Assembly (NCBI RefSeq): GCF_002549795.1
Contig: NZ_CP021435.1
Coordinates: forward strand, 3,100,001 to 3,164,000
Length of the DNA: 64,000 bases
Direction: 5' to 3'
From: Halomonas beimenensis
Lineage (GTDB): Bacteria > Pseudomonadota > Gammaproteobacteria > Pseudomonadales > Halomonadaceae
Shown one piece after another: positions 1-64,000 of this stretch. The notes beneath the pieces are model-generated. The model was not told the DNA's origin and did not search any database. It was given only the letters and a program-made list of their open reading frames with translations. The translations under genes were made by a program, and so were the position numbers. Positions within the stretch are counted from its first letter, which is position 1. Every line of letters starts with the position of its first letter.

Positions 1-63
1 CCGGACGGCAACACCGTCCAGCCCCTCTATCACCCCAGCGTGTCGGGCCAGCGACTGGCCTGA
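1..63 (+). CDS. 3' end of an unknown protein (partial)
   Basis: Only the last 20 codons and the TGA stop are inside the window (ending ...HPSVSGQRLA). The frame is open from base 1, and a rho-independent terminator follows at 140-165, which supports this being a real gene end. Twenty residues do not allow a family assignment. Confidence 0.55.
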   Translation, partial: PDGNTVQPLYHPSVSGQRLA

Positions 64-139
64 ACCTTCGTCCCGGTTCTCTCTCGTGGCGGTCTCGACC
101 GCCATCTCCCTACGGCATGTCCGACATGTCGACTCGTTC

Positions 140-170
140 GGCGCTCCCTACGGGGCGCCCTTTTTCTTTT
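140..170 (+). terminator. Rho-independent terminator of the partial first gene
   Basis: GGCGCTCC (140-147) pairs with GGGGCGCC (152-159), including one G-U pair, across a 4-base loop. A run of T follows from 161. It lies downstream of the partial gene and about 130 bases before the next start. The rest of 64-300 shows no gene. Confidence 0.8.
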
Positions 171-300
171 CCCCCAAGGGGTTATCATCGAAGTCGACCA
201 CACGAAGTCGGGCGCAGCCGCTATGCTGAGACAACAAGCGCTGTAAGGAAGACCGGCTGCCGACGACTCAGTCCCTGCACGACGCCATCAAGGACTCCCG

Positions 301-1416
301 ATGCCCGATACGACGCCTCTGGCCGACAAGGAGAGCCACGCCCCGGCGACGCTGATCGATCGCCTCACCCGCGCCCTGGGGCGCGCCGGCTGGCTCGACG
401 GCGTACAGGGCCTCGAGATGATGGCCGACACCGGCCTCGCCCATCGCCACGTCTGGATTCGCCATCCGGCGGGCGACCGGGTGGCACGGGTGCCCAAGCA
501 GAGCCAGATGGGGCTGAGCGCCCGGGACAATCTGACCTACCAGGGCGCCTGCTTCGCCCGGGCCGCGGAGGGCGGGCACACGCCGGCGCTGCTCGCCGTG
601 CTGCCGCCGGACGACGACCTGCCTCGGGGCGCCCTGCTGGTCGAGGCCATCGCGGGCCGACCGGCCCGCCTGCCGGAAGACCTGCCGGCCATCGCCCGAA
701 CCCTGGCCAGCCTGCATCGCCGACCCTGCCCGCCCCGGTCGGAGCGCGCGCCCCTGCACGCCCCGGCCGATCCCTGGCGGGCCATGCGCCAGGAAGTGCT
801 CGGCCAGGCCGCGGCCCTGCCCGGGGCGGGCCTCGGCGACACCGCGCGCCGGCTGATCGAGGCGGAGCTCCAGGCCTTGCCCGAGCGCCTCCCGGGGAGC
901 GGGGCCATGGCGCGCCTGATCAGCTTCGATGCCCACCCGGGCAACTTCCTGGTCGAGGGGGCGGGCCGCGCCGTGCTGGTCGACCTGGAGAAGTGCCGCT
1001 ATGGCCTGCCGGGCTTCGACCTGGCCCATGCCAGCCTCTACACCTCCACCACCTGGGACCTGGCCTCCCGGGCGGTGCTGGACGTCGACCAGGTGGCCGA
1101 CTTCCATGCCGAGTGGCGCCGGGCCCTGGGCCCGGCCTCGGCCGAGCACCCCGGCACGGTCCTGCTGGCCTGCCGGCGGGCCATGTGGCTGTGGTCGCTG
1201 ACCTGGTGCGCCAAGTGGCGCGGCGCCCACCGGCGCTCCCCGGATGCGGGGCGACGAGGCGAAGACTGGTCTTCCGATCTCAGCGAGGATGCCCTGATCG
1301 CCCATGTGCGCGACCGGGTGAACCACTACCTGGACCCGGCGACGCTGCGCCGCGGCCGCGAGGAGCTCGATGCCCTGGCGGCCCTGCTCGACCGCCCTTC
1401 CCCCCACACAGGATGA
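301..1416 (+). CDS. APH/choline-kinase-fold phosphotransferase
   Basis: A 371-residue protein of the aminoglycoside phosphotransferase superfamily, which transfers the gamma-phosphate of ATP to a small-molecule hydroxyl. The catalytic-loop signature FDAHPGN places the catalytic Asp at 210 and the metal-binding Asn at 215. A second metal-binding Asp follows at 228 (VLVDLEKC). There is no signal peptide, so it is cytoplasmic. Its stop overlaps an ATG in front of the binding protein of a YnjBCD-type importer, so kinase and importer are probably one transcript; the kinase may phosphorylate the imported compound. Relatives include thiamine, choline and homoserine kinases. The substrate cannot be read from sequence. 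The name 'aminoglycoside resistance' is not justified. Confidence 0.85.
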   Translation: MPDTTPLADKESHAPATLIDRLTRALGRAGWLDGVQGLEMMADTGLAHRHVWIRHPAGDRVARVPKQSQMGLSARDNLTYQGACFARAAEGGHTPALLAVLPPDDDLPRGALLVEAIAGRPARLPEDLPAIARTLASLHRRPCPPRSERAPLHAPADPWRAMRQEVLGQAAALPGAGLGDTARRLIEAELQALPERLPGSGAMARLISFDAHPGNFLVEGAGRAVLVDLEKCRYGLPGFDLAHASLYTSTTWDLASRAVLDVDQVADFHAEWRRALGPASAEHPGTVLLACRRAMWLWSLTWCAKWRGAHRRSPDAGRRGEDWSSDLSEDALIAHVRDRVNHYLDPATLRRGREELDALAALLDRPSPHTG

Positions 1417-1421
1417 TCCCG

Positions 1422-2654
1422 ATGACGCTACGCACCCTGGCCGCCGCGCTGCTCCTTCCCCTGCTCTGGCCGACTCTGCCGGCCATCGCCGCGACCGGGA
1501 CGGACGCCCCGCCGGTGCCCGAGGAATGGGCCGAGGTGGAAGAGCAAGCCCGTGGCCAGACCGTCTACTGGAACGCCTGGGGCGGTGATGCCACCACCAA
1601 TCGCTATATCGGCTGGGTGGCCGAGCGCCTGGAGGAACGACACGGGGTGGAGGTGGTCCACGTGAAGCTCGACGATACCGCCGCCGCGGTCTCCCGGGTC
1701 ATCGCCGAGAAGTCCGCCGGCAACGTCGACGAGGGCGCCATCGACCTGGTGTGGATCAACGGCGAGAACTTCGCCGCCATGAAACGCCATGACCTGCTGT
1801 TCGGTCCCTTCGCCCGCCGGCTGCCGAACTTCGCGCTGACCGCCCCGGAAGAGAACCCGGAGGTGCTGACCGACTTCACCCTGCCCACCGAAGGCTACGA
1901 GTCCCCCTGGGGCAAGGCCCAGCTGACCTTCTACCATGACGCCGAGCGCGTCCCGACGCCGCCCGGCGACATGGCGGCATTGCTCGACTGGGCGAAGGCC
2001 AACCCCGGGCGCTTCACCTACCCCCTGGTGCCGGACTTCCTGGGCAGCACCTTCCTCAAGCAGGCGCTGATCGAGCTGGCCGAGGACCCGGCGGTCCTCG
2101 CCGACCCCGCGGGAGAGCATGATGTCGCCACGGTGACCGCGCCGCTCTGGGACTACCTGGATGCCCTGCATCCGCACCTGTGGCGCCAGGGACGCCACTT
2201 CCCCACCAGCGGGCCCGAGCTCAAGCAACTGATGGGGGACGGCGAGCTGGCCCTGGCCTTCACCTTCAACCCCTCGGAACCCGCCGCCGCGGTGGCCGCC
2301 CACCAGCTGTCCCCCGACACGCGCAGCTACGTGCTGGACGGCGGCACCCTGGGCAACGTCCACTTCGTGGCGATTCCCTTCAACGCCCGTCACAAGGCCG
2401 GCGCCATGGTGCTGGCCAACTACCTGCTCTCGCCCGAGGCCCAGGCCCGCAAGCAGGACATCGATGTCTGGGGCGATCCCACCGTCCTCGACATGGACCG
2501 GCTGTCGCCGGAGCAGCGCGAGGCGTTCGCCACCGCGGAGGACAATCCCGCCCGCCTGCCGCCCGAGGCCCTGGGCAAGCTGCTGCCCGAACCCCATCCC
2601 AGCTGGATGGAGGCCCTGGAGGCGGCCTGGCTCGAGCGCTATGCCCGGAACTGA
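1422..2654 (+). CDS. ynjB: ABC transporter substrate-binding protein, YnjB family
   Basis: A periplasmic binding protein of about 410 residues with an export signal (TLRTLAAALLLPLLWPTLPAIAA). The mature part opens with the extracellular solute-binding pattern QTVYWNAWGGD. It is followed directly by a fused double permease and an ATPase, the YnjB-C-D arrangement. Two starts are possible. ATG 1413 overlaps the upstream stop, but AGGA would sit directly against it. ATG 1422 has AGGA at 1410-1413 with an 8-base gap and is preferred. The ligand is unknown; in other bacteria YnjBCD has been linked to thiamine-like compounds, but no thiamine riboswitch is visible here. Confidence 0.88.
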   Translation: MTLRTLAAALLLPLLWPTLPAIAATGTDAPPVPEEWAEVEEQARGQTVYWNAWGGDATTNRYIGWVAERLEERHGVEVVHVKLDDTAAAVSRVIAEKSAGNVDEGAIDLVWINGENFAAMKRHDLLFGPFARRLPNFALTAPEENPEVLTDFTLPTEGYESPWGKAQLTFYHDAERVPTPPGDMAALLDWAKANPGRFTYPLVPDFLGSTFLKQALIELAEDPAVLADPAGEHDVATVTAPLWDYLDALHPHLWRQGRHFPTSGPELKQLMGDGELALAFTFNPSEPAAAVAAHQLSPDTRSYVLDGGTLGNVHFVAIPFNARHKAGAMVLANYLLSPEAQARKQDIDVWGDPTVLDMDRLSPEQREAFATAEDNPARLPPEALGKLLPEPHPSWMEALEAAWLERYARN

Positions 2655-2672
2655 GCCGCGGGCGACGCCTTG

Positions 2673-4367
2673 ATGCCGGTGTTTCGTCCGGGGATCCGGC
2701 TGATCCCCCGCCTGACCGTCCTGCTGCTGATCCTGCCGGTCACGGCGGGCCTGGGCGGCGTCCTGGCGCCGGCCTTCGGCTGGCTGCCGGCGCTGGGCGG
2801 CCAGGCGTGGACGCTGGCCCCCTGGCAAGCCCTGTGGCAGGCGCCGGGGCTCGCGGACATGCTGCGCCTGAGCCTGCTCACGGGGCTGGTCAGCACCCTG
2901 GTGGCGCTGGCGATCGTGATGCTGTTCCTCGGCGCCTTCCTCGAGACGCCGCTGTTCCGGCTGGTGCGGCGGCTGCTCTCGCCGCTGCTGGCGGTGCCCC
3001 ATGCGGCCGCCGCCATCGCCCTGGCCTTCCTGCTGGCGCCGTCGGGATGGGCCAGTCGGCTGGCCTCGCCCAGGCCCTCGGGCTGGACCCGCCCGCCGGA
3101 CTACCTCTTCCCGGGCGACCCCGACGGGCTGGCCCTGATCGCCGGACTGGTGCTGAAGGAGGTGCCCTTCCTGCTGCTGATGAGCCTGGCCGCCCTGCCC
3201 CAGTGCCGGGCCCACGAGCGCCTCATGGTGGCCCGGGCGCTGGGCTATGGCCGGGTCAACGCCTTCGCCAAGGCCGTGCTGCCCGGGCTCTACCCGCTGA
3301 TCCGCCTGCCGGTCTATGCGGTGATCGCCTTCGCCACCTCCACGGTGGAAGTGGCCATCATCCTGGGGCCTTCCACCCCGCCGTCCCTGGCCGTGGCGGT
3401 CGTCCGCTGGCTGAACGATCCCGACCTCGCCCTGCGCTTCCAGGCCTCGGCCGGGGCCCTGCTGCAGCTCGGCGTCACCGCCCTGGCGCTGCTGCTCTGG
3501 TGGGGGGGCGAATGCCTGGTGCGACGGCTGCTGGCCGGCTGGCTGGAGGGCGGCGGACGCCATCGCGGGGAGACGCTGGGCCGGCTCCTCGGCGGCGGGC
3601 TGACGGGGCTGACCATCGTCCTGCTGGGAGCCAGCCTCGGCGGGCTCGCGCTCTGGTCGCTGGCCGCCTACTGGCCCTTCCCCGCCGCCTGGCCGTCCCC
3701 GATGACGCTGGCCACCTGGCGAGAGGCCGCCGACACCGCCCTCGGGCCGCTCGGCCATACCGCCAGCATCGGCCTGGGGTCGACCCTGCTGTCGGTGGTG
3801 CTGGTGATCGGCTGCCTGGAGGCCGAGACCCTGCGCCGCCGGCCGCTGCGCCCCGGCGCCCAGTTGATCCTCTACCTGCCGCTGCTGGTGCCGCCGGTGG
3901 CCTTCCTCTATGGCCTGGTGCAGCTCCAGGCCCAGCTGGGCCTGGCCGCCGGCTGGACGGCGGTGACCCTGGGACACAGCCTCTTCGTGCTGCCCTATGT
4001 GTTCCTCTCCCTGGCCGAGAGCTACCGCCGGCTGGACCCGCGCTGGGGCCAGATCGCCGCCGCCCTGGGGGCCTCCCGAGCCGGGATCTTCTGGCGGGTG
4101 CGCCTGCCCATGCTCACGGCCCCCATCGCCGTGGCCGCCGCCGTGGGCTTCGCAGTCAGCGTCGGCCAGTACCTGCCCACCCTGCTGCTCGGCGCCGGCC
4201 GGCTGGCCACCCTGACCACCGAGGCGGTGAGCCTGGCCAGCGGCGGCGACCGCCGCCTGACCGCCGTCTACGCCCTGGGCCAGCTGGCCCTGCCGGCCCT
4301 GGGTTTCCTGCTGGCCATCGGCCTGCCCCGTTTCCTCTTCCGCCACCGACGCCAGCTGCTGACATGA
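2673..4367 (+). CDS. ynjC: ABC transporter permease, fused double-domain YnjC type
   Basis: About 564 residues with two copies of the binding-protein-dependent permease domain in one chain, as in YnjC and ThiP. Each half has about six hydrophobic helices and a cytoplasmic coupling loop (half 1 near ARALGYGRVNAFAKAVLPG, half 2 near AAALGASRAGIFWRVRLPM). It forms the membrane channel for the binding protein encoded upstream. A TTG lies just before the ATG; the ATG at 2673 is preferred. The 3' end overlaps the ATPase start by four bases (ATGA), so translation is coupled. Confidence 0.88.
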   Translation: MPVFRPGIRLIPRLTVLLLILPVTAGLGGVLAPAFGWLPALGGQAWTLAPWQALWQAPGLADMLRLSLLTGLVSTLVALAIVMLFLGAFLETPLFRLVRRLLSPLLAVPHAAAAIALAFLLAPSGWASRLASPRPSGWTRPPDYLFPGDPDGLALIAGLVLKEVPFLLLMSLAALPQCRAHERLMVARALGYGRVNAFAKAVLPGLYPLIRLPVYAVIAFATSTVEVAIILGPSTPPSLAVAVVRWLNDPDLALRFQASAGALLQLGVTALALLLWWGGECLVRRLLAGWLEGGGRHRGETLGRLLGGGLTGLTIVLLGASLGGLALWSLAAYWPFPAAWPSPMTLATWREAADTALGPLGHTASIGLGSTLLSVVLVIGCLEAETLRRRPLRPGAQLILYLPLLVPPVAFLYGLVQLQAQLGLAAGWTAVTLGHSLFVLPYVFLSLAESYRRLDPRWGQIAAALGASRAGIFWRVRLPMLTAPIAVAAAVGFAVSVGQYLPTLLLGAGRLATLTTEAVSLASGGDRRLTAVYALGQLALPALGFLLAIGLPRFLFRHRRQLLT

Positions 4368-5029
4368 CCCAGGAGCCCCGCCCGCCCATGCCCGAGACGA
4401 GCCCCCTGATCCTGGAGAGGGTCGCCATCTTCCAGGGGAGCCATCCCCTGGTGGCGGTGGACGCCCGCATCGCCCCGGGAGAGGTACTGACCCTGATGGG
4501 CCCCTCCGGGGTCGGCAAGTCGACCCTGCTGGCCCAGGTGGCCGGCTTCCTGTCCCCGGCCTTCTCGGCCACGGGGCGCATCCGGCTGGGCGACGACGAC
4601 CTGACGCGACGCCCCCCGGAGCGGCGCCGGCTCGGGCTGCTGTTCCAGGATCCGCTGCTCTTTCCCCACCTCAGCGTGGGGGGCAACCTGGCCTTCGGGA
4701 TGCGCCCCGGGGGCGGCCGGCGGGAGCGACGCCGGCTCGTCGGCGAGGCCCTGGCCGACATCGGCCTGGCCGGCTTCGCCGGACGCGACCCGGCGACCCT
4801 CTCCGGGGGCCAGCGCGCCCGGGTGGCACTGATGCGGGTGCTGCTGGCCGAGCCCCGGGCCATGCTGCTCGACGAACCCTTCTCGAAGCTCGATGCCGCC
4901 CTGCGCGACGAGATGCGCCGCCTGGTCTTCGCTCGCATCCGCGACCGCGGACTGCCGACCCTGATGGTGACCCATGACCGGGAAGACGCCGAGGCGGCCG
5001 ACGGCCGGATCATCGAGTTGGGGAACTGA
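4364..5029 (+). CDS. ynjD: ABC transporter ATP-binding protein, YnjD family
   Basis: A 221-residue nucleotide-binding subunit that powers the YnjBC importer. The Walker A motif GPSGVGKST is at 46-54, the Q-loop is in LLFQDPLLFPHLS, the signature is LSGGQRARVALMR, Walker B is MLLDEPFSKLD, and the switch His is in MVTHDRED. The length is short, with no C-terminal regulatory domain, as expected for YnjD/ThiQ-type ATPases. The start overlaps the permease stop as ATGA. A second ATG at 4388 is possible but loses the coupling. Confidence 0.9.
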   Translation: MTQEPRPPMPETSPLILERVAIFQGSHPLVAVDARIAPGEVLTLMGPSGVGKSTLLAQVAGFLSPAFSATGRIRLGDDDLTRRPPERRRLGLLFQDPLLFPHLSVGGNLAFGMRPGGGRRERRRLVGEALADIGLAGFAGRDPATLSGGQRARVALMRVLLAEPRAMLLDEPFSKLDAALRDEMRRLVFARIRDRGLPTLMVTHDREDAEAADGRIIELGN

Positions 5030-5049
5030 GCCGCACGGCGAGGGATTGT

Positions 5050-5616
5050 TCAGTCACCTTCCTTCCTCGCCTCTCCCGGCGACTGCCACACCGCCAGGCG
5101 CCAGAGTCCGAGCAGCAGGGCCAGGCAGGACAGCGGCACCAGCCAGGGCGCCAGCACCGCCAGGCTGCCGGCGATGGGCAACCCCAGCCAGATCACCAGC
5201 AGGGGCGCGCAACAGGCCCCGCCGGCCAGCAGGGCGGGCAGGCCGGCCAGCAGGGCCCCGGACGGCGGCTTCACCGGACATTGCCGGGCCGCCCGCCGCA
5301 ACCGCCACAGGCCGGCCAGGTTGGCCCCGAGCAGCCCGCCGAGCCCCAGGGCGATCAGGGTGTCCAGGGGGCTGAAGGTCCACACCCAGGGGCCCAGCTC
5401 GATCAGGCCCACCGGCTCGAAGCGTAGCGCCCCGCGGGACTCGAAGGCCCGCTCCCAGGCCGGGAAGGCCAGGCGGAGGCCGCCACGCCCACCCCCGGCG
5501 ATGTCCCCGACAAGCCAGAGGTAGAGCAACGCATAGCCCAGGGCCGTCCCGAGGATCACCGCCAGGCTGGCGGGCCGCGACAGGAGCGCCCCCAGCAGCC
5601 GAACCATGGCGCTCAT
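5050..5616 (-). CDS. Small integral membrane protein of unknown function
   Basis: A 188-residue protein with about five hydrophobic segments. The C-terminal half contains a Cys-Cys pair in a membrane-proximal segment (LLAGGACCAPLLVIWLG). The start is chosen at 5616 because its ATG overlaps the TGA of the upstream DUF3179 gene (ATGA coupling). The CC motif in a helix resembles heavy-metal or thiol-redox membrane proteins, but this is only a resemblance. It is convergent with the ATPase gene, with only 20 bases between them. Confidence 0.75.
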   Translation of the reverse strand: MSAMVRLLGALLSRPASLAVILGTALGYALLYLWLVGDIAGGGRGGLRLAFPAWERAFESRGALRFEPVGLIELGPWVWTFSPLDTLIALGLGGLLGANLAGLWRLRRAARQCPVKPPSGALLAGLPALLAGGACCAPLLVIWLGLPIAGSLAVLAPWLVPLSCLALLLGLWRLAVWQSPGEARKEGD

Positions 5617-6653
5617 GGCGGTTGGCTCTCCCGGATCAGGCGGGTGTCGGGGTGGAAGGCGGCCCAGGCGAACCACATCACCTGGAAGGCCGGGACGGGC
5701 TCGAGGCCCTCGATCCCCGGACCGCTCACCCCGTCGGGACCGAAGCGCAACGCCTCGCGATCGATGTCGCGCCCCTCGGGGGCGTGAAAGACCCAGCCGG
5801 TATCCAGGCCGGGATCGTGGATGACCAGATAGGCGCGCTCGCCCAGGCTCAGGCGCATCACCCCCGCCTCACGCAACGCCGGCAGGCCGACGGCGGCGGC
5901 CGAGCGCGCATCGCGGAAGGCCAGCACCATGGCCTTGGCGGGCAGGCGGTCGTCCTCCGCCATGACCGGGAAGAGCCGGCGGCTGTCGGGGCGATAGTAG
6001 CCGCGTACCGGGTTGTAGTCGCCGTAGGGATCGCGGCGGTAGTTGCGCACATAGCCGGTGTCGCGGCTCAGGACCCGGGTCTCGGGATGACGCGCCTTCC
6101 AGGCCTCCCAGGTGGTCCAGATCAGCCGGCGGGGCTCCAGGCCGCGGCCCAGGAGGGGACCGCTGATGGCCACGCCCAGCAGCTGGGGCCATTCACTGTC
6201 GGTGGCCCGGTCGTACATGACCAGGTTGCTGTTGAGCAGGCGGCCGGAGACGCCGAACTCGCTGTCGCCGCGGCGGAAGCCCAGGGCCGAGCCGGTCAGC
6301 GGGCAGTAGGTCACGCCGATCGGCTCGCCGCCCACCACGTCGTTGACGATCTCGTGCCACACCAGGATCCGCTGGGGATAGGCCCTGGCCTCCCCGTTCC
6401 GGTAGTAGCCGATGACCCGGTCCCGATCATCGAGCCAGCCGTCCGCCTCGGCCGGCGACTCGAAGCGTGGCCGGTCGATGGCGGGAATGCCGTCCTTGCC
6501 GGGACCTCCGGACCGCACCGCCGAGCGCATGGCCTCCAGGGAGTGCGCCAGGGGCACCGCCGGCTCGACCACCGAAGGCGGCGCCGCCTGCAGGGAGACC
6601 ACGGGAACGGCCAGCCACAGGGCCAGCCCGAGGGTCAGGAAAGCACGCCTCAT
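5613..6653 (-). CDS. DUF3179 domain-containing exported protein
   Basis: A 346-residue protein with a signal peptide (RRAFLTLGLALWLAVPVVSLQA) and the DUF3179 core. That core includes the pattern VTYCPLTGSALGF, with its conserved Cys, and the downstream GVSGRLLNSNLVMYDR block typical of the family. The biochemical role of DUF3179 is not established. The start at 6653 has GGAGG at good spacing; upstream in-frame ATGs lack this. It is translationally coupled to the small membrane protein at its 3' end, so the two probably act together in the envelope. Confidence 0.85.
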   Translation of the reverse strand: MRRAFLTLGLALWLAVPVVSLQAAPPSVVEPAVPLAHSLEAMRSAVRSGGPGKDGIPAIDRPRFESPAEADGWLDDRDRVIGYYRNGEARAYPQRILVWHEIVNDVVGGEPIGVTYCPLTGSALGFRRGDSEFGVSGRLLNSNLVMYDRATDSEWPQLLGVAISGPLLGRGLEPRRLIWTTWEAWKARHPETRVLSRDTGYVRNYRRDPYGDYNPVRGYYRPDSRRLFPVMAEDDRLPAKAMVLAFRDARSAAAVGLPALREAGVMRLSLGERAYLVIHDPGLDTGWVFHAPEGRDIDREALRFGPDGVSGPGIEGLEPVPAFQVMWFAWAAFHPDTRLIRESQPP

Positions 6654-6812
6654 GATCTCTTCCTCCCGTCGGACGCCCGGCCGGGCTCGGCCCGGGCGGA
6701 GCTGATGCCGTTTCGTCGCCGGCGGAAGCATGAGCTTACAGGCCGCCCCGTCGACTGTAAGGTGAAGGGACGGGCAACCACCAAGGGTGGGCTCCACGAG
6801 GGTGATATCCCC

Positions 6813-7517
6813 ATGACAACCTTTTCTACCCAGACAGGGGACCTGGCCATCATCGTGCCGACCCTGAACGAGGCCGGCGGCATAGACGCCTGCCTACGCG
6901 CCCTGCAGCCGCTGCGCGCGCGGGGTGCCGAGCTGATCGTGGTGGATGGCGGCAGCTGTGACGCCACCCGAACACTGGCGGCGCCGCTCGCCTCACGCCT
7001 GGTCATCGCCGAGGCCGGCCGGGCCCGTCAGATGAACGCCGGTGCCCGGCACAGCGCCGCTCGCCGGCTGGTGTTCCTCCACGCCGATACTCGCCTGCCG
7101 CCGGATGCCGAGCGATGCATCGCCGTCGCACTCTCCGGTGCTCATCGCTGGGGACGCTTCGATATCCGCCTGAGCGGGCGCCATCCTGGGCTGAAGGTGA
7201 TCGGGACGGCCATGAACCTGCGCTCGCGACTTACCGGTATCGCCACCGGCGACCAGGCGCTGTTCATGACCCGCGAGGCCTTCGACGCCGTGGGGGGCTT
7301 TCCCGAGCAACCGCTGATGGAGGACATCGAGATGAGCCGACGCCTGAAACGCCTCTCGCCCCCGGCCTGCCTCCGCGAGCGGGTGGAAAGTTCCGGGCGC
7401 CGCTGGGAGCGGCACGGCGTGTGGCGCACCATCCTGCTGATGTGGCGGCTGCGCTGGCGCTACTGGCGTGGGGCGGCCCCGGAGCGACTGGCGGAGGCCT
7501 ACCGCGATGTCCGCTGA
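6813..7517 (+). CDS. Family 2 glycosyltransferase of the TIGR04283 type
   Basis: A 234-residue GT2-fold transferase. It starts with the nucleotide-sugar-binding strand AIIVPTLNEAGGIDACL, has ELIVVDGGSCDAT and the metal-binding pattern LHADTRLP, and an acceptor-side motif GDQALFMTREAFDAVGGFP followed by EDIEMSRRLK. This matches the 'rSAM/selenodomain-associated transferase 2' group, whose acceptor is unknown. It overlaps the next gene by 11 bases. No radical-SAM/selenodomain partner is in the window. Confidence 0.85.
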   Translation: MTTFSTQTGDLAIIVPTLNEAGGIDACLRALQPLRARGAELIVVDGGSCDATRTLAAPLASRLVIAEAGRARQMNAGARHSAARRLVFLHADTRLPPDAERCIAVALSGAHRWGRFDIRLSGRHPGLKVIGTAMNLRSRLTGIATGDQALFMTREAFDAVGGFPEQPLMEDIEMSRRLKRLSPPACLRERVESSGRRWERHGVWRTILLMWRLRWRYWRGAAPERLAEAYRDVR

Positions 7518-8133
7518 GGCCTCCCCCACCCTGCGGCTGGCGGTGCTGGCCAAGGCGCCTGTGCGGGGTAGGGTCAAGACGCGGTTGATCCCGGCGCTGG
7601 GCGCCGAGGCGGCGACCCGGCTGCACGAGCGCCTGCTGCGGCGGACCCTGGCGGTCGCCCTGGCGACCGCCTCCGCCGAACGGATCACCCTGTGGACCGC
7701 CCTGGATCACGCCCATCCGCTGTTCCGGACGCTGGCCGACCGGCACGGCTTCCGGCTCGCTCCCCAGCCCGAAGGCGACCTGGGAGTACGCATGCACCAT
7801 GCCCTCTCGGCCGAGCCAGGGCCGGGCCTGCTGGTGGGCAGCGACTGTCCGGTGCTGACGCCGGCCCTGCTGAAACGCTGCTGGACGGCCCTCGCGACCG
7901 CCGAGGCGGTCTGCCTGCCGGCGGAGGACGGCGGTTATGCGTTGATCGGAGCGCGGTCCAGCGACCCGGCCCTGTTCGCCGGGATCGACTGGGGCACCGG
8001 CCGGGTCATGGCCCAGACCCATGAGCGCGCTCGAGCGTTGGGGTGGCGACTGGCGAGCCCGGCCATGGTATGGGATCTTGATCGTCCTCAGGATGTGGCG
8101 CGCCTAGCCGCCAGGGATGATTTCACGCTGTGA
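7507..8133 (+). CDS. DUF2064 / TIGR04282 nucleotidyl- or glycosyl-transferase-like protein
   Basis: A 208-residue protein of the 'rSAM/selenodomain-associated transferase 1' family, which has a nucleotide-diphospho-sugar-transferase fold. Visible markers are the N-terminal LAVLAKAPVRGRVKTRL, the GSDCPVLTP acidic site and the C-terminal VWDLDRPQDVARL. The start at 7507 lies inside the end of the GT2 gene. Its stop overlaps the start of the sigma-factor gene (TGATG), so three genes are chained translationally. The substrate is unknown. Confidence 0.85.
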   Translation: MSAEASPTLRLAVLAKAPVRGRVKTRLIPALGAEAATRLHERLLRRTLAVALATASAERITLWTALDHAHPLFRTLADRHGFRLAPQPEGDLGVRMHHALSAEPGPGLLVGSDCPVLTPALLKRCWTALATAEAVCLPAEDGGYALIGARSSDPALFAGIDWGTGRVMAQTHERARALGWRLASPAMVWDLDRPQDVARLAARDDFTL

Positions 8134-8738
8134 TGGGAGGCCATGTGACCGAGATCGACGACCGAAGCCAGGACGAACGCCGTCGACGCCTGGAGGCCAT
8201 CCGGCCGAGGCTGGTGTCCTTCGCCCTGCTGCACCTTCGCGATCGCGCCCAGGCTGAGGATGCCGTCCAGGAGGCCCTGGTCTCCGCCATCGAGAAGGAC
8301 GCGAGCTTCGCCGGTCGCTCCGGCTACGAGACCTGGGTGTTCGGTATCCTCAAGTACAAGATCCTCGACGCCATGCGCGCCCAGCGCCGCCAGGGCAAGT
8401 GGGAACCGCTGGATGAGGACGTCGACGACGACGCCATCGACCGCCAGTTCCAGCAGAGCGGCCGCTGGCAGCCCTCCGCCCGGCCGACGAGCTGGGGAGA
8501 GCCGGAGGCGGCCTTCGAGAACGAGCACTTCTGGCAGGTCTTCGACGCCTGCATGATCGGACTGCCGGACAACCTGGCCCGGGTCTTCTCGCTGCGCGAG
8601 CTGATGGGGCTCTCCACCGGCGACATCTGCCAGGAGGTGGGCATCAAGGAGAATAACTGCTGGGTGATGCTGCATCGGGCCCGCCTGCGGCTGCGCGCCT
8701 GCATCGAGCGCGGCTGGCTGAAGGAGGAATCGGCATGA
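8133..8738 (+). CDS. ECF-type sigma-70 family RNA polymerase sigma factor
   Basis: About 201 residues with sigma region 2 (RPRLVSFALLHLRDRAQAEDAVQEAL, then ETWVFGILKYKILDAMRA) and region 4 (LPDNLARVFSLRELMGLSTGDICQEVGIKENNCWVMLHRARLRLR). The acidic linker between the regions is longer than in minimal ECF factors and fits the TIGR02943-type group. ATG 8133 is preferred because of the TGATG overlap with the previous stop; GTG 8130 and GTG 8145 are possible alternatives. The gene is followed with overlap by a zinc-finger protein, the usual anti-sigma partner. Confidence 0.88.
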   Translation: MGGHVTEIDDRSQDERRRRLEAIRPRLVSFALLHLRDRAQAEDAVQEALVSAIEKDASFAGRSGYETWVFGILKYKILDAMRAQRRQGKWEPLDEDVDDDAIDRQFQQSGRWQPSARPTSWGEPEAAFENEHFWQVFDACMIGLPDNLARVFSLRELMGLSTGDICQEVGIKENNCWVMLHRARLRLRACIERGWLKEESA

Positions 8739-8941
8739 TGATGTGCAAGGAGGCGACACGCCTGATGTCGCTGAAACGGGATCGTCGCCTGACCTTCCAG
8801 GAGCGGCTGTCGCTTCGCCTGCACCTGGCGATGTGCGGGGCCTGCCGCCAGTGCGACCGCCAGTTCGCCCTGCTGCACCGGGTGGGCGAGCATTACGCGA
8901 TCGGCGAGGATGACGCCCCCGACGACGACCGGGAGCGCTGA
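8735..8941 (+). CDS. Zinc-finger (zf-HC2) anti-sigma factor
   Basis: A 68-residue cytoplasmic protein with a conserved Cys at position 4 and the HLAMCGACRQC motif, the ZAS-type zinc site that binds and inhibits a cognate ECF sigma factor. It has no membrane segment. It overlaps the sigma gene by four bases (ATGA), so the two products are made in linked amounts. The zinc-thiol site suggests a redox or metal signal, but the inducing condition is not visible. Confidence 0.85.
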   Translation: MMMCKEATRLMSLKRDRRLTFQERLSLRLHLAMCGACRQCDRQFALLHRVGEHYAIGEDDAPDDDRER

Positions 8942-8961
8942 TCCGGGCTCGCCTGCCGAAC

Positions 8962-8990
8962 GAAGGGGCGCCGTCCCGCGGCGCCCCTTC
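8962..8990. terminator. Bidirectional terminator hairpin
   Basis: A perfect 11-bp stem, GAAGGGGCGCC (8962-8972) and GGCGCCCCTTC (8980-8990), with a 7-base loop. It lies between the convergent anti-sigma and porin genes and could serve both. There is no long T-run. Confidence 0.65.
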
Positions 8991-9001
8991 GAGGCCTCTG
9001 C

Positions 9002-10327
9002 TCAGAAGTTGTACTGGGCGGAGAATTGCAGGCGGGTGTTGTCGCCGTCCTCCCGGTTCTGCAGCTCCTTGTAGGCATGGGACACCTCGAAGCCCAGCAC
9101 CACCGGGTCGCTCCACTGGTAGAAGTGGCTGAAGTGGACGCTCTGCAGGGTCCGGGTCGAGGTGGGGAAGAGCCCGGAGGGTCGGTCCCCGCGCACCCGG
9201 CCGTAGGACAGGCTGGAAGTGAACTTCGGGGTCCAGTCGTGTACCACGGCGGCATTGGCCCCGTAGGCCTCGATGGTCTCCAGGTCGCCGCCCCCATCGA
9301 TAAAGGCCGCCCCGATGGAGTCGCTGCCGTCCTCCACTCCTTGGGCGGTATAGATATAACGGCCGATCCCGTCCCCGTAGAGGACGCCCGCCATCAGCTG
9401 GGTGGCAGCGGTGACCTGATAGTTGCCCGCCAGCATCAGGCCATAGCCGATGGCGGAATCGTCGCCGGAAGCCGCGGCATCGTCGCTCTCGAGCCGGCGC
9501 ACCAGGGCGGCCGTCTCCACCGCGGCGCCATCGCGGCTCCAGGCATAGCGGGCGGTCAGGTCCGGCGCGGTGTCCCGGGAGCCGGCGAAGCCGGTGCCTT
9601 CCGGGTTCTCCGCGGACAGCGACAGCTCCCCCGGTCCCGCCGGGAAGGTATAGCGCACCTGGGCCTGGCGGATGAAGCTGACCCCCACCGGGCCGTCGAA
9701 GTCCACGGTGGTGGGGTAGGCGGCGAAGTGCATGAAGTTGGACCAGGTCTGGCCGGCCAGCAGGCCCGCCAGCTCGCCGTAGGCATGGCGCAGGCGGAAG
9801 CTGCGGGAGTTGGAGAAGACCTCGTTGCCGCCGCCGCCGAAGAAGTCCCCCTCGACGTGGGTGGTGGCCTCCCCCAGGGCCGTGGGCGTGGAGGTCTTGA
9901 TATAGAGCCGGGACTGGCGGGCATGGGCCCGGAAGGAGGCGTCGCCGTCATCGTCGGCGACGTCCAGTCCGTCGACGAAGAGGGTATCCCCCAGGTCCTG
10001 GTCCAGGTCGTAGATGGCATCCAGCTTGACGTAGCCGCCGATCTGTACCGAGGTGTCGGAGCCCGGCAGCTTGAAGCTCCCCGGGACATCCCCCCCGGTC
10101 ACCACGTTGTCGGGCGCCGCCGCGCGCCGTGCCGCCGCCTCGCGCTGCTCCCGCTCGAGCCGCTCGATCTGCCGCTGCATCTGCTGCATCTGGGCGCGCA
10201 ACTCCTGGAGGGTGGTGGCGTCGTCCATCTGAGCCCAGGCCATGGGCCCGCCCAGCGCCAGCATACTGCCGATCCCCACCGACAGCGCCCAGGTCCTGCC
10301 GATTCTTGCCTCGCTTGAATGATCCAT
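9002..10327 (-). CDS. DcaP-like outer-membrane porin
   Basis: A 441-residue protein with a signal peptide (ends PMAWA), then a heptad-rich stretch (LQELRAQMQQMQRQIERLEREQREAA, broken by no Pro) likely to form a periplasmic coiled coil, then a beta-barrel with alternating pattern ending in ...LQFSAQYNF, the terminal Phe needed for barrel assembly. DcaP-type porins admit small anionic solutes such as dicarboxylates. GGGGAG precedes the start with good spacing. It is a monocistronic gene with its own leader region at 10328-10432. Confidence 0.82.
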   Translation of the reverse strand: MDHSSEARIGRTWALSVGIGSMLALGGPMAWAQMDDATTLQELRAQMQQMQRQIERLEREQREAAARRAAAPDNVVTGGDVPGSFKLPGSDTSVQIGGYVKLDAIYDLDQDLGDTLFVDGLDVADDDGDASFRAHARQSRLYIKTSTPTALGEATTHVEGDFFGGGGNEVFSNSRSFRLRHAYGELAGLLAGQTWSNFMHFAAYPTTVDFDGPVGVSFIRQAQVRYTFPAGPGELSLSAENPEGTGFAGSRDTAPDLTARYAWSRDGAAVETAALVRRLESDDAAASGDDSAIGYGLMLAGNYQVTAATQLMAGVLYGDGIGRYIYTAQGVEDGSDSIGAAFIDGGGDLETIEAYGANAAVVHDWTPKFTSSLSYGRVRGDRPSGLFPTSTRTLQSVHFSHFYQWSDPVVLGFEVSHAYKELQNREDGDNTRLQFSAQYNF

Positions 10328-10432
10328 GATCGCTCCCCTCTATCGTTTGTTATGGTTATGTTCCCGAACTCGCGTGCGCGATTCGGAATACTTTCAAGGT
10401 AGCGCAAACACACGACGATCGCGGGTGTCAAA

Positions 10433-10867
10433 TCATCTTGGTTCATCGTTCTCGCGCCGCGCTCGATCCAGCACGGTGAGGATGCTGTAGCGGGAGGTCT
10501 CCAGCTGCCGGCGTGAGCCGTTGACCTGGCCATCCACCTCCAGCCGGTAGCGCCCGGGCACCACCGGTGCCTGCAGGCGAAAGACGCCATAGGCGTTGTC
10601 GGTGTCGGCCACCAGGCGGCCGTCGGGGTCCAGGAGGCGCGCCTGCAACCGGAACATGCCGCTGGAGGCGGCCGCCAGGGTCCGGCCCTCGAGCCGCAAC
10701 TGGCCCGCCGTGTCGATCTCCAGCACGAAGCGTTGCATGCCCTGGGGGATGAGGTAGGTTTCGGACAGGCCCGGGGTCAGGATGCCGGGGGAGCCGGCCA
10801 GGGCCGCCCCGCCGGCCAGCAGCAGGCCACAGCACAGGCCGCGAATCGGGAATGGGACGATGCGCAT
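10433..10867 (-). CDS. Exported protein of unknown function
   Basis: A 144-residue protein with a signal peptide (GLCCGLLLAGGAALAG) and a compact all-beta mature part (FRLQARLLDPDGRLVADTD; VPGRYRLEVDGQ) that resembles a pre-peptidase C-terminal or jelly-roll domain. The start at 10867 has GGAGG upstream; an ATG at 10891 lacks a site. The family was not recognised. It may be periplasmic and lies between the porin and a DUF302 protein on the same strand. Confidence 0.65.
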   Translation of the reverse strand: MRIVPFPIRGLCCGLLLAGGAALAGSPGILTPGLSETYLIPQGMQRFVLEIDTAGQLRLEGRTLAAASSGMFRLQARLLDPDGRLVADTDNAYGVFRLQAPVVPGRYRLEVDGQVNGSRRQLETSRYSILTVLDRARRENDEPR

Positions 10868-10978
10868 CCGACGCCTCCTTCGGTGAGGCACCGTTTCGGG
10901 TGGGCTCCCTTCCTTCGACAGCGCAACGGCCGTTTCCTTACAGGCGATCGAGCGGCGACTTCGCTCCCGGACGACCGC

Positions 10979-11449
10979 TCAGGACGAGGCAGCCTCCTCG
11001 GCCAGGCCGGCCAGGACGCCCGCGACCTTGTCCAGGGGCAGCTCGCAGTCACCGAGGCCATGGCGGTCCGCCAGGTAGTGGGGATCGTTCCACTCCAGGC
11101 GCGTTCCCTCCGAGGTCGTGCGCACCACCATCTTCTGGGGCAGGTCCAGGGCCAGGCTGCCGGCGCACTGCATCATGGGGGTGCCGATGGCGGGATTGCC
11201 GAACAGGAAGGTCCGGGTCTCCGGGAGCTCGAGCCCGGCCCCCGCGGCATTCTCGGCATGATCGATCACCGTCATCAGGCGCAGTCCGCGGCGGTCGATG
11301 GCCTCGCGCAGGCGTCGATCGACCTCCGCGACGTCATCCTGGCTGATTCGATGAAGGATGCCCGACGGCACCGTCCGGGGGGGCTCGGCCAGGACGGGAG
11401 CGCCCGCCGTCAATGCCAGGATCGCCATGGGGAGGAACGAGCGCTTCAT
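10979..11449 (-). CDS. Exported DUF302-family protein
   Basis: A 156-residue protein with a signal peptide (FLPMAILALTAGAPVLA) followed by a DUF302-like domain: LMTVIDHAENAAGAGLELPETRTFLFGNPAIGTPMM, then LALDLPQKMVV and a C-terminal DPHYLADRHGL. The DUF302 fold is found in small periplasmic or cytoplasmic proteins whose role is not settled. It is divergent from the DUF3047 gene, with 142 bases between the starts. Confidence 0.8.
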   Translation of the reverse strand: MKRSFLPMAILALTAGAPVLAEPPRTVPSGILHRISQDDVAEVDRRLREAIDRRGLRLMTVIDHAENAAGAGLELPETRTFLFGNPAIGTPMMQCAGSLALDLPQKMVVRTTSEGTRLEWNDPHYLADRHGLGDCELPLDKVAGVLAGLAEEAASS

Positions 11450-11591
11450 GGGAGGGTCTCCTGATCCAGGGAATCTTCAGCCTCGGCACTCGACGCCGGG
11501 CCGTCAAATCGCGAGGGGGGCATGTAAGGAATGCCGTCGGTCCACGACGCAGCCACTCGATCCCGATGCCGGGAACCTCAAGGAGTCCCTG

Positions 11592-12263
11592 ATGAGCGCA
11601 CCAATCCTCCCTGCATGGCGAATGGTGGCCGGCCTGCTGCTGGGGGTGGCGGCCCTCCCGGTGGCGGCGGACATCGCCTTCACGCCCCGGGAGATCCACG
11701 GCTGGCCCAGCCGAGACTTCGCCGGCCGCACCGAGTATCGGCTGACGACGCTGGATGGCGCGACGGTGCTCCAGGCCCGCGCCCGGGGGCAGGCCTCGGC
11801 CAAGTACCTGGAGCGCGAGATCGACCTGACGGCCACCCCCTACCTGAAGTGGTGCTGGCGGGTCGCGGGACTCTATCCCGGCCTCGACGAGACCACCAAG
11901 GGGGGAGACGACTACCCGGCCCGGGTCTACGTGGCCCGTCGCACGGGCCTGCTGCCCTGGCAGGTCGAGTCCGTGAACTACGTCTGGTCCTCGACCCAGC
12001 CGGCCGGCACCGACTGGCCGAATGCCTTCACCGAGCGGGCCCATCTGCTGGCCCTGAGGGGCGGCGCGGACCGGGTGGGCGAGTGGGTCGCCGAGGTCCG
12101 TGACATCCGCGCCGACTATCGACGATTGTTCGGATCCCGCCCCGATCATGTCGACGGCCTGGCCCTGATGACCGACGGCGACAATGCGGGGGGGGACGCC
12201 CGGGCCTGGTACGGCACGCTATTCCTGTCGAGCGTTCCCACCCCGCCCCGTTGCCCGGGATGA
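11592..12263 (+). CDS. Exported DUF3047 family protein
   Basis: A 223-residue protein with a signal peptide (MVAGLLLGVAALPVAA). The mature part is all-beta with the family pattern YLKWCWRV...GGDDYPARVYV and YVWSSTQPAGTDWPNAFTE, then LMTDGDNAGGDARAWYG. This is a carbohydrate-binding-like beta sandwich of unknown ligand. AGGAG at 11581-11585 gives a good site for this ATG. The HAD gene is convergent, with one base between the stops. Confidence 0.82.
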   Translation: MSAPILPAWRMVAGLLLGVAALPVAADIAFTPREIHGWPSRDFAGRTEYRLTTLDGATVLQARARGQASAKYLEREIDLTATPYLKWCWRVAGLYPGLDETTKGGDDYPARVYVARRTGLLPWQVESVNYVWSSTQPAGTDWPNAFTERAHLLALRGGADRVGEWVAEVRDIRADYRRLFGSRPDHVDGLALMTDGDNAGGDARAWYGTLFLSSVPTPPRCPG

Positions 12264-12264
12264 G

Positions 12265-12948
12265 TCAGGTCAGGGTATCGACCAGGGCGTCGAGATCGGC
12301 CACGGTGAAGTCGGGCTCGACGCCCCAGGGATCGAAGGGCGCCTCGGGGTTGCGACGCACCCAGACCGCATGCAGCCCGGCATGGCGCGCACCGATGACG
12401 TCGAAGGGATTGCTGGACACCAGCCAGGTCTCGGTCGCGCTGGCCTCCACCCGTTGGCGCAGGTGGAAATAGACCGCCGGATCGGGCTTGAAGCGCTTGA
12501 TCTCGTCGACGCTGACGATATCGTCGAAGAGGTCGCGCAGCTCGTTCCGGGACAACAGGCCCTGGACCGCCTCGTGGCTGCCGTTGGAAAAGGCCACGCA
12601 GGTGATGCCGGCTCGCGCCAGCCGCTCCAGCGCGGCCTTGGCCTCGGGGAAGGCCGGCAGGCGGCCGTAGGCGCCCATCAGCCGATCCTTGTCCGCCTCG
12701 GACAGGTGGGTCTCCAGGGCCCGATCGGTGAACTCCAGGGCCTCCCGGGTGCAGCGGGCGAAGTCCACGTAGTCGCCCATCAGTCCCCGACGGAAGCTGT
12801 ACTCCAGTTGCTTGTCCCGCCAGCGTCTCGAGAACTCCGGCCCCAGGTCGGAGCGCCCCTGGGCGGCCAGTTGTTGCTCCAGTTCGGCCACCACCCCCTG
12901 GGTATCGATCAGGGTGCCATAGACATCGAAGGCCACTACCGTCGTCAT
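12265..12948 (-). CDS. Haloacid dehalogenase type II (HAD superfamily)
   Basis: A 227-residue HAD hydrolase. Motif I VAFDVYGTLID has the nucleophile Asp8. Motif II is FSNGS, and motif III is KRFKPDPAVY with its Lys. The acidic motif IV is replaced by the VSSNPFDVIGARHAG form that is typical of L-2-haloacid dehalogenases. The expected reaction is hydrolysis of a 2-haloalkanoate to a 2-hydroxyalkanoate, though many family members act on phosphates. Confidence 0.82.
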   Translation of the reverse strand: MTTVVAFDVYGTLIDTQGVVAELEQQLAAQGRSDLGPEFSRRWRDKQLEYSFRRGLMGDYVDFARCTREALEFTDRALETHLSEADKDRLMGAYGRLPAFPEAKAALERLARAGITCVAFSNGSHEAVQGLLSRNELRDLFDDIVSVDEIKRFKPDPAVYFHLRQRVEASATETWLVSSNPFDVIGARHAGLHAVWVRRNPEAPFDPWGVEPDFTVADLDALVDTLT

Positions 12949-13012
12949 GTCGCTCCCTCCTGTATCGAATGATGCAACCTGCCGGTATCAGCCTGTGCCA
13001 GACGCGCGGAAG

Positions 13013-13960
13013 TCACAAGGGGGCGAGACGCGACAGGGCGAAGTCGGCGATGGCGGTGTCCTGGACACCGGTGCCGGTGAGGTCGCAGACCGTGATGGTG
13101 GCCGGCGAGAGCCGTAGCCGCTGGCCTTCGGCGATCACCCGTCCCAGCTCATGGACCTTGAACGGCACCTCGCCGCCGGCGAAGGCCTTGAGTTCGCCGT
13201 TGATCTCGCTCTGGGTCCGGGTATCCACGACGAAGGCGTCGGCCCGGCTCAGCACCGAGGCGTCCAGCTCGCGCTTCTCGGGGCTGTCCGACCCCATGGC
13301 GGTGACGTGCACGCCCTCGGGCAGGTCCCGGGCGAAGAGGATCGGCTCCCGGGAAGGCGTGGCGGTGACGATGATATCGGCCCGGGCGCAGGCCTCATGG
13401 ACCGAGTCATGGATTCGTACGTCGAGTCCCCGAGCCCGCATGCGCGCCGCGTAGGCCTCGGCGGCCTCCCGGCGGCGCGCCCAGACATCGAGCGCACGGA
13501 TGTCGCGGACCAGGCGCAGGGCCTCCACCTGACGCTCGGCCTGCTCCCCGGCCCCCAGCACCGTGACCCGCCGACTGTCCTCCCGGGCCAGGTGCCGGGC
13601 GGCGATGGCGCGGCCGAGCAGGGTGCGCACCAGGGTCAGGTAACCCTCGTCGAAGAGCACCGCCTCCACCCGGCCGGTCCTCGCCGAGAACACCATCATC
13701 AGGCCGTTGAGGCTCGGCAGGCCGAGCCGGGGGTTGTCGAAGAACCCCGGGCTGACCTTGATGGCGAAGCGCTCGGCGCCACGGATGTGGGCGGTCTTGA
13801 CGTCCACCTCGCCGTTGGCTTCCTCGATGGCCATGGACAGGATGGGCGGCTGCACCGCCTCGCCGCGCCCCAGGGCGGCGAAGCCGGCCTCCACCGCCGC
13901 CAGGGCCTCGCCATCGAGGCCGACGGCACGCTCGATGGCATCGCGATCGTAGAGCTGCAT
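13013..13960 (-). CDS. eutC: EutC-like ornithine cyclodeaminase / mu-crystallin family protein
   Basis: A 315-residue Rossmann-fold protein. The nucleotide-binding motif is VTVLGAGEQAERQVEAL, and ornithine cyclodeaminase signatures follow (IIVTATPSREPIL, DAFVVDTRTQSEI, VCDLTGTGVQD). In ectoine-degrading bacteria a paralogue next to eutB is called EutC and is assigned, with EutA and EutB, to turning hydroxyectoine into ectoine. That assignment rests on context. Here eutC is last in the minus-strand locus and is cut off from eutB by an insertion sequence, so it may have lost its normal transcription. No eutA is in the window. Confidence 0.82.
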   Translation of the reverse strand: MQLYDRDAIERAVGLDGEALAAVEAGFAALGRGEAVQPPILSMAIEEANGEVDVKTAHIRGAERFAIKVSPGFFDNPRLGLPSLNGLMMVFSARTGRVEAVLFDEGYLTLVRTLLGRAIAARHLAREDSRRVTVLGAGEQAERQVEALRLVRDIRALDVWARRREAAEAYAARMRARGLDVRIHDSVHEACARADIIVTATPSREPILFARDLPEGVHVTAMGSDSPEKRELDASVLSRADAFVVDTRTQSEINGELKAFAGGEVPFKVHELGRVIAEGQRLRLSPATITVCDLTGTGVQDTAIADFALSRLAPL

Positions 13961-14026
13961 GGGGGATCTCCAGGCACAAGGAAGGAGTGGCAAGTAGAAA
14001 GTAACAAGTGGAAAGGGGGGGCGGCC

Positions 14027-14080
14027 AAGCTGCAAGCTGCAAGCTGCAAGCTGCAAGCTGCAAGCTGCAAGCTGCAAGCT
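14027..14080. repeat. Heptanucleotide tandem array, left part
   Basis: Seven perfect copies of AAGCTGC run from 14027 to 14075, plus a partial AAGCT (14076-14080). The array lies upstream of eutC and stops exactly at the left end of the insertion sequence. The same array continues on the other side of the element. Confidence 0.95.
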
Positions 14081-14111
14081 TGAGGTGGCCCTGAAAAAGT
14101 AGACACCTTGA

Positions 14112-14969
14112 TCAGGCAGCGGCTTCAAACGCCTTGGGCGATACCCCGCCCAAGGCGCCATGCAGCCGCACCTTATCGTAATACTCTTCGATGTAGTACT
14201 CCGCCTCAGCCTGCAGTTCAGCACGACTCTGCCGTGCCAGGCGACGGAGCCACTCTTCCTTCAGCTGGGCAAAGAAACTCTCGGCACAGGCGTTATCCCA
14301 GCAATTGCCACGACGGGACATGCTCAACGTGATGCCTCGCTCCGTCAGCCACCGCATCACGTTCTCGCTGCGGTACTGCGCCCCCTGATCTGAATGGAAC
14401 AGCATGCCTCCGCTTGAGGGCTGCCGCGCCGCCCAGGCCATCCTCAGCGCCCGCTCCACCAGGTGGCTGTCGTTGAGAGGCCCACCGGCCCAGCCGACGA
14501 TCCGCCGGGAATACAGGTCCATGACGATGGCCAGGTACCACCAGCCTTCGTGACAGCGTACCTGTGTGATGTCCGAGACCCAGACGCGATTGGGCGCCGT
14601 CACATCGAATTCTCGGTTCAGCAGGTTGGGTAAGGCCGGCAGGCCAGGCTTGGGGCGCCGATAACCGGGGCGCAAGGCCCGTGTCGAGCGATAGCCCGCG
14701 CGCTGCAGGAGCCGCTGCACACGATTCTGGCTACAGGCAAAGCCCACGTTCACGGCCGCCTGCCAGAGTTTGCGATAACCTGGTACGCCTGCCTGCCGGT
14801 CAGCTTCGGCCAGCAGGAAGCGCAACAGGCGCTCGTTCTCCGTCACCTGGGGGGACGGTCGGCGACTTAGCCAGCGATAGAAGCCCGCCTTGGACACGCC
14901 GAGTACTCCGCACATCAAAACAACCGTCCAGCGTCGGGAGCGGTAGCGCTTGATGAAGGCGAACTTCAC
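14112..14969 (-). CDS. IS3-family transposase OrfB (DDE integrase domain)
   Basis: A 285-residue catalytic subunit. After an HTH_21-like N-terminus (VPGYRKLWQAAVNVG) comes an rve integrase core. The first Asp is in VWVSDITQV, the second in MLFHSDQGAQY, and the Glu is in CAESFFAQLKEEW. The stand-alone start is GTG 14969, overlapping the OrfA stop (GTGA). More likely the active product is an OrfAB fusion made by -1 frameshifting at 14999-15005, because the OrfB frame is open back to that point. Confidence 0.93.
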   Translation of the reverse strand: MKFAFIKRYRSRRWTVVLMCGVLGVSKAGFYRWLSRRPSPQVTENERLLRFLLAEADRQAGVPGYRKLWQAAVNVGFACSQNRVQRLLQRAGYRSTRALRPGYRRPKPGLPALPNLLNREFDVTAPNRVWVSDITQVRCHEGWWYLAIVMDLYSRRIVGWAGGPLNDSHLVERALRMAWAARQPSSGGMLFHSDQGAQYRSENVMRWLTERGITLSMSRRGNCWDNACAESFFAQLKEEWLRRLARQSRAELQAEAEYYIEEYYDKVRLHGALGGVSPKAFEAAA

Positions 14970-15283
14970 TTCGGGTCTTTGGCGAAGTACTCGTTGGCCT
15001 TTTTTAGGATTTCGACTTCCAGCTCGGCCCGCTCGAGACGCTTCTTGAGTCGCCGGTTCTCACGCTCCAGCTCATGCTGGCTCTTGTGGGGACCCGCGTT
15101 GGGCACCCCCTTGGGCTGGCGGTCATCCGTGGTCACGAGTTCTCGCCTCCATCGACCTAGCAGTTTCGGGTGTATCCCGAACCGCTCCGCTACGCGGGCC
15201 TGGGGTTCGGGGGACTCCAGCGAATGCTGGACCACATGGCGTTTGAACTCCAGGGAGAACTGGCGACGGGTTTTCAAGCGCAT
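14966..15283 (-). CDS. IS3-family transposase OrfA (HTH domain)
   Basis: A 105-residue protein with an N-terminal helix-turn-helix (FSLEFKRHVVQHSLE...ARVAERFGIHPKLLGRWRRE) and a C-terminal leucine-zipper-like coiled coil (ELERENRRLKKRLERAELEVEILKKA, periodic Leu). It binds the IS ends and multimerises with the OrfAB transposase. The ORF ends ...YFAKDPK and overlaps OrfB in the -1 frame. Confidence 0.93.
   Translation of the reverse strand: MRLKTRRQFSLEFKRHVVQHSLESPEPQARVAERFGIHPKLLGRWRRELVTTDDRQPKGVPNAGPHKSQHELERENRRLKKRLERAELEVEILKKANEYFAKDPK
14999..15005 (-). other. A6G slippery heptamer for -1 ribosomal frameshifting
   Basis: On the minus strand the codons CTA AAA AAG of OrfA contain A AAA AAG in the correct phase. 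A -1 slip here reads AAA AAA GGC CAA... with no stop up to and through the OrfB start, giving an OrfAB fusion. This is the standard signal of the IS3 family. Confidence 0.85.
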
Positions 15284-15337
15284 AGCACCTTACCTCCGGG
15301 TTGCAGGTAAGGTGTCTACAAATTCAGGGGCACTCCA

Positions 15338-15372
15338 GCTGCAAGCTGCAAGCTGCAAGCTGCAAGCTGCAA
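15338..15372. repeat. Heptanucleotide tandem array, right part
   Basis: GCTGC is followed by four perfect AAGCTGC units (15343-15370) and the start of a fifth. It is the continuation of the array at 14027-14080, split by the insertion sequence. Degenerate relatives (CTTGT/GCTTG) continue to about 15440 before eutB ends. Confidence 0.92.
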
Positions 15373-15456
15373 GGCAGTGTGCTGCCCCCTGAGACAAGCC
15401 GACAAGGGGTTTCCTTGTCGCTTGCTCCTTGTAGCTTGTCGCTGCCCGAAGGGCGC

Positions 15457-16455
15457 TCAGCGTCCGATCATCGCCCGAGCCCGGTCGAGGGTCTCGAGCG
15501 AGACCGCGTTGCCGGAGAGGATCAGCGCGACCTTCCGGCCGCGCACGTCCAGGCCATGCTCGGCCAGGGCCGCCAGGCCTACCGCGGCGGCGCCTTCCAC
15601 CAGCCGCTTCTCGTGCGCGAGGATATCCACCATGGCAGCGGCGATCGCCGACTCCGAGACGCGGTAGTGATCGTCCATCACCTGACTCACCAGGGCGAAG
15701 GTGCAGCGGTTGTCGAGGCCGATGCCGCCACCCAGGGAGTCGGCCAGGCTCTCCACCTCCTCCACGGCCACCGGGTGACCCGCCGTCAGGCTCTCGGCCA
15801 TGGCCGCTCCCCGGGACAGGCTCACCCCCGTGACCCGCGTCGCCGGCCGGATCGCCTTGACCGCCGCGCCGATGCCGCCCAGCAAGCCGCCGCCGGACAG
15901 GCCGACGATCACCCGATCCAGGTCCGGGGCATCCTCCATCAGCTCCAGGCCGATGGAGCCCTGTCCCGCCACGATCAGCGGGTCGTCGAAGGGCGGAATC
16001 AGGGTCATGCCCCGCTCGGCCACCCGTCGCTCGACCTCGCCGAACGCCTCGTCCTGACTCTCGCCCACGCGGACCACCTCGGCACCGAACTCGGCGATGG
16101 CCGCGGCCTTGTGCTCGGGGACCAGCCGCGACAGGCAGACCACCGCGGGAATACCCAGCCGTGAGGCGGCCAGGGCCACGGCCCGGCCGTGGTTGCCGGT
16201 GGAAGCGGTCACCACCCCGGCGGCCAGGGAGTCCCGCCCTCTCTCCTCCAGCAAGGCCGAGATCATATTGGTGGCGCCGCGCAGCTTGAAGGCGCCGGTG
16301 GGCTGGCAGGTCTCCCACTTGAGCAGGATCTCGGCGCCGAAGCGCCGGGACAGGGCGCCGGAGCGCACCAAAGGGGTACGCGTCACCCGGCCGGCGATTC
16401 GCCGACGAGCGGCGTAGATCTCGGCCAGGGTGACGGCATGGGCGGAGTCGTACAT
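15457..16455 (-). CDS. eutB: EutB-like PLP-dependent threonine dehydratase family protein
   Basis: A 332-residue fold-type II PLP enzyme. The cofactor Lys is at 57 in the pattern QPTGAFKLRGA, the phosphate-binding loop is VGLSGGGLLGGIG, and ASTGNHGRAVA is the substrate loop. It resembles threonine dehydratase without the C-terminal regulatory domain. In ectoine loci this protein is EutB and is thought to act on hydroxyectoine-derived intermediates. It follows doeD and precedes the insertion sequence and eutC. Without the context it would be annotated only as threonine/serine dehydratase. Confidence 0.85.
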   Translation of the reverse strand: MYDSAHAVTLAEIYAARRRIAGRVTRTPLVRSGALSRRFGAEILLKWETCQPTGAFKLRGATNMISALLEERGRDSLAAGVVTASTGNHGRAVALAASRLGIPAVVCLSRLVPEHKAAAIAEFGAEVVRVGESQDEAFGEVERRVAERGMTLIPPFDDPLIVAGQGSIGLELMEDAPDLDRVIVGLSGGGLLGGIGAAVKAIRPATRVTGVSLSRGAAMAESLTAGHPVAVEEVESLADSLGGGIGLDNRCTFALVSQVMDDHYRVSESAIAAAMVDILAHEKRLVEGAAAVGLAALAEHGLDVRGRKVALILSGNAVSLETLDRARAMIGR

Positions 16456-16497
16456 CGTCCTCTCCTCGGATGCGATCGACCGAGCACGCCACCCACG

Positions 16498-16528
16498 CGA
16501 TCGCCGCGGGCATGACCCGCGGCGATCG
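16498..16528. terminator. Strong hairpin between doeD and eutB
   Basis: A perfect 13-bp stem, CGATCGCCGCGGG (16498-16510) and CCCGCGGCGATCG (16516-16528), with a 5-base loop. It lies in the 89-base gap after the doeD stop. There is no T-run, so it may be a processing or mRNA-stabilising hairpin rather than a full terminator. Confidence 0.55.
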
Positions 16529-16544
16529 GCGCTGACGGACGGCC

Positions 16545-17954
16545 TCAGGCGGTCTGCAGGACGCCCTCGCGGACCAGCTCGTCGGTGACCTTGTTCACCG
16601 CGCGTTCGGTACGGGCGATGATCTCGTCGACCTCGCCGCGGCTGGTGGTCGGCAGCGGCGCGAAGCCGAGGATGTCTCCCTGAGGCATGGCCCGGGCGAT
16701 CAGGTTCTCCTCTAGGGCGGCGGCGGCGATGCGCGGACCGACCTTGAGGCTCGGATCGAAGTGGGCACGGCGAGCCGGGTCGGCGGAGAACTCCAGCGCC
16801 GCCAGCATCCCCACGCCGCGGGCCTGGCCGACGATGGGATGATCGCCGAAGGTCGCCTGCATGCGCTTCTGGAGGTAGGCGCCGGTGTCGGCGGCGTTGG
16901 CGGTGAGCCCCTCGCGCTCGATGATCGCCAGGTTGGCCAGGCCGGCGGCTCAGCCCAGGGCATGACCGGAATAGGTCCAGCCGTGACCGATGGGGCCGTA
17001 CTCGCCGGTGCCCTGCTCCAGCACCTGCCAGACCCGGTCGCCGACGATGACGCCGGACAGCGGCTGATAGGCGCTGGTCAGGCCCTTGGCCACGGTGATC
17101 AGGTCCGGCTTGATGCCGTAGTGATGGCTGCCGAAGTCGCTGCCGATCCGCCCGAAGCCGCAGACCACCTCGTCGGCGATCAGCAGGACGTCGTACTTGG
17201 CGAGCACCGCCTGGATGGCCTCCCAGTAGCCCTCCGGCGGCGGCACGATGCCGCCGGTGCCGAGCACCGGCTCGCCGATGAAGGCCGCCACCGTGTCGGG
17301 GCCCTCGGCCAGGATCATCGCCTCGAGCTGCTCCGCGCAGTGCCGGGAGAACTCGCGCTCGGTCATGCCCTCCTGCTCCGCGGCGCGGTGATAGTAGTAC
17401 GGCGCCTCGGTGTGGCGGATGGTGTCGATGGGCAGGTCGAAGTGGTCGTGGAAGGCCTTGAGCCCGGTCAGCGAGCCCGAGGCGATCCCGGAACCGTGAT
17501 AGCCGCGCATCCGCGCGATCACCTTCTTCTTCTGCGGGCGACCCAGGACATTGTTGTAGTAGCGCACGATCTTGAGCTGGGTCTCGTTGGCGTCGCTGCC
17601 GGACATGCCGTAGTAGACCTTGGACATGCCGGGCCCGGCCAGCTCGAGGATCTTCTCGGACAGGGCGATCTGCGGCTCGTTGGAGTGGCCCACGTAGGTG
17701 TGGTAGTAGGCCATCTCGAGGGCCTGCTGGTAGATGGCCTCGGCCACCTCGGTGCGGCCGTAGCCGATGTTGACGCAGTACAGCCCGGCGAAGCCGTCGA
17801 TGAACTCGCGGCCGTCCTTGTCGATGATATGGATGCCCTTGCCGCCGGTGATGACCCGGCCCGGCGCGTCGCCGTGGGCGAAGTCGCGCAGGTGGGTGGA
17901 GGCGTGGAAGGTCACCTTGCGGTCGCGGTCGATCAGGTCCTTGTGGGTGGTCAT
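16545..17954 (-). pseudogene. doeD: doeD, class III aminotransferase with an in-frame TGA
   Basis: The frame encodes a 469-codon class III PLP aminotransferase, expected to move an amino group from L-2,4-diaminobutyrate to give aspartate semialdehyde in ectoine breakdown. The cofactor Lys is at codon 290 (TVAKGLTSAYQP). Codon 335 is TGA (16950-16952) inside GHALG*AAGLANLA, where related enzymes usually have Cys or Ala. The same frame continues cleanly for 134 more codons (AAGLANLAIIEREGL to GVLQTA). One base change (for example TGC to TGA) explains it. The truncated product would lack the C-terminal small domain. A sequencing error is the main alternative. Confidence 0.85.
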
Positions 17955-18430
17955 GCGTCTCTCCAGTCAAGGCTCCCCGGCTCCGCCGGGGAGGATGTTC
18001 GTCATTCTCGGATTGTCTTAGGTCTGGTGATGCTTGTCGCTACTAGGCTACTGCAGAAGGGGCTCTTCGGCGGCAGGCCTCCGTGAGGGCGCTGTAAACC
18101 CATCCCTGGGCGCTACTTTTGCCCTGCGGCGCTATCGCTTCCTGCGCCGCTTGCAGGGCCTGGGTTGGCCATCCATGGCCAACCCGCTCGGCGGGAAGAA
18201 CATTCACTGGACGTTCTTCTCCATCCGCCTCGCCCCTGGGCAAAAGACCCTCACTGCGACCTGCCGCCGACGCCCCGTCGAGCTCGGATGGCCGATTACC
18301 TGATGCCTCGGATCCAGAGAGCTCTGCGAGCGAAGGCCTGACCAGGCGGGCCCGACGGAGAACAGCGGAGTTTACTGGCCGTAAATGAGCATGTTCGATG
18401 TCGGGCCCAACGCCGTCAGGCCGAGCGCAG
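17955..18430. other. Non-coding gap between doeC and doeD with hairpins
   Basis: These 476 bases lie between two genes read in the same direction. Short open frames here show no recognisable protein. The gap holds a 9-bp stem, CTCCCCGGC (17973-17981) / GCCGGGGAG (17985-17993), just before the doeD ribosome site. It also has an 11-bp stem with a tight loop, GGGTTGGCCAT (18162-18172) / ATGGCCAACCC (18175-18185), and the nested repeat annotated at 18335-18422. It looks like a dispersed extragenic element rather than a gene. Confidence 0.6.
18335..18422. repeat. Nested inverted-repeat element after doeC
   Basis: Three nested pairs share one centre: GGCCTGAC (18335-18342) with GTCAGGCC (18415-18422), GGGCCCGAC (18348-18356) with GTCGGGCCC (18400-18408), and TTTAC (18371-18375) with GTAAA (18381-18385). 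The whole can fold into one long hairpin directly downstream of the doeC stop. It may be a terminator or an extragenic palindromic repeat. Confidence 0.7.
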
Positions 18431-19912
18431 CTAGCTCCCCGAAACCGAGCCCAGGGCCCCCAGGCAGTAGTACTTCGTCTCCAGATACTCGTCGATGCCG
18501 GTCACGCCGCCCTCGCGGCCGAGGCCCGAGTGCTTGACCCCGCCGAAGGGCACCGGGGGACCGGTCATCTTCACGGAATTGACCGCGACCATGCCATATT
18601 CCAGGGCGCGCAGGAGTTTCCAGATGCGACGGATGTCATGGGTATAGACGTAGGCCGCCAGGCCGTACTCGGTGTCGTTGGCCATCTCGATGACCTGGTC
18701 ATCGTCGCTGTAGGCGGTGATGCCGGCCACCGGGGCGAAGCTCTCCTCGTGCCAGATCTTCATGTCGTGGGTCACGTTGGTGAGCAGGGTCGGCATGAAG
18801 AAGTTCTCGCCCGGCGCCTGGCGCTGGTCGCCGGCCACCAGGGTGGCGCCCTTGGAGACGGCGTCATCGACGATGGCCGCGGCCTTCTCCACCGCCTGGC
18901 GATGGATCAACGGCCCCAGGTCGACCTCGCTCTCCAGGCCGTTGCCCACGGTCAAGGCCGCCATGCGGTTGGCGAAGTGCTCGACGAAGGCGTCATGGAG
19001 CGACTCGTGGACCAGGATGCGGTCCGCGGCGAGGCAGTCCTGGCCGGCGGTCTGGAACTTGGCCGCCACGGCGGCGAACGCCGCTTCCTTGGGATCCATG
19101 TCCGGCCCGACGATGAAGGGCGCATTGCCGCCCAGCTCCAGCGAGACGCGCTTGACCGAGTTGGCACACTGTTCCAGCAACAGCCGGCCCACCCGGGTGG
19201 AGCCGGTGAAGGACAGCGCCTTGATGCGGTCCTCGTCGCAGAGGATCCGCGACACCTCGGCGGCTTCCCCCAGCACCACGTTGAAGACCCCGGCGGGGAT
19301 GCCGGCACGCTCGGCGAGCTCGGCCAGCGCCAGCGCCGAGAAGGGGGTCTCGTGGGCCGGCTTGACGATCACCGGGCAGCCGGCGGCCATGGCCGCGGCG
19401 GCCTTGCGAGTGATCATCGCCAGCGGGAAGTTCCAGGGCGTGATCAGGGCGGCGATGCCCACCGGCTCCTTGAGGGTGCCCAGCGCCGCGTTGGGGATGT
19501 GGCTGGGGATGGTGTCACCGAAGGTCCGCTTGCCCTCCTCGGCGAACCAGCGCACGAAGCTGGCGCCGTACTCCACCTCGCCGCGGGCGTCCGGCAGCGG
19601 CTTGCCCTGCTCCCGGGTCATGAGGATCGCCAGGTCCTCGCGGTGAGCCTGGAGCAGGTCGTACCAGGCCAGCAGGCGCTCGCAACGCTCGTCGGCGCGC
19701 AGCGCCCGCCAGTGCACGAAGGCCGCCTCGGCGGCGTCCACGGCCGCGGTGATCTGGGCCGGCTCGAGCAGCGGAATATGCCCCAGCACCTCGCCGGTGG
19801 CGGGATCGACGACGGCCTCCTCGCGGCCCTGGTCGGCATGGGTCCACTTGCCGTCGACATAGGCGTACTGCCGGAACAGACGCGGATCGCTGAGCATGTT
19901 GGACAGCGTCAT
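18431..19912 (-). CDS. doeC: DoeC, NAD(P)-dependent (aspartate/succinate) semialdehyde dehydrogenase
   Basis: A 493-residue aldehyde dehydrogenase. The catalytic Cys is at 293 (TAGQDCLAADR), the general base Glu is in VSLELGGNAP, the cofactor loop is FTGSTRVG, and the N-terminal signature is ITPWNFPLAMI. In Halomonas elongata the same gene beside doeX oxidises aspartate semialdehyde to aspartate, the last step of ectoine degradation. By fold alone it would be called succinate-semialdehyde dehydrogenase. The start at 19912 follows GGGGAGG. Its leader folds as described at 19922-19996. Confidence 0.87.
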   Translation of the reverse strand: MTLSNMLSDPRLFRQYAYVDGKWTHADQGREEAVVDPATGEVLGHIPLLEPAQITAAVDAAEAAFVHWRALRADERCERLLAWYDLLQAHREDLAILMTREQGKPLPDARGEVEYGASFVRWFAEEGKRTFGDTIPSHIPNAALGTLKEPVGIAALITPWNFPLAMITRKAAAAMAAGCPVIVKPAHETPFSALALAELAERAGIPAGVFNVVLGEAAEVSRILCDEDRIKALSFTGSTRVGRLLLEQCANSVKRVSLELGGNAPFIVGPDMDPKEAAFAAVAAKFQTAGQDCLAADRILVHESLHDAFVEHFANRMAALTVGNGLESEVDLGPLIHRQAVEKAAAIVDDAVSKGATLVAGDQRQAPGENFFMPTLLTNVTHDMKIWHEESFAPVAGITAYSDDDQVIEMANDTEYGLAAYVYTHDIRRIWKLLRALEYGMVAVNSVKMTGPPVPFGGVKHSGLGREGGVTGIDEYLETKYYCLGALGSVSGS

Positions 19913-19921
19913 GGTCACCTC

Positions 19922-19996
19922 CCCTGACACGCCGGCGCGGGAAGGCGCCGGCGGTGAAATGGCATCCGCGGCGGGCGCCGCGTGATGGTGTCAGGG
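19922..19996 (-). promoter_or_regulatory. Three-way-junction-shaped leader in front of doeC
   Basis: Read on the minus strand, the RNA can form an outer stem P1 (CCCTGACAC, 19996-19988, with GTGTCAGGG, 19930-19922). Inside it are P3 (CGCGGC, 19982-19977, with GCCGCG, 19972-19967) and P2 (CGCCGGCGC, 19953-19945, with GCGCCGGCG, 19938-19930). All arms are perfectly complementary. The 3' arm of P1 runs into the doeC ribosome-binding site (GGAGG at 19922-19918). This is the shape of a translation-controlling RNA, but no known riboswitch family is recognised, and high GC content makes chance stems easier. Confidence 0.5.
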
Positions 19997-20031
19997 TAAG
20001 GCAGGCGGGCGGACGGGAGTTTCCGAAGTCG

Positions 20032-20067
20032 GGCGCCGGGGCACGGAAGATTTTTCGTTCCGGCGCC
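20032..20067. terminator. Hairpin after the decarboxylase gene
   Basis: GGCGCCGG (20032-20039) and CCGGCGCC (20060-20067) are perfectly complementary, with a 20-base loop. It lies 28 bases past the decarboxylase stop. It could end or attenuate the four-gene transcript before doeC; no T-run follows on the minus strand. Confidence 0.4.
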
Positions 20068-20095
20068 GTGGGGTTGCGATTTTTTTGTCGCCTCC

Positions 20096-22873
20096 TCAGT
20101 AGACGGGCGGGTCGGCCAGGGCCCCCTCGGTGAACACCAGCAGGCCCAGCTCCGGGCGATAGCCATGGATCTCCTTGACGTCCAGGGCCTGGAGGAAGTG
20201 CAGGATCGCCTCGCTGACCACCTGCCCCGGCACCAGCACCGGGAAGCCCGGCGGATAGGGAATCACGAAGCTGGCCGCCACCACGTCGCGTCCCTCCCGC
20301 ATCTGGGCCTGGAGCTCCCCGTTGTCGAAGCTCAGGTACTCGGTGTTCTCCTCGTCGTAGCTCAGGAAGTAGGCGCTGCGGATGTCGCCTTCCGCCGTCT
20401 CGGCACCGCGTCGGAAGGCGTCGTGGAAGCGGCTGAAGTCCGGCAGCGGCGGCAGCTCCCGGGTCAGGGAGTGGACCCGGCGCTCGATGATCTTGCGCTC
20501 GGGGCGGCTGCTCTCCTCCCAGCGGTAATCGAACTCCTTGGCGATCTTCATCAGCACGTCGAGCAGGTAGGCGATGGCGCCCCGGGAGGTGCCGATATTG
20601 GTCATGAACAGCACGGTGTTGCGTGAGGTCTTGTTGATCTGGATGCCGTACTTGTTCATCAGGTATTCGTTCTTGAAGGCATCGCCGTCCACCCCGGTGT
20701 TCCCGATGGCGATGGTCACCCGGGTGGGGTCGACCACGAACTCGTCCCGGGCCCAGGCCTCCTCCATCTGGTTCCAGCCGGTTACCGGGTCGTAGTAGGA
20801 CTCGACCCCGGACTCCCGGTAGGCGGCGGGTACCATGTCGCTGTTCTTGAGCACCCGGAAGTACTTCTGCAGCAGCGGATGGCTGTAGAGCTGCTCGCGC
20901 AGCGACATCGCCGCCTCGACCTGGGCATGCACCAGCTCGAAGCCTTCCATCTCGGCCTGCATGCGGCCCACGTCCAGCGACGCCAGGATCTGGTAGTTGG
21001 GCGAGGTGGAGGTGTGGGTCATGTAGGCTTCGTGGAAGGGCGCCTCCGCGCGCTGCCGGAAGTCCTGGTCGTAGACGTGGATCATCGAGCCCTGGCGCAG
21101 GGAGGTCAGGGTCTTGTGGGTGGAGTGGGTGGCATAGACCCGGATCCGCACCCGGTCCGGATCCGGCATCAGCGGCCGCTCGAGCCAGGTGGCGTCGTCG
21201 TCCGGGTCCAGGGCGTCGAACTCGGCCTTCCAGGCCTCGTACTCGCGGCGGTACTCCTCGCTGCGGTAGCGGTCGCGCAGGGTGCGCGCCGCGTGCATGG
21301 CCGTGCGCGGACGATAGGTGGGGTTGAAGGAGGCGAAGGCGAACCAGGCCTCGTCCCACAGGAACACCAGGTCGGGCTTGATCGCCAGGCACTCCTCCAT
21401 GACCCGGCGCACGTTGTAGACCACGCCGTCGAAGGTGCAGTTGGTGAGCAGCAGCATCTTCACCTTGTCGAGGGTGCCGGCCCGCTTGTGGTCGAGCAGG
21501 GTCTTCTTGATCTCGTGGAGCGGCACCGCCCCGTACATGGAATAGTCGTTGAGCGGATAGGAATCCAGGTAACTGACATGGGCCCCGGCCAGCACCATGC
21601 CGTAGTGGTGCGACTTGTGACAGTCGCGGTCGACGAGCACGATGTCGCGGGGCTTGATCAGCGCCTGGACCACGATCTTGTTGGCCGTGGAGGTGCCGTT
21701 GGTGACGAAGAAGCTCTGCCGGGCGCCGAAGGCCCGGGCGGCGTACTCCTGGGCCTTCTTGATCGGCCCGTAGGGTTGCAGCAGGGAATCCAGCCCCCCC
21801 GATGTCGCCGAGGTTTCGGCCAGGAAGATGTTGATGCCGTAGAAGTCGATCATGTGGCCCGCCCAGTGGGAACGGGTGATCGACTTGCCCCGGGAGATGG
21901 GCATGGCATGGAAGACCCCGGTGGGCTTCTTGCTGTACTCGCGCAGGGCATCGAAGAAGGGCGTGCGGAAGCGGTCGTCGATGGCGCGCAGGATGGTGTG
22001 GTGCTGCTCGATGTAGTCCGTCTCGCGATAGAAGATCCGCTTGAAGTGGCGGAGGTCGCGGCTGGCGGTGCTCTCCACGTCGGCGCTGGTGACCAGGAAC
22101 TGGTCCACCTCGGGACGCAGCTCGTGGATCATCGAGCTCAGCAGGATGCTGCGGTCGGCCTCCGACTGCTCCTCCAGGGACTGCTCGGAGAGGCCCTCCA
22201 GGTAGCGGCGCAGGGCGCTGAGGTTGTACTTGGACTTGAAGGGGAAGTCGAAGCGGATCAGGCAGGCCTGGATGTTGGGATTGACCAGCATCGCGATCAG
22301 GGCATCCTCGAAGCTCCTGACCGTGACCACGTCGTAGACGAACCTGTCCTCGGGACGACGCAGGTTGTGGAAGGCCTCCCGGACCACCTCCTCTTCCTGG
22401 GCAGAGCAGTTGTCGACGATCAGCAGCTCGAAGTAGGGCTGGGCCGCGCTGTTGGAGGCCGGATGGCCACGCCGCAGCTGGTTGAGGGCATCCAGGGTCT
22501 CCAGGCTCTCGTCATCGGCATCGGTCTCGCTCAGGTCGACGTGCCGGCGCCGGTAGGATTCGCTGATCAACGCCCGCACCAGGCGCCTGACCACCTTGTC
22601 GAGGGCATCGTACTCCCCGCGCTGGAACAGCGACCAGATATGGCGGAAGTCCTCCTTGGACGGGAAGGCGTGATAGTCCTCGATGATCTCGAGCCGGGTG
22701 AGCTTGACGTCGATGGCCTTGACCAGTTGCCGCATCCGGCTCTCGTCCTTGAGCCGCACCAGCTGGCCGAGATCCCGCGTCAGGGCGTTCCAGGTGTCGG
22801 CGCGCAGCTGGGAGATCTTGTGGTAGAACCCCAGCGCCGTATAGGGCGTTTCGGTATGACTCGTCTCTTGCAT
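20096..22873 (-). CDS. Long Orn/Lys/Arg-type PLP decarboxylase (925 aa)
   Basis: A fold-type I PLP decarboxylase related to the bacterial inducible lysine, ornithine and arginine decarboxylases, with the cofactor Lys at 587 (YATHSTHKTLTSLRQGS). The catalytic core covers roughly residues 330-920. The N-terminal region is much longer than usual: about 130 helical, charged residues (QLVKAIDVKLTRLEIIEDYHAFP) precede a receiver-like wing domain (ELLIVDNCSAQEEEVV). Typical family members are 710-755 residues. The expected reaction is amino acid to amine plus CO2. Given the position in an ectoine locus, diaminobutyrate is one candidate substrate, but nothing in the sequence settles it. It is last of four genes with 34-49-base gaps. 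Confidence 0.85.
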   Translation of the reverse strand: MQETSHTETPYTALGFYHKISQLRADTWNALTRDLGQLVRLKDESRMRQLVKAIDVKLTRLEIIEDYHAFPSKEDFRHIWSLFQRGEYDALDKVVRRLVRALISESYRRRHVDLSETDADDESLETLDALNQLRRGHPASNSAAQPYFELLIVDNCSAQEEEVVREAFHNLRRPEDRFVYDVVTVRSFEDALIAMLVNPNIQACLIRFDFPFKSKYNLSALRRYLEGLSEQSLEEQSEADRSILLSSMIHELRPEVDQFLVTSADVESTASRDLRHFKRIFYRETDYIEQHHTILRAIDDRFRTPFFDALREYSKKPTGVFHAMPISRGKSITRSHWAGHMIDFYGINIFLAETSATSGGLDSLLQPYGPIKKAQEYAARAFGARQSFFVTNGTSTANKIVVQALIKPRDIVLVDRDCHKSHHYGMVLAGAHVSYLDSYPLNDYSMYGAVPLHEIKKTLLDHKRAGTLDKVKMLLLTNCTFDGVVYNVRRVMEECLAIKPDLVFLWDEAWFAFASFNPTYRPRTAMHAARTLRDRYRSEEYRREYEAWKAEFDALDPDDDATWLERPLMPDPDRVRIRVYATHSTHKTLTSLRQGSMIHVYDQDFRQRAEAPFHEAYMTHTSTSPNYQILASLDVGRMQAEMEGFELVHAQVEAAMSLREQLYSHPLLQKYFRVLKNSDMVPAAYRESGVESYYDPVTGWNQMEEAWARDEFVVDPTRVTIAIGNTGVDGDAFKNEYLMNKYGIQINKTSRNTVLFMTNIGTSRGAIAYLLDVLMKIAKEFDYRWEESSRPERKIIERRVHSLTRELPPLPDFSRFHDAFRRGAETAEGDIRSAYFLSYDEENTEYLSFDNGELQAQMREGRDVVAASFVIPYPPGFPVLVPGQVVSEAILHFLQALDVKEIHGYRPELGLLVFTEGALADPPVY

Positions 22874-22907
22874 GGCGACACCCTTCTTGGTGATGGTTCA
22901 GCGTCCC

Positions 22908-23906
22908 TCACCCCGTATAGAGTCCCCGCGCACCGTAGCGCACGGTGATACGCTCCTCGGGGAAGTCCTCGAAGGAGAGGTCGAGGTCGAGCCCCGGCCA
23001 GTGGAACATCGCCCGTCCCTGGTCGGGCCGGTAGACCGCGGTGTAGACCGTGCCCAGGCCGCGGCCGTAGTCGTGGCGGAACAGCGGCGGGGACGAGAAG
23101 GCGGCGACGAAGCGCGCCTCGCTGGTCGCCTCGTCGTCCACCAGGATCGACAGCTGGCGCTCGCGGATCAGCGTCTCCGACGCCAGGGCATGGGCGTACC
23201 ATTCGATCTTCTTCTGGTGGTTGGTGGCCACCGGCACCCGGCGGATGCTGGCCGGGCGGTCGGGGGCGATCATCGCCGTGACGTAGCGGCCGGCGCGGTC
23301 GGCCACGGTGATGTTGTAGGCCATGTGGGTCGGCACCCGGGCCAGTACCCGAGCCGCCTGGGGAACGTCGTCGCAGGTCTCCAGGACATAGCGCAGGATG
23401 ATCGGCGCCCCGAAGCCGTCGCCGACCGCCTTGCGGCCGCCGAAGGCCAGCGAGACGGCCAGGCCGTTCTCGTTCATGCCGTCGAGCACGCCCCACAGGC
23501 AGTCGGACATGGCGATGACCCGGCGCCCGTTCCAGCGGCTGTAGAGGATGGTCCCCTCGCACAGCTCGGGGGGATAGTCGTAGTTTCGCGCCAGCACCGT
23601 CGCCCCCGGCCGGGTCAACACCGCCTGGGAACACCCCGTGATGTAGGCCGGCGGTCGGTAGAGGCTGAGCAGGCGAGCGCTGAGATCTCCGCCGCCGGCC
23701 AGATCGCACAGGGTCCGGTAGGTGTCCACCAGCTCGGGCATGTGGCGACGCAGCGCGTTGAAGCAGGCCAGGTAGCCCGGACGCTCGCGCTCGCCCTCGC
23801 TCAGGTACCACTGCTCGTAGGCCGGCCAGTGGAAGTCGAACAGCGACTTCCACCTGGCGCCCGGCGCCTCCTCGCGCACGGTCCGGAATTCCAGCGTCTT
23901 GGTCAT
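22908..23906 (-). CDS. C45-family Ntn hydrolase (acyltransferase / amidohydrolase)
   Basis: A 332-residue member of the isopenicillin-N acyltransferase / carcinine hydrolase family. The autocleavage site is visible as Gly91-Cys92 in YITGCSQAVL; Cys92 would become the N-terminal nucleophile. The following LARNYDYPPE and the FGGRKAVGDGFG substrate loop match the family. Members hydrolyse or transfer N-acyl groups on small amides, including beta-alanyl-amines. It lies between the ATP-grasp gene and the decarboxylase, which suggests it cleaves or forms amides of an amine. The start at 23906 was chosen for its nearby GGCGAG; an in-frame upstream start lacks a site. Confidence 0.8.
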   Translation of the reverse strand: MTKTLEFRTVREEAPGARWKSLFDFHWPAYEQWYLSEGERERPGYLACFNALRRHMPELVDTYRTLCDLAGGGDLSARLLSLYRPPAYITGCSQAVLTRPGATVLARNYDYPPELCEGTILYSRWNGRRVIAMSDCLWGVLDGMNENGLAVSLAFGGRKAVGDGFGAPIILRYVLETCDDVPQAARVLARVPTHMAYNITVADRAGRYVTAMIAPDRPASIRRVPVATNHQKKIEWYAHALASETLIRERQLSILVDDEATSEARFVAAFSSPPLFRHDYGRGLGTVYTAVYRPDQGRAMFHWPGLDLDLSFEDFPEERITVRYGARGLYTG

Positions 23907-23955
23907 CTCGCCGCCCGACGCCCGCCCCCTCGGGGCGGGGCGCCGCGCCTCCCCC

Positions 23956-25566
23956 TCACAGGATCTTGAAGTTGGCGCCGCCGACGGCATGACTCACGGC
24001 GACCTGCTCCACCACCGGATCCTGGAGGGGCTGGCCGGCGAACTGCCCCCGGATGCCGTCGATCCACGCCTTGGCCCGCTCGGTGAGCTGGAAGTCGTCG
24101 TCCATCAGCCGACCTCGGGTGATCAGGATGCCGAGATCGGCGCCCTCGTAGCGGAAGTCGCCCTCGCCGCTGATGCGCAGGAAGAAGGCCTCGCTCTCGT
24201 TCTCGGCGGCATGGGGGTGGGAGTCGTAATGGTCGTAGGCGACGCTGCCGTCCTCCGCCATGCGCCAGACCCCGGAGGCCGGGGCGGCGGTGAGCAGGTC
24301 GACGCTCTCCTCGGTGTGCTTGATGACCAGCTGGCTCCAGCTGTCGACGCTGTCGGGATGGGACCAGCGCTCGTTGATGTCGTCGATGTCGAGGTCGAAG
24401 TCGAGGTCGGAGAACTCCAGCAGGTGAAAGAGGAACAGCGGGATGTCGGAATGGGCGAAGGCCGCCACGTTGGTCAGCGAGCTGGCCCCGGTGACACGCG
24501 GGTTGAGCTCGCCGAGATAGACCTCGTGGCTGTCCATGTCGATCAGGAAGTCGAGCTCGAAGTAGCCGCGATAGCCCTCCTCGCGCAGCGCCTCGCCGAA
24601 CCGGAAGGTGTACTCCCGCGCCTTGTCGCGCACCTCCTGGCTGAAGGCGCCGGCGAACATCTCGTTGCCGCACCAGCCGCCCTTGTAGGGCGTCAGCGAC
24701 TTGAAGCCCACCAGCTCGGTCATCAGCGGCCCGACCACGGTGCCGCAGCGGGTGGCGCAGGCCTCGATGGCCGAGCCGCGGCAGTTGATGCGCTTCATGA
24801 TCTTGACCTCGGGCTCCGCCTCGATCTCCTCGGCGTGCTTGTAGTAGTCGTCCTCGCCGGCGATGAAGAAGGTGGTATGCCCCGAGTCGCCGTAGGCGGT
24901 CTGCACCACCAGATCGTCCCCCAGCTCCCGGCTCACCTCCCGCAGTTCCGCGTAGCTGCCCACCTTGGCCAGGACGTTGGGCACGCTGGGCACCCCGGCC
25001 TTGTTGCCGATGCGCACCGTCTCGATCTTGTTGTCCATGCGCGAGCGCAGTGCCGCCGGCGGGAAGGCGATCTTCAGCCCGAGCTGCTCGCAGATTTCCT
25101 CGGTGTGCTCGTCGAACATCAGGAAGGCGGCGGTGCCGGCGTTGTCCCCCTGGGCCCGGGACTGGATGAAGTCGATGACTTCCTTGTGCTCGAGGAGGTA
25201 GTTGTTGATGTCCTCGATGCTCTCGAAGTCCCGGGGAAACTTCTCGCGGGGCACGAAGACGTTGCGCTGGCGCCGGTCGAAGCAGTCGATGTAGTTGATG
25301 TGCCGGAAGCTGCCGACCCAGTCACCGATCCCCAGCAGGTTGAAGTTGGTGGCCGAGATGAAGTAGATCGGCTCCTTGTTGTTGAGGAAGTGGCGGCGAA
25401 CGTCGGCGATGCTGGTGAGCTTGTTGTTCATCGTGGTCGCTCCCTGAGGGTCGGCGGGGGTCCCGTCCTTCGCGGCGGCGGGGACGGCACGGTCGGACAC
25501 GGCGGAGCCGGCGGCCTTGGGCGAGGCGAACAGGCGACGCAGGGCATCGAGGATTCGAGCGAACAT
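23956..25566 (-). CDS. ATP-grasp superfamily ligase
   Basis: About 536 residues. The ATP-grasp core runs from the substrate domain (PIYFISATNFNLLGIGDWVGSF) through the nucleotide fold (VVQTAYGDSGHTTFFI, a glycine-rich loop) to the metal site (YFELDFLIDMDSHEVYLGELNPRVTGAS). Such enzymes join a carboxylate to an amine through an acyl-phosphate. It is often labelled biotin carboxylase, but no biotin domain is present. The start is uncertain: ATG 25566 adds a basic amphipathic segment (MFARILDALRRLFASP) and a low-complexity linker; ATG 25431 (MNNKLTSIAD) begins at the conserved part. It lies 46 bases after the amidase gene. Confidence 0.8.
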   Translation of the reverse strand: MFARILDALRRLFASPKAAGSAVSDRAVPAAAKDGTPADPQGATTMNNKLTSIADVRRHFLNNKEPIYFISATNFNLLGIGDWVGSFRHINYIDCFDRRQRNVFVPREKFPRDFESIEDINNYLLEHKEVIDFIQSRAQGDNAGTAAFLMFDEHTEEICEQLGLKIAFPPAALRSRMDNKIETVRIGNKAGVPSVPNVLAKVGSYAELREVSRELGDDLVVQTAYGDSGHTTFFIAGEDDYYKHAEEIEAEPEVKIMKRINCRGSAIEACATRCGTVVGPLMTELVGFKSLTPYKGGWCGNEMFAGAFSQEVRDKAREYTFRFGEALREEGYRGYFELDFLIDMDSHEVYLGELNPRVTGASSLTNVAAFAHSDIPLFLFHLLEFSDLDFDLDIDDINERWSHPDSVDSWSQLVIKHTEESVDLLTAAPASGVWRMAEDGSVAYDHYDSHPHAAENESEAFFLRISGEGDFRYEGADLGILITRGRLMDDDFQLTERAKAWIDGIRGQFAGQPLQDPVVEQVAVSHAVGGANFKIL

Positions 25567-25612
25567 GGGAGGTCCTCGTTCCATGGTTTGGTGGCCGCCT
25601 GTCCGTGGCGAT

Positions 25613-26482
25613 TCAGTACTCCTCGATATTGGCACGCTGCGGCTTGGCGAGCGGTCCCAGGGTGTCCAGGAAGGGCGAGGAGCCGTCTTCGTTGCGATAC
25701 AGCGAGAAGTCGACGCGCCGGTCGCGGAAGCTCTTGAGCGGCTGCCCGAGCCCCCGCAGCCCCGTTTCGCGCTCGCGGCGCACGCGGCTCAGGTCGACCT
25801 CGATGGGCATGATCTCCTCGCCGGTGCCGGCCTGGTGGATGACGTCCCCCGACGGGCCCACCACGATGGAGCGCCCGTTGCCGATGGCGCCGGCCCCGTT
25901 GATGTCGAAGAAGTAGCACTGGTTGACCGCCGCGTTGGTGCGCGCGATGGCCAGCTCGATATCCCGGTCGATGGTATCGGTCATGGTCGGGTGGAGGATC
26001 ACCTCGGCCCCCATGGCCGCCAGGGTGCGGGTGGTCTCGGGGAACCACATGTCATAGCAGATCGAGACGCCGAAGCGCCCCACGTGAGGCACGTCGAAGG
26101 TGACGAACTCGCCGCCGCTCTCCACTCCGGCCTCGTAGGGGCGGAAGGGGAACATCTTGCGGTAGCGGGCCACGATCTCGCCCCGGGGGTTGATGACCGA
26201 GAGGGTGTTGAAGACCTGCCCTTCGCGCTGCTCGAACATCGAGCCGGGAATCAGCCAGATGCGATGCTGCTCGGCCAGCTGGCAGAACATCGCCTCGGCA
26301 TGGTTGGGCAGCGGCTGGGCATGGTGAGGGGAGGCCCCCATGGGCATCAGTTCGCTGAACAGCACCATCTGCACCTGGGGAAAACGGCTCATCAGCGCAT
26401 CGATCCGATGGCGCATGGCCTCGGTGTTGTCGCCATGATGCAGGGCATGCATCTGAACACCGGCAATCGTGAAATAGGACAT
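25613..26482 (-). CDS. Carbon-nitrogen hydrolase (nitrilase superfamily amidase)
   Basis: A 289-residue amidase with the complete catalytic triad: Glu44 (LFSELMP), Lys109 (RYRKMFPF) and Cys142 (SICYDMWFPE). The ICYDMWFPE form is that of amidase or N-carbamoyl-hydrolase branches rather than true nitrilases. It would hydrolyse a small amide or carbamoyl-amine in the cytoplasm. It is the first gene of a four-gene block inserted between doeX and doeC and has its own candidate promoter at 26611-26639. The substrate is unknown. Confidence 0.85.
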   Translation of the reverse strand: MSYFTIAGVQMHALHHGDNTEAMRHRIDALMSRFPQVQMVLFSELMPMGASPHHAQPLPNHAEAMFCQLAEQHRIWLIPGSMFEQREGQVFNTLSVINPRGEIVARYRKMFPFRPYEAGVESGGEFVTFDVPHVGRFGVSICYDMWFPETTRTLAAMGAEVILHPTMTDTIDRDIELAIARTNAAVNQCYFFDINGAGAIGNGRSIVVGPSGDVIHQAGTGEEIMPIEVDLSRVRRERETGLRGLGQPLKSFRDRRVDFSLYRNEDGSSPFLDTLGPLAKPQRANIEEY

Positions 26483-26610
26483 GGTGGTCTCTCTGCGTCA
26501 GGCGATCTCGAATCACTTCGGGCACAGTCCAACGGCCGGCGCCAATCGATTCAACGCCGGAGGGATCGCCCGGCAGGGGTGGTAGAGCTGTATACTCACC
26601 TCCCCTTCAG

Positions 26611-26639
26611 CTTATGCCATGTCCGTAGGGAGGATTCAA
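26611..26639 (-). promoter_or_regulatory. Candidate sigma-70 promoter of the amidase block
   Basis: On the minus strand TTGAAT (26639-26634), a 17-base spacer and CATAAG (26616-26611) fit a sigma-70 promoter. The -35 is inside GATTCAACGC (26633-26642), which recurs at 26548-26557 as a direct repeat, a possible regulator site. It lies about 130 bases before the amidase start. Confidence 0.4.
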
Positions 26640-26668
26640 CGCTGGGTGCACGTCGCGAGCGATCCGGC

Positions 26669-27148
26669 TCATTGCGGCATGAAATCGCCCGGAGAGAAGC
26701 CGGCGTCGGGACGCTTGACGGTCTTGGTGACGATATAGGTGAAATAGCGCTCGATGCCGGCATCGGACATCAGCCAGGCATCGATCAGGCGCTGGTAGGC
26801 ATCGATGGAGGTCGCCTCGACCTTGACCAGGTAATCGACGCCGCCGCCCACGGCCACGCACTCGGTGACCTCCGGGGTGTCGCGGACCAGGGCCTCGAAG
26901 CGCGCGAAGCTCTCGGCATTGTGCGCCTTGAGCTCGATCTGCACCCACACCGGGGTGCGGGGCCGGAGCACGGCCGGGTTGATCCGCGCCCCGTAGCCCT
27001 CGATGATGCCGGCCTTCTCCAGGCGCCGGACCCGCTCCCAGCAGGGGCTGACCGAGAGGTTGATGGCCTCGGCCAGCTTCGACTTGGTGATGCGTCCCTC
27101 ACGGGAGAGGATCTCGAGGATCTTCAGGTCGTAGCGATCGAGCTTCAT
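26669..27148 (-). CDS. doeX: DoeX, Lrp/AsnC-family transcriptional regulator
   Basis: A 159-residue regulator. The N-terminal winged helix is LDRYDLKILEILSREGRITKSKLAEAINLSVSPCWERVRRLEKAG, followed by the AsnC effector domain (VWVQIELKAHN to YFTYIVTKTVK). It is the expected regulator of the doe genes in Halomonas. The conserved start is MKLDRYDL at 27148. An in-frame ATG at 27169 overlaps the doeB stop (TGATG) and is a real alternative by translational coupling. Confidence 0.9.
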   Translation of the reverse strand: MKLDRYDLKILEILSREGRITKSKLAEAINLSVSPCWERVRRLEKAGIIEGYGARINPAVLRPRTPVWVQIELKAHNAESFARFEALVRDTPEVTECVAVGGGVDYLVKVEATSIDAYQRLIDAWLMSDAGIERYFTYIVTKTVKRPDAGFSPGDFMPQ

Positions 27149-27168
27149 GGGTGTCCGGGATCCTGGCA

Positions 27169-28182
27169 TCAACCGAGGGCATCGACCACTTCGGCGATCA
27201 CCGCGATGGTGTCGCCCATGTGGACGTTGGCCGGGAAGCGGCGCGCCGCGAGCACCCCGCCGCGGCCGGCGCGGTACTCGACGGGCGCGGCCCCGCTGCG
27301 GGTCATGTCGTAGACTCGGGCGATCACCTGGCCCTGCTCCACGGCCTCCCCCAGGGCCACCGTCAGCTCGAGCAGGCCGCTGTGCTCGCTCTGCACGTAG
27401 CAGCTGGCATCCGGCATGTCGAGATAGACCTGGGGCTCGGCGGGCGCCTCCGGCTCGCCCTCGAGCAGGCCGAAATGGATCAGGAAGTTGCGGATGCCCC
27501 GCTCGGTGATCGCCAGGCTCTCGGGCGTGGAGGTGCCGCCGCCGCCGAGCTCGGTGGCCACGAAGATCTTGCCCTGGCGCTCCACGGCGGTGTCGAACAG
27601 CGCCTCGGCATCGAGCTCGAACATCATCATCGCATAGGGCGCGCCGAAGGCCTTGGCGGCCGCCAGGGCCTGGCGCTGCTGGTCCGCGTCATCGAGCACA
27701 TGGGAGGCCGCGAAGGGCACGATGTCCAGGGTCCGGCCGCCGGAGTGCAGGTCCAGCACCACGTCGCACATGGGCACCAGCACCCGGGTGAAGTAGTCGG
27801 CGATCTTCTCGGTGACGCTGCCGTCCGGGTCGCCCGGGAAGCTGCGGTTGAGGTTGCCGCCGTCCATGGGCGAGGTGCGCCGGCCGGCCTGGGCCGCCGG
27901 GGCGTTCATCGTCGGCACGATGATCACCCGGCCACGGATGTCCTCGGCCGTCAGGCGGCTCGACAACTTCTGCAGGGCGGTGATGCCCTCGTACTCGTCG
28001 CCGTGGTTGCCCCCGGTCAGCAGGGCCGTGGGACCCTCGCCGCGCTTGATCACGGTGACGGGGATCATCACCGCGCCCCAGGCCGACTCGTCGGTGGAGA
28101 TCGGCAGCTTGAGGAAGCCGTGCTGGACGCCCTCGGCGTCGAAGTCCACGGTCGCGGAGATGGGGCTGGGTCGCTTGCTCAT
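27169..28182 (-). CDS. doeB: DoeB, N-alpha-acetyl-L-2,4-diaminobutyrate deacetylase
   Basis: A 337-residue zinc hydrolase of the succinylglutamate desuccinylase / aspartoacylase family. The metal ligands are His60 and Glu63 (GGNHGDEYEG) and His146 (LDLHSGGR). It removes acetate from N-alpha-acetyldiaminobutyrate, the product of DoeA, giving diaminobutyrate. It is 12 bases downstream of doeA, and its stop overlaps a possible doeX start. The family assignment from sequence alone would be broader; gene order makes DoeB specific. Confidence 0.92.
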   Translation of the reverse strand: MSKRPSPISATVDFDAEGVQHGFLKLPISTDESAWGAVMIPVTVIKRGEGPTALLTGGNHGDEYEGITALQKLSSRLTAEDIRGRVIIVPTMNAPAAQAGRRTSPMDGGNLNRSFPGDPDGSVTEKIADYFTRVLVPMCDVVLDLHSGGRTLDIVPFAASHVLDDADQQRQALAAAKAFGAPYAMMMFELDAEALFDTAVERQGKIFVATELGGGGTSTPESLAITERGIRNFLIHFGLLEGEPEAPAEPQVYLDMPDASCYVQSEHSGLLELTVALGEAVEQGQVIARVYDMTRSGAAPVEYRAGRGGVLAARRFPANVHMGDTIAVIAEVVDALG

Positions 28183-28194
28183 GGGGCGTGCTCC

Positions 28195-29394
28195 TTACTT
28201 GACGAACAGCTGGCGCGGGAAGTTGGCCAGCGTCTCGCAGCCGGTCTCGGTGATCAGGATGCTTTCGGTGATCTCCAGGCCCCAGTCCTCCTCCCAGAGG
28301 CCGGGCATGAAGTGGAAGGTCATGCCCGGCTCGAGGATGGTCTCGTCGGAGGGACGCAGGCTCATGGTGCGCTCGCCCCAGTCCGGCGGATAGCTGATGC
28401 CGATGGGGTAGCCACAGCGCGCCCCGCCGCGGTCGAAGCCGTACTTGTCCATGGCCGCGCCCAGGGCCATGGCGATGTCCGCGGTACGGTTGCCGGGCCG
28501 GGCCACCTCCATGCCGTGCTCGATGCCCTCGAGCAGCGCCGACTCGGCGCGCAGGAACTCCTCGGGAGGACGGCCCAGGAAGACGGTACGCGACATGGGC
28601 GCATGGTAGCGCTTGAAGACGCCGGCGATCTCGAAGAAGGTCCCCTCACCTTCCCGGAAGGGGCTGTCGTCCCAGGTGAGGTGCGGCGCCGCCGCGTCCT
28701 TGCCGGTGGGCAGCATGGGCACGATGGCCGGGTAGTCGCCGCCGAAGATCTTGCCGTGTTCGTCCTTCCAGCCCTCGATGCCGACCCGGTAGATCTCGGA
28801 GACCAGCTTGCTCTTGGGCAGCCCGGGCTCGACGATCTCGAGGATGCGCGAATGCATGCCCTCCACGATCTTGCCCGCGATGCGCATGTACTCGACCTCC
28901 TGGGCCGACTTGATGGCTCGGCACCAGTTGACCAGGGCATTGGCGTCCATGAAGCGGGCATGGGGCAGTTCGCGCAGCAGCGACTGATAGGCCTTGGCGG
29001 AGAAGTAGTAGTTGTCCATCTCCATGCCCACCACGCCCTCGTGCCACCCGCGATCGGGCAGGATGGTCTGGGCCAGGTAGTCCATGGGGTGCATGTCCGG
29101 GTTCTGGACATAGTAATCCGGGTAGTAGGTGATGTTCTCCGGATCCATCCAGCAGGTGCGCAGGGCGCCGTTGGCATCCATGCGCCGGCCGTACCACACG
29201 GGCTCCCCTTCGAGCCCGAGCAGCACGCACTGGTGCACGTAGAAGGACCAGCCGTCGTACCCGGTCAGCCAGGCCATGTTGGAGGGGTCGCTGATGATCA
29301 GCACGTCGATGCCCCGGCTCGCCATCTCGGCGCGGACCTTCCAGAGCCGGCCGGCATATTCTTCGCGAGTGAAAGGCAGGGAAACCTGAATCAT
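28195..29394 (-). CDS. doeA: DoeA, ectoine hydrolase (M24 fold)
   Basis: A 399-residue protein with the creatinase/prolidase 'pita-bread' fold, the same length as the Halomonas elongata enzyme. It hydrolyses the ectoine ring to N-acetyldiaminobutyrate. Glu255 (FFEIAG) sits where metal-dependent M24 enzymes have a metal-binding Asp, in line with reports that the ectoine hydrolases do not use the usual metals. It is the first gene of the minus-strand locus and faces enuR. Confidence 0.93.
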   Translation of the reverse strand: MIQVSLPFTREEYAGRLWKVRAEMASRGIDVLIISDPSNMAWLTGYDGWSFYVHQCVLLGLEGEPVWYGRRMDANGALRTCWMDPENITYYPDYYVQNPDMHPMDYLAQTILPDRGWHEGVVGMEMDNYYFSAKAYQSLLRELPHARFMDANALVNWCRAIKSAQEVEYMRIAGKIVEGMHSRILEIVEPGLPKSKLVSEIYRVGIEGWKDEHGKIFGGDYPAIVPMLPTGKDAAAPHLTWDDSPFREGEGTFFEIAGVFKRYHAPMSRTVFLGRPPEEFLRAESALLEGIEHGMEVARPGNRTADIAMALGAAMDKYGFDRGGARCGYPIGISYPPDWGERTMSLRPSDETILEPGMTFHFMPGLWEEDWGLEITESILITETGCETLANFPRQLFVK

Positions 29395-29496
29395 GGAATC
29401 GCTCGTCCAACGATCACATCACCGGTGCCGGCGCCTCCTGTACGGAGGCAGCCGGGGCGTTAAGGCGGACATCCCGGCCACACCCGGGCCGTGTCA

Positions 29497-29532
29497 ATTG
29501 TCATGATGTCTGTTAGCCTGATTCATGACAAT
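29497..29532. promoter_or_regulatory. Operator and promoter of doeA, probable EnuR site
   Basis: ATTGTCATGA (29497-29506) and TCATGACAAT (29523-29532) form a perfect inverted repeat with centres 26 bases apart. On the minus strand TTGTCA (29531-29526), a 17-base spacer and CATCAT (29508-29503) form a sigma-70 promoter for doeA, so each arm covers one promoter box. A bound regulator would block transcription. Confidence 0.65.
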
Positions 29533-29597
29533 TTCCATCCATGTCTCAAGCCGATACTAGCACTGCCGCTTGGCAGGGGGTCAAAGGCTTTATTGCA

Positions 29598-29607
29598 TCA
29601 TGACAAT
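29598..29607 (+). promoter_or_regulatory. Third copy of the TCATGACAAT motif at the enuR start codon
   Basis: TCATGACAAT is identical to the operator arm at 29523-29532 and contains the enuR ATG (29600-29602). This suggests autoregulation, although part of the match is forced by the start codon. Confidence 0.45.
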
Positions 29608-31006
29608 CGATCTGACGCCCTTCCTGTCACCCACCGGCCCCAAGTACCTGGCCATCGCCCGGGCGCTGGCCGAGGCCATCCGCCAGGGCGAGCTCGTCCC
29701 CGGCGCCCGGCTGCCGCCTCATCGACAGCTGGCCGAGGCCCTGGGAGTGAGCGTGCAGACCGTCTCGCGAGCCTATGCCCAGGCCGAGAAGATGGGCCTG
29801 GTGCAGGCCAGGGTCGGCAGCGGCACCTGGATCAACGCCCTGGATGATGCCCGCGAGGCCGCCTACCTGCGAGGCCAGGAATCGCGCCGGGAGCCTGCCC
29901 TGATCGACCTGTCCATCGCCCATCCCGTCTGCCCGCCGGGCCATCACCTGCGGTTTCGCGAGACGCTGGCGGAGCTCGCCGAGCAGGGCAGCCCCGAGGT
30001 GGTGACCGCCAACCGGCCCATCGCCGGCCTGCCCCACCAGCGGGAGCGTGCCAGCGACTGGCTGGCCGGTCGGCTGGGCGTTCCCGGAGGGCCCGACGAC
30101 AGGATACTGTGCAATGGGGCCGCGCACGGCCTGATGCTGGCGATCTCCACCCTGGTGCAGCATGGCGACCTGGTGCTGACCGAGGCCCTCACCGATCATG
30201 GGCTGATCGCCCTGTCGCGCACCCTGGGCTTCCAGTTGCGGGGCGTGGCGATCGACGAGCGGGGCGTGATCCCCGAGGCCCTCGACCTGGCCTGCCGCCG
30301 TCACCGGCCCCGGGCCGTCTGCCTCACCCCTACCCAGCTCAACCCCACCGGTGCCACCATGGATTCGCCCCGTCGCGATGCCGTGGCCGAGGTACTGGAC
30401 CGCCATGGGGTCTGGCTGATCGAGGACGACGTCCATGCCCTGCTGGAACCGCCGGGACTGACCCCGCTCGCCGCCCGCCTGCCACACCTGTGCTTCCATG
30501 TCACCAGCCTGACCAAGGCCGCGGTACCGGGCCTGCGAGCCGGCTATCTGAGCGTGCCCCGGGGCCAGCTGCACCACGCCCTGCCACGGATGCGCGCCAC
30601 CACCTGGATGGCCACCCCGCTGATCTTCGAGATCGCCGACGCCTGGATCGCCGACGGCACCCTGGAGCGACTGGCCAAGGAGCAGCGCGAGCTGCTGGCG
30701 GCCCGACAGCGACTCGCCGCCCGGCTACTGGCCGGCCACGAGCGCGCCGCCCGGCCCACCAGCCTGCATGTCTGGCTCTCGCTGCCGGCCGCCTGGCGAG
30801 CCGAGGAACTCCAGCAGCAGGCCGAACAGGAAGGTGTCGCCCTCACCACGGCGATACCCTTCATGGTGGAGCAGACCCCGCCGCCCCGTCGCATCAGGCT
30901 GAGTCTCGGGGCGGAACAGGACCCGGCCCGCCTGGAGGAAGGGCTGGGCCGGATCGCCGCCTTGCTGGACGAGGCGCCTCCCCCCATGATGCAGATCGTC
31001 TATTGA
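29600..31006 (+). CDS. enuR: EnuR, MocR/GabR-family regulator of ectoine catabolism
   Basis: A 468-residue regulator. The N-terminal GntR-type winged helix (YLAIARALAEAIRQGELVPGARLPPHRQLAEALGVSVQTVSRAYAQAE) is joined to an aminotransferase-like domain with the PLP Lys at 306 (VTSLTKAAVPGLRAGY). EnuR proteins hold PLP and sense ectoine breakdown products such as N-acetyldiaminobutyrate and diaminobutyrate, and repress the uptake and degradation genes. It is divergent from doeA across the shared repeat motif. A dehydrogenase gene follows 14 bases later. Confidence 0.9.
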   Translation: MTIDLTPFLSPTGPKYLAIARALAEAIRQGELVPGARLPPHRQLAEALGVSVQTVSRAYAQAEKMGLVQARVGSGTWINALDDAREAAYLRGQESRREPALIDLSIAHPVCPPGHHLRFRETLAELAEQGSPEVVTANRPIAGLPHQRERASDWLAGRLGVPGGPDDRILCNGAAHGLMLAISTLVQHGDLVLTEALTDHGLIALSRTLGFQLRGVAIDERGVIPEALDLACRRHRPRAVCLTPTQLNPTGATMDSPRRDAVAEVLDRHGVWLIEDDVHALLEPPGLTPLAARLPHLCFHVTSLTKAAVPGLRAGYLSVPRGQLHHALPRMRATTWMATPLIFEIADAWIADGTLERLAKEQRELLAARQRLAARLLAGHERAARPTSLHVWLSLPAAWRAEELQQQAEQEGVALTTAIPFMVEQTPPPRRIRLSLGAEQDPARLEEGLGRIAALLDEAPPPMMQIVY

Positions 31007-31020
31007 GCAAGGAGACCGAC

Positions 31021-31956
31021 ATGCGCGTCCTGGTCCATACCGATGCCGCCGAGGCCTGGCGCGAGGGCCTGGCCGAACGCCTGCCTCACGCCGAGATCAT
31101 CACCAGCGATGCCCCGGCCGAGGAACGTCGCCGGGCGGACTACCTGGCGGCCTGGAAGCCGCCCGCCGAGCTGCTCGGCGAGCTCGACCGGCTCAGGGGC
31201 ATCGTCAATCTGGGCGCCGGCGTCGACGCCCTGCTGAACAATCCCGCCCTGCCTCGGGGCGTGCCCATCGTCAAGTTGCGCGACGCCGGCATGGCGGGCC
31301 CCATCGCCGACTACGTGCGCTACGGCGTGCTGCATTTCCAGCGCGACTTCGACCGCTACGCCCGCCAGCAGTCGCGCGCCGAATGGCGCGAGCATTCCCT
31401 GGTCGACAAGGCCGACTGGCCGGTGGGCGTGCTCGGGCTCGGGGCCATCGGCGCCAAGGTGGCCCGGACCCTCGCCGACGATGGCTTCCCCGTCCACGGC
31501 TGGAGCCGCTCGCCCAAGTCGCTGGCCGGGGTGAGCTGCCACCACGGCGACGACGGCCTCGGGGCACTGCTCCCCCGAGTGAGGAGCCTGGTGCTGCTGC
31601 TGCCGGACACCCCGGCCACTCGCCACATCATCGACGCCGAGGCCCTGGCGGCGCTGCCCGAGGGGGCCACCCTGATCAATCCCGGCCGTGGCACCCTGAT
31701 CGACGAGCCCGCCCTGCTCGAGGCCCTGGGCGACGGCGAGGCCGAAGGCCGGCTGCGCGGCGCGGTGCTCGACGCCTTCCCGGAGGAGCCGTTGCCCGGC
31801 GACAGCCCCCTCTGGGCCCATCCCCGGGTGATCGTCACGCCGCACATGGCCGGCCCCACCCCGCTCCGGGAGGCGGTGGATCAGGTCGCCGAGGCGATCC
31901 GGGCCTTCGAGACCGGCGAGCCGGTGGAGACCATCGATCCCGAGGCCGGCTACTAG
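31021..31956 (+). CDS. ghrA: D-2-hydroxyacid dehydrogenase, GhrA type
   Basis: A 311-residue NAD(P)H-dependent reductase of glyoxylate/hydroxypyruvate. The nucleotide-binding motif is VGVLGLGAIGAKVARTLAD, the catalytic Arg region is INPGRGTLIDEPALLEAL, the Glu is in LDAFPEEPLP, and the catalytic His is in VTPHMAGP. AAGGAG precedes the start, and it probably shares the enuR transcript. A role in ectoine metabolism is possible but not shown. An imperfect hairpin (TCGATCGAT 31987-31995 with ATCGATCGA 32029-32037) lies after its end and may be the terminator. Confidence 0.85.
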   Translation: MRVLVHTDAAEAWREGLAERLPHAEIITSDAPAEERRRADYLAAWKPPAELLGELDRLRGIVNLGAGVDALLNNPALPRGVPIVKLRDAGMAGPIADYVRYGVLHFQRDFDRYARQQSRAEWREHSLVDKADWPVGVLGLGAIGAKVARTLADDGFPVHGWSRSPKSLAGVSCHHGDDGLGALLPRVRSLVLLLPDTPATRHIIDAEALAALPEGATLINPGRGTLIDEPALLEALGDGEAEGRLRGAVLDAFPEEPLPGDSPLWAHPRVIVTPHMAGPTPLREAVDQVAEAIRAFETGEPVETIDPEAGY

Positions 31957-32123
31957 TAGCCGTGAATCGGGGGCCATCCGCCTCATTCGATCGATGACGC
32001 CATCGCGACATCCGGGGGCCTCGCGGCGATCGATCGAGTCCGGCAGGCGCCAGGCCCTACACGAAACCGAAAGCAGGGCGTAGGCTGAAGGGTGACACAC
32101 ACCGACCTCGGAGGAGGTGCACG

Positions 32124-32693
32124 ATGCGTCACGCTCAGGTGGACTACGGTCGCCGGGACGCGCTGCTGGTGGTGGACATGCAGAACGACTTCTGCGAGGG
32201 CGGCGCCCTGGCCGTGGAGGGCGGCAACGCCCTGGTCCCGGGCATCAACGCCGAGATCGGCGCCGCCCGGGCGGCGGGCGCCCTGGTGGTCGCCTCCCGG
32301 GACTGGCACCCGATCGATCACGTCAGCTTCGAGCATCGCGGCGGTCCCTGGCCGGTGCACTGCGTCCAGGACACCCAGGGCGCCGCCTATCATGCCGATC
32401 TCGACCTCGATGAAGCGACCATCCGCGTCAGCAAGGCCACCGCCTTCGATGCCGACGCCTACTCCGCCTTCGACGGCACGGGACTGGCCGGCTACCTTCG
32501 CGACCGCGGGATCGAGCGGGTGATCGTCTGCGGCCTGGCCCTGGACGTCTGCGTCAAGGCCACGGTCCTCGCTGCCCGCGAGGAGGGGTTCGAGACGGTG
32601 TTGCTCGAGACCCTCAGCGCGCCGGTGGATGCCGACGCCGTGGCGGACTGCCGGGCGGCCTTTCGCGACGCCGGCATCGAGGTGCGCTCATGA
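32124..32693 (+). CDS. pncA: Nicotinamidase
   Basis: A 189-residue isochorismatase-fold amidase that converts nicotinamide to nicotinate in NAD recycling. Catalytic Asp18 is in VVDMQNDFCEGG, metal-site residues are in SRDWHPIDH, the Lys is in RVSKATAF, and the Cys is in GLALDVCVKAT. GGAGGAGG precedes the start. Its stop overlaps the next start (ATGA), so it is coupled to the phosphoribosyltransferase that uses its product. Confidence 0.93.
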   Translation: MRHAQVDYGRRDALLVVDMQNDFCEGGALAVEGGNALVPGINAEIGAARAAGALVVASRDWHPIDHVSFEHRGGPWPVHCVQDTQGAAYHADLDLDEATIRVSKATAFDADAYSAFDGTGLAGYLRDRGIERVIVCGLALDVCVKATVLAAREEGFETVLLETLSAPVDADAVADCRAAFRDAGIEVRS

Positions 32694-34039
32694 AGGCGCC
32701 CAGACCGCTGACCGTGACCGAGGACGAGCTGGCCCTGCTCACCGACCTCTACCAGTTGACCATGACCCAGGCCTACTGGCGGGAGGGCATGGACGACACG
32801 GCCACCTTCAGCCTCTTCTTCCGCCGGCTGCCGGCCGAGCGACGCTTCATGCTCGCCTGCGGCCAGCAGCACGCGGCCGAGCGGGTCAGCCGTTTGCGCT
32901 TCACCGACGAGGCCCTCGGCCGGCTCGCCGAGGTGGACGTCCTCGAGAGCGGCTTCCTCGACTGGCTGGCCGACTGGCGCTTCGAGGGCGACATCTGGGC
33001 CCTGCCGGAGGGCACCCCGGTGTTCGCCAACGAGCCGCTGCTGGAGGTCGACGCCCCCATCGCCCAGGCCCAGTTGCTCGAGAGCCTGATCCTGAACCTG
33101 GTCCAGCTCGAGACGGTACTGGCCTCCAAGGCGGTGCGCATCGTCATGGCCGCGAGAGATCGACCGGTGGTGGACTTCGGCATGCGCCGCATGCACGGAG
33201 TGGACGCGGCGGTGCGCGGGGTGCGCGCCTATCGCACGGCAGGGCTGGCCGGTACCAGCAACGTCCTGGGCGGCCTGCGTCACGACCTGGCCCTGAACGG
33301 CACCATGGCGCACAGCTATGTGCTGGCCCACGACCGCGAGCGGGAGGCCTTCCGCGCCTTCGCCCGACAGTACCCGAGCACCACCCTGCTGGTGGACACC
33401 CACGACACCCTGGAGGGGGTGCGCCAGGTCATCGCCCTGCTGCGCGACGAGCCCGAGCTGGACGTGGCGGCCATCCGCCTGGATTCCGGGGATCTGGGCG
33501 AGCTGGCCAGGGGCGCCCGGGCGCTGCTCGACGAGGCCGGCCATGACGACATCAAGATCGTCGCCAGCAGCGGCCTCGACGAGTACGCGATCGATGCCCT
33601 GCTGGCGGACGGCGCGCCGATCGACGGCTTCGGGGTGGGAACCCAGATGGGGGTGGCGGCCGACGCCCCGGTGATCGACCTGTCCTACAAGCTGGTCGAA
33701 TACGCCGGCACGCCCCGGGTCAAGCATTCCCAGGGCAAGGTCAACCTGCCCGGCCGCAAGCAGGTGTATCGGTGCTGCGACGCCGCCGGCCGCTTCACCG
33801 GTGACATCATCGCCGGCCGAGACGAGGCCGCCGAACAGGGCCGGCCGCTGCTCGCCCCCTGTGTCGTGCAGGGCCAGCCGGTTCCCGAGGCCCTGGCCCA
33901 GGCCGAGGCGGCCCGGGAGCGGGTCACCGAGGCCCTGGGCCGGCTGCCGGCCTCTCTTCGCCGGCTGTCGCCCGGCGAAAGCGACTATCCGGTGTCCCTG
34001 TCGCCGGGCCTCGAGCGCGAGGTGGAGCGGTCATCATAG
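32690..34039 (+). CDS. pncB: Nicotinate phosphoribosyltransferase
   Basis: A 449-residue enzyme that makes nicotinate mononucleotide from nicotinate and PRPP. N-terminal [12 protein letters not shown] is the typical opening. DFGMRRMHG contains the His phosphorylated in the ATP-driven cycle; [11 protein letters not shown] and the substrate loop [12 protein letters not shown] also match. It forms a salvage pair with pncA. The last six bases overlap the convergent DJ-1/PfpI gene. Confidence 0.92.
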
Positions 34040-34591
34040 CAACTCGTGGAAGCGGGCCAGCCAGGCCGGATGGGCCGGCCAGGCCGGCGCGGTGACCAGC
34101 TTGCCACTGACGATGGCCTGGTCGAGGGCGATCTCGGCGTAGTCGCCGCCGGCCAGGAAGACCTCCGGGGCACAGGCCGGATAGGCCGAGACCCGCCGGC
34201 CCTCGAGGGACACCGCGGCGGCGAGCAGCTGGGCCCCGTGGCAGATGGCGGCCACCGGTTTCTCATGGTCGAAGAAGTGTCGCACGACCTCCAGCACCCG
34301 CTCGTCCAGGCGCAGGTACTCGGGGGCCCGCCCGCCGGGAATCACCAGGCCGTCGTAGTCGTCCGACGAGATCTCGGCGAAGGTGGCGTTCAGGGAGAAG
34401 TCGTGCCCCGGCTTCTCGGTGTAGGTCTGGTCACCCTCGAAGTCGTGGATGGCGGTGCGGATGCGGTCGCCCTCGCGCTTGTCCGGACAGACGGCGTCCA
34501 CCTCGTGCCCCATGGCCTGCAGGGCCTGGAAGGGCACCATGATCTCGTAGTCCTCGACGAAGTCGCCGGCGATGAGCAAGAGTCTGGCCAT
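34034..34591 (-). CDS. DJ-1/PfpI family protein
   Basis: A 185-residue glutamine-amidotransferase-like fold. The nucleophile Cys117 with His118 is in [10 protein letters not shown], and Glu16 (GDFVEDYE) sits at the position that activates the Cys in DJ-1 proteins. Members act as glyoxalases, deglycases or cysteine-type peptidases. GAGGTG precedes the start at 34591. It is probably a stress protein; the exact reaction is unknown. Confidence 0.88.
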
Positions 34592-34733
34592 GGGGATCAC
34601 CTCGTGGCGTGGGGAAGGAAACGCGGCTCTCTGCCAGGCCAGCCTAGCCCGGCGCTCCCGACTCGGCCATGTCGGGGAACCTGCCGCCTCTCGCGTCCTC
34701 TCAACAGCATCATCGGCCCTCGAGAGTCCGTCC

Positions 34734-35387
34734 ATGTCCTCCCCCCTGCTCCGCTGCCTGTGGCTCGCCGCCCTGCTGGGCTTCGCCATCCCGGCGCTCG
34801 CCGCCACGGCACCGCAACCCTTCAGCGCCCGCTATCACCTGGAGATCACGGGATGGCCGGACGCGGAGATCCGCCACCGGCTGAGTCACGAGGCCGGCCA
34901 CTGGCAGAGCGAGATGCGCGCCGAACTGCCCGGTGCCAGCGGCCGCGAATGGGGCCGCTTCCGTCTCGAGGACGAGCGGGTCCGCTCGCTGCACTACGCC
35001 GCCGGCTACTCCCTGCTGGGCATCCGCCGCGCCTTCTCCCTGGATCACCGCGACCTGGCCCCCCTGCCCGATCGCCAGAGCGCGCTGATCGCCCTGGCCC
35101 GACGGGTCATCGACGCCCCGTGCCGGGTGGATTGCCGGCTGCGCTACCGTGACCATCGTGGCCGGGAGGAGGAGCTGCGCTATCGCATCCTGGCCCGGGA
35201 GCCGGTGTCCCTTCCTCAGGGACGCTTCGAGGCCGTGCGGGTGGCCTTGACCGAGCCGGGGAAGGCGAACCGTCGCCTGGTGCTCGAGCTCGACGCGCGA
35301 CGTCCCGGCCTGCTGCTGGCCATGGAGTACCACCGGGACGGGCGGCGCAGGAGTCGCCTGACCCTGACCGAACTCGCCCCCGACTGA
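34734..35387 (+). CDS. DUF3108-like exported protein
   Basis: A 217-residue protein with a signal peptide ([15 protein letters not shown]) and a mature part that resembles DUF3108: [21 protein letters not shown], then [22 protein letters not shown] and [20 protein letters not shown]. It is a periplasmic or outer-membrane-associated beta-rich protein of unknown role. It starts 142 bases from the divergent DJ-1 gene. Confidence 0.7.
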
Positions 35388-35422
35388 ACCGGCCGGGCCT
35401 TCCGCCGCGGCGGAAAATGCCT

Positions 35423-35586
35423 AGCAGCCTGTCGGGATTGACCGATCGTCACGAGAATCACGGATTTCGAGTCAAATTGTTCGATCGATTGAGGCGAATA
35501 GCGCGCTATTTAACGAATTGGATCGAATAACGTTGGCCGAAAACCCGGGATTCGCAGTAGATCAGCGTTAGGCCCGACAGGCTGCT
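35423..35586 (+). repeat. MITE-like element, copy 1 (164 bp)
   Basis: It begins AGCAGCCTGTCGGG and ends with the exact complement CCCGACAGGCTGCT, extended to a 16-bp inverted repeat by flanking CT/AG. Inside is the palindrome AATAGCGCGCTATT. About 92% of positions match copy 2 at 58141-58300, with one 4-base gap. It holds no open frame of note. Its right end lies 53 bases before the LysO start. Confidence 0.88.
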
Positions 35587-35639
35587 AGAATAGCCGGTTT
35601 TGGCCGTCGCCGACGGCGCCAGTGGGAAGGGACTCTCGC

Positions 35640-36566
35640 ATGCTGACCGGTCTTCTGATCGTCCTGTTGCCGCTGATCCTGGGCTACCTGGTCAGGATCC
35701 GCCACGAGGGCCTCATGGCCCTCGTCAACCGCGGCGTGAACGCCGCCATCTACGTGATCCTGCTGCTCATGGGGGTGGGGCTGGCCGGGCTCGACGACCT
35801 GGGCGGCCAACTGTCGCGCCTGGGTGCCCAGGCGCTGACGCTGCTCGCCGTCACCTCGGCCTGCAACCTGGCCGCCCTGGGCTGGCTGTCCCGCCGGCTG
35901 CGTCTGGCGGTGGATCCCGGGTCCTCGGTGGCGGGCGCTCCCACCAGCCAGCTCGCCGCCCTGGCCGGCTCGCTGTCGCTGGTGGCCGTGGTGCTGGCCG
36001 GGGTGGGCCTGGGCCTGCTGGCCGGGGGCCCCCTGGGCGAGCCCCTCTTCGCCTGGGCCGAGCGGCTCTCGGAATGGGTGCTCTATGGCCTGCTGGCGCT
36101 GATCGGCTGCCAGTTGCGCAACTCCGGCATGCCCCTCAGGCAGATCCTGCTCAACCGCTTCGGCCTGGCCATCGCCGCCACCCTGGCGGGCAGCTCGCTG
36201 CTCGGCGGCCTGCTCGCCGCCCCGCTGCTCGACCTGCGTTGGCAGGAAGGCCTGGCGATGGCCGCCGGCTTCGGCTGGTACTCGCTGTCCGGCATCCTGA
36301 TCGGCGACGCACTCGGCCCCTTGCTCGGCGGCGTGGCCTTCCTCAACGACCTGGGGCGGGAGCTGGTGGCCTTCGTGCTGATCCCGCTGGTGATCCGCCG
36401 CCGGGCGGCACTGGCCATCGGCTTCGGCGGCGCCACCGCCATGGACTTCACCCTCCCGGTGATCCAGCAGCACGGCGGCGTGGGCTGCGTGCCGGTGGCG
36501 GTGGTGTCCGGCTTCATCCTCTCGCTGCTCTCGCCGCCGCTGATCCTGTTCCTGGTGACGCTCTGA
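35640..36566 (+). CDS. lysO: LysO family lysine/arginine exporter
   Basis: A 308-residue inner-membrane protein with about eight to ten helices and the LysO (YbjE) pattern: GRELVAFVLIPLVIRR, GGATAMDFTLPVIQQHGG, and the central helix GYSL-like FGWYSLSGILIGDALGP. It exports L-lysine and analogues. The DNA upstream contains the MITE-like repeat, so that element could influence its expression. Confidence 0.87.
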   Translation: MLTGLLIVLLPLILGYLVRIRHEGLMALVNRGVNAAIYVILLLMGVGLAGLDDLGGQLSRLGAQALTLLAVTSACNLAALGWLSRRLRLAVDPGSSVAGAPTSQLAALAGSLSLVAVVLAGVGLGLLAGGPLGEPLFAWAERLSEWVLYGLLALIGCQLRNSGMPLRQILLNRFGLAIAATLAGSSLLGGLLAAPLLDLRWQEGLAMAAGFGWYSLSGILIGDALGPLLGGVAFLNDLGRELVAFVLIPLVIRRRAALAIGFGGATAMDFTLPVIQQHGGVGCVPVAVVSGFILSLLSPPLILFLVTL

Positions 36567-36577
36567 TCCGGTAAACG

Positions 36578-36605
36578 AAAAAGCCCGCGACTCCGGGTCG
36601 CGGGC
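36578..36605 (-). terminator. Rho-independent terminator of the porin gene
   Basis: On the minus strand GCCCGCGAC pairs with GTCGCGGGC (36583-36591 with 36597-36605) across a 5-base loop, followed by TTTTT. It serves the porin ending at 36643 and could also stop lysO. Confidence 0.88.
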
Positions 36606-36642
36606 AAGCGCATCGAAACGGCAGCGTCCAGTCGGATCGTCG

Positions 36643-38321
<1,679 letters not shown>

Positions 38322-38501
38322 GCTGAACGGGCAAAGCCATCTCGTAAAATTCCTACTTATGTCTAATCAGGACATGCAAAAAGCCCGATATGTAGTTATT
38401 CAAACAACCAAATCGCCGGATAGAGCGCTCATCGCCTGGCATGCCACGACGAAAGTCTAGGTTGCGAACCGGGAGTCCCACCGCTTAACTGAGCACCACG
38501 A

Positions 38502-38515
38502 CTTAATCGTTTAAG
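38502..38515. promoter_or_regulatory. LacI-family operator 2
   Basis: CTTAATCGTTTAAG differs from operator 1 at one position and lies 79 bases before the binding-protein start. Two sites 194 bases apart could allow DNA looping by a tetramer or independent control of the two directions. Confidence 0.75.
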
Positions 38516-38593
38516 AAGTCTCGCCACCCCGATTCCGCACGCCCGGGGTGAGCGAAATCGACGCACCACAACAACAAGCGACGAGGAAACGCC

Positions 38594-39862
38594 ATGCCTA
38601 AGCAGCCCCTGATCGTCTCCAGTCTCGCCCTGCTGGGCGCCGTGACCGCCGGCCCGGCCCTGGCAGCCGAGCTGACCATCTCCTGCGGTGCGGTGGGCGC
38701 CGAGCTCACCCTGTGCGAGGAGGGGGTCGCCCAGTGGGAGGAGAAGACGGGTCACGAGGTCGAGATCGTCTCCACCCCCAACTCCTCCACCGAGCGACTG
38801 TCCCTTTACCAGCAGATCCTCTCGGCACGCTCCGGCGACATCGATGTCATGCAGATCGACGTGGTCTGGCCGGGCCTGCTGGCCAATCACCTGCTCGACC
38901 TCCACGAGACGCTCGGCGAGACGGTCACCGATGGTCACTTCGAGGCCATCGTGGCCAACAACACCGTCGACGACCGCCTGGTGGCGGTGCCCTGGTTCAC
39001 CGATGCCGGGGTGCTCTACTACCGCAAGGACCTGCTCGAGGCACACGGTCATGCCCCGCCCCAGACCTGGGAGCAGCTGACCGACATCGCCCGGGAGATC
39101 CAGGACGCCGAGCGCGCGGCGGGCAACGACAGGATGTGGGGCTATGTCTTCCAGGGTCGCGCCTACGAGGGCCTGACCTGCAACGCCCTGGAATGGGTGG
39201 CGAGCCACGGTGGCGGCACCCTCGTCGATGCCGAGGGCGAGATCACCATCGACAACCCCCGGGCCGCCGAAGCCCTCGATCTGGCGGCGAGCTGGATCGG
39301 CGAGATCTCGCCGGACGGGGTGCTGAACTACACCGAGGAGGAGGCCCGGGGCGTCTTCCAGTCCGGCAATGCGGTCTTCATGCGCAACTGGCCCTATGCC
39401 TGGTCCCTGGCCCAGAGCGAGGACAGCCAGGTCGCCGGCAAGGTCGGCGTGGTCAAGCTGCCCCATGGCGACGGCGGGGAAAGCGCCGCCACCCTGGGCG
39501 GCTGGAATCTCGCCGTGTCCAAGTACAGCGAGAATCCCGAACTCGCCGCCGATCTGGTGGCCTTCCTGACCTCAGAGCAGGAGCAGAAGCGCCGCGCCAT
39601 CGAAGGCGCCTACAATCCGACCCTCGCCTCGCTCTACGCGGACGAGGAAGTGCTCGAGGCGGTACCCTTCTTCGGCACCCTTCTGCCGACCTTCACCAAT
39701 GCCGTGGCTCGACCCTCGGCGCCTACCGGCGACAAGTACGGCCGGGTCAGCAACGGCTTCTTCAACGAAGTGCACGACGTGCTGTCCGGCAATCAGAGTG
39801 GCGCCGAGGCCGTGGCCCGGCTGGACAGCGAGCTCTCGCGCCTCAAGCGCCGCCGCTGGTAA
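38594..39862 (+). CDS. thuE: Alpha-glucoside/trehalose ABC transporter binding protein 1
   Basis: A 422-residue family 1 solute-binding protein with a signal peptide (SSLALLGAVTAGPALAA). The body has the ThuE/AglE-like pattern DVMQIDVVWPGLLANHLLDL, VPWFTDAGVLYYRKDLLE and VFQGRAYEGLTCNALEWVASHGGG. It delivers disaccharide to the permeases encoded next. A paralogue (44533) shares most of these blocks. The sugar cannot be fixed from sequence; maltose, trehalose, isomaltose or sucrose are candidates. Confidence 0.87.
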   Translation: MPKQPLIVSSLALLGAVTAGPALAAELTISCGAVGAELTLCEEGVAQWEEKTGHEVEIVSTPNSSTERLSLYQQILSARSGDIDVMQIDVVWPGLLANHLLDLHETLGETVTDGHFEAIVANNTVDDRLVAVPWFTDAGVLYYRKDLLEAHGHAPPQTWEQLTDIAREIQDAERAAGNDRMWGYVFQGRAYEGLTCNALEWVASHGGGTLVDAEGEITIDNPRAAEALDLAASWIGEISPDGVLNYTEEEARGVFQSGNAVFMRNWPYAWSLAQSEDSQVAGKVGVVKLPHGDGGESAATLGGWNLAVSKYSENPELAADLVAFLTSEQEQKRRAIEGAYNPTLASLYADEEVLEAVPFFGTLLPTFTNAVARPSAPTGDKYGRVSNGFFNEVHDVLSGNQSGAEAVARLDSELSRLKRRRW

Positions 39863-39877
39863 TCATAGGAGGTCGTC

Positions 39878-40848
39878 ATGACGACACAGGCAACCGACAG
39901 CGCCCCCCGAGTGGGGCGCCCCACGCGCGCCGGCTACCGCGGCACCAAGGTCCGTCGACAGCGAGTCCGCGCGGCCTGGCTGTTCCTGACGCCGATGCTC
40001 GTGGCCCTGGCCCTGGTGGCCGGCTGGCCGCTGCTGCGCACCTTCTACTTCAGCCTCACCGATGCCTCCCTCTCCGACACCGCCGGGGCGACCTTCATCG
40101 GCCTGGAGAACTACCTGGTCCATGACGACGGCGCCTGGTACGGCCTCCTGACCGATCCGGTGTGGTGGACCTCGGTGTGGAACACCTTCTTCTTCAGTGT
40201 GGTGTCCGTGTCCCTGGAAGTGGTGTTCGGCATCATCGTCGCCCTGTTGCTCAATGCCGAGTTCAGGGGGCGCATGCTGGTCCGCGCCGCGGTACTCATT
40301 CCCTGGGCCATCCCGACCATCGTCTCGGCCAAGATGTGGGCCTGGATGCTCAACGACCAGTTCGGGATCCTCAATCACCTGCTGATGGCCCTGGGCCTGA
40401 TCGACGCGCCCCTGGCCTGGACCGCCGACGCCTCGCTCTCCATGTGGGCGGTGATCATGGTCGATGTCTGGAAGACCATCCCCTTCGTCGCCCTGCTGGT
40501 ACTGGCGGCACTGCAGATGCTGCCCAGGGATTGCTACGAGGCCGCCGAGGTCGACGGCATCCATCCGGTCAAGGTGTTCTTCCGGGTCACCCTGCCGCTG
40601 ATCACCCCGGCCCTGCTGGTGGCGGTGATCTTCCGCCTGCTCGACGCACTGCGCGTGTTCGACGTCATCTACGTGCTGACCTCCAACTCCACGAGCACCA
40701 TGACCATGTCGATCTATGCCCGCCAGCAGCTGGTGGAGTTCCAGGACGTCGGCTACGGCAGCGCCGCCTCCACGCTGCTGTTCCTGATCATCGCCCTGGC
40801 CGTGGTCATCTACCTCTACCTGGGCCGCCGCCAACTGGGAGTCGACCA

Positions 40849-40852
<4 letters not shown>
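39878..40852 (+). CDS. thuF: Sugar ABC transporter permease 1 (MalF-like)
   Basis: A 324-residue inner-membrane protein with about six helices after a basic N-terminus. The EAA loop is CYEAAEVDGIHPVKVFFRVTLPLI. It starts 15 bases after the binding protein, with AGGAGG, and its stop overlaps the second permease start (ATGA). It lacks the large periplasmic domain of E. coli MalF and so is the short CUT1 type. Confidence 0.92.
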
Positions 40853-41691
<839 letters not shown>

Positions 41692-41717
41692 TTTCCATGA
41701 CTTCAAGGACTATCACG

Positions 41718-43343
41718 ATGCAAGACAACCTGACCTGGTGGCGCGGTGGCGTCATCTACCAGATCTATCCGCGCAGCTTCATGGACGCCAACGGCGACGG
41801 CATCGGCGACCTGGCGGGCATCACCCAGAAACTGGGCTATGTGGCCAGCCTCGGCGTGGACGCGGTCTGGCTGTCGCCCTTCTTCACCTCGCCGATGAAG
41901 GATTTCGGCTACGACGTCAGCGACTACCGGGACGTCGACCCCATGTTCGGCAGCCTGGACGACTTCAAGGCACTGCTCGCCCGGGCCCATGAGCTGGGCC
42001 TCAAGGTGATCATCGACCAGGTGATCAGCCACACCTCGGATGCGCACCCCTGGTTCGAGGAAAGCCGCCAGAGTCGCGACAACCCGCGGGCCGACTGGTA
42101 CGTCTGGGCCGATCCCCGGCCCGACGGCACTCCGCCCAACAACTGGCTGTCGATCTTCGGGGGGGCGGCCTGGACCTTCGACTCCCGGCGTCGCCAGTAC
42201 TACCTGCACAATTTCCTGACCAGCCAGCCGGACCTCAACTTCCACCATCCCGAGGTTCGCACCGCGCAGCTGGACAACCTGCGGTTCTGGCTCGACCTCG
42301 GCGTGGACGGCTTCCGACTGGACACCGTGAACTTCTACTTCCATGACCGCGAGCTGCGCGACAACCCGCCGGTCCCGGCGGACGAGGCCAAGACGCTGGG
42401 GGCGCCGGACGCCAACCCTTATACCTGGCAGCGCCATGTCTACGACCTCAGCCGCCCGGAGAATCTCGGCTTCCTCAAGGACCTGCGCGCCCTGATGGAC
42501 GAGTATCCCGGCACCACCACCGTGGGGGAGATCGGCGACGACAATCCCCTGGAACGCATGGCCGAGTACACCGCCGGCGGCGACAAGCTGCACATGGCCT
42601 ATACCTTCGACCTGCTCAACGCCCCTCACTCGCCGGCCTACATCCGGGAGGTGATCGCCCGCTTCCAGCGCCTGGCCGGCGATGCCTGGCCCTGCTGGGC
42701 GCTGTCCAACCACGACGTGGTGCGCAGCGCGACCCGCTGGGGAGCGGCCGAGGATCCCGTGGCCTACCCCAAGGTGGCGCTGGCCATGCTGCTGTCGCTG
42801 CGCGGCAGCGTCTGTCTCTACCAGGGAGAGGAGCTGGGGCTGCCCGAGGCCGAAGTGCCGTTCGAGCATATCCAGGATCCTTACGGCAAGGTGCTGTGGC
42901 CCGAGTTCAAGGGCCGGGACGGCTGCCGGACCCCGATGCCATGGCGCGACACCCCGGACGCCGGCTTCTCGCCCGCCGAGGGTGCGGCCCCCTGGCTGCC
43001 GGTGGAACCGCGCCAGCTGCCGCTCGCCGTGGAGCGCCAGCAGGACGACCGACACTCGGTGCTCAACGCCACCCGGGCCCTGCTGGCCTTCAGACGGCGC
43101 CATCCGGCGCTGGCCGAAGGCGACCTCGAACTGGTCGATGTCGGCGAGGAGCTGCTCGGCTTCATCCGCCGCCACCGGGACGAAGCCCTGCTGTGCATCT
43201 TCAACCTCACCGGCGAGCCCCGGGAAACGGAGATCCCGACCTGCGGGCGACGGCTCGAGGCCCCGGGCTTCGAGGCCAGCCTGGACGGCGAGACATTGCA
43301 CCTGCCGCCCTATCAGGCCGCCTATCTCCAGCTCGACCGCTGA
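41718..43343 (+). CDS. aglA: GH13_23 alpha-glucosidase 1 (HaG-like, predicted alpha-1,4)
   Basis: A 541-residue cytoplasmic alpha-glucosidase with nucleophile Asp202 (GFRLDTVNF), acid/base Glu271 (TTVGEIGDDN) and stabilising Asp333 (LSNHDVVRS). These numbers equal those of HaG of Halomonas sp. H11. Thr203 after the nucleophile is the alpha-1,4-type residue; alpha-1,6-specific relatives have Val. The start was set at 41718 because MQDN.TWWRGGVIYQ aligns with the HaG start; in-frame ATGs at 41688 and 41697 would add 10 or 7 residues. The family also shows transglucosylation, for instance to glycerol. Confidence 0.92.
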   Translation: MQDNLTWWRGGVIYQIYPRSFMDANGDGIGDLAGITQKLGYVASLGVDAVWLSPFFTSPMKDFGYDVSDYRDVDPMFGSLDDFKALLARAHELGLKVIIDQVISHTSDAHPWFEESRQSRDNPRADWYVWADPRPDGTPPNNWLSIFGGAAWTFDSRRRQYYLHNFLTSQPDLNFHHPEVRTAQLDNLRFWLDLGVDGFRLDTVNFYFHDRELRDNPPVPADEAKTLGAPDANPYTWQRHVYDLSRPENLGFLKDLRALMDEYPGTTTVGEIGDDNPLERMAEYTAGGDKLHMAYTFDLLNAPHSPAYIREVIARFQRLAGDAWPCWALSNHDVVRSATRWGAAEDPVAYPKVALAMLLSLRGSVCLYQGEELGLPEAEVPFEHIQDPYGKVLWPEFKGRDGCRTPMPWRDTPDAGFSPAEGAAPWLPVEPRQLPLAVERQQDDRHSVLNATRALLAFRRRHPALAEGDLELVDVGEELLGFIRRHRDEALLCIFNLTGEPRETEIPTCGRRLEAPGFEASLDGETLHLPPYQAAYLQLDR

Positions 43344-43389
43344 AAACCACACAATGACGCCGGCCTCGACGCCGGCGGGGAGTCGCAAG

Positions 43390-44496
<1,107 letters not shown>

Positions 44497-44532
44497 TCCC
44501 CGCTCTCCGACAATCACAACAAAGGAGCTTCC

Positions 44533-45828
44533 ATGTTCTCGCCACGCCCCTGTTCACGACACCGCCTGGTCCAGGGCGGCATCGGCGCCATGCTGCTGGC
44601 CGGTGCCGTCCTCGGCGCCCCTGCCGTGCTGGCCGAGGAGATCGCCATCGCCTGCGGCAGCGGCGATGCCGCCGACTACTGCCCCATCGCCGCCCGGCAG
44701 TGGGCCGAGCAGACCGGGCATAGCGTCCAGGTCGTCTCCACCCCCAACGGCACCACCGAGAAGCTGTCGCTCTACCAGCAACTGCTGGGCAGCGAGTCCA
44801 GCGACATCGACGTGCTGATGATGGATATCGTCTGGCCCGGCATGCTCGGCAACCACCTGGTCGATCTCAACGACTACCTGCCCGAAGGGGCCACCGAAGG
44901 CTTCTTTCCGGCGCTGGTCGACAACAACACCGTCGATGGCCGGCTGGTGGCCATGCCCTGGTATACCGATGCCGGGTTGCTCTACTACCGCAGGGACCTG
45001 CTGGAGAAGCACGGCCACTCGGTGCCCGAGACCTGGCAAGAGCTGACCGAGACCGCCGAGGCGATCCAGGCCGCCGAGCGCGAGGCCGGCAACGACGACT
45101 TCTGGGGCTATACCTTCCAGGGTCGCGCCTACGAGGGCCTGACCTGCAACGCCCTGGAGTGGGTGGCCAGCCACGGCGGCGGCACCCTGGTCAACGCCGA
45201 GGGCGAGGTCACCATCGACAATCCTCGCGCCGCCGCGGCGCTGGACCTGGCCGCCTCCTGGATCGGCAACATCACCCCCGAAGGCGCACTGAACCACACC
45301 GAGGAGGAGACCCGCGGGATCTTCCAGTCCGGCAACGCCCTCTTCCTGCGCAACTGGCCCTATGTCTGGTCACTGGCCAACGGCGAGGCCAGCGAGGTGG
45401 CCGGCAAGGTCGGCATGGCGCCGCTGCCCCACGGGCCGGAGGGCGAGTCCAAGGCCACCCTGGGCGGCTGGAACCTCGCCGTCTCGCGCTACTCCGAGCA
45501 TCCCGAGCTGGCCGCCGACCTGGTCGCCTTCATCACCTCCCGGGAGCAACAGAAGGCGCATGCCCTCCGGATGGGCATGAACCCGACCATCGAGTCGCTC
45601 TATCAGGACGAGGAGGTGCTGGCCAGCAACCCCTCCATGAGCGAGCTCTACGAGACCCTGACCAATGGTGTGCCGCGTCCCGCCACGGTGACCGGCGATG
45701 CCTATGCCCGGGTCTCCAATGCCTTCTTCAACCGCACCCACCAGGTGCTCTCCGGCGATCTCGATGGGGCCAGTGCCGTCCAGCAACTGGGCCGCGAACT
45801 CGAGCGCCTCGGCCGCCGCGGCTGGTAA
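44533..45828 (+). CDS. Alpha-glucoside ABC transporter binding protein 2
   Basis: A 431-residue paralogue of the protein at 38594. The signal peptide ends APAVLA. Shared blocks include QGRAYEGLTCNALEWVASHGGGTLV and TLGGWNLAVS; the N-terminal part and the segment near NPTIESLYQDEEVL differ. It is paired with its own GH13 enzyme and has no permease of its own, so it probably docks on the same transporter with another sugar preference. AAAGGAG precedes the start. Confidence 0.88.
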   Translation: MFSPRPCSRHRLVQGGIGAMLLAGAVLGAPAVLAEEIAIACGSGDAADYCPIAARQWAEQTGHSVQVVSTPNGTTEKLSLYQQLLGSESSDIDVLMMDIVWPGMLGNHLVDLNDYLPEGATEGFFPALVDNNTVDGRLVAMPWYTDAGLLYYRRDLLEKHGHSVPETWQELTETAEAIQAAEREAGNDDFWGYTFQGRAYEGLTCNALEWVASHGGGTLVNAEGEVTIDNPRAAAALDLAASWIGNITPEGALNHTEEETRGIFQSGNALFLRNWPYVWSLANGEASEVAGKVGMAPLPHGPEGESKATLGGWNLAVSRYSEHPELAADLVAFITSREQQKAHALRMGMNPTIESLYQDEEVLASNPSMSELYETLTNGVPRPATVTGDAYARVSNAFFNRTHQVLSGDLDGASAVQQLGRELERLGRRGW

Positions 45829-45843
45829 GCGCCCATCCCGCGT

Positions 45844-45866
45844 CCGGCCGGAGTGCCTCCGGCCGG
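45844..45866. terminator. Hairpin between binding protein 2 and GH13 enzyme 2
   Basis: A perfect 10-bp stem, CCGGCCGGAG (45844-45853) and CTCCGGCCGG (45857-45866), with a 3-base loop. It lies just after the binding-protein stop. Such hairpins often protect the 5' mRNA, giving more binding protein than enzyme. Confidence 0.55.
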
Positions 45867-45901
45867 GCCGTCCCATTTCCCCCACCGACAGGAACCTCAG
45901 G

Positions 45902-47545
45902 ATGACGCTTTCACAATGGCGCCAGGACGCTCGACACGACTGGTGGCGTGGCGCGACGATCTACCAGATCTACCCCCGCAGCTTCATGGATGCCAACGGT
46001 GATGGCATCGGTGATCTGCCCGGCATCACCGCCCGCCTCGATCACGTGGCGAGCCTCGGCGTCGATGCCATCTGGGTGTCGCCCTTCTTCACCTCGCCGA
46101 TGGACGACTTCGGCTACGACGTCAGCGACTATCGGGGCGTCGACCCGATGTTCGGCACCCTCGACGACTTCCGAGCACTGGTCGACCGCGCCCACGAACT
46201 GGGCCTGCGGGTGATCATCGATCAGGTGCTGTCGCACAGCTCCGACCGCCACCCCTGGTTCCAGGAGAGCCGCCGGGACCGCACCAATGCCAGGGCCGAC
46301 TGGTACGTCTGGGCGGATCCCCGGCCCGACGGCAACCCCCCCAACAACTGGATGGCGGCCTTCGGCGGGCGCGCCTGGACCTTCGACGCCCGGCGCCGCC
46401 AGTACTACCTGCACAACTTCCTGCCCAGTCAGCCGGACCTCAACTTCCACCACCCCGAGGTCCAGCAGGCGCAGCTGGACAACCTGCGTTTCTGGCTGGA
46501 CCTCGGCGTCGACGGCTTCCGCCTCGACGTGGTCAACTTCTACTTCCACGACCGCCGGCTCGAGGACAACCCGCCCATGTCCCGGGAGCGGATCCAGCCC
46601 GGCAATCCCCAGAGCTACCAGTTCCCGCAGCACACGATTTCCCAGCCGGAAAACCTGGCGTTCCTCGAGCGCCTTCGCGCCCTGCTGGACGAGTACCCCG
46701 GCGCCACCACCGTGGGCGAGATCGCCGGCAACGACCAGTTGCCGACCATGGCCGCCTATACCCAGGGCGACAGGCGCCTGCACATGGCCTACACCTTCGA
46801 CCTGCTGGGCTCCACCGGCGACGCCACCGAGCTCCATGACGTCCTGGCACGCTTCGCCACCCTGGGGGACGGCACCTGGCCGTGCTGGGCGCTCTCCAAC
46901 CACGACGTCGAGCGCAGCGCCACCCGCTGGGGCGAACACCGCGCCCTGCTGGCGCTGACCGTGCTGTGCTCGCTGCGTGGCAGCCTGTGCCTCTACCAGG
47001 GCGAGGAACTCGGCCTGCCCGAGGCGGAGCTGGCCTATGAGGACCTGCAGGATCCCTTCGGCATCAATCTCTGGCCGGAGGTCAAGGGCCGCGACGGCTG
47101 CCGCACGCCGATGGTCTGGGAGGACAGGAGCAACGGCGGCTTCTGCCCCGAGGCGGTACGCCCCTGGCTTCCCGTGTTCGAGCGCCACCTGACGCTGGCC
47201 GTCGCCCGACAGAACGCTGACCCCGACAGCCTGCTGGCCCGGGTGCGCGAGTTGCTGCAGTTGCGCGGCGGAAGCGAGGTGCTGCGCCAAGGCGAACAGG
47301 CCCTGATCGAACCCGCCTCCCTCCCCGACGATGTCTTCGGCGTGATCCGCACGCTCGGCGAGCGGCGCCTGCTGTGCCTGGCCCATCTCGGCCGGGCGGG
47401 GACCGCGCGAATCGACCTGGATGGCTTGCTGGCCGGCATCGCCGGCTGGCAGCCTCTGGACCTGCCGGGCATGGACCTCCCCGCCCTCGAGGGAACCGAG
47501 TGGTGCCTCGAGCCCGGCCAGGCGGCCTGGTTCGAACCCCGCTGA
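45902..47545 (+). CDS. GH13 alpha-glucosidase 2 (predicted alpha-1,6 preference)
   Basis: A 547-residue paralogue of the 41718 enzyme with the same triad: Asp209 (GFRLDVVNF), Glu273 (TTVGEIAGND) and Asp335 (LSNHDVERS). The residue after the nucleophile is Val210 instead of Thr. In GH13 glucosidases Val here marks oligo-1,6-glucosidase-type specificity, so isomaltose-like sugars are predicted. An acceptor-side loop after DNPPMSRER also differs from enzyme 1 and is shorter. It has no signal peptide. Confidence 0.9.
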   Translation: MTLSQWRQDARHDWWRGATIYQIYPRSFMDANGDGIGDLPGITARLDHVASLGVDAIWVSPFFTSPMDDFGYDVSDYRGVDPMFGTLDDFRALVDRAHELGLRVIIDQVLSHSSDRHPWFQESRRDRTNARADWYVWADPRPDGNPPNNWMAAFGGRAWTFDARRRQYYLHNFLPSQPDLNFHHPEVQQAQLDNLRFWLDLGVDGFRLDVVNFYFHDRRLEDNPPMSRERIQPGNPQSYQFPQHTISQPENLAFLERLRALLDEYPGATTVGEIAGNDQLPTMAAYTQGDRRLHMAYTFDLLGSTGDATELHDVLARFATLGDGTWPCWALSNHDVERSATRWGEHRALLALTVLCSLRGSLCLYQGEELGLPEAELAYEDLQDPFGINLWPEVKGRDGCRTPMVWEDRSNGGFCPEAVRPWLPVFERHLTLAVARQNADPDSLLARVRELLQLRGGSEVLRQGEQALIEPASLPDDVFGVIRTLGERRLLCLAHLGRAGTARIDLDGLLAGIAGWQPLDLPGMDLPALEGTEWCLEPGQAAWFEPR

Positions 47546-47548
47546 GCA

Positions 47549-47582
47549 GGCTCGCCGCGGGTGTCCCGGACCGCGGCGAGCC
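47549..47582. terminator. Terminator-like hairpin before the LacI gene
   Basis: A perfect 12-bp stem, GGCTCGCCGCGG (47549-47560) and CCGCGGCGAGCC (47571-47582), with a 10-base loop. It separates the enzyme from the regulator gene and could reduce read-through into it; there is no T-run. Confidence 0.6.
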
Positions 47583-47619
47583 GGTATCCTACCCCCCGAG
47601 CACCGATCAGGACGACAGG

Positions 47620-48669
47620 GTGACACCACCAAGACGCATCACACTCAAGGATCTGGCGGCCCAGTTGGGGGTGTCCACCGCGACCGTCTCCAATGCCTTC
47701 AACCGCCCCGACCAGCTCTCGCCGAAGCTGCGCGAGCACATCCTCCACGAGGCTCGTCTGCGCGGCTATCAGGGGCCGGATGCCAAGGCCCGTAGCCTGC
47801 GCACCGGACGCTCCCAGATCGTCGCGGTGATCCTCGCCGAGAGCCTCACCTACAGCCTCAACGACGCAGTGGCCAGCGAGTTGCTGTCCGGCATCGCCGA
47901 GGTGCTGGATGCCCAGGGCCACACCCTGCTGCTGCTCTCCGGGCGCCAGTCGCCGGCCCGGGTGCCGGGCTCGGCGAGCATCGCCGACGGCTTCATCGTC
48001 TACGGCCTGATGCCGAGCCTGGCCATGCTCGCCGACCTGCCCGCCCAGCGTCCCCTGGTGGCGGTGGACTTCGATGTCGAGGGGCAGGCCAGCGTCCATG
48101 TGGACAACGAGCCGGCGGCCTACGCCATCGCTCGACACGCCCTGGGCACGTCCCCAAAGCGGCCCGCGGTGATCAACCTGCGCCTCACCGAGCAGCCCTG
48201 CAACGGCCGGATCGGCCCCGAGCATGCCCTGCTGTCGGCGGACCGGACCATCACCCGTGCCCGCCTGGATGGCTTCCAGCGGGCCTTCGCCGAGCACGGG
48301 ATCGAGCCCGACGATGTGCCGATGTGGAACATCGAGGAGAACACCCATGAGGTCTGTGCCCCGGTGATCGAGGAGATCCTCGACCTGCCCGACGACGAGC
48401 GTCCCGACCTGCTGCTGTGCATGTCCGATCGCATCGCCCTGACCGCCCTGATCCTGGCCGAGGCCCGGGGGCTGCGGGTTCCCGACGACCTGCGGATCAC
48501 CGGCTTCGACGGCATCGCCGAGGGCCAGTACCGGGCACCGCGGCTGACCACGGTGCGCCAGGACAGCGTCGAGAAGGGCCGGGTGGCGGCGCGCATGATC
48601 CTTGGCCTGGAACCGCCCTCGTCCCGCCTGCTGGGCACCGAACTGGTGATCGGCGAGACCTGCCCCTGA
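47620..48669 (+). CDS. LacI-family transcriptional regulator of the sugar locus
   Basis: A 349-residue repressor. The N-terminal HTH is ITLKDLAAQLGVSTATVSNAFNRPDQLS, and the periplasmic-binding-protein-like effector domain ends in ELVIGETCP. GTG is the start, with AGGA seven bases upstream. It is the last gene of the alpha-glucoside locus and is the natural ligand of the palindromes at 38308 and 38502. The inducer is probably an intracellular glucoside or its glucose product. It belongs to the AglR-type group, but the exact name is not certain. Confidence 0.9.
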   Translation: MTPPRRITLKDLAAQLGVSTATVSNAFNRPDQLSPKLREHILHEARLRGYQGPDAKARSLRTGRSQIVAVILAESLTYSLNDAVASELLSGIAEVLDAQGHTLLLLSGRQSPARVPGSASIADGFIVYGLMPSLAMLADLPAQRPLVAVDFDVEGQASVHVDNEPAAYAIARHALGTSPKRPAVINLRLTEQPCNGRIGPEHALLSADRTITRARLDGFQRAFAEHGIEPDDVPMWNIEENTHEVCAPVIEEILDLPDDERPDLLLCMSDRIALTALILAEARGLRVPDDLRITGFDGIAEGQYRAPRLTTVRQDSVEKGRVAARMILGLEPPSSRLLGTELVIGETCP

Positions 48670-48694
48670 TCCCGGGACGGCTCGGGATCAGGGG
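48663..48694. terminator. Terminator hairpin after the LacI gene
   Basis: A perfect 12-bp stem, CCCCTGATCCCG (48663-48674) and CGGGATCAGGGG (48683-48694), includes the TGA stop itself. The T content after it is low. It separates the sugar locus from the two-component genes. Confidence 0.7.
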
Positions 48695-48811
48695 CCCTTG
48701 CCGGCACGCCGCTAGCGACGACCGGCAGCGTGCCTTGCACCGGAATTGCACCCTCCCCGACGCCGACTGCGCTACCCTGAAGCCCTTCGCCCGACCCTCG
48801 AGAGTCGTCGC

Positions 48812-50251
48812 ATGTCCATCCGCCGCGCCCTGCCTCCCGCCGTTTCCCGGCTCGGCATCAAGCTGTTCCTGATCATCCTGGTGGTCAACGTGGTGATCGC
48901 CGGCCTGGTGTTCGTCGCCGTGTCGCGCAGCCTCGACCAGGGCTTCATCGAGTACCTGGACCGTACCCAGACCCAACGGGCCGAGACGCTCGCCCGGGGG
49001 CTCGCCGACGAGTGGGCCTGGCGGGGCGACTGGCAATGGCTGCGCCAGTCCCCCCGCGCCTGGCGACAGCTGGTGCGCCGACAGCTGTGGCCCGGCGATG
49101 CCCCGCCCCCCGAGGGGATCGAACGACGCCTGGGCGACCCCAGGCACTTCATCCTCCACGATGCCGAGGGCCTGCCGGTGATCGGCCTGCCGCCCGACAA
49201 CGACCTGGAGGCCGCCGAGCTGCGCTGGCTGCCCATCGTCAGCGACGGCCGGCGGGTCGGCACCCTGGGCTATCGCCCGCCCCAGCAGCTGATGGCACGC
49301 ATGGACCGCATCTTCCTGGCCCAGCAGCGTCGCAACCTGGCGATCATCGTCGCCGCCCTGGGGCTGGCCTCGCTGTTGCTGGCGGGGGGCCTGTCCTGGT
49401 GGCTGGGACGCCGTGCCCGGGGCATGACGCTGGCCACCCGCCGGCTCACCGAGGGGGACTACAGCACCCGGCTGCCGGAGCGCGGCCGCGACGAGCTTTC
49501 CCGCCTGGCGCATGACTTCAACGTGCTGGCCGCCACCCTGGAGGCCAGCCGCGAGGCACGCAGCCGCTGGGTCTCCGACATCGCCCATGAGTTGCGCACC
49601 CCGCTGGCCGTGCTGCGCGGCGAGATCGAGGCCATGCAGGACGGGGTGCGCGCGCTGGACCTCGACAACCTGGGGTCCCTGGCCCAGGAGGTCGGCCAGC
49701 TGGAGCGCCTGGTGGCCGACCTGCGGCTGCTCTCCCAGAGCGATGCCGGCGCCCTGGAGGTCCATCTGGCCCCGCTGGACCTGGCCGCGAGCCTGGGCAC
49801 CCGCCTGGACGAAGCCGGCAGCTGGCTCGCCGACCAGGGAATCGAACTCGAGGTCGAGGTCCCCGGCCCGGCCTGGATCCGCGGCGATGCCCAGCGCCTG
49901 CGCCAGCTGTGGACCAACCTGCTGGACAACACCTGCGCCTATACCCGGCCGCCCGGCCGACTGCGGGTGCGCCTCGAGACCGAGGGCACGCACTATCGAG
50001 TACGCTGGGAGGACAGCGCCCCCGGGGTGCCGGGCACGGAACTCCCCCGGCTCACCGAGCGTCTCTATCGGGTCGAGGGATCGCGCAGCCGCGCCAGCGG
50101 CGGCAGCGGCCTGGGTCTGTCCATCGCCGCGGCGCTGGCCCGGGCCCATGGCGCCGAGATGACACCCAGCCCTTCGTCGCTGGGCGGGCTATGCTGGAGC
50201 CTGACCTTTCCCGCCTTCGCCGACCAACCGCCCAGGGAGGACACTGCATGA
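48812..50251 (+). CDS. Sensor histidine kinase, BaeS-like
   Basis: A 479-residue membrane kinase with a first helix around 16-37 (IKLFLIILVVNVVIAGLVFVAV), a periplasmic sensor of about 135 residues, a second helix around 175-198, a HAMP linker (RLTEGDYSTRLPERGRDELSRLAHDFN), HisKA with His259 (SDIAHELRTPLAVLRG), and HATPase (LWTNLLDNTCAYTRPPG, then GSGLGLSIAAAL). Organisation and motifs fit BaeS-type envelope or drug-stress sensors. It is coupled to the regulator gene by ATGA. Confidence 0.9.
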   Translation: MSIRRALPPAVSRLGIKLFLIILVVNVVIAGLVFVAVSRSLDQGFIEYLDRTQTQRAETLARGLADEWAWRGDWQWLRQSPRAWRQLVRRQLWPGDAPPPEGIERRLGDPRHFILHDAEGLPVIGLPPDNDLEAAELRWLPIVSDGRRVGTLGYRPPQQLMARMDRIFLAQQRRNLAIIVAALGLASLLLAGGLSWWLGRRARGMTLATRRLTEGDYSTRLPERGRDELSRLAHDFNVLAATLEASREARSRWVSDIAHELRTPLAVLRGEIEAMQDGVRALDLDNLGSLAQEVGQLERLVADLRLLSQSDAGALEVHLAPLDLAASLGTRLDEAGSWLADQGIELEVEVPGPAWIRGDAQRLRQLWTNLLDNTCAYTRPPGRLRVRLETEGTHYRVRWEDSAPGVPGTELPRLTERLYRVEGSRSRASGGSGLGLSIAAALARAHGAEMTPSPSSLGGLCWSLTFPAFADQPPREDTA

Positions 50252-50958
50252 ACACCCCGGCTCTCGTCCCGGACAACGTCCTGATCGTCGAGGACGAGCC
50301 CAAGATCGCCCGCCTGGTCGCCGACTACCTGGAAGGCAGCGGCTTCACTACGCATCACCTGGATCATGGCGATGCGGTGCTGCCCTGGTTGAGCGATCGC
50401 TCCACCCATCCCGAGCTGATCCTGCTGGACCTGATGCTGCCGGGCACCGACGGCCTGACCCTGTGCCGGGAGATCCGCCAGCGATGGCCCCGCATCGCCA
50501 TCATCATGCTCACCGCCCGGGTCGAGGAGGTCGACCGCCTGCTGGGCCTGGAGCTGGCCGCCGACGACTACATCTGCAAGCCCTTCAGCCCCCGGGAGGT
50601 CGTGGCCCGGAGCCGGGCCGTCCTGCGTCGCAGCCGGGCCGCGGACGCCGCCGAGGCCCCCGTCCCCGACACCCTCAGCCTCGACGAGGAGGGCTGGCGG
50701 GCGCTGGCCGACGGCCAGGACCTGGGGCTCACCGCGGTGGAATTCCAGCTGCTGCGGGTGATGATGCACTCCCCTGGACGGATCTTCTCCCGGGAACAGC
50801 TGATGGACCACATGTACCGGGATCATCGCATCGTCTCCGAGCGCACCGTGGACAGCCATATCAAGAAGCTGCGCAAGAAGATCGCCGAGGTCTGGCCGGA
50901 GCGGGAGGTGATACGCTCGGTCTACGGCGTGGGCTACAAGTACCAGCCCGAGGAGTGA
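50248..50958 (+). CDS. OmpR-family response regulator, BaeR-like
   Basis: A 236-residue regulator. The receiver has Asp61 (LILLDLMLPGTDG), acidic pocket EDE (VLIVEDEPK) and Lys in DDYICKPFSPREV. The OmpR winged helix (LTAVEFQLLRVMMHSPGRIFSREQLMDHMY, then SERTVDSHIKKLRKKI) is C-terminal. It is phosphorylated by the overlapping kinase. Targets are not visible; no efflux operon is next to it. Confidence 0.92.
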   Translation: MNTPALVPDNVLIVEDEPKIARLVADYLEGSGFTTHHLDHGDAVLPWLSDRSTHPELILLDLMLPGTDGLTLCREIRQRWPRIAIIMLTARVEEVDRLLGLELAADDYICKPFSPREVVARSRAVLRRSRAADAAEAPVPDTLSLDEEGWRALADGQDLGLTAVEFQLLRVMMHSPGRIFSREQLMDHMYRDHRIVSERTVDSHIKKLRKKIAEVWPEREVIRSVYGVGYKYQPEE

Positions 50959-51013
50959 GTCCTGCCCCGCCGCCGGGGAGTCGGTGGCGACGCGGGCCGG
51001 AGAGGAGATGGTG

Positions 51014-51850
51014 ATGGCACACCCCCACGATGCCCAGGGCTTCTGGCGCGACCCGGCGCTGCCCTTCCTGGAGGCACGCCGGGTGACGGACGGTCGCCGC
51101 GTCTGCTACGCGAAGCACAGCCACGAGACCTTCTCGATCGGCGCCATCACCGGGGGAGTCAGCACCTACTGGAACCAGGGCCACGAGGAGGCGGTCGGCC
51201 CGGGCTCGGTCGTGGTCATGAACCCCGGGGACGTGCATGCCTGCAACCCCATCGACGACCGTCCCTGGTCCTACGACATGCTCTATCTCGACGCCGCCTG
51301 GCTCGCCGGCCTCCAGCACGAGCTCGAGGCCCCCGCCCCCCGGGACTTCGCGATGTTCGCCACCCGCTCCAGCGCCCAGCCGGGGCTCCACCGTGACCTG
51401 ACGGCCCTGTGCGACACCCTCTTCGACCCCGACGCCACGCGCCTGGCCCGGGAGACCGAGGCCACCGCCTTCGGTCTCGAGATGCAGCGCCGGCTGGCGC
51501 CACGGGCACGGGTGGCCGGCGGCGATCCCCGCGGCCTGCGCCGGGCGGCGGATTTCATCGACGCCCACTGCACCCAGGCCATCGGCCTGGACGACATCTG
51601 CCGTGCCGCCGGCCTGTCGCGCTCGTACCTGGTGAGGCGCTTCAAGGCCCACTTCGGCCTGACGCCCCATGCCTTCCTCATCGACCGGCGCATCCGGCTC
51701 GGCCGCGACGAGCTGCGCCGCGGCCGGCCCATCGCCGAGGTCGCCATGAACTGCGGCTTCGCCGACCAGGCCCACTTCCAGCGCACCTTCAAGCGGCTGC
51801 TGGCCGCCACCCCGGGCCAGTACGCTCAGAGCCTCGCGATCACCAGATAA
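51014..51850 (+). CDS. AraC-family regulator with cupin N-terminus
   Basis: A 278-residue regulator. The AraC-binding cupin domain (AKHSHETFSIGAITGGV, GPGSVVVMNPGDVHACNPID) is followed by two HTH motifs (IGLDDICRAAGLSRSYLVRRFKAHFGLTPH and IAEVAMNCGFADQAHFQRTFKRLLAATPGQY). AGAGGAG lies six bases before ATG 51014. The last 25 bases overlap the convergent LysE-family gene, the usual partner of this regulator type. Confidence 0.9.
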   Translation: MAHPHDAQGFWRDPALPFLEARRVTDGRRVCYAKHSHETFSIGAITGGVSTYWNQGHEEAVGPGSVVVMNPGDVHACNPIDDRPWSYDMLYLDAAWLAGLQHELEAPAPRDFAMFATRSSAQPGLHRDLTALCDTLFDPDATRLARETEATAFGLEMQRRLAPRARVAGGDPRGLRRAADFIDAHCTQAIGLDDICRAAGLSRSYLVRRFKAHFGLTPHAFLIDRRIRLGRDELRRGRPIAEVAMNCGFADQAHFQRTFKRLLAATPGQYAQSLAITR

Positions 51851-52425
51851 CCCGCACTCGCCACCAGCAGCAGCGCCAGCAGCCGATTGACGGCGCGGAC
51901 CTGGCCGAGGTGGCGGAGGAAGCGCCGCAGGAAGGCCCCGGCATAGGCCCAGCAGCCGATGGACAGGAAGCAGATCACGAAGTACAGCGCCGCGAACCAC
52001 CCGACCAGGGCGAGATCGCCGCTGGCGGCGTAGGCTCCCATGCCCGCCAGCGAGGCCAGCCAGGCCTTGGGATTGAGCCACTGCATGGTGGCGCCGACCA
52101 GCATCGAGGGGCCCGCGCCCCCATCCGCCCCTTCCAGCCGCCCGTCATCGGCGACCAGCCGGTAGGCCATGTACAGCAGGAAGGCGACCCCGGCCCAGCG
52201 CACCGCGCCGAGGATCCCCGGCCAGCGGGCGAGCATCTCGTGCAGGCCCAGGCCGATCATCACCAGCAGCAGGGTGAAGCCCAGGGTCGCGCCGGTGACG
52301 TGGCGCAGGCTCGCCCGGAAGCCATGGCGAGTCCCGGAAGCCAGGGCTACCAGGTTCACCGGGCCGGGCGAGATCGACGCCGCCAGGGCGAAGGCCGCCA
52401 TGGAGAGCGACAAGGTCAGGGTCAT
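51826..52425 (-). CDS. LysE/RhtB-family amino acid exporter
   Basis: A 199-residue membrane protein with about six helices and the family opening SISPGPVNLVALASGTRHGFRASL, then MQWLNPKAWLASLAGMGAY. It exports amino acids or derivatives; the substrate is unknown. It overlaps the AraC gene tail to tail by 25 bases. This AraC-LysE pairing recurs widely and suggests AraC control. Confidence 0.9.
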   Translation of the reverse strand: MTLTLSLSMAAFALAASISPGPVNLVALASGTRHGFRASLRHVTGATLGFTLLLVMIGLGLHEMLARWPGILGAVRWAGVAFLLYMAYRLVADDGRLEGADGGAGPSMLVGATMQWLNPKAWLASLAGMGAYAASGDLALVGWFAALYFVICFLSIGCWAYAGAFLRRFLRHLGQVRAVNRLLALLLVASAGYLVIARL

Positions 52426-52563
52426 GAGGAACCTCCTGTCTCGGGTTGAGGCTCCCCAGGCTAGGCGGCCACGGGGGCGGCGTATTGAACGAGATTGCCC
52501 CGATGCCGCCCTTCGGTCCTGGCAGGCCTCGTCAAGACGGCGGGCAGGCTCGCTCCGGCGCCA

Positions 52564-53907
52564 TCATCGATCGCCTCCCCCATCCGCAGGGGCCGAACCG
52601 GGATCCTCCCGCTCCTCTTCGTCCGGGTGCAGCACGAGGTCCTCCACCGCCGTATCCAGCAGCCGCTCGGTGGCCTTCACCAGGGCGCGTGCCACCCGGT
52701 AGGTCGCCTCCAGCGACACGGACTCGTTGGGGGCATGGGCCAGTTCGATCTCGCCGGGCCCGTACACCACCGTGGGCACGCCCGCCAGCCGCACCCAGCC
52801 CGCCATGTCGCAGCCATAGGGCATCCCGGCGATGGGGGCCGGCTGCCGGAACTCCTCCTCCGTCGCTTCGGCCAGGGACGTCACCAGCGGATGATCCTGC
52901 CGGATCTCGGCGGAGCCGAATCCGGACGCCAGGAGGTGGATGTCCGGCGGATGCTCCCGGAGCCAGGGGTCATCGCCGATGGCGGTCATGATGCTGCGGC
53001 GGAAGCGCGCCTCGGCCTCCTGGAGGGTCTCGCCGAGGGCCACGCCGACGCGGACCTGGGCCTCCAGGGAATCCATGACCGACGAGGACCACAGGCCGCC
53101 CTGGATGGTGCCCACATTGGTGGCATAGGGCAGCGGATGCCGTGCCATCAAGGGATGGGGAACGCCGGCGTTCAGGGCCCGTTCATGCTCGCGCATGGCG
53201 TGGTAGACGGTGATGAAGTGATCCAGCGCACTTTCGCCCTGCAGCCGCCGACTGGCATGGGCCGACTTGCCGGTGATGCGGATCCTCAGCGACATGGCCC
53301 CGGCATGGGCGATGACCAGCTGAGGAACGCCCTCCGCGCCCAGGGTGGGCTCGGGGATGATGGCGGCATCGGCATGCCAGCCTCCGCGGATGGCCGCCAG
53401 GGTACCGAGCCCGCTGTCTTCCTCGGCCGGTACCGCGGCGAAGATGAGGCGTCCGGGGAAGTTCCGGCCGCTCTCGGCGAAGGCCTCGAACGCCGCCATG
53501 GCCGCCACCAGGCCGGCCTTCATGTCCGAGGCGCCGCAGCCGAAGATGCGGTCACCGCGCGCCACTCCCGAGAAGGGTTCGTCATGCCAGTGGTCGTAAT
53601 CGCCGGGGGGCACCACGTCCACATGCCCGGTCAAGAGCACGGAAGGGCCGGGCTGCTCCCCGCGCAGCACGCCCACCACCACCGGCGCCCAGGCGCGTTC
53701 CACCTCATGCCCCGGGTAGCGGGGGTCGCGCTGCAACGAGGCGATGCCATCGTTCCAGTAGGCGATCTCGGCATCGGACCGCTGCAGCCAGTTGGCGATG
53801 TGGGACACCGCCGCGTCTTCCTGGCCGGTGACGGAGGGAATGCGGATCAGCGAGACGAGATCCTCGCGGATACGATCGATGTCGATGAACGACGCACGCC
53901 TGACCAT
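52564..53907 (-). CDS. M20-family metallopeptidase (ArgE/DapE type)
   Basis: A 447-residue deacylase/peptidase. His95 and Asp97 are in LTGHVDVVP, the bridging Asp128 is in CGASDMKAG, and the catalytic Glu pair is at 162-163 (PAEEDSGLG). The dimerisation domain follows (ITGKSAHASRRLQGESALDHF). ArgE-type enzymes deacylate N-acetylornithine or related acyl-amino acids. The C-terminal tail (EEEREDPGSAPADGGGDR) is acidic and low complexity. Substrate unknown. The gene stands alone. Confidence 0.87.
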   Translation of the reverse strand: MVRRASFIDIDRIREDLVSLIRIPSVTGQEDAAVSHIANWLQRSDAEIAYWNDGIASLQRDPRYPGHEVERAWAPVVVGVLRGEQPGPSVLLTGHVDVVPPGDYDHWHDEPFSGVARGDRIFGCGASDMKAGLVAAMAAFEAFAESGRNFPGRLIFAAVPAEEDSGLGTLAAIRGGWHADAAIIPEPTLGAEGVPQLVIAHAGAMSLRIRITGKSAHASRRLQGESALDHFITVYHAMREHERALNAGVPHPLMARHPLPYATNVGTIQGGLWSSSVMDSLEAQVRVGVALGETLQEAEARFRRSIMTAIGDDPWLREHPPDIHLLASGFGSAEIRQDHPLVTSLAEATEEEFRQPAPIAGMPYGCDMAGWVRLAGVPTVVYGPGEIELAHAPNESVSLEATYRVARALVKATERLLDTAVEDLVLHPDEEEREDPGSAPADGGGDR

Positions 53908-54170
53908 GCTCGCGGTCCTCGGGATGGCCCCTGTCGGTTCCTTGAAGTCTAACCCCCCCGGCGAGCCTGCGCGCTCCGAGTCGGTCGTCGGCCTCCCGGA
54001 TGCGGCCAGCCTCGGCGGCCGACGGCATCGACCACCGACGGGGCCGGCGGCCGGGAACTCGACCGCCCCGTCGGTCGGGGATTGCGCCGTCTTTGCACCC
54101 TGGGTCCACGGCTCCTGCACGTCGGGGGGCGAGGCTGCAGACATCCACCCAAGGCGCAAGGAGCATGACC

Positions 54171-54812
54171 ATGACCCCGATCCTCTCACGCAAGCGGCTC
54201 GTGACCCTCCTGCTGGCCGGCCTGGCCACCCCGCTGTCGCTGGTCGCCGGCGCCTCCCCGTCCGACGGACCTGAGCGGGGCCCGCAGGTCGCCCCGCACC
54301 TCCAGGCGCTCTACGACCGGGCCGGCCTGGATGCCGAGACCCGCGAGGCGCTTCACGAAGCCAGGGCCGAGCACCGCCGGACGCTGCGCGAGCTCCAGGC
54401 CGAGCATCGCCAGCGGCTCGCCGAGATCCTCGACGACGACCAGCGTGCGGCCCTGGAGCAGGCCAGACGCGAGCTGCATGAACAGCGGCGAGCCGAACTG
54501 CGCGAGGCTCGACAGGCACGCCTGGACGCCCTGTACGACGAATGGGACCTCGATACGGCGACTCGCGAAGCGCTCGGCGACGCCCAGGCGGACTTCCGCG
54601 AGCAGGCCCGCGCCCTGCGTGAGCGACGGTTCGACGACCGCGAGGCGCGGCGTGAGGCCTGGCGGACGCTTCGCGATGACTTTCGCGACACCCTCGCCGA
54701 GCATCTGGACGAGCGTCAGCTCGACCAGCTTCACGAGGCCCTGCGTCCTCCCCGGCGCGCGCCAGGCCGCCACCATCGGGGCACACCGGCCCAGGCGCCG
54801 GACGCCGGCTGA
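54171..54812 (+). CDS. Spy/CpxP-like periplasmic helical protein
   Basis: A 213-residue protein with a signal peptide (LVTLLLAGLATPLSLVAGA) and an almost wholly helical, Arg/Glu-rich mature part. It has repeated L-x-x-x-R/E units (LQAEHRQRLAEILDDDQRAALEQARRELHEQ) of LTXXQ-like type, in two halves (near 60-110 and 140-195) suggesting an internal duplication. Spy and CpxP are such stress chaperones or sensor partners. AAGGAG lies seven bases before ATG 54171; ATG 54165 is too close to it. No cpx genes are adjacent, though a BaeSR-like pair lies 3 kb upstream. Confidence 0.65.
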   Translation: MTPILSRKRLVTLLLAGLATPLSLVAGASPSDGPERGPQVAPHLQALYDRAGLDAETREALHEARAEHRRTLRELQAEHRQRLAEILDDDQRAALEQARRELHEQRRAELREARQARLDALYDEWDLDTATREALGDAQADFREQARALRERRFDDREARREAWRTLRDDFRDTLAEHLDERQLDQLHEALRPPRRAPGRHHRGTPAQAPDAG

Positions 54813-54835
54813 CCGCTTCCCCTGTCCCGCCCTCG

Positions 54836-54861
54836 AGACGCCCGGCCCGTGCCGGGCGTCT
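54836..54861 (+). terminator. Terminator after the Spy/CpxP-like gene
   Basis: AGACGCCCGGC (54836-54846) pairs perfectly with GCCGGGCGTCT (54851-54861) across a 4-base loop, followed by TGCGTTG. Confidence 0.7.
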
Positions 54862-54940
54862 TGCGTTGTCGAGGCCTCATTCGACTTCGGGATTCACCCT
54901 GATGGATGACGCCGACTTGCAGACCCGCGAGGAGGTGCGT

Positions 54941-54970
54941 ATTTTATTTGAACGTTCATTCAAAATAAAT
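54941..54970. promoter_or_regulatory. BetI-type (TetR) operator before betT
   Basis: An AT-rich inverted repeat: ATTTTATTTGAA on the left mirrors TTCAAAATAAAT on the right, around the perfect palindrome TGAACGTTCA (54949-54958). This resembles the BetI operator of choline/betaine genes. It lies 30 bases before the betT start. Confidence 0.7.
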
Positions 54971-54999
54971 CGTCGCCCCTGGCGGCAGGAGTCTTGCGA

Positions 55000-57051
55000 A
55001 TGTCGAATAATGCCTCCCTTCCCGAGCGACGGGATCGGATCAACCGGACGGTCTTCCACGGCAGCGTGGCCGGCATCCTGGTGTTTTTGGTCCTGACCAT
55101 GACGTTCACCCAGGAGGCCGGCGCCTTCTTCGACGCCGGCCTGGCCTGGGTGAACGACACCTTCGGCTGGTACTACATGCTGGCCGCCGTGGTGTATCTC
55201 GTCTTCGTCGTGGTGATCGGCTTCTCGCGAGTCGGCTCGATCCGCCTGGGGCCGGACCACTCGCGCCCCGAATTCTCGCTGGTGTCCTGGGCCTCGATGC
55301 TGTTCGCCGCCGGCATCGGCATCGACCTGCTGTTCTTCTGCGTGGCCGAGCCGCTGTCGCACTTCCTGGCACCGCCGGATCTCGCCCCCGAGAGCGCCGC
55401 GGCCATGCGCGCCGCCGTGCCCCAGACCTTCCTCCACTGGGGACTGTCCGGCTGGGGCATGTACGTGCTGATGGGCATGGCGCTGGCCTACTTCAGCTAC
55501 CGCCACCGCCTGCCGCTGGCCATCCGCAGCGCCCTCTACCCGCTGCTCGGCAAGCGCATCCATGGCCCGATCGGCAATGCGGTGGACATCACCGCGGTGA
55601 TCTCCACCGTGTTCGGCATCGCCACCAGCCTGGGCATCGGGGTGATGCAGCTGAACTACGGTCTGACCTTCATGTTCGGCGTGCCGGAGAGCCTCGCCAC
55701 CCAGGTGGTGCTGATCGTGCTGGTGGTGATCCTGGCGACCATCTCGGTGATCAGCGGCGTCGAGAAGGGCATCCGCCGGCTGTCCGAGTTCAACATGGGC
55801 CTGGCCGCCGCCCTGCTGCTGTTCGTGCTCTTCCAGGGCGACACCCTGCACCTGCTCGACGCCCTGGTACTCAACGCCGGGGACTACCTGAGCAACTTCG
55901 TCGGTTCGAGCTTCGACACCTACGCCTTCGCCGGCGATGACGCCCAGCAGTGGAAGGGCTGGTGGACCATCTTCTTCTGGGGCTGGTGGATCGCCTGGAC
56001 GCCCTTCGTGGGGCTCTTCCTGGCGCGCATCTCCCGCGGCCGGACCATCCGCGAGTTCGTCATCGGCGCCCTGCTGATCCCGCTGGGCTTCATGATGGCC
56101 TGGATGTCCATCTTCGGTAACAGCGGCATCGAGCTGGTCGCCGACCAGGGCCTGGCGGCGCTGGGCGAGCAGGCGCTGACCTCGCCCCAGACCACCATCT
56201 ACACCTTCCTGGAGCAGTACCCCTATATCGGGATCACCGCCTCGGTGGTGACCATCCTGGGCATCGTCTTCTTCGTCACCTCCGCCGACTCCGGCGCCCT
56301 GGTGCTGGCGAACTTCACCTCGATCCTCTCCGACGTGAACCACGACGCCCCGATCCGCCTGCGCATCTTCTGGTCGGTGACCATCGGCCTGGTGACCGTG
56401 GCCCTGCTGATGGCCGGCGGTCTCTCGGCCCTGCAGAGCGCCGTGGTGATCACCGCCCTGCCCTTCTCGGTGGTGATCTTCGCCATCATGGCGGGCATGA
56501 CCCGGGCGCTGAAGCTGGAGAGCCAGAAGGCCGACGCGCGCCGCCAGGTCAGCGGCTCGGCCCCGGGGGGCGAGTGGCGCGAGCGCCTGGATCGGGCGCT
56601 GGACACCTCCAACCGGGCCGGCGCCGCGGCCACCATCGAGCATGCCATCCGCCCGGCCCTGCGCCAGTTCGCCGAGGAGCTCGAGAGCCGCGGCCAGAGC
56701 GCCACGGTGAGCGAGGAGGAGGTCGAGGGCGAGCCGCTGCCGCAGCTGACCCTGCAGGCGGACTTCGATGAGGCCCACAGCTTCGTCTACCAGGTGCGGG
56801 CCCACCGCCTGCGTACCCCGAGCTTCCTGCCGGTGGACGATGACTACTATGTGCGCCTCGACGTCTACCTGACCGAGGGTGGCGTGGACAAGGACCTCAA
56901 CGGCTATACCCGCGGCCAGGTGCTCGGCGACGTGCTGTCCGAATACGAGCGCCACCTGCACTTCCTGGCCCTGGCCGGCGAGGGCGGCGCCAGCGTCCAG
57001 GCCATGCCCGGCTCGGTAGGCGAGCCGCCCCAGGACCTGAGCCCCGCCTGA
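55000..57051 (+). CDS. betT: BCCT-family osmolyte transporter, BetT-like
   Basis: A 683-residue sodium- or proton-coupled transporter with about twelve helices in the first 500 residues. It shows the BCCT signature around GWGMYVLMGMALAYFSYRHRLPLAIRSALYPL and the Trp-rich helix WWTIFFWGWWIAWTPFVG. A cytoplasmic C-terminal domain of about 180 residues (from about 500) is typical of BetT and senses osmotic change. The likely substrate is choline (or glycine betaine). AGGAG lies seven bases before the ATG. The upstream BetI-like site suggests choline control. Confidence 0.9.
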   Translation: MSNNASLPERRDRINRTVFHGSVAGILVFLVLTMTFTQEAGAFFDAGLAWVNDTFGWYYMLAAVVYLVFVVVIGFSRVGSIRLGPDHSRPEFSLVSWASMLFAAGIGIDLLFFCVAEPLSHFLAPPDLAPESAAAMRAAVPQTFLHWGLSGWGMYVLMGMALAYFSYRHRLPLAIRSALYPLLGKRIHGPIGNAVDITAVISTVFGIATSLGIGVMQLNYGLTFMFGVPESLATQVVLIVLVVILATISVISGVEKGIRRLSEFNMGLAAALLLFVLFQGDTLHLLDALVLNAGDYLSNFVGSSFDTYAFAGDDAQQWKGWWTIFFWGWWIAWTPFVGLFLARISRGRTIREFVIGALLIPLGFMMAWMSIFGNSGIELVADQGLAALGEQALTSPQTTIYTFLEQYPYIGITASVVTILGIVFFVTSADSGALVLANFTSILSDVNHDAPIRLRIFWSVTIGLVTVALLMAGGLSALQSAVVITALPFSVVIFAIMAGMTRALKLESQKADARRQVSGSAPGGEWRERLDRALDTSNRAGAAATIEHAIRPALRQFAEELESRGQSATVSEEEVEGEPLPQLTLQADFDEAHSFVYQVRAHRLRTPSFLPVDDDYYVRLDVYLTEGGVDKDLNGYTRGQVLGDVLSEYERHLHFLALAGEGGASVQAMPGSVGEPPQDLSPA

Positions 57052-57072
57052 TCCGGCACGCCCCCAGCGACG

Positions 57073-57097
57073 ACGGCGACCCTCGGGTCGCCGTTTT
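57073..57097 (+). terminator. Rho-independent terminator of betT
   Basis: ACGGCGACC (57073-57081) pairs with GGTCGCCGT (57086-57094) across CTCG, followed by TTTT. Confidence 0.85.
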
Positions 57098-57190
57098 CGT
57101 GTGAGTCCGGCACGCGGGGGGAGACAAAGCGACGGATCGCCCCCATAGTCTAGGAATGGGCCATTGCCGGCCTCCTGGGAGGAACCCGCC

Positions 57191-58126
57191 ATGCACACCA
57201 GAGTCGCGGTCATCCAGACTCCTCCGATCCTGCTCGACCTCGAGGCCAGCCTCGAGCACGCCATCATCGCGGTGGACGAGGCCGCTGCCGCGGGTGCCGG
57301 CCTGCTGGTGTTTCCCGAGGCCTACCTGCCCGGCTATCCGACCTGGATCTGGCGACTGAGGCCGGGCGGCGACATGGCCCTGTCCAGCGAGCTCCATGCC
57401 CGACTGCACGCCAACGCCCTCGACCTCGAGCGCGACGACCTGCGCCCCCTGCAGGAGGCCGCCCAGCGCAGCGCCGTGACCGTGGTGATGGGCCTCCACG
57501 AGCGCGACGGCCAGTACAGTGGCACCACCCTGTACAACAGCGTGGTGGTGATCGGCCCGGAGGGACGCCTGCTCAACCGGCATCGCAAGCTGATGCCGAC
57601 CAATCCGGAACGCATGGTCTGGGGCCAGGGCGATGCCTCGGGGCTGCGGGTGGTGGACACCCCCGCCGGCCGCCTCGGCACCCTGATCTGCTGGGAGTGC
57701 TATATGCCGCTGGCCCGCTTCGCGCTCTATGCCCAGGACCTCGAAATCTTCATCAACCCGACCTGGGATGCCGGCGAGACACGGCTGGCCAGCCAGCGCC
57801 ATATCGCCAAGGAGGGCGGCTGCTGGGTCATTGCCACGGCGACCGCCATGGAAGGACGCGACGTCCCCGAGGACTTCCCGGAACGCGATCGGCTGTTCTC
57901 GGCCGAGGAGTGGATCAACCCCGGGGATGCCACCGTGGTCGCGCCCGGCGGCGAGGTGGTGGCCGGCCCCCTGCACCGCGAGAAGGGTATCCTCTATGCC
58001 GATATCGATGCTGCGGCGGCCCGGCGGGCACGGCGTACCCTCGACGTCGCCGGCCACTACGGGCGGCCCGATCTCTTCACCCTGAGCGTGGACCGGGCGC
58101 CGCAGCCGCCGGTGCGTTTCTCCTGA
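57191..58126 (+). CDS. Nitrilase
   Basis: A 311-residue nitrilase-branch enzyme. The triad is Glu43 (LVFPEAYLPGYP), Lys133 (NRHRKLMPTNPE) and Cys167 (ICWECYMPLAR). The CWECYMPLAR form is typical of true nitrilases, which turn a nitrile into a carboxylate and ammonia; amidases of the superfamily have other motifs, as in the 25613 gene. GGGAGGAA precedes the start at 57191. Its natural nitrile is unknown. Confidence 0.88.
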   Translation: MHTRVAVIQTPPILLDLEASLEHAIIAVDEAAAAGAGLLVFPEAYLPGYPTWIWRLRPGGDMALSSELHARLHANALDLERDDLRPLQEAAQRSAVTVVMGLHERDGQYSGTTLYNSVVVIGPEGRLLNRHRKLMPTNPERMVWGQGDASGLRVVDTPAGRLGTLICWECYMPLARFALYAQDLEIFINPTWDAGETRLASQRHIAKEGGCWVIATATAMEGRDVPEDFPERDRLFSAEEWINPGDATVVAPGGEVVAGPLHREKGILYADIDAAAARRARRTLDVAGHYGRPDLFTLSVDRAPQPPVRFS

Positions 58127-58140
58127 CCGCCGGCTTCGCC

Positions 58141-58300
58141 AGCAGCCTGTCGGGTTTGACCGATCGTCACGAGAGTCACGGATTTCGAGTCAGATCGATC
58201 GATTGAGGCGAATAGCCCGCTATTTAATGAAATGGATCGCATAACCTTGGCCGAAAGGCCGGGATTCGCAGTAGATCAGCGTCAAGTCCGACAGGCTGCT
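58141..58300 (+). repeat. MITE-like element, copy 2 (160 bp)
   Basis: It starts AGCAGCCTGTCGGG and ends CCGACAGGCTGCT; the first and last 19 bases are inverted repeats with two mismatches. About 92% of aligned positions match copy 1 at 35423-35586, with a 4-base gap. It starts 14 bases after the nitrilase stop and ends 32 bases before the next gene. It encodes nothing recognisable. Confidence 0.88.
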
Positions 58301-58332
58301 AGCATGGGCGGCCCAGTCCCAGGAGCCCTCTC

Positions 58333-58692
58333 ATGGCCGAGATCATCGACCCCGCGATCATTCGCTACTACCACGCCCATCTGTACTACCAGGATGCGGC
58401 CGGCCTGGCCGAGGCTCGTCGCGTGGCCCAGGCCGCCGCGGCACGCTTCATGCTGGAGGTGGGCCGCTTCCACGAGAAGCCGGTCGGGCCCCATCCGCTG
58501 TGGAGCTGTCAGCTCTCCTTCGCCGCCGAGCGCTTCGGCGACATCGTCCCCTGGCTGGCCCTCAACCGGGGCGGGCTGGATGTCTTCGTGCACGCCGGCA
58601 CCGGCAACGACCGCTTCGACCATACCCAGGGCGTGATCTGGCTGGGCCGCAGCCACGACCTGGACCTGAGCCTCTTCACCGACGCCCCCTGA
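58333..58692 (+). CDS. DOPA 4,5-dioxygenase family protein
   Basis: A 119-residue protein with the pattern IRYYHAHLYYQD, VGRFHEKPVGPHPLWSCQLSF, FVHAGTGNDRFDHTQGVIWLG. The conserved His residues suggest a metal site. The family includes fungal betalain DOPA-dioxygenases; bacterial members are of uncertain role. The region just upstream is the MITE-like repeat, which may supply its promoter. Confidence 0.87.
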   Translation: MAEIIDPAIIRYYHAHLYYQDAAGLAEARRVAQAAAARFMLEVGRFHEKPVGPHPLWSCQLSFAAERFGDIVPWLALNRGGLDVFVHAGTGNDRFDHTQGVIWLGRSHDLDLSLFTDAP

Positions 58693-58697
58693 CCCGG

Positions 58698-59198
58698 ATG
58701 CCTGCCATGCGCCTCTCCCCACTCGCCGGTGTCGTCCGCCGACTGGCTCCCTCGCTCGTCATCCTCCTGCTCGTCGGCTGCGGCGACGGCAACGAGGTCG
58801 GCGACGTGTCCCTGGGCCTGTTCACCACCAAGGACATCAAGATCGAGAGCCTCACCGATCCCAAGGTGCCCGGCGTGACCTGCCACCTGAGCAACATCGA
58901 CGCGGACCTGGACCTGGCCGACCCGTCGGACACCAGCCTCGCCTGCCGCCAGACGGGGCCGATCACGCCGGACATGCTCACCGACATCGACACCTCGCCG
59001 GACGGCGAGCTGCTCTACCGGCGCTCCCAGAGCGTGCTGTTCAAGAGCCTCAAGCTGCGGCGGATCTATGACGCCGAGAGCCAGACCCTGCTGTACCTGG
59101 CCTACAGCACCAAGGAGACCAGCGGCAGCTTCAAGCATGCGCTGAGCAGCGTGCCGCTGTGGGGCACCCAGGCCTGGCAGGCGCCCGCCTCGCCATGA
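58698..59198 (+). CDS. creA: CreA-like lipoprotein
   Basis: About 166 residues with an N-terminal hydrophobic helix ending in a lipobox-like LLLVGC (Cys28), then the CreA-family core (DVSLGLFTTKDIKIESLTDPKVPGVTCHLSNIDADL, then CRQTGPI). Its function is unknown although it is widely conserved. ATG 58707 is an alternative start. It lies 5 bases after the previous stop. Confidence 0.85.
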   Translation: MPAMRLSPLAGVVRRLAPSLVILLLVGCGDGNEVGDVSLGLFTTKDIKIESLTDPKVPGVTCHLSNIDADLDLADPSDTSLACRQTGPITPDMLTDIDTSPDGELLYRRSQSVLFKSLKLRRIYDAESQTLLYLAYSTKETSGSFKHALSSVPLWGTQAWQAPASP

Positions 59199-59255
59199 GC
59201 CGCCCGGGCCTTCGGCTACACTGAGGACCATGTCCCCCCTGCCGACGAGGCGACC

Positions 59256-59495
59256 ATGAGTCACCGCTTCATCGAGGTCATCAGCGACTACCCCTCGACC
59301 GAGGAGAAATTCACCCTCCTGCTGCATCTCGACCAGATCGCGCAGATTCGTCCGGAGATCGAGGCGGAGAACGAACCCCGCCACGAGCCGGTCGCCGTGG
59401 TCACCCTCAGGAGCGGGGAGACGCTGATCCTCCAGAACAGCTTCCAGAGCGTGGTCAAGCGGCTGCATGACGCCAAGATGGTGATGAAGCCCTGA
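59256..59495 (+). CDS. Short conserved hypothetical protein
   Basis: A 79-residue soluble protein (SHRFIEVISDYPSTEEKFTLLLHLDQIAQIRPE), mixed alpha/beta, ending in VVKRLHDAKMVMKP. GACGAGGCG precedes the ATG. No family was recognised. Real coding is supported by a sensible amino acid mix and a good site, but no known function applies. Confidence 0.6.
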   Translation: MSHRFIEVISDYPSTEEKFTLLLHLDQIAQIRPEIEAENEPRHEPVAVVTLRSGETLILQNSFQSVVKRLHDAKMVMKP

Positions 59496-59577
59496 GAGGC
59501 GCTCCCGGCGTCGGGCCAGACGCCAGGACCGGGGCATGGCAGCCGCCATCCCCCGGTCAGGCCTGGGCCGGCGTCGT

Positions 59578-60603
59578 TCAGGACATGTCGAGCACGACCC
59601 GCCCCTCGATCCGGCCGTCGATCATGCGCTGGAAGACGTCGTTGATGTTCTCCAGACGATCGCCGTGGACGGTGGCCTTGACCTTGCCCTCGCCGGCGAA
59701 GTCCAGGGCCTCCTGGAGGTCCTGGCGGGTGCCGACGATGGAGCCTCGCACGGTGATGCCGTTGAGCACGGTGTCGAAGATCGGCAGCGGAAAGTCCCCG
59801 GGCGGCAGGCCGTTGAGCGAGATGGTCCCGCCCCGGCGCACCATCCCCTGGGCCTGCTCGAAGGCCTTGGGGGACACCGCGGTGACCAGCACGCCGTGGG
59901 CGCCGCCGATCTCGCGCTTGAGGTAGGCGACCGGGTCGGTCTTGAGGGCATTGACGGTGACCGTGGCGCCAAGGCGTTCGGCCAGCGCCAGCTTGGCGTC
60001 ATCGATGTCCACCGCGGCGACATTGAGCCCCATGGCCTTCGCGTACTGCACCGCCATGTGACCGAGCCCGCCGATGCCGGAGATCACCACCCACTGGCCG
60101 GGCCGGGTGTCGGTCATCTTGAGCCCCTTGTAGACGGTCACCCCGGCACACAGCACCGGCGCGATCTCCAGGAAGTCCACGTCGTCGGGCAGGCGACCCA
60201 CGTAGCCGGCATCGGCCAGGGTGTAGTCGGCGAAGCCGCCGTTCACCGAGTAGCCGGTGTTCTGCTGGGACTCGCACAGGGTCTCCCAGCCGCCCAGGCA
60301 GTGCTCGCAGTGTCCGCAGGCGGAGTACAGCCAGGGCACGCCGACCCGGTCGCCCTCCTTGAGGTGGGTCACGCCCTCCCCCACGGCGGCCACATGCCCG
60401 ACGCCCTCGTGGCCGGGGATGAAGGGCGGCTCGGGCTTGATCGGCCAGTCGCCGTGGGCGGCGTGCAGATCGGTGTGGCAGACGCCGGAGGCGGCGATCC
60501 TGACCAGGATCTCGCCGCGCCCGGGCCGCGGCACCTCGACCTCTTCCAGGGTCAGCGGTTCGCCGAAGGACCGCACCACGGCGGCTTGCATCGTCTTGTC
60601 CAT
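59578..60603 (-). CDS. adhP: Zinc-dependent alcohol dehydrogenase, AdhP type
   Basis: A 341-residue medium-chain dehydrogenase. Catalytic zinc ligands are Cys42 (GVCHTDLH) and His65 (GHEGVG) plus a later Cys (APVLCAGVT). Structural zinc ligands are Cys96, 99, 102 and 110 (ACGHCEHC...LC). The nucleotide motif is [17 protein letters not shown]. It oxidises ethanol-like alcohols to aldehydes with NAD. AGGAGC precedes the start. The aldehyde dehydrogenase gene lies just upstream on the same strand, so the two steps are probably co-expressed. Confidence 0.92.
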
Positions 60604-60681
60604 GGTTTCTGCTCCTGATCTTGCGTTCGCGGATCCCGGTGCCACCATCCCGGCGGCACCGGTCGTCGATTCGTCAGGGAA

Positions 60682-60697
60682 GCCACCCCGGGGTGGC
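60682..60697. terminator. Palindrome between exaC and adhP
   Basis: GCCACCCCGGGGTGGC is a perfect 16-bp palindrome, 18 bases past the exaC stop. It may slow or process the transcript between the two genes; there is no T-run. Confidence 0.35.
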
Positions 60698-60714
60698 CCC
60701 GAGGCGGTGGCGCT

Positions 60715-62235
60715 TCAGAAGAAGCCGAGGGGATTGGTGTCGTAGCTGACCAGCAGGTTCTTGGTCTGCTGGTAGTGCTCCAGGGCCACCTTGTGGGTCT
60801 CGCGGCCCACGCCGGACTTCTTGTAGCCGCCGAAGGCGGCGTGGGCCGGATACTGGTGGTAGCAGTTGGTCCAGACACGGCCGGCCTGGATGCCGCGGCC
60901 CATGCGGAAGGCGACGTTGATGTCGCGGCTCCACACCCCGGCGCCGAGGCCGAACTCGGTATCGTTGGCGATCGCCAGCGCCTCGGCCTCGTCCCGGAAG
61001 GTGGTCACCGCGACCACCGGGCCGAAGATCTCCTCCTGGAACACCCGCATGCGGTTGTGGCCCTTGAGCAGGGTCGGCTGGATGTAGAAGCCCTGCTCGA
61101 AGGCCGGATCGAAGCTTTCCTTGTCGCCGCCGGTCAGGAACTCGGCGCCCTCCTCCCGGGCGACGTCCATGTACGACATGATCTTGTCGAACTGTTCCCG
61201 GGAGGCCTGGGCGCCCACCTGGACGTCGGTGTCCAGCGGATTGCCGCGCTTGATGGTCGCCACCTTCTCCATGACCTTGGCCATGAAGGGCTCGTAGATC
61301 GATTCCTGGATCAGCGCCCGGGACGGACAGGTGCAGACCTCGCCCTGGTTGAAGAAGGCCAGCACCAGGCCCTCGGCGGCCTTGTCGATGAACTCGGGCT
61401 CGGCGTCCATGATGTCGGCGAAGTAGAGGTTCGGCGACTTGCCCCCGAGCTCCACGGTGGAGGGGATGATGTTGTCGGCGGCGCACTTGAGGATATGCGC
61501 CCCCACCGGGGTCGAGCCGGTGAAGGCGATCTTGGCGATGCGGGTGCTGGTGGCCAGGGCCTGGCCGGCCTCGGCGCCGTAGCCGTTGACCACGTTGACC
61601 ACGCCGGCGGGCAGCAGGTCGCCGATGACTTCGAGGACCTTGAGGATCGACACCGGCGTCTGCTCGGCGGGCTTGAGCACCACGCAGTTGCCGGCGGCCA
61701 GCGCCGGCGCCAGCTTCCAGGCGGCCATCAGGATCGGGAAGTTCCAGGGAATGATCTGACCCACCACGCCGAGCGGCTCGTGGAAGTGGTAGGACACCGT
61801 ATTGGCGTCGATGTCGGCGGCGGTGCCCTCCTGGGCGCGGATGCAGCCGGCGAAGTAGCGGAAATGGTCCACCGCCAGCGGGATGTCGGCATTGAGCGTC
61901 TCGCGGACCGCCTTGCCGTTGTCCCAGGTCTCGGCGACGGCGAGCATCTCCAGGTTCTGCTCGAGACGATCGGCGATCCTGAGCAGCAGGTTGGCTCGCT
62001 CGGTGGCCGAGGTCTTGCCCCAGGCCGGGGCCGCGGCGTGGGCCGCGTCCAGCGCCCGCTCGATGTCCTCCGCGGTGGAACGGGGGATCTCGCAGAACGC
62101 CTCGCCGTTGACGGGGCTGACGTTGTCGAAATACTGGCCCTTCACCGGGGCGACGAACTCGCCGCCGATGTAGTTGCCGTAGCGCGGCGCGAAGCTGACG
62201 ACCGCATCGGGACGGCCGGGATCGGCATAGATCAT
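60715..62235 (-). CDS. exaC: Acetaldehyde dehydrogenase, ExaC/AldB type
   Basis: A 506-residue NAD-dependent aldehyde dehydrogenase. Catalytic Cys301 is in [11 protein letters not shown], the base Glu is in VELGGKSPN, the cofactor loop is FTGSTPVG, and the signature is [23 protein letters not shown]. It oxidises acetaldehyde to acetate in ethanol use. It is divergent from the response regulator at 62380, with 144 bases between them, the kind of context seen for regulators of ethanol oxidation. Confidence 0.92.
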
Positions 62236-62326
62236 GGCGTGGCTCCTTGCTGTTGTGGTTGTGAAGCAGGCACGCCTTCAAGTCTTGGCCAGCTCGGGCG
62301 GCTGGGACATACTGCGGAGGCAGGAG

Positions 62327-62354
62327 GCGGCCTCCTCCATCGGTAGGAGGCCGC
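62327..62354 (+). promoter_or_regulatory. Hairpin in the leader of the LuxR-type regulator gene
   Basis: GCGGCCTCCT (62327-62336) pairs perfectly with AGGAGGCCGC (62345-62354) across an 8-base loop, ending 25 bases before the regulator start. It is in the divergent exaC gap and contains AGGAGG, a ribosome-site-like sequence. It may act in the transcript or as a protein-binding palindrome. Confidence 0.4.
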
Positions 62355-62379
62355 GAAGCGCATAGCCGAGGAGTGTTGC

Positions 62380-63069
62380 ATGGATACCCTGATGGTGGCC
62401 GATGACCATCCGCTGTTTCGCGAGGCCATCGGGGCGGCGATCCGCACCGGCCTGCCCGACTGCCGCCTGCTGGAGACCGACAGCCTGGCCGGCGCCCTGG
62501 CCCGGGCGGACGAGACGGATCTCGACCTGCTGCTGCTCGACCTGGGGCTGCCCGACGCCGAGGGCCTGGCCGGCCTGGAGCGGCTGCGCGAGGCCCGGCC
62601 CGAGCTGCCGGTGGTGGTGATCTCCGCCGAGCAACAGCGTGCCACCATCCTGGATGCCATCGCGCTGGGGGCGGTGGGCTACATCCCCAAGTCCACCCCC
62701 CGCCAGGCGCTGATCGCCGCCCTGACCCAGGTGCTGGAGGGCCATGTCTACCTGCCGCCGGATATCATGCGCAGCCCGGGCCCGGCCGGGCCGCGATCGG
62801 CCGGGCCGCGCTCGTCCCCTGCCGCAGCGGAGACAGGCTCGCCCCTCGAGGCCCTCACCGACAAGCAGTTGCAGGTGCTCGCCCGCATGGTCCGCGGCGA
62901 TGCCAACAAGGTGATCGCCCGGGATCTGGACATCGCCGAGACCACCGTCAAGACCCATGTCTCGGCGATCCTGCGCAAGCTGGGGGTGGCCAGCCGGGTG
63001 CAGGCCATCCTGCTGGCCGACCAGGCCGACCTCGCCGCCCAGCTCTCCCGGCGTCGGCTACGCGCCTGA
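62380..63069 (+). CDS. LuxR/NarL-family response regulator
   Basis: A 229-residue regulator. The receiver carries Asp54 (LLLLDLGLPDAEG) and Lys in GYIPKSTP. A Pro/Gly/Ser linker leads to the LuxR HTH (LTDKQLQVLARMVRGDANKVIARDLDIAETTVKTHVSAILRKLGV). It resembles AgmR/ErdR-type regulators of alcohol metabolism, consistent with the divergent exaC gene. It overlaps the convergent hybrid kinase by 12 bases, its likely partner. GAGGAG precedes the ATG. Confidence 0.88.
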   Translation: MDTLMVADDHPLFREAIGAAIRTGLPDCRLLETDSLAGALARADETDLDLLLLDLGLPDAEGLAGLERLREARPELPVVVISAEQQRATILDAIALGAVGYIPKSTPRQALIAALTQVLEGHVYLPPDIMRSPGPAGPRSAGPRSSPAAAETGSPLEALTDKQLQVLARMVRGDANKVIARDLDIAETTVKTHVSAILRKLGVASRVQAILLADQADLAAQLSRRRLRA

Positions 63070-64000
63070 GCGCCCTTCCAGCAGTGCTGTCAGCAGCATC
63101 CTGAGGCGCAGCGGCTTCACCGGCTTGAGCAGGCAACCGTAGCCCCGCTCCCGCACCCGCTGCTTGAGTCCGCCCTCGTGATTGGCGGTGATCACCACTA
63201 CCCCCAGCGCCGGGTGACGATCACGCAGCCGGTCCGCCACCTCCAGGCCGTCGGGATCCCCCGGCGCCAGGTGATAGTCCACCAGCAGGATGTCGACCCC
63301 CTCCCGGCGGCTCGCGGCGTCCAGGGCGCCGGGGGTCGAGGCGCAGTGGACCCGGCACCCCCAGCCCTCGAGCAGGGCCGCCATGCCGTCCAGGACGGCG
63401 GGATCGTCGTCCAGCACCCAGACCCGCGCACCGGCGGGGTCCCCCGCCGGCAGTGCCTCTTGCGCCGGCGGCGTCTCGGGCCGTCGGCCATAGGGCACCC
63501 GGATCGAGAACAGTGCGCCTCGGCCGGGACGGGAGACGAGCTCGAGGGGGTGGTCGAGCATGCCGGCGATGCGATCGACGATGGCCAGGCCCAGTCCCAG
63601 GCCGCGATCGGCGCCTTCGGGGGCGACCACGGCGCGCCGGAACTCCAGGAAGATGGCCGACTGCTGGGCCTCGGGGATGCCGGGGCCGGTATCGCCCACC
63701 AGGATCTCGAGCCCATCGGGACGCCGCCGGCAGCCGAGCAGCAGATGGCCGCGCTCGGTGTAGCGCACGGCATTGGTCAGGAAGTTGCGGACCACTCGGG
63801 CGAGCAGCGCCAGGTCGGAGACCACCACCGCCGAGGACGGCACGTAGTGGAAATCGAGCCCCCGGGCGCCGGCCAGCTGGCGGTACTCCTCGGCGAGCAC
63901 GTCGAGCAGCTCGCCCACCGGGAAGGTCGCCACGTCGGGCGTCAGCACTCCGGCATCCAGCCGCGAGATGTCGACCAGGGTGCCCAGCAGGGCCTCGACA
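63058..64000 (-). CDS. Hybrid histidine kinase, 3' part (partial)
   Basis: The frame runs off the right edge; about 313 codons are visible. They start at the end of HisKA (TLVDISRLDAGVLTPD), followed by HATPase (VVRNFLTNAVRYTERGHLLL, VGDTGPGIPEAQQSAIFLEF, GLGLGLAIVDRIAGML) and a C-terminal receiver with Asp in ILLVDYHLAPGDPDG and Lys in CLLKPVKPLRL. The sensor part is outside the window. It would signal to the convergent LuxR-type regulator and so to alcohol oxidation. Confidence 0.9.
   Translation of the reverse strand, partial: VEALLGTLVDISRLDAGVLTPDVATFPVGELLDVLAEEYRQLAGARGLDFHYVPSSAVVVSDLALLARVVRNFLTNAVRYTERGHLLLGCRRRPDGLEILVGDTGPGIPEAQQSAIFLEFRRAVVAPEGADRGLGLGLAIVDRIAGMLDHPLELVSRPGRGALFSIRVPYGRRPETPPAQEALPAGDPAGARVWVLDDDPAVLDGMAALLEGWGCRVHCASTPGALDAASRREGVDILLVDYHLAPGDPDGLEVADRLRDRHPALGVVVITANHEGGLKQRVRERGYGCLLKPVKPLRLRMLLTALLEGRSGA

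What the first reader, a model, noticed from the sequence alone, without database searches (positions are those of the whole stretch)
20096..26482. Four-gene amine/amide module embedded in the ectoine locus
Between doeX and doeC, which are neighbours in Halomonas elongata, lie an amidase, an ATP-grasp ligase, a C45 N-terminal-nucleophile hydrolase and a long amino acid decarboxylase, with 34-49-base gaps and one direction. Functionally the set can make an amine (decarboxylase), couple it to an acid (ATP-grasp) and cut amides (C45, amidase). That is the logic of a conjugation route for di- or polyamines, analogous to the gamma-glutamyl-putrescine pathway but with different enzyme families. Diaminobutyrate from DoeB could feed it, giving 1,3-diaminopropane. 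I do not know this combination as a described pathway.
Basis: partly seen in the sequence, partly recalled or inferred. Interest (0 to 1): 0.75.

Follow-up and report, generated by a model that had tools for sequence, protein, structure and literature searches.

The report
Widespread uncharacterised GABA-linked gene module
Four neighbouring bacterial genes form a module that recurs in several bacterial phyla, usually away from the ectoine genes it sits among here; the indirect evidence points to glutamate and GABA chemistry rather than the proposed polyamine route, and its function still has to be tested.

Summary
They are a real module. In 33 of 33 Halomonadaceae doe loci fetched the order is the same. 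Of 84 non-duplicate loci outside that setting, 45 have the other three genes within 6 kb of the ATP-grasp gene (many others are cut contigs). They come from Proteobacteria, Planctomycetota, Bacteroidota, Myxococcota and Gemmatimonadetes.

The diamine/diaminobutyrate reading is weakened, not excluded. The decarboxylase belongs to the unassigned Rv2531c family. It has Asn (13 of 13) where five ordinary Orn/Lys/Arg-type decarboxylases have Glu. Recurrent neighbours include GABA-transaminase-like and succinate-semialdehyde-dehydrogenase-like genes, TAXI and glutamate-type transporters, and glutamate dehydrogenase. A paralogous branch lies beside aspT in 5 of 5 loci viewed. Agmatinase in six loci points the other way, to arginine.

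Proposal: the decarboxylase makes an omega-amino acid (GABA, or beta-alanine) from an acidic amino acid; the ligase and two hydrolases make and cleave an amide of it. Confidence 0.4. The amide partner is unknown. Four combination searches of an open-access paper library found no description.

The parts
   Evidence: PF00795 108.3 bits v 23.2; residue positions; best solved relative Nit2 2w1v E 1e-20; triad recalled
23956..25566 (-). ATP-grasp protein annotated 'biotin carboxylase' (PRK06524 family), 536 aa
   Evidence: NF005096 754.9 v 684; model pLDDT 82.5, ATP-grasp fold; ELNPRVTG in place of the carboxylase E.NpRiQvEH
22908..23906 (-). C45 family N-terminal-nucleophile hydrolase/acyltransferase, 332 aa, Cys92
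20096..22873 (-). long PLP-dependent decarboxylase of the Rv2531c type, 925 aa; Lys587 in STHK, Asn747 in place of canonical Glu
   Evidence: PF01276 262.7 v 27; PDB 9n0o/9n0n 825 bits; alignment
26669..27172 (-). doeX-like Lrp/AsnC regulator (flank; start uncertain)
   Evidence: position as in H. elongata
27169..28182 (-). doeB (flank)
   Evidence: TIGR02994 494.2 v 402.7
28195..29394 (-). doeA (flank)
   Evidence: TIGR02993 658.7 v 613
18431..19918 (-). doeC (flank), succinate-semialdehyde-dehydrogenase family
   Evidence: TIGR01780 596 v cut-off 646.35, i.e. below it; synteny in 33 of 33 relatives
16545..17954 (-). doeD (flank), class III aminotransferase with an in-frame TGA at 16950-16952

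Best explanation
A stand-alone metabolic module that in one lineage came to sit inside the ectoine-degradation locus. Shown: four intact genes, conserved together across phyla; a PLP decarboxylase of a family with no assigned substrate; an ATP-grasp protein without the carboxylase motif; two amide-hydrolase folds. Inferred: (1) the decarboxylase removes the alpha-carboxyl of an acidic amino acid, most likely glutamate giving GABA, less likely aspartate giving beta-alanine; (2) the ATP-grasp protein spends ATP to join that omega-amino acid to an unknown partner as an amide; (3) the C45 protein and the CN hydrolase (replaced by an amidase-signature protein in some loci) cleave amide bonds and release the omega-amino acid; (4) GABA transaminase and succinate-semialdehyde dehydrogenase, next to the module in many genomes and elsewhere in this one, carry it to succinate. 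In Halomonadaceae the ectoine route would supply aspartate and glutamate. What the amide is for (protection, storage, export) is not known.
For: Cluster conserved: 45 of 84 non-duplicate non-doe loci with all four within 6 kb. In Alphaproteobacteria 8 genomes carry both GRASP (9 of 337) and DEC (9 of 327). Glu-to-Asn at the EKT motif in 13 of 13 DEC/paralogues against Glu in 5 of 5 canonical enzymes; Rv2531c also has Asn. GabT-like gene in 17 of 21 non-proteobacterial loci (17 of 19 with upstream sequence); over the GABA-transaminase cut-off in L185 and L163, SSADH cut-off passed in L184. TAXI transporter at 11 non-duplicate loci, GltI/SDF-like transporter at 4, glutamate dehydrogenase at 5 of 6 rhizobial loci viewed. 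Paralogous branch beside aspT in 5 of 5 viewed, aspD in 2. Own genome has a GabT over cut-off with an SSADH-type ORF beside it; its only PF01276 gene is DEC and its only PF00282 gene is PanP. Carboxylase QVEH replaced by TGAS.
Against: No enzyme was assayed. The role of the replaced Glu is recalled; two paper searches did not confirm it (one search also gave nothing relevant). Most GabT-like and SSADH-like neighbours tested fall below their cut-offs. Agmatinase-like genes lie at 6 loci, three of them with DEC, and AruI at 3 without DEC, which suggests arginine. ectB lies near a relative in S. meliloti. GltI and SDF matches are below their cut-offs. TAXI substrates are recalled. If glutamate is simply decarboxylated, the need for a ligase and two hydrolases is unexplained.
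Confidence: 0.4

Rival explanations
1. One reading: the decarboxylase makes a diamine (1,3-diaminopropane from diaminobutyrate here), the ligase conjugates it, the hydrolases release it after oxidation, as in the gamma-glutamyl-putrescine route.
For: Position inside the doe locus in 33 of 33 Halomonadaceae doe loci; ectB near a relative in S. meliloti ml66; a paralogue beside doe genes in Phyllobacterium; decarboxylase superfamily acts on basic amino acids.
Against: Glu-to-Asn change; GABA/glutamate neighbours elsewhere; most loci have no doe genes; no amine oxidase recurs among the neighbour families (one search list of the 45 commonest).
Confidence: 0.15
2. An arginine route: decarboxylase makes agmatine, agmatinase gives putrescine, the ligase/hydrolase set carries putrescine to GABA.
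For: Agmatinase-like genes within 6 kb at 6 loci (L083, L093, L035, L124, L129, L161), passing TIGR01230 in the two tested (208.2 and 216 v 174.3); AruI (5-guanidino-2-oxopentanoate decarboxylase, 733 and 770 v 500) at the DEC-less loci L083, L124, L129 (two tested); GabT neighbours.
Against: 78 of 84 non-duplicate non-doe loci have no agmatinase within 6 kb; Glu-to-Asn change; no conserved oxidase for putrescine.
Confidence: 0.2
3. Aspartate version: DoeC's product aspartate is decarboxylated to beta-alanine, which is conjugated.
For: doe end product is aspartate (PMC3187862); paralogues with aspT and aspD.
Against: This genome already has PanP, 886.8 v 606.1; transaminase and dehydrogenase neighbours resemble GABA enzymes.
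Confidence: 0.15

Closest known systems
Rv2531c of Mycobacterium tuberculosis (PDB 9n0n, 9n0o, 9n0p), substrate unassigned
   Same: 825 bits over residues 139-920, same long N-terminus, same Asn at the EKT position
   Different: I did not look at its gene neighbourhood; PMC12910592 (passages seen) says its activity is not clarified
Gamma-glutamyl-putrescine (Puu) pathway of E. coli
   Same: proposed conjugate-then-hydrolyse logic; GABA as product (recalled)
   Different: ligase here is ATP-grasp, not glutamine-synthetase type; hydrolases are C45 and CN hydrolase
doeABXCD ectoine degradation, H. elongata
   Same: flanking genes and order
   Different: the four genes are absent between doeX and doeC there (PMC3187862, passages)
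Ebony/Tan beta-alanyl-amine cycle of Drosophila (recalled)
   Same: omega-amino acid joined to an amine, then released by a C45-type hydrolase (recalled)
   Different: Ebony is an NRPS-like ligase (recalled); substrates here unknown
PRK06524 'biotin carboxylase' (NF005096)
   Same: passes its cut-off
   Different: the name is misleading: carboxylase QVEH motif absent

Membership tests
biotin carboxylase | ATP-grasp fold | tested here: met
biotin carboxylase | QVEH after E-x-N-x-R (bicarbonate/biotin site, role recalled) | tested here: not met
   pyruvate carboxylase EvNpRiQvEHtv aligned with GRASP ELNPRVTGASS
biotin carboxylase | biotin carrier or carboxyltransferase partner | not tested
   none noticed among recurrent neighbours, but not searched for
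OKR decarboxylases (PF01276) | domain above cut-off and PLP lysine | tested here: met
   262.7 v 27; STHK conserved in 18 aligned except VHK or IHK variants
OKR decarboxylases acting on basic amino acids | Glu of the EKT motif | tested here: not met
   Asn in 13 of 13 DEC/paralogues; Glu in 5 of 5 canonical
OKR decarboxylases acting on basic amino acids | activity on Orn, Lys or Arg | not testable with these tools
   needs an assay
C45 acyltransferase/hydrolase | family model, nucleophile Cys, isopenicillin N acyltransferase fold | tested here: met
C45 acyltransferase/hydrolase | autoproteolytic activation | not testable with these tools
   needs protein
N-carbamoylputrescine amidase AguB | TIGR03381 above cut-off | tested here: not met
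   76.4 v 410.25
Puu pathway | glutamine-synthetase-type ligase in the module | tested here: not met
   ligase candidate is ATP-grasp; no glutamine-synthetase-type protein in the four-gene module

The most novel reading that the evidence does not exclude
A bacterial counterpart of the Ebony/Tan cycle: an unrecognised class of acidic-amino-acid decarboxylases (the Rv2531c family) makes GABA, an ATP-grasp ligase masks it as a small amide, and C45 and CN hydrolases release it, giving many phyla a reversible GABA (or beta-alanine) conjugation cycle; on rhizobial symbiosis plasmids it lies beside nif genes together with an oligopeptide importer and further amidases.
Probability: 0.25. Interest if true: 0.8.

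Novelty: new variant of a known kind. Interest (0 to 1): 0.6.

Why it matters
If right, it would give a testable substrate class for a decarboxylase family that includes the unassigned Rv2531c, correct a misleading 'biotin carboxylase' name, and describe a conserved GABA-linked pathway present in distant bacteria. It would also explain an extra block in the ectoine-degradation locus of industrially used halophiles. The ligase partner and the amide remain an open, directly testable question.

Tried and rejected
Considered and set aside: (a) that the four genes are a chance row; rejected by conservation. (b) That the module is part of the ectoine pathway proper; most loci elsewhere lack doe genes, and the GRASP tree places 34 doe-linked sequences (window included) with five stand-alone ones (Vreelandella massiliensis, Marinobacter, an Oleiphilaceae MAG) in one clade of 39, support 0.978, the only clade with order CN hydrolase-GRASP-C45-DEC. 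(c) That GRASP is a biotin carboxylase; motif absent. (d) The PG[E/Q] position as a marker: at first I took it for the substrate Glu; it is not diagnostic, since an ordinary enzyme (L154) also has Gln, so I use the EKT position only. (e) An oxidative-decarboxylation (amide-forming) version of the decarboxylase; nothing tested supports or excludes it. (f) Fold search could not separate carboxylase from ligase; other folds not listed are not excluded. (g) Sigma-70-like promoters: 0 found in 19850-26750, 0.5 expected. (h) Paper searches: 10 used. Combination searches gave no paper; one search gave one unrelated paper. Searches on the Glu residue gave nothing relevant. The Rv2531c structure paper PMC12329521 is not held.

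Limits of the counts: loci are best matches to the window's own ATP-grasp protein plus sampled genomes, so they are not an unbiased sample. Of the loci fetched I left L032 (same organism as L083), L041, L042, L158, L167, L168 and later ones out of the 120-locus count. Three pairs are duplicates (L034/L081, L117/L197, L118/L162); L124 and L129 are sister plasmid loci. The first tally put L124 and L129 with the doe loci because of an Lrp gene; one search corrects this. The ORF caller was home-made and missed or misplaced some genes. GabT, ALDH and transporter tallies rest on tblastn over 60 or 80 bits, not on function. I made no matched random-locus control for neighbour enrichment; the own genome has 11 matches to the GabT model in 4.05 Mb, which is only a rough guide to chance.
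Full report
Observation. The window lies in a one-contig genome of 4,053,030 bases; its closest relatives for this locus are Halomonas species. On the minus strand the order is doeA, doeB, doeX, CN hydrolase, ATP-grasp (GRASP), C45, decarboxylase (DEC), doeC, doeD, eutB, an insertion element, eutC. The four genes have gaps of 46, 49 and 34 bases and are set off by 186 and about 177-183 bases. In H. elongata doeX and doeC are neighbours and are not on one transcript (PMC3187862, passages seen), so the module sits at a transcript boundary.

The module is real and not tied to ectoine. With sampled genomes and plasmid records I counted 120 loci. In 33 of 33 Halomonadaceae doe loci the order doeX, CN hydrolase, GRASP, C45, DEC, doeC holds. 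Of the other 87 loci, 84 after removal of three duplicates, C45 lies within 6 kb of GRASP in 79, DEC in 70, CN hydrolase in 57 and all three in 45. Many misses are contigs that end near the gene, but not all: L083, L105, L107, L109, L112, L113, L117 and L120 have 10 kb on both sides and lack one or more. Loci with all four come from Gamma-, Alpha- and Betaproteobacteria, Planctomycetota, Bacteroidota, a Myxococcales MAG and a Gemmatimonadetes MAG (titles). The module is sparse. GRASP hits at full strength occurred in 10 of 369 Gammaproteobacteria (8 matches in 7 genomes over the family cut-off), 9 of 337 Alphaproteobacteria, 12 of 246 of the planctomycete phylum, 3 of 198 and 2 of 140; each of the last four counts includes the centre genome. 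In Alphaproteobacteria DEC occurred in 9 of 327, and eight genomes carry both; the exceptions are G580 (GRASP and C45 only) and G567 (a paralogue beside aspT).

How it came to the doe locus. In a FastTree tree of 119 GRASP sequences, 34 doe-linked ones and five stand-alone ones (Vreelandella massiliensis, Marinobacter, an Oleiphilaceae MAG) form a clade of 39 with support 0.978; all members have the order CN hydrolase-GRASP-C45-DEC, while the commonest order elsewhere is CN hydrolase-DEC-GRASP-C45 (38 of 85). A single move into, or an assembly with, the doe locus is the simplest reading (inference).

The decarboxylase. It matches Orn/Lys/Arg decarboxylases (PF01276) but its close solved relative is Rv2531c of M. 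tuberculosis (825 bits), whose activity has not been clarified according to PMC12910592 (passages seen). In an alignment of 13 DEC and paralogue sequences with five ordinary enzymes from DEC-less genomes, the motif that reads E-K-T/S/C in all five ordinary enzymes reads N-K-T in all 13; Rv2531c also has N. From memory this Glu contacts the distal amine of the substrate (E532 in Lactobacillus ornithine decarboxylase); three paper searches did not confirm it. If so, a diamino acid is a less likely substrate.

Neighbours elsewhere. (i) A GabT-like aminotransferase lies within 6 kb in 26 of 84 non-duplicate loci, and in 17 of 21 non-proteobacterial ones (two of the four misses, L098 and L104, start inside the cluster). 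In these the usual order is dehydrogenase, GabT, CN hydrolase, DEC, GRASP, C45. L185 and L163 pass the GABA-transaminase model (572.7 and 570 against 506.65), though in L163 the gene is on the opposite strand; L184's dehydrogenase just passes the succinate-semialdehyde model (647.9 against 646.35). The others tested do not pass, nor does L117 (488.1). (ii) A TAXI-type TRAP transporter lies near the module at 11 non-duplicate loci, a GltI-like binding protein or SDF symporter at four, a glutamate dehydrogenase at five of six rhizobial loci viewed, and an FMN-glutamate-synthase-like gene at three. The TAXI binding proteins pass their subfamily model; the GltI and SDF proteins are below their cut-offs. 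That TAXI systems take up glutamate or 2-oxoglutarate is recalled. (iii) A paralogous branch (45-47% identical to DEC by tblastn) was viewed at five loci, four plasmids chosen from the list and one genome; aspT is near in all five and aspD in two. I did not view the other plasmids with such genes. (iv) Against this: agmatinase-like genes at six loci (three with DEC nearby), and AruI at three DEC-less loci (L083, L124, L129), point to arginine. Arginine by the AruI route also ends in GABA (recalled), so GABA is the common node of most contexts.

Genomes without DEC. Of the 17 genomes or records searched with the DEC alignment, full-strength DEC was absent from Thiofilum, four Aquitalea, and the genomes of L095, L099 and L120, although they carry GRASP; it was elsewhere in the genome for L077 and L107 and on the XES5 plasmid. 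Seven of those eight carry ordinary Orn/Lys/Arg-type decarboxylases (141-219 bits); L120's has none.

This genome. The GABA-transaminase model gives 11 matches, one over its cut-off (551), with an aldehyde-dehydrogenase ORF of succinate-semialdehyde type (by eye) next to it. PF01276 finds only DEC. PF00282 finds one gene, which is PanP, a PLP aspartate decarboxylase (886.8 against 606.1). So no glutamate decarboxylase of the usual family was found.

Interpretation. Only the anatomy and the correlations are shown; every reaction is inferred. The weakest point is why a ligase and two hydrolases are needed. Overall confidence 0.4; arginine 0.2, diamine 0.15 and aspartate-specific 0.15 remain open.

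Novelty. Four combination searches of an open-access library found no description; subscription papers are mostly missing from it. The enzyme families are known, the combination seems undescribed.

Noticed in passing
window 16950-16952 (minus strand): doeD has one in-frame TGA at codon 335 of an otherwise open frame of 469 codons; may be a real loss or a sequence error.
   Followed up: partly
window 14085-15333: Insertion element with two transposase-like ORFs and 25-base, 84% complementary ends between eutB and eutC; runs of a 7-base repeat (GCAAGCT) flank it on both sides.
   Followed up: partly
window 29570-31006: MocR-type regulator EhuR (596.4 v 480) divergent from doeA.
   Followed up: no
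L131, also L130 and L132: On rhizobial symbiosis plasmids DEC-GRASP-C45 (next to nifHDKEN in L131) is followed by an oligopeptide-type ABC transporter, an amidase, an RpiR regulator and a beta-lactamase-family hydrolase.
   Followed up: partly
L201, L202, L204, L205, L214: A DEC paralogue lies beside aspT, twice with aspD, in what looks like an acid-resistance setting.
   Followed up: partly
L123: The decarboxylase of this Rhizobium plasmid is annotated in two pieces and a second glutamate-dehydrogenase-like match lies upstream; some rhizobial copies look degraded.
   Followed up: no
L035 and L037 (both genome G354): One genome carries two module copies, one with two C45 genes in tandem and one without a nearby DEC on a short contig.
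   Followed up: no
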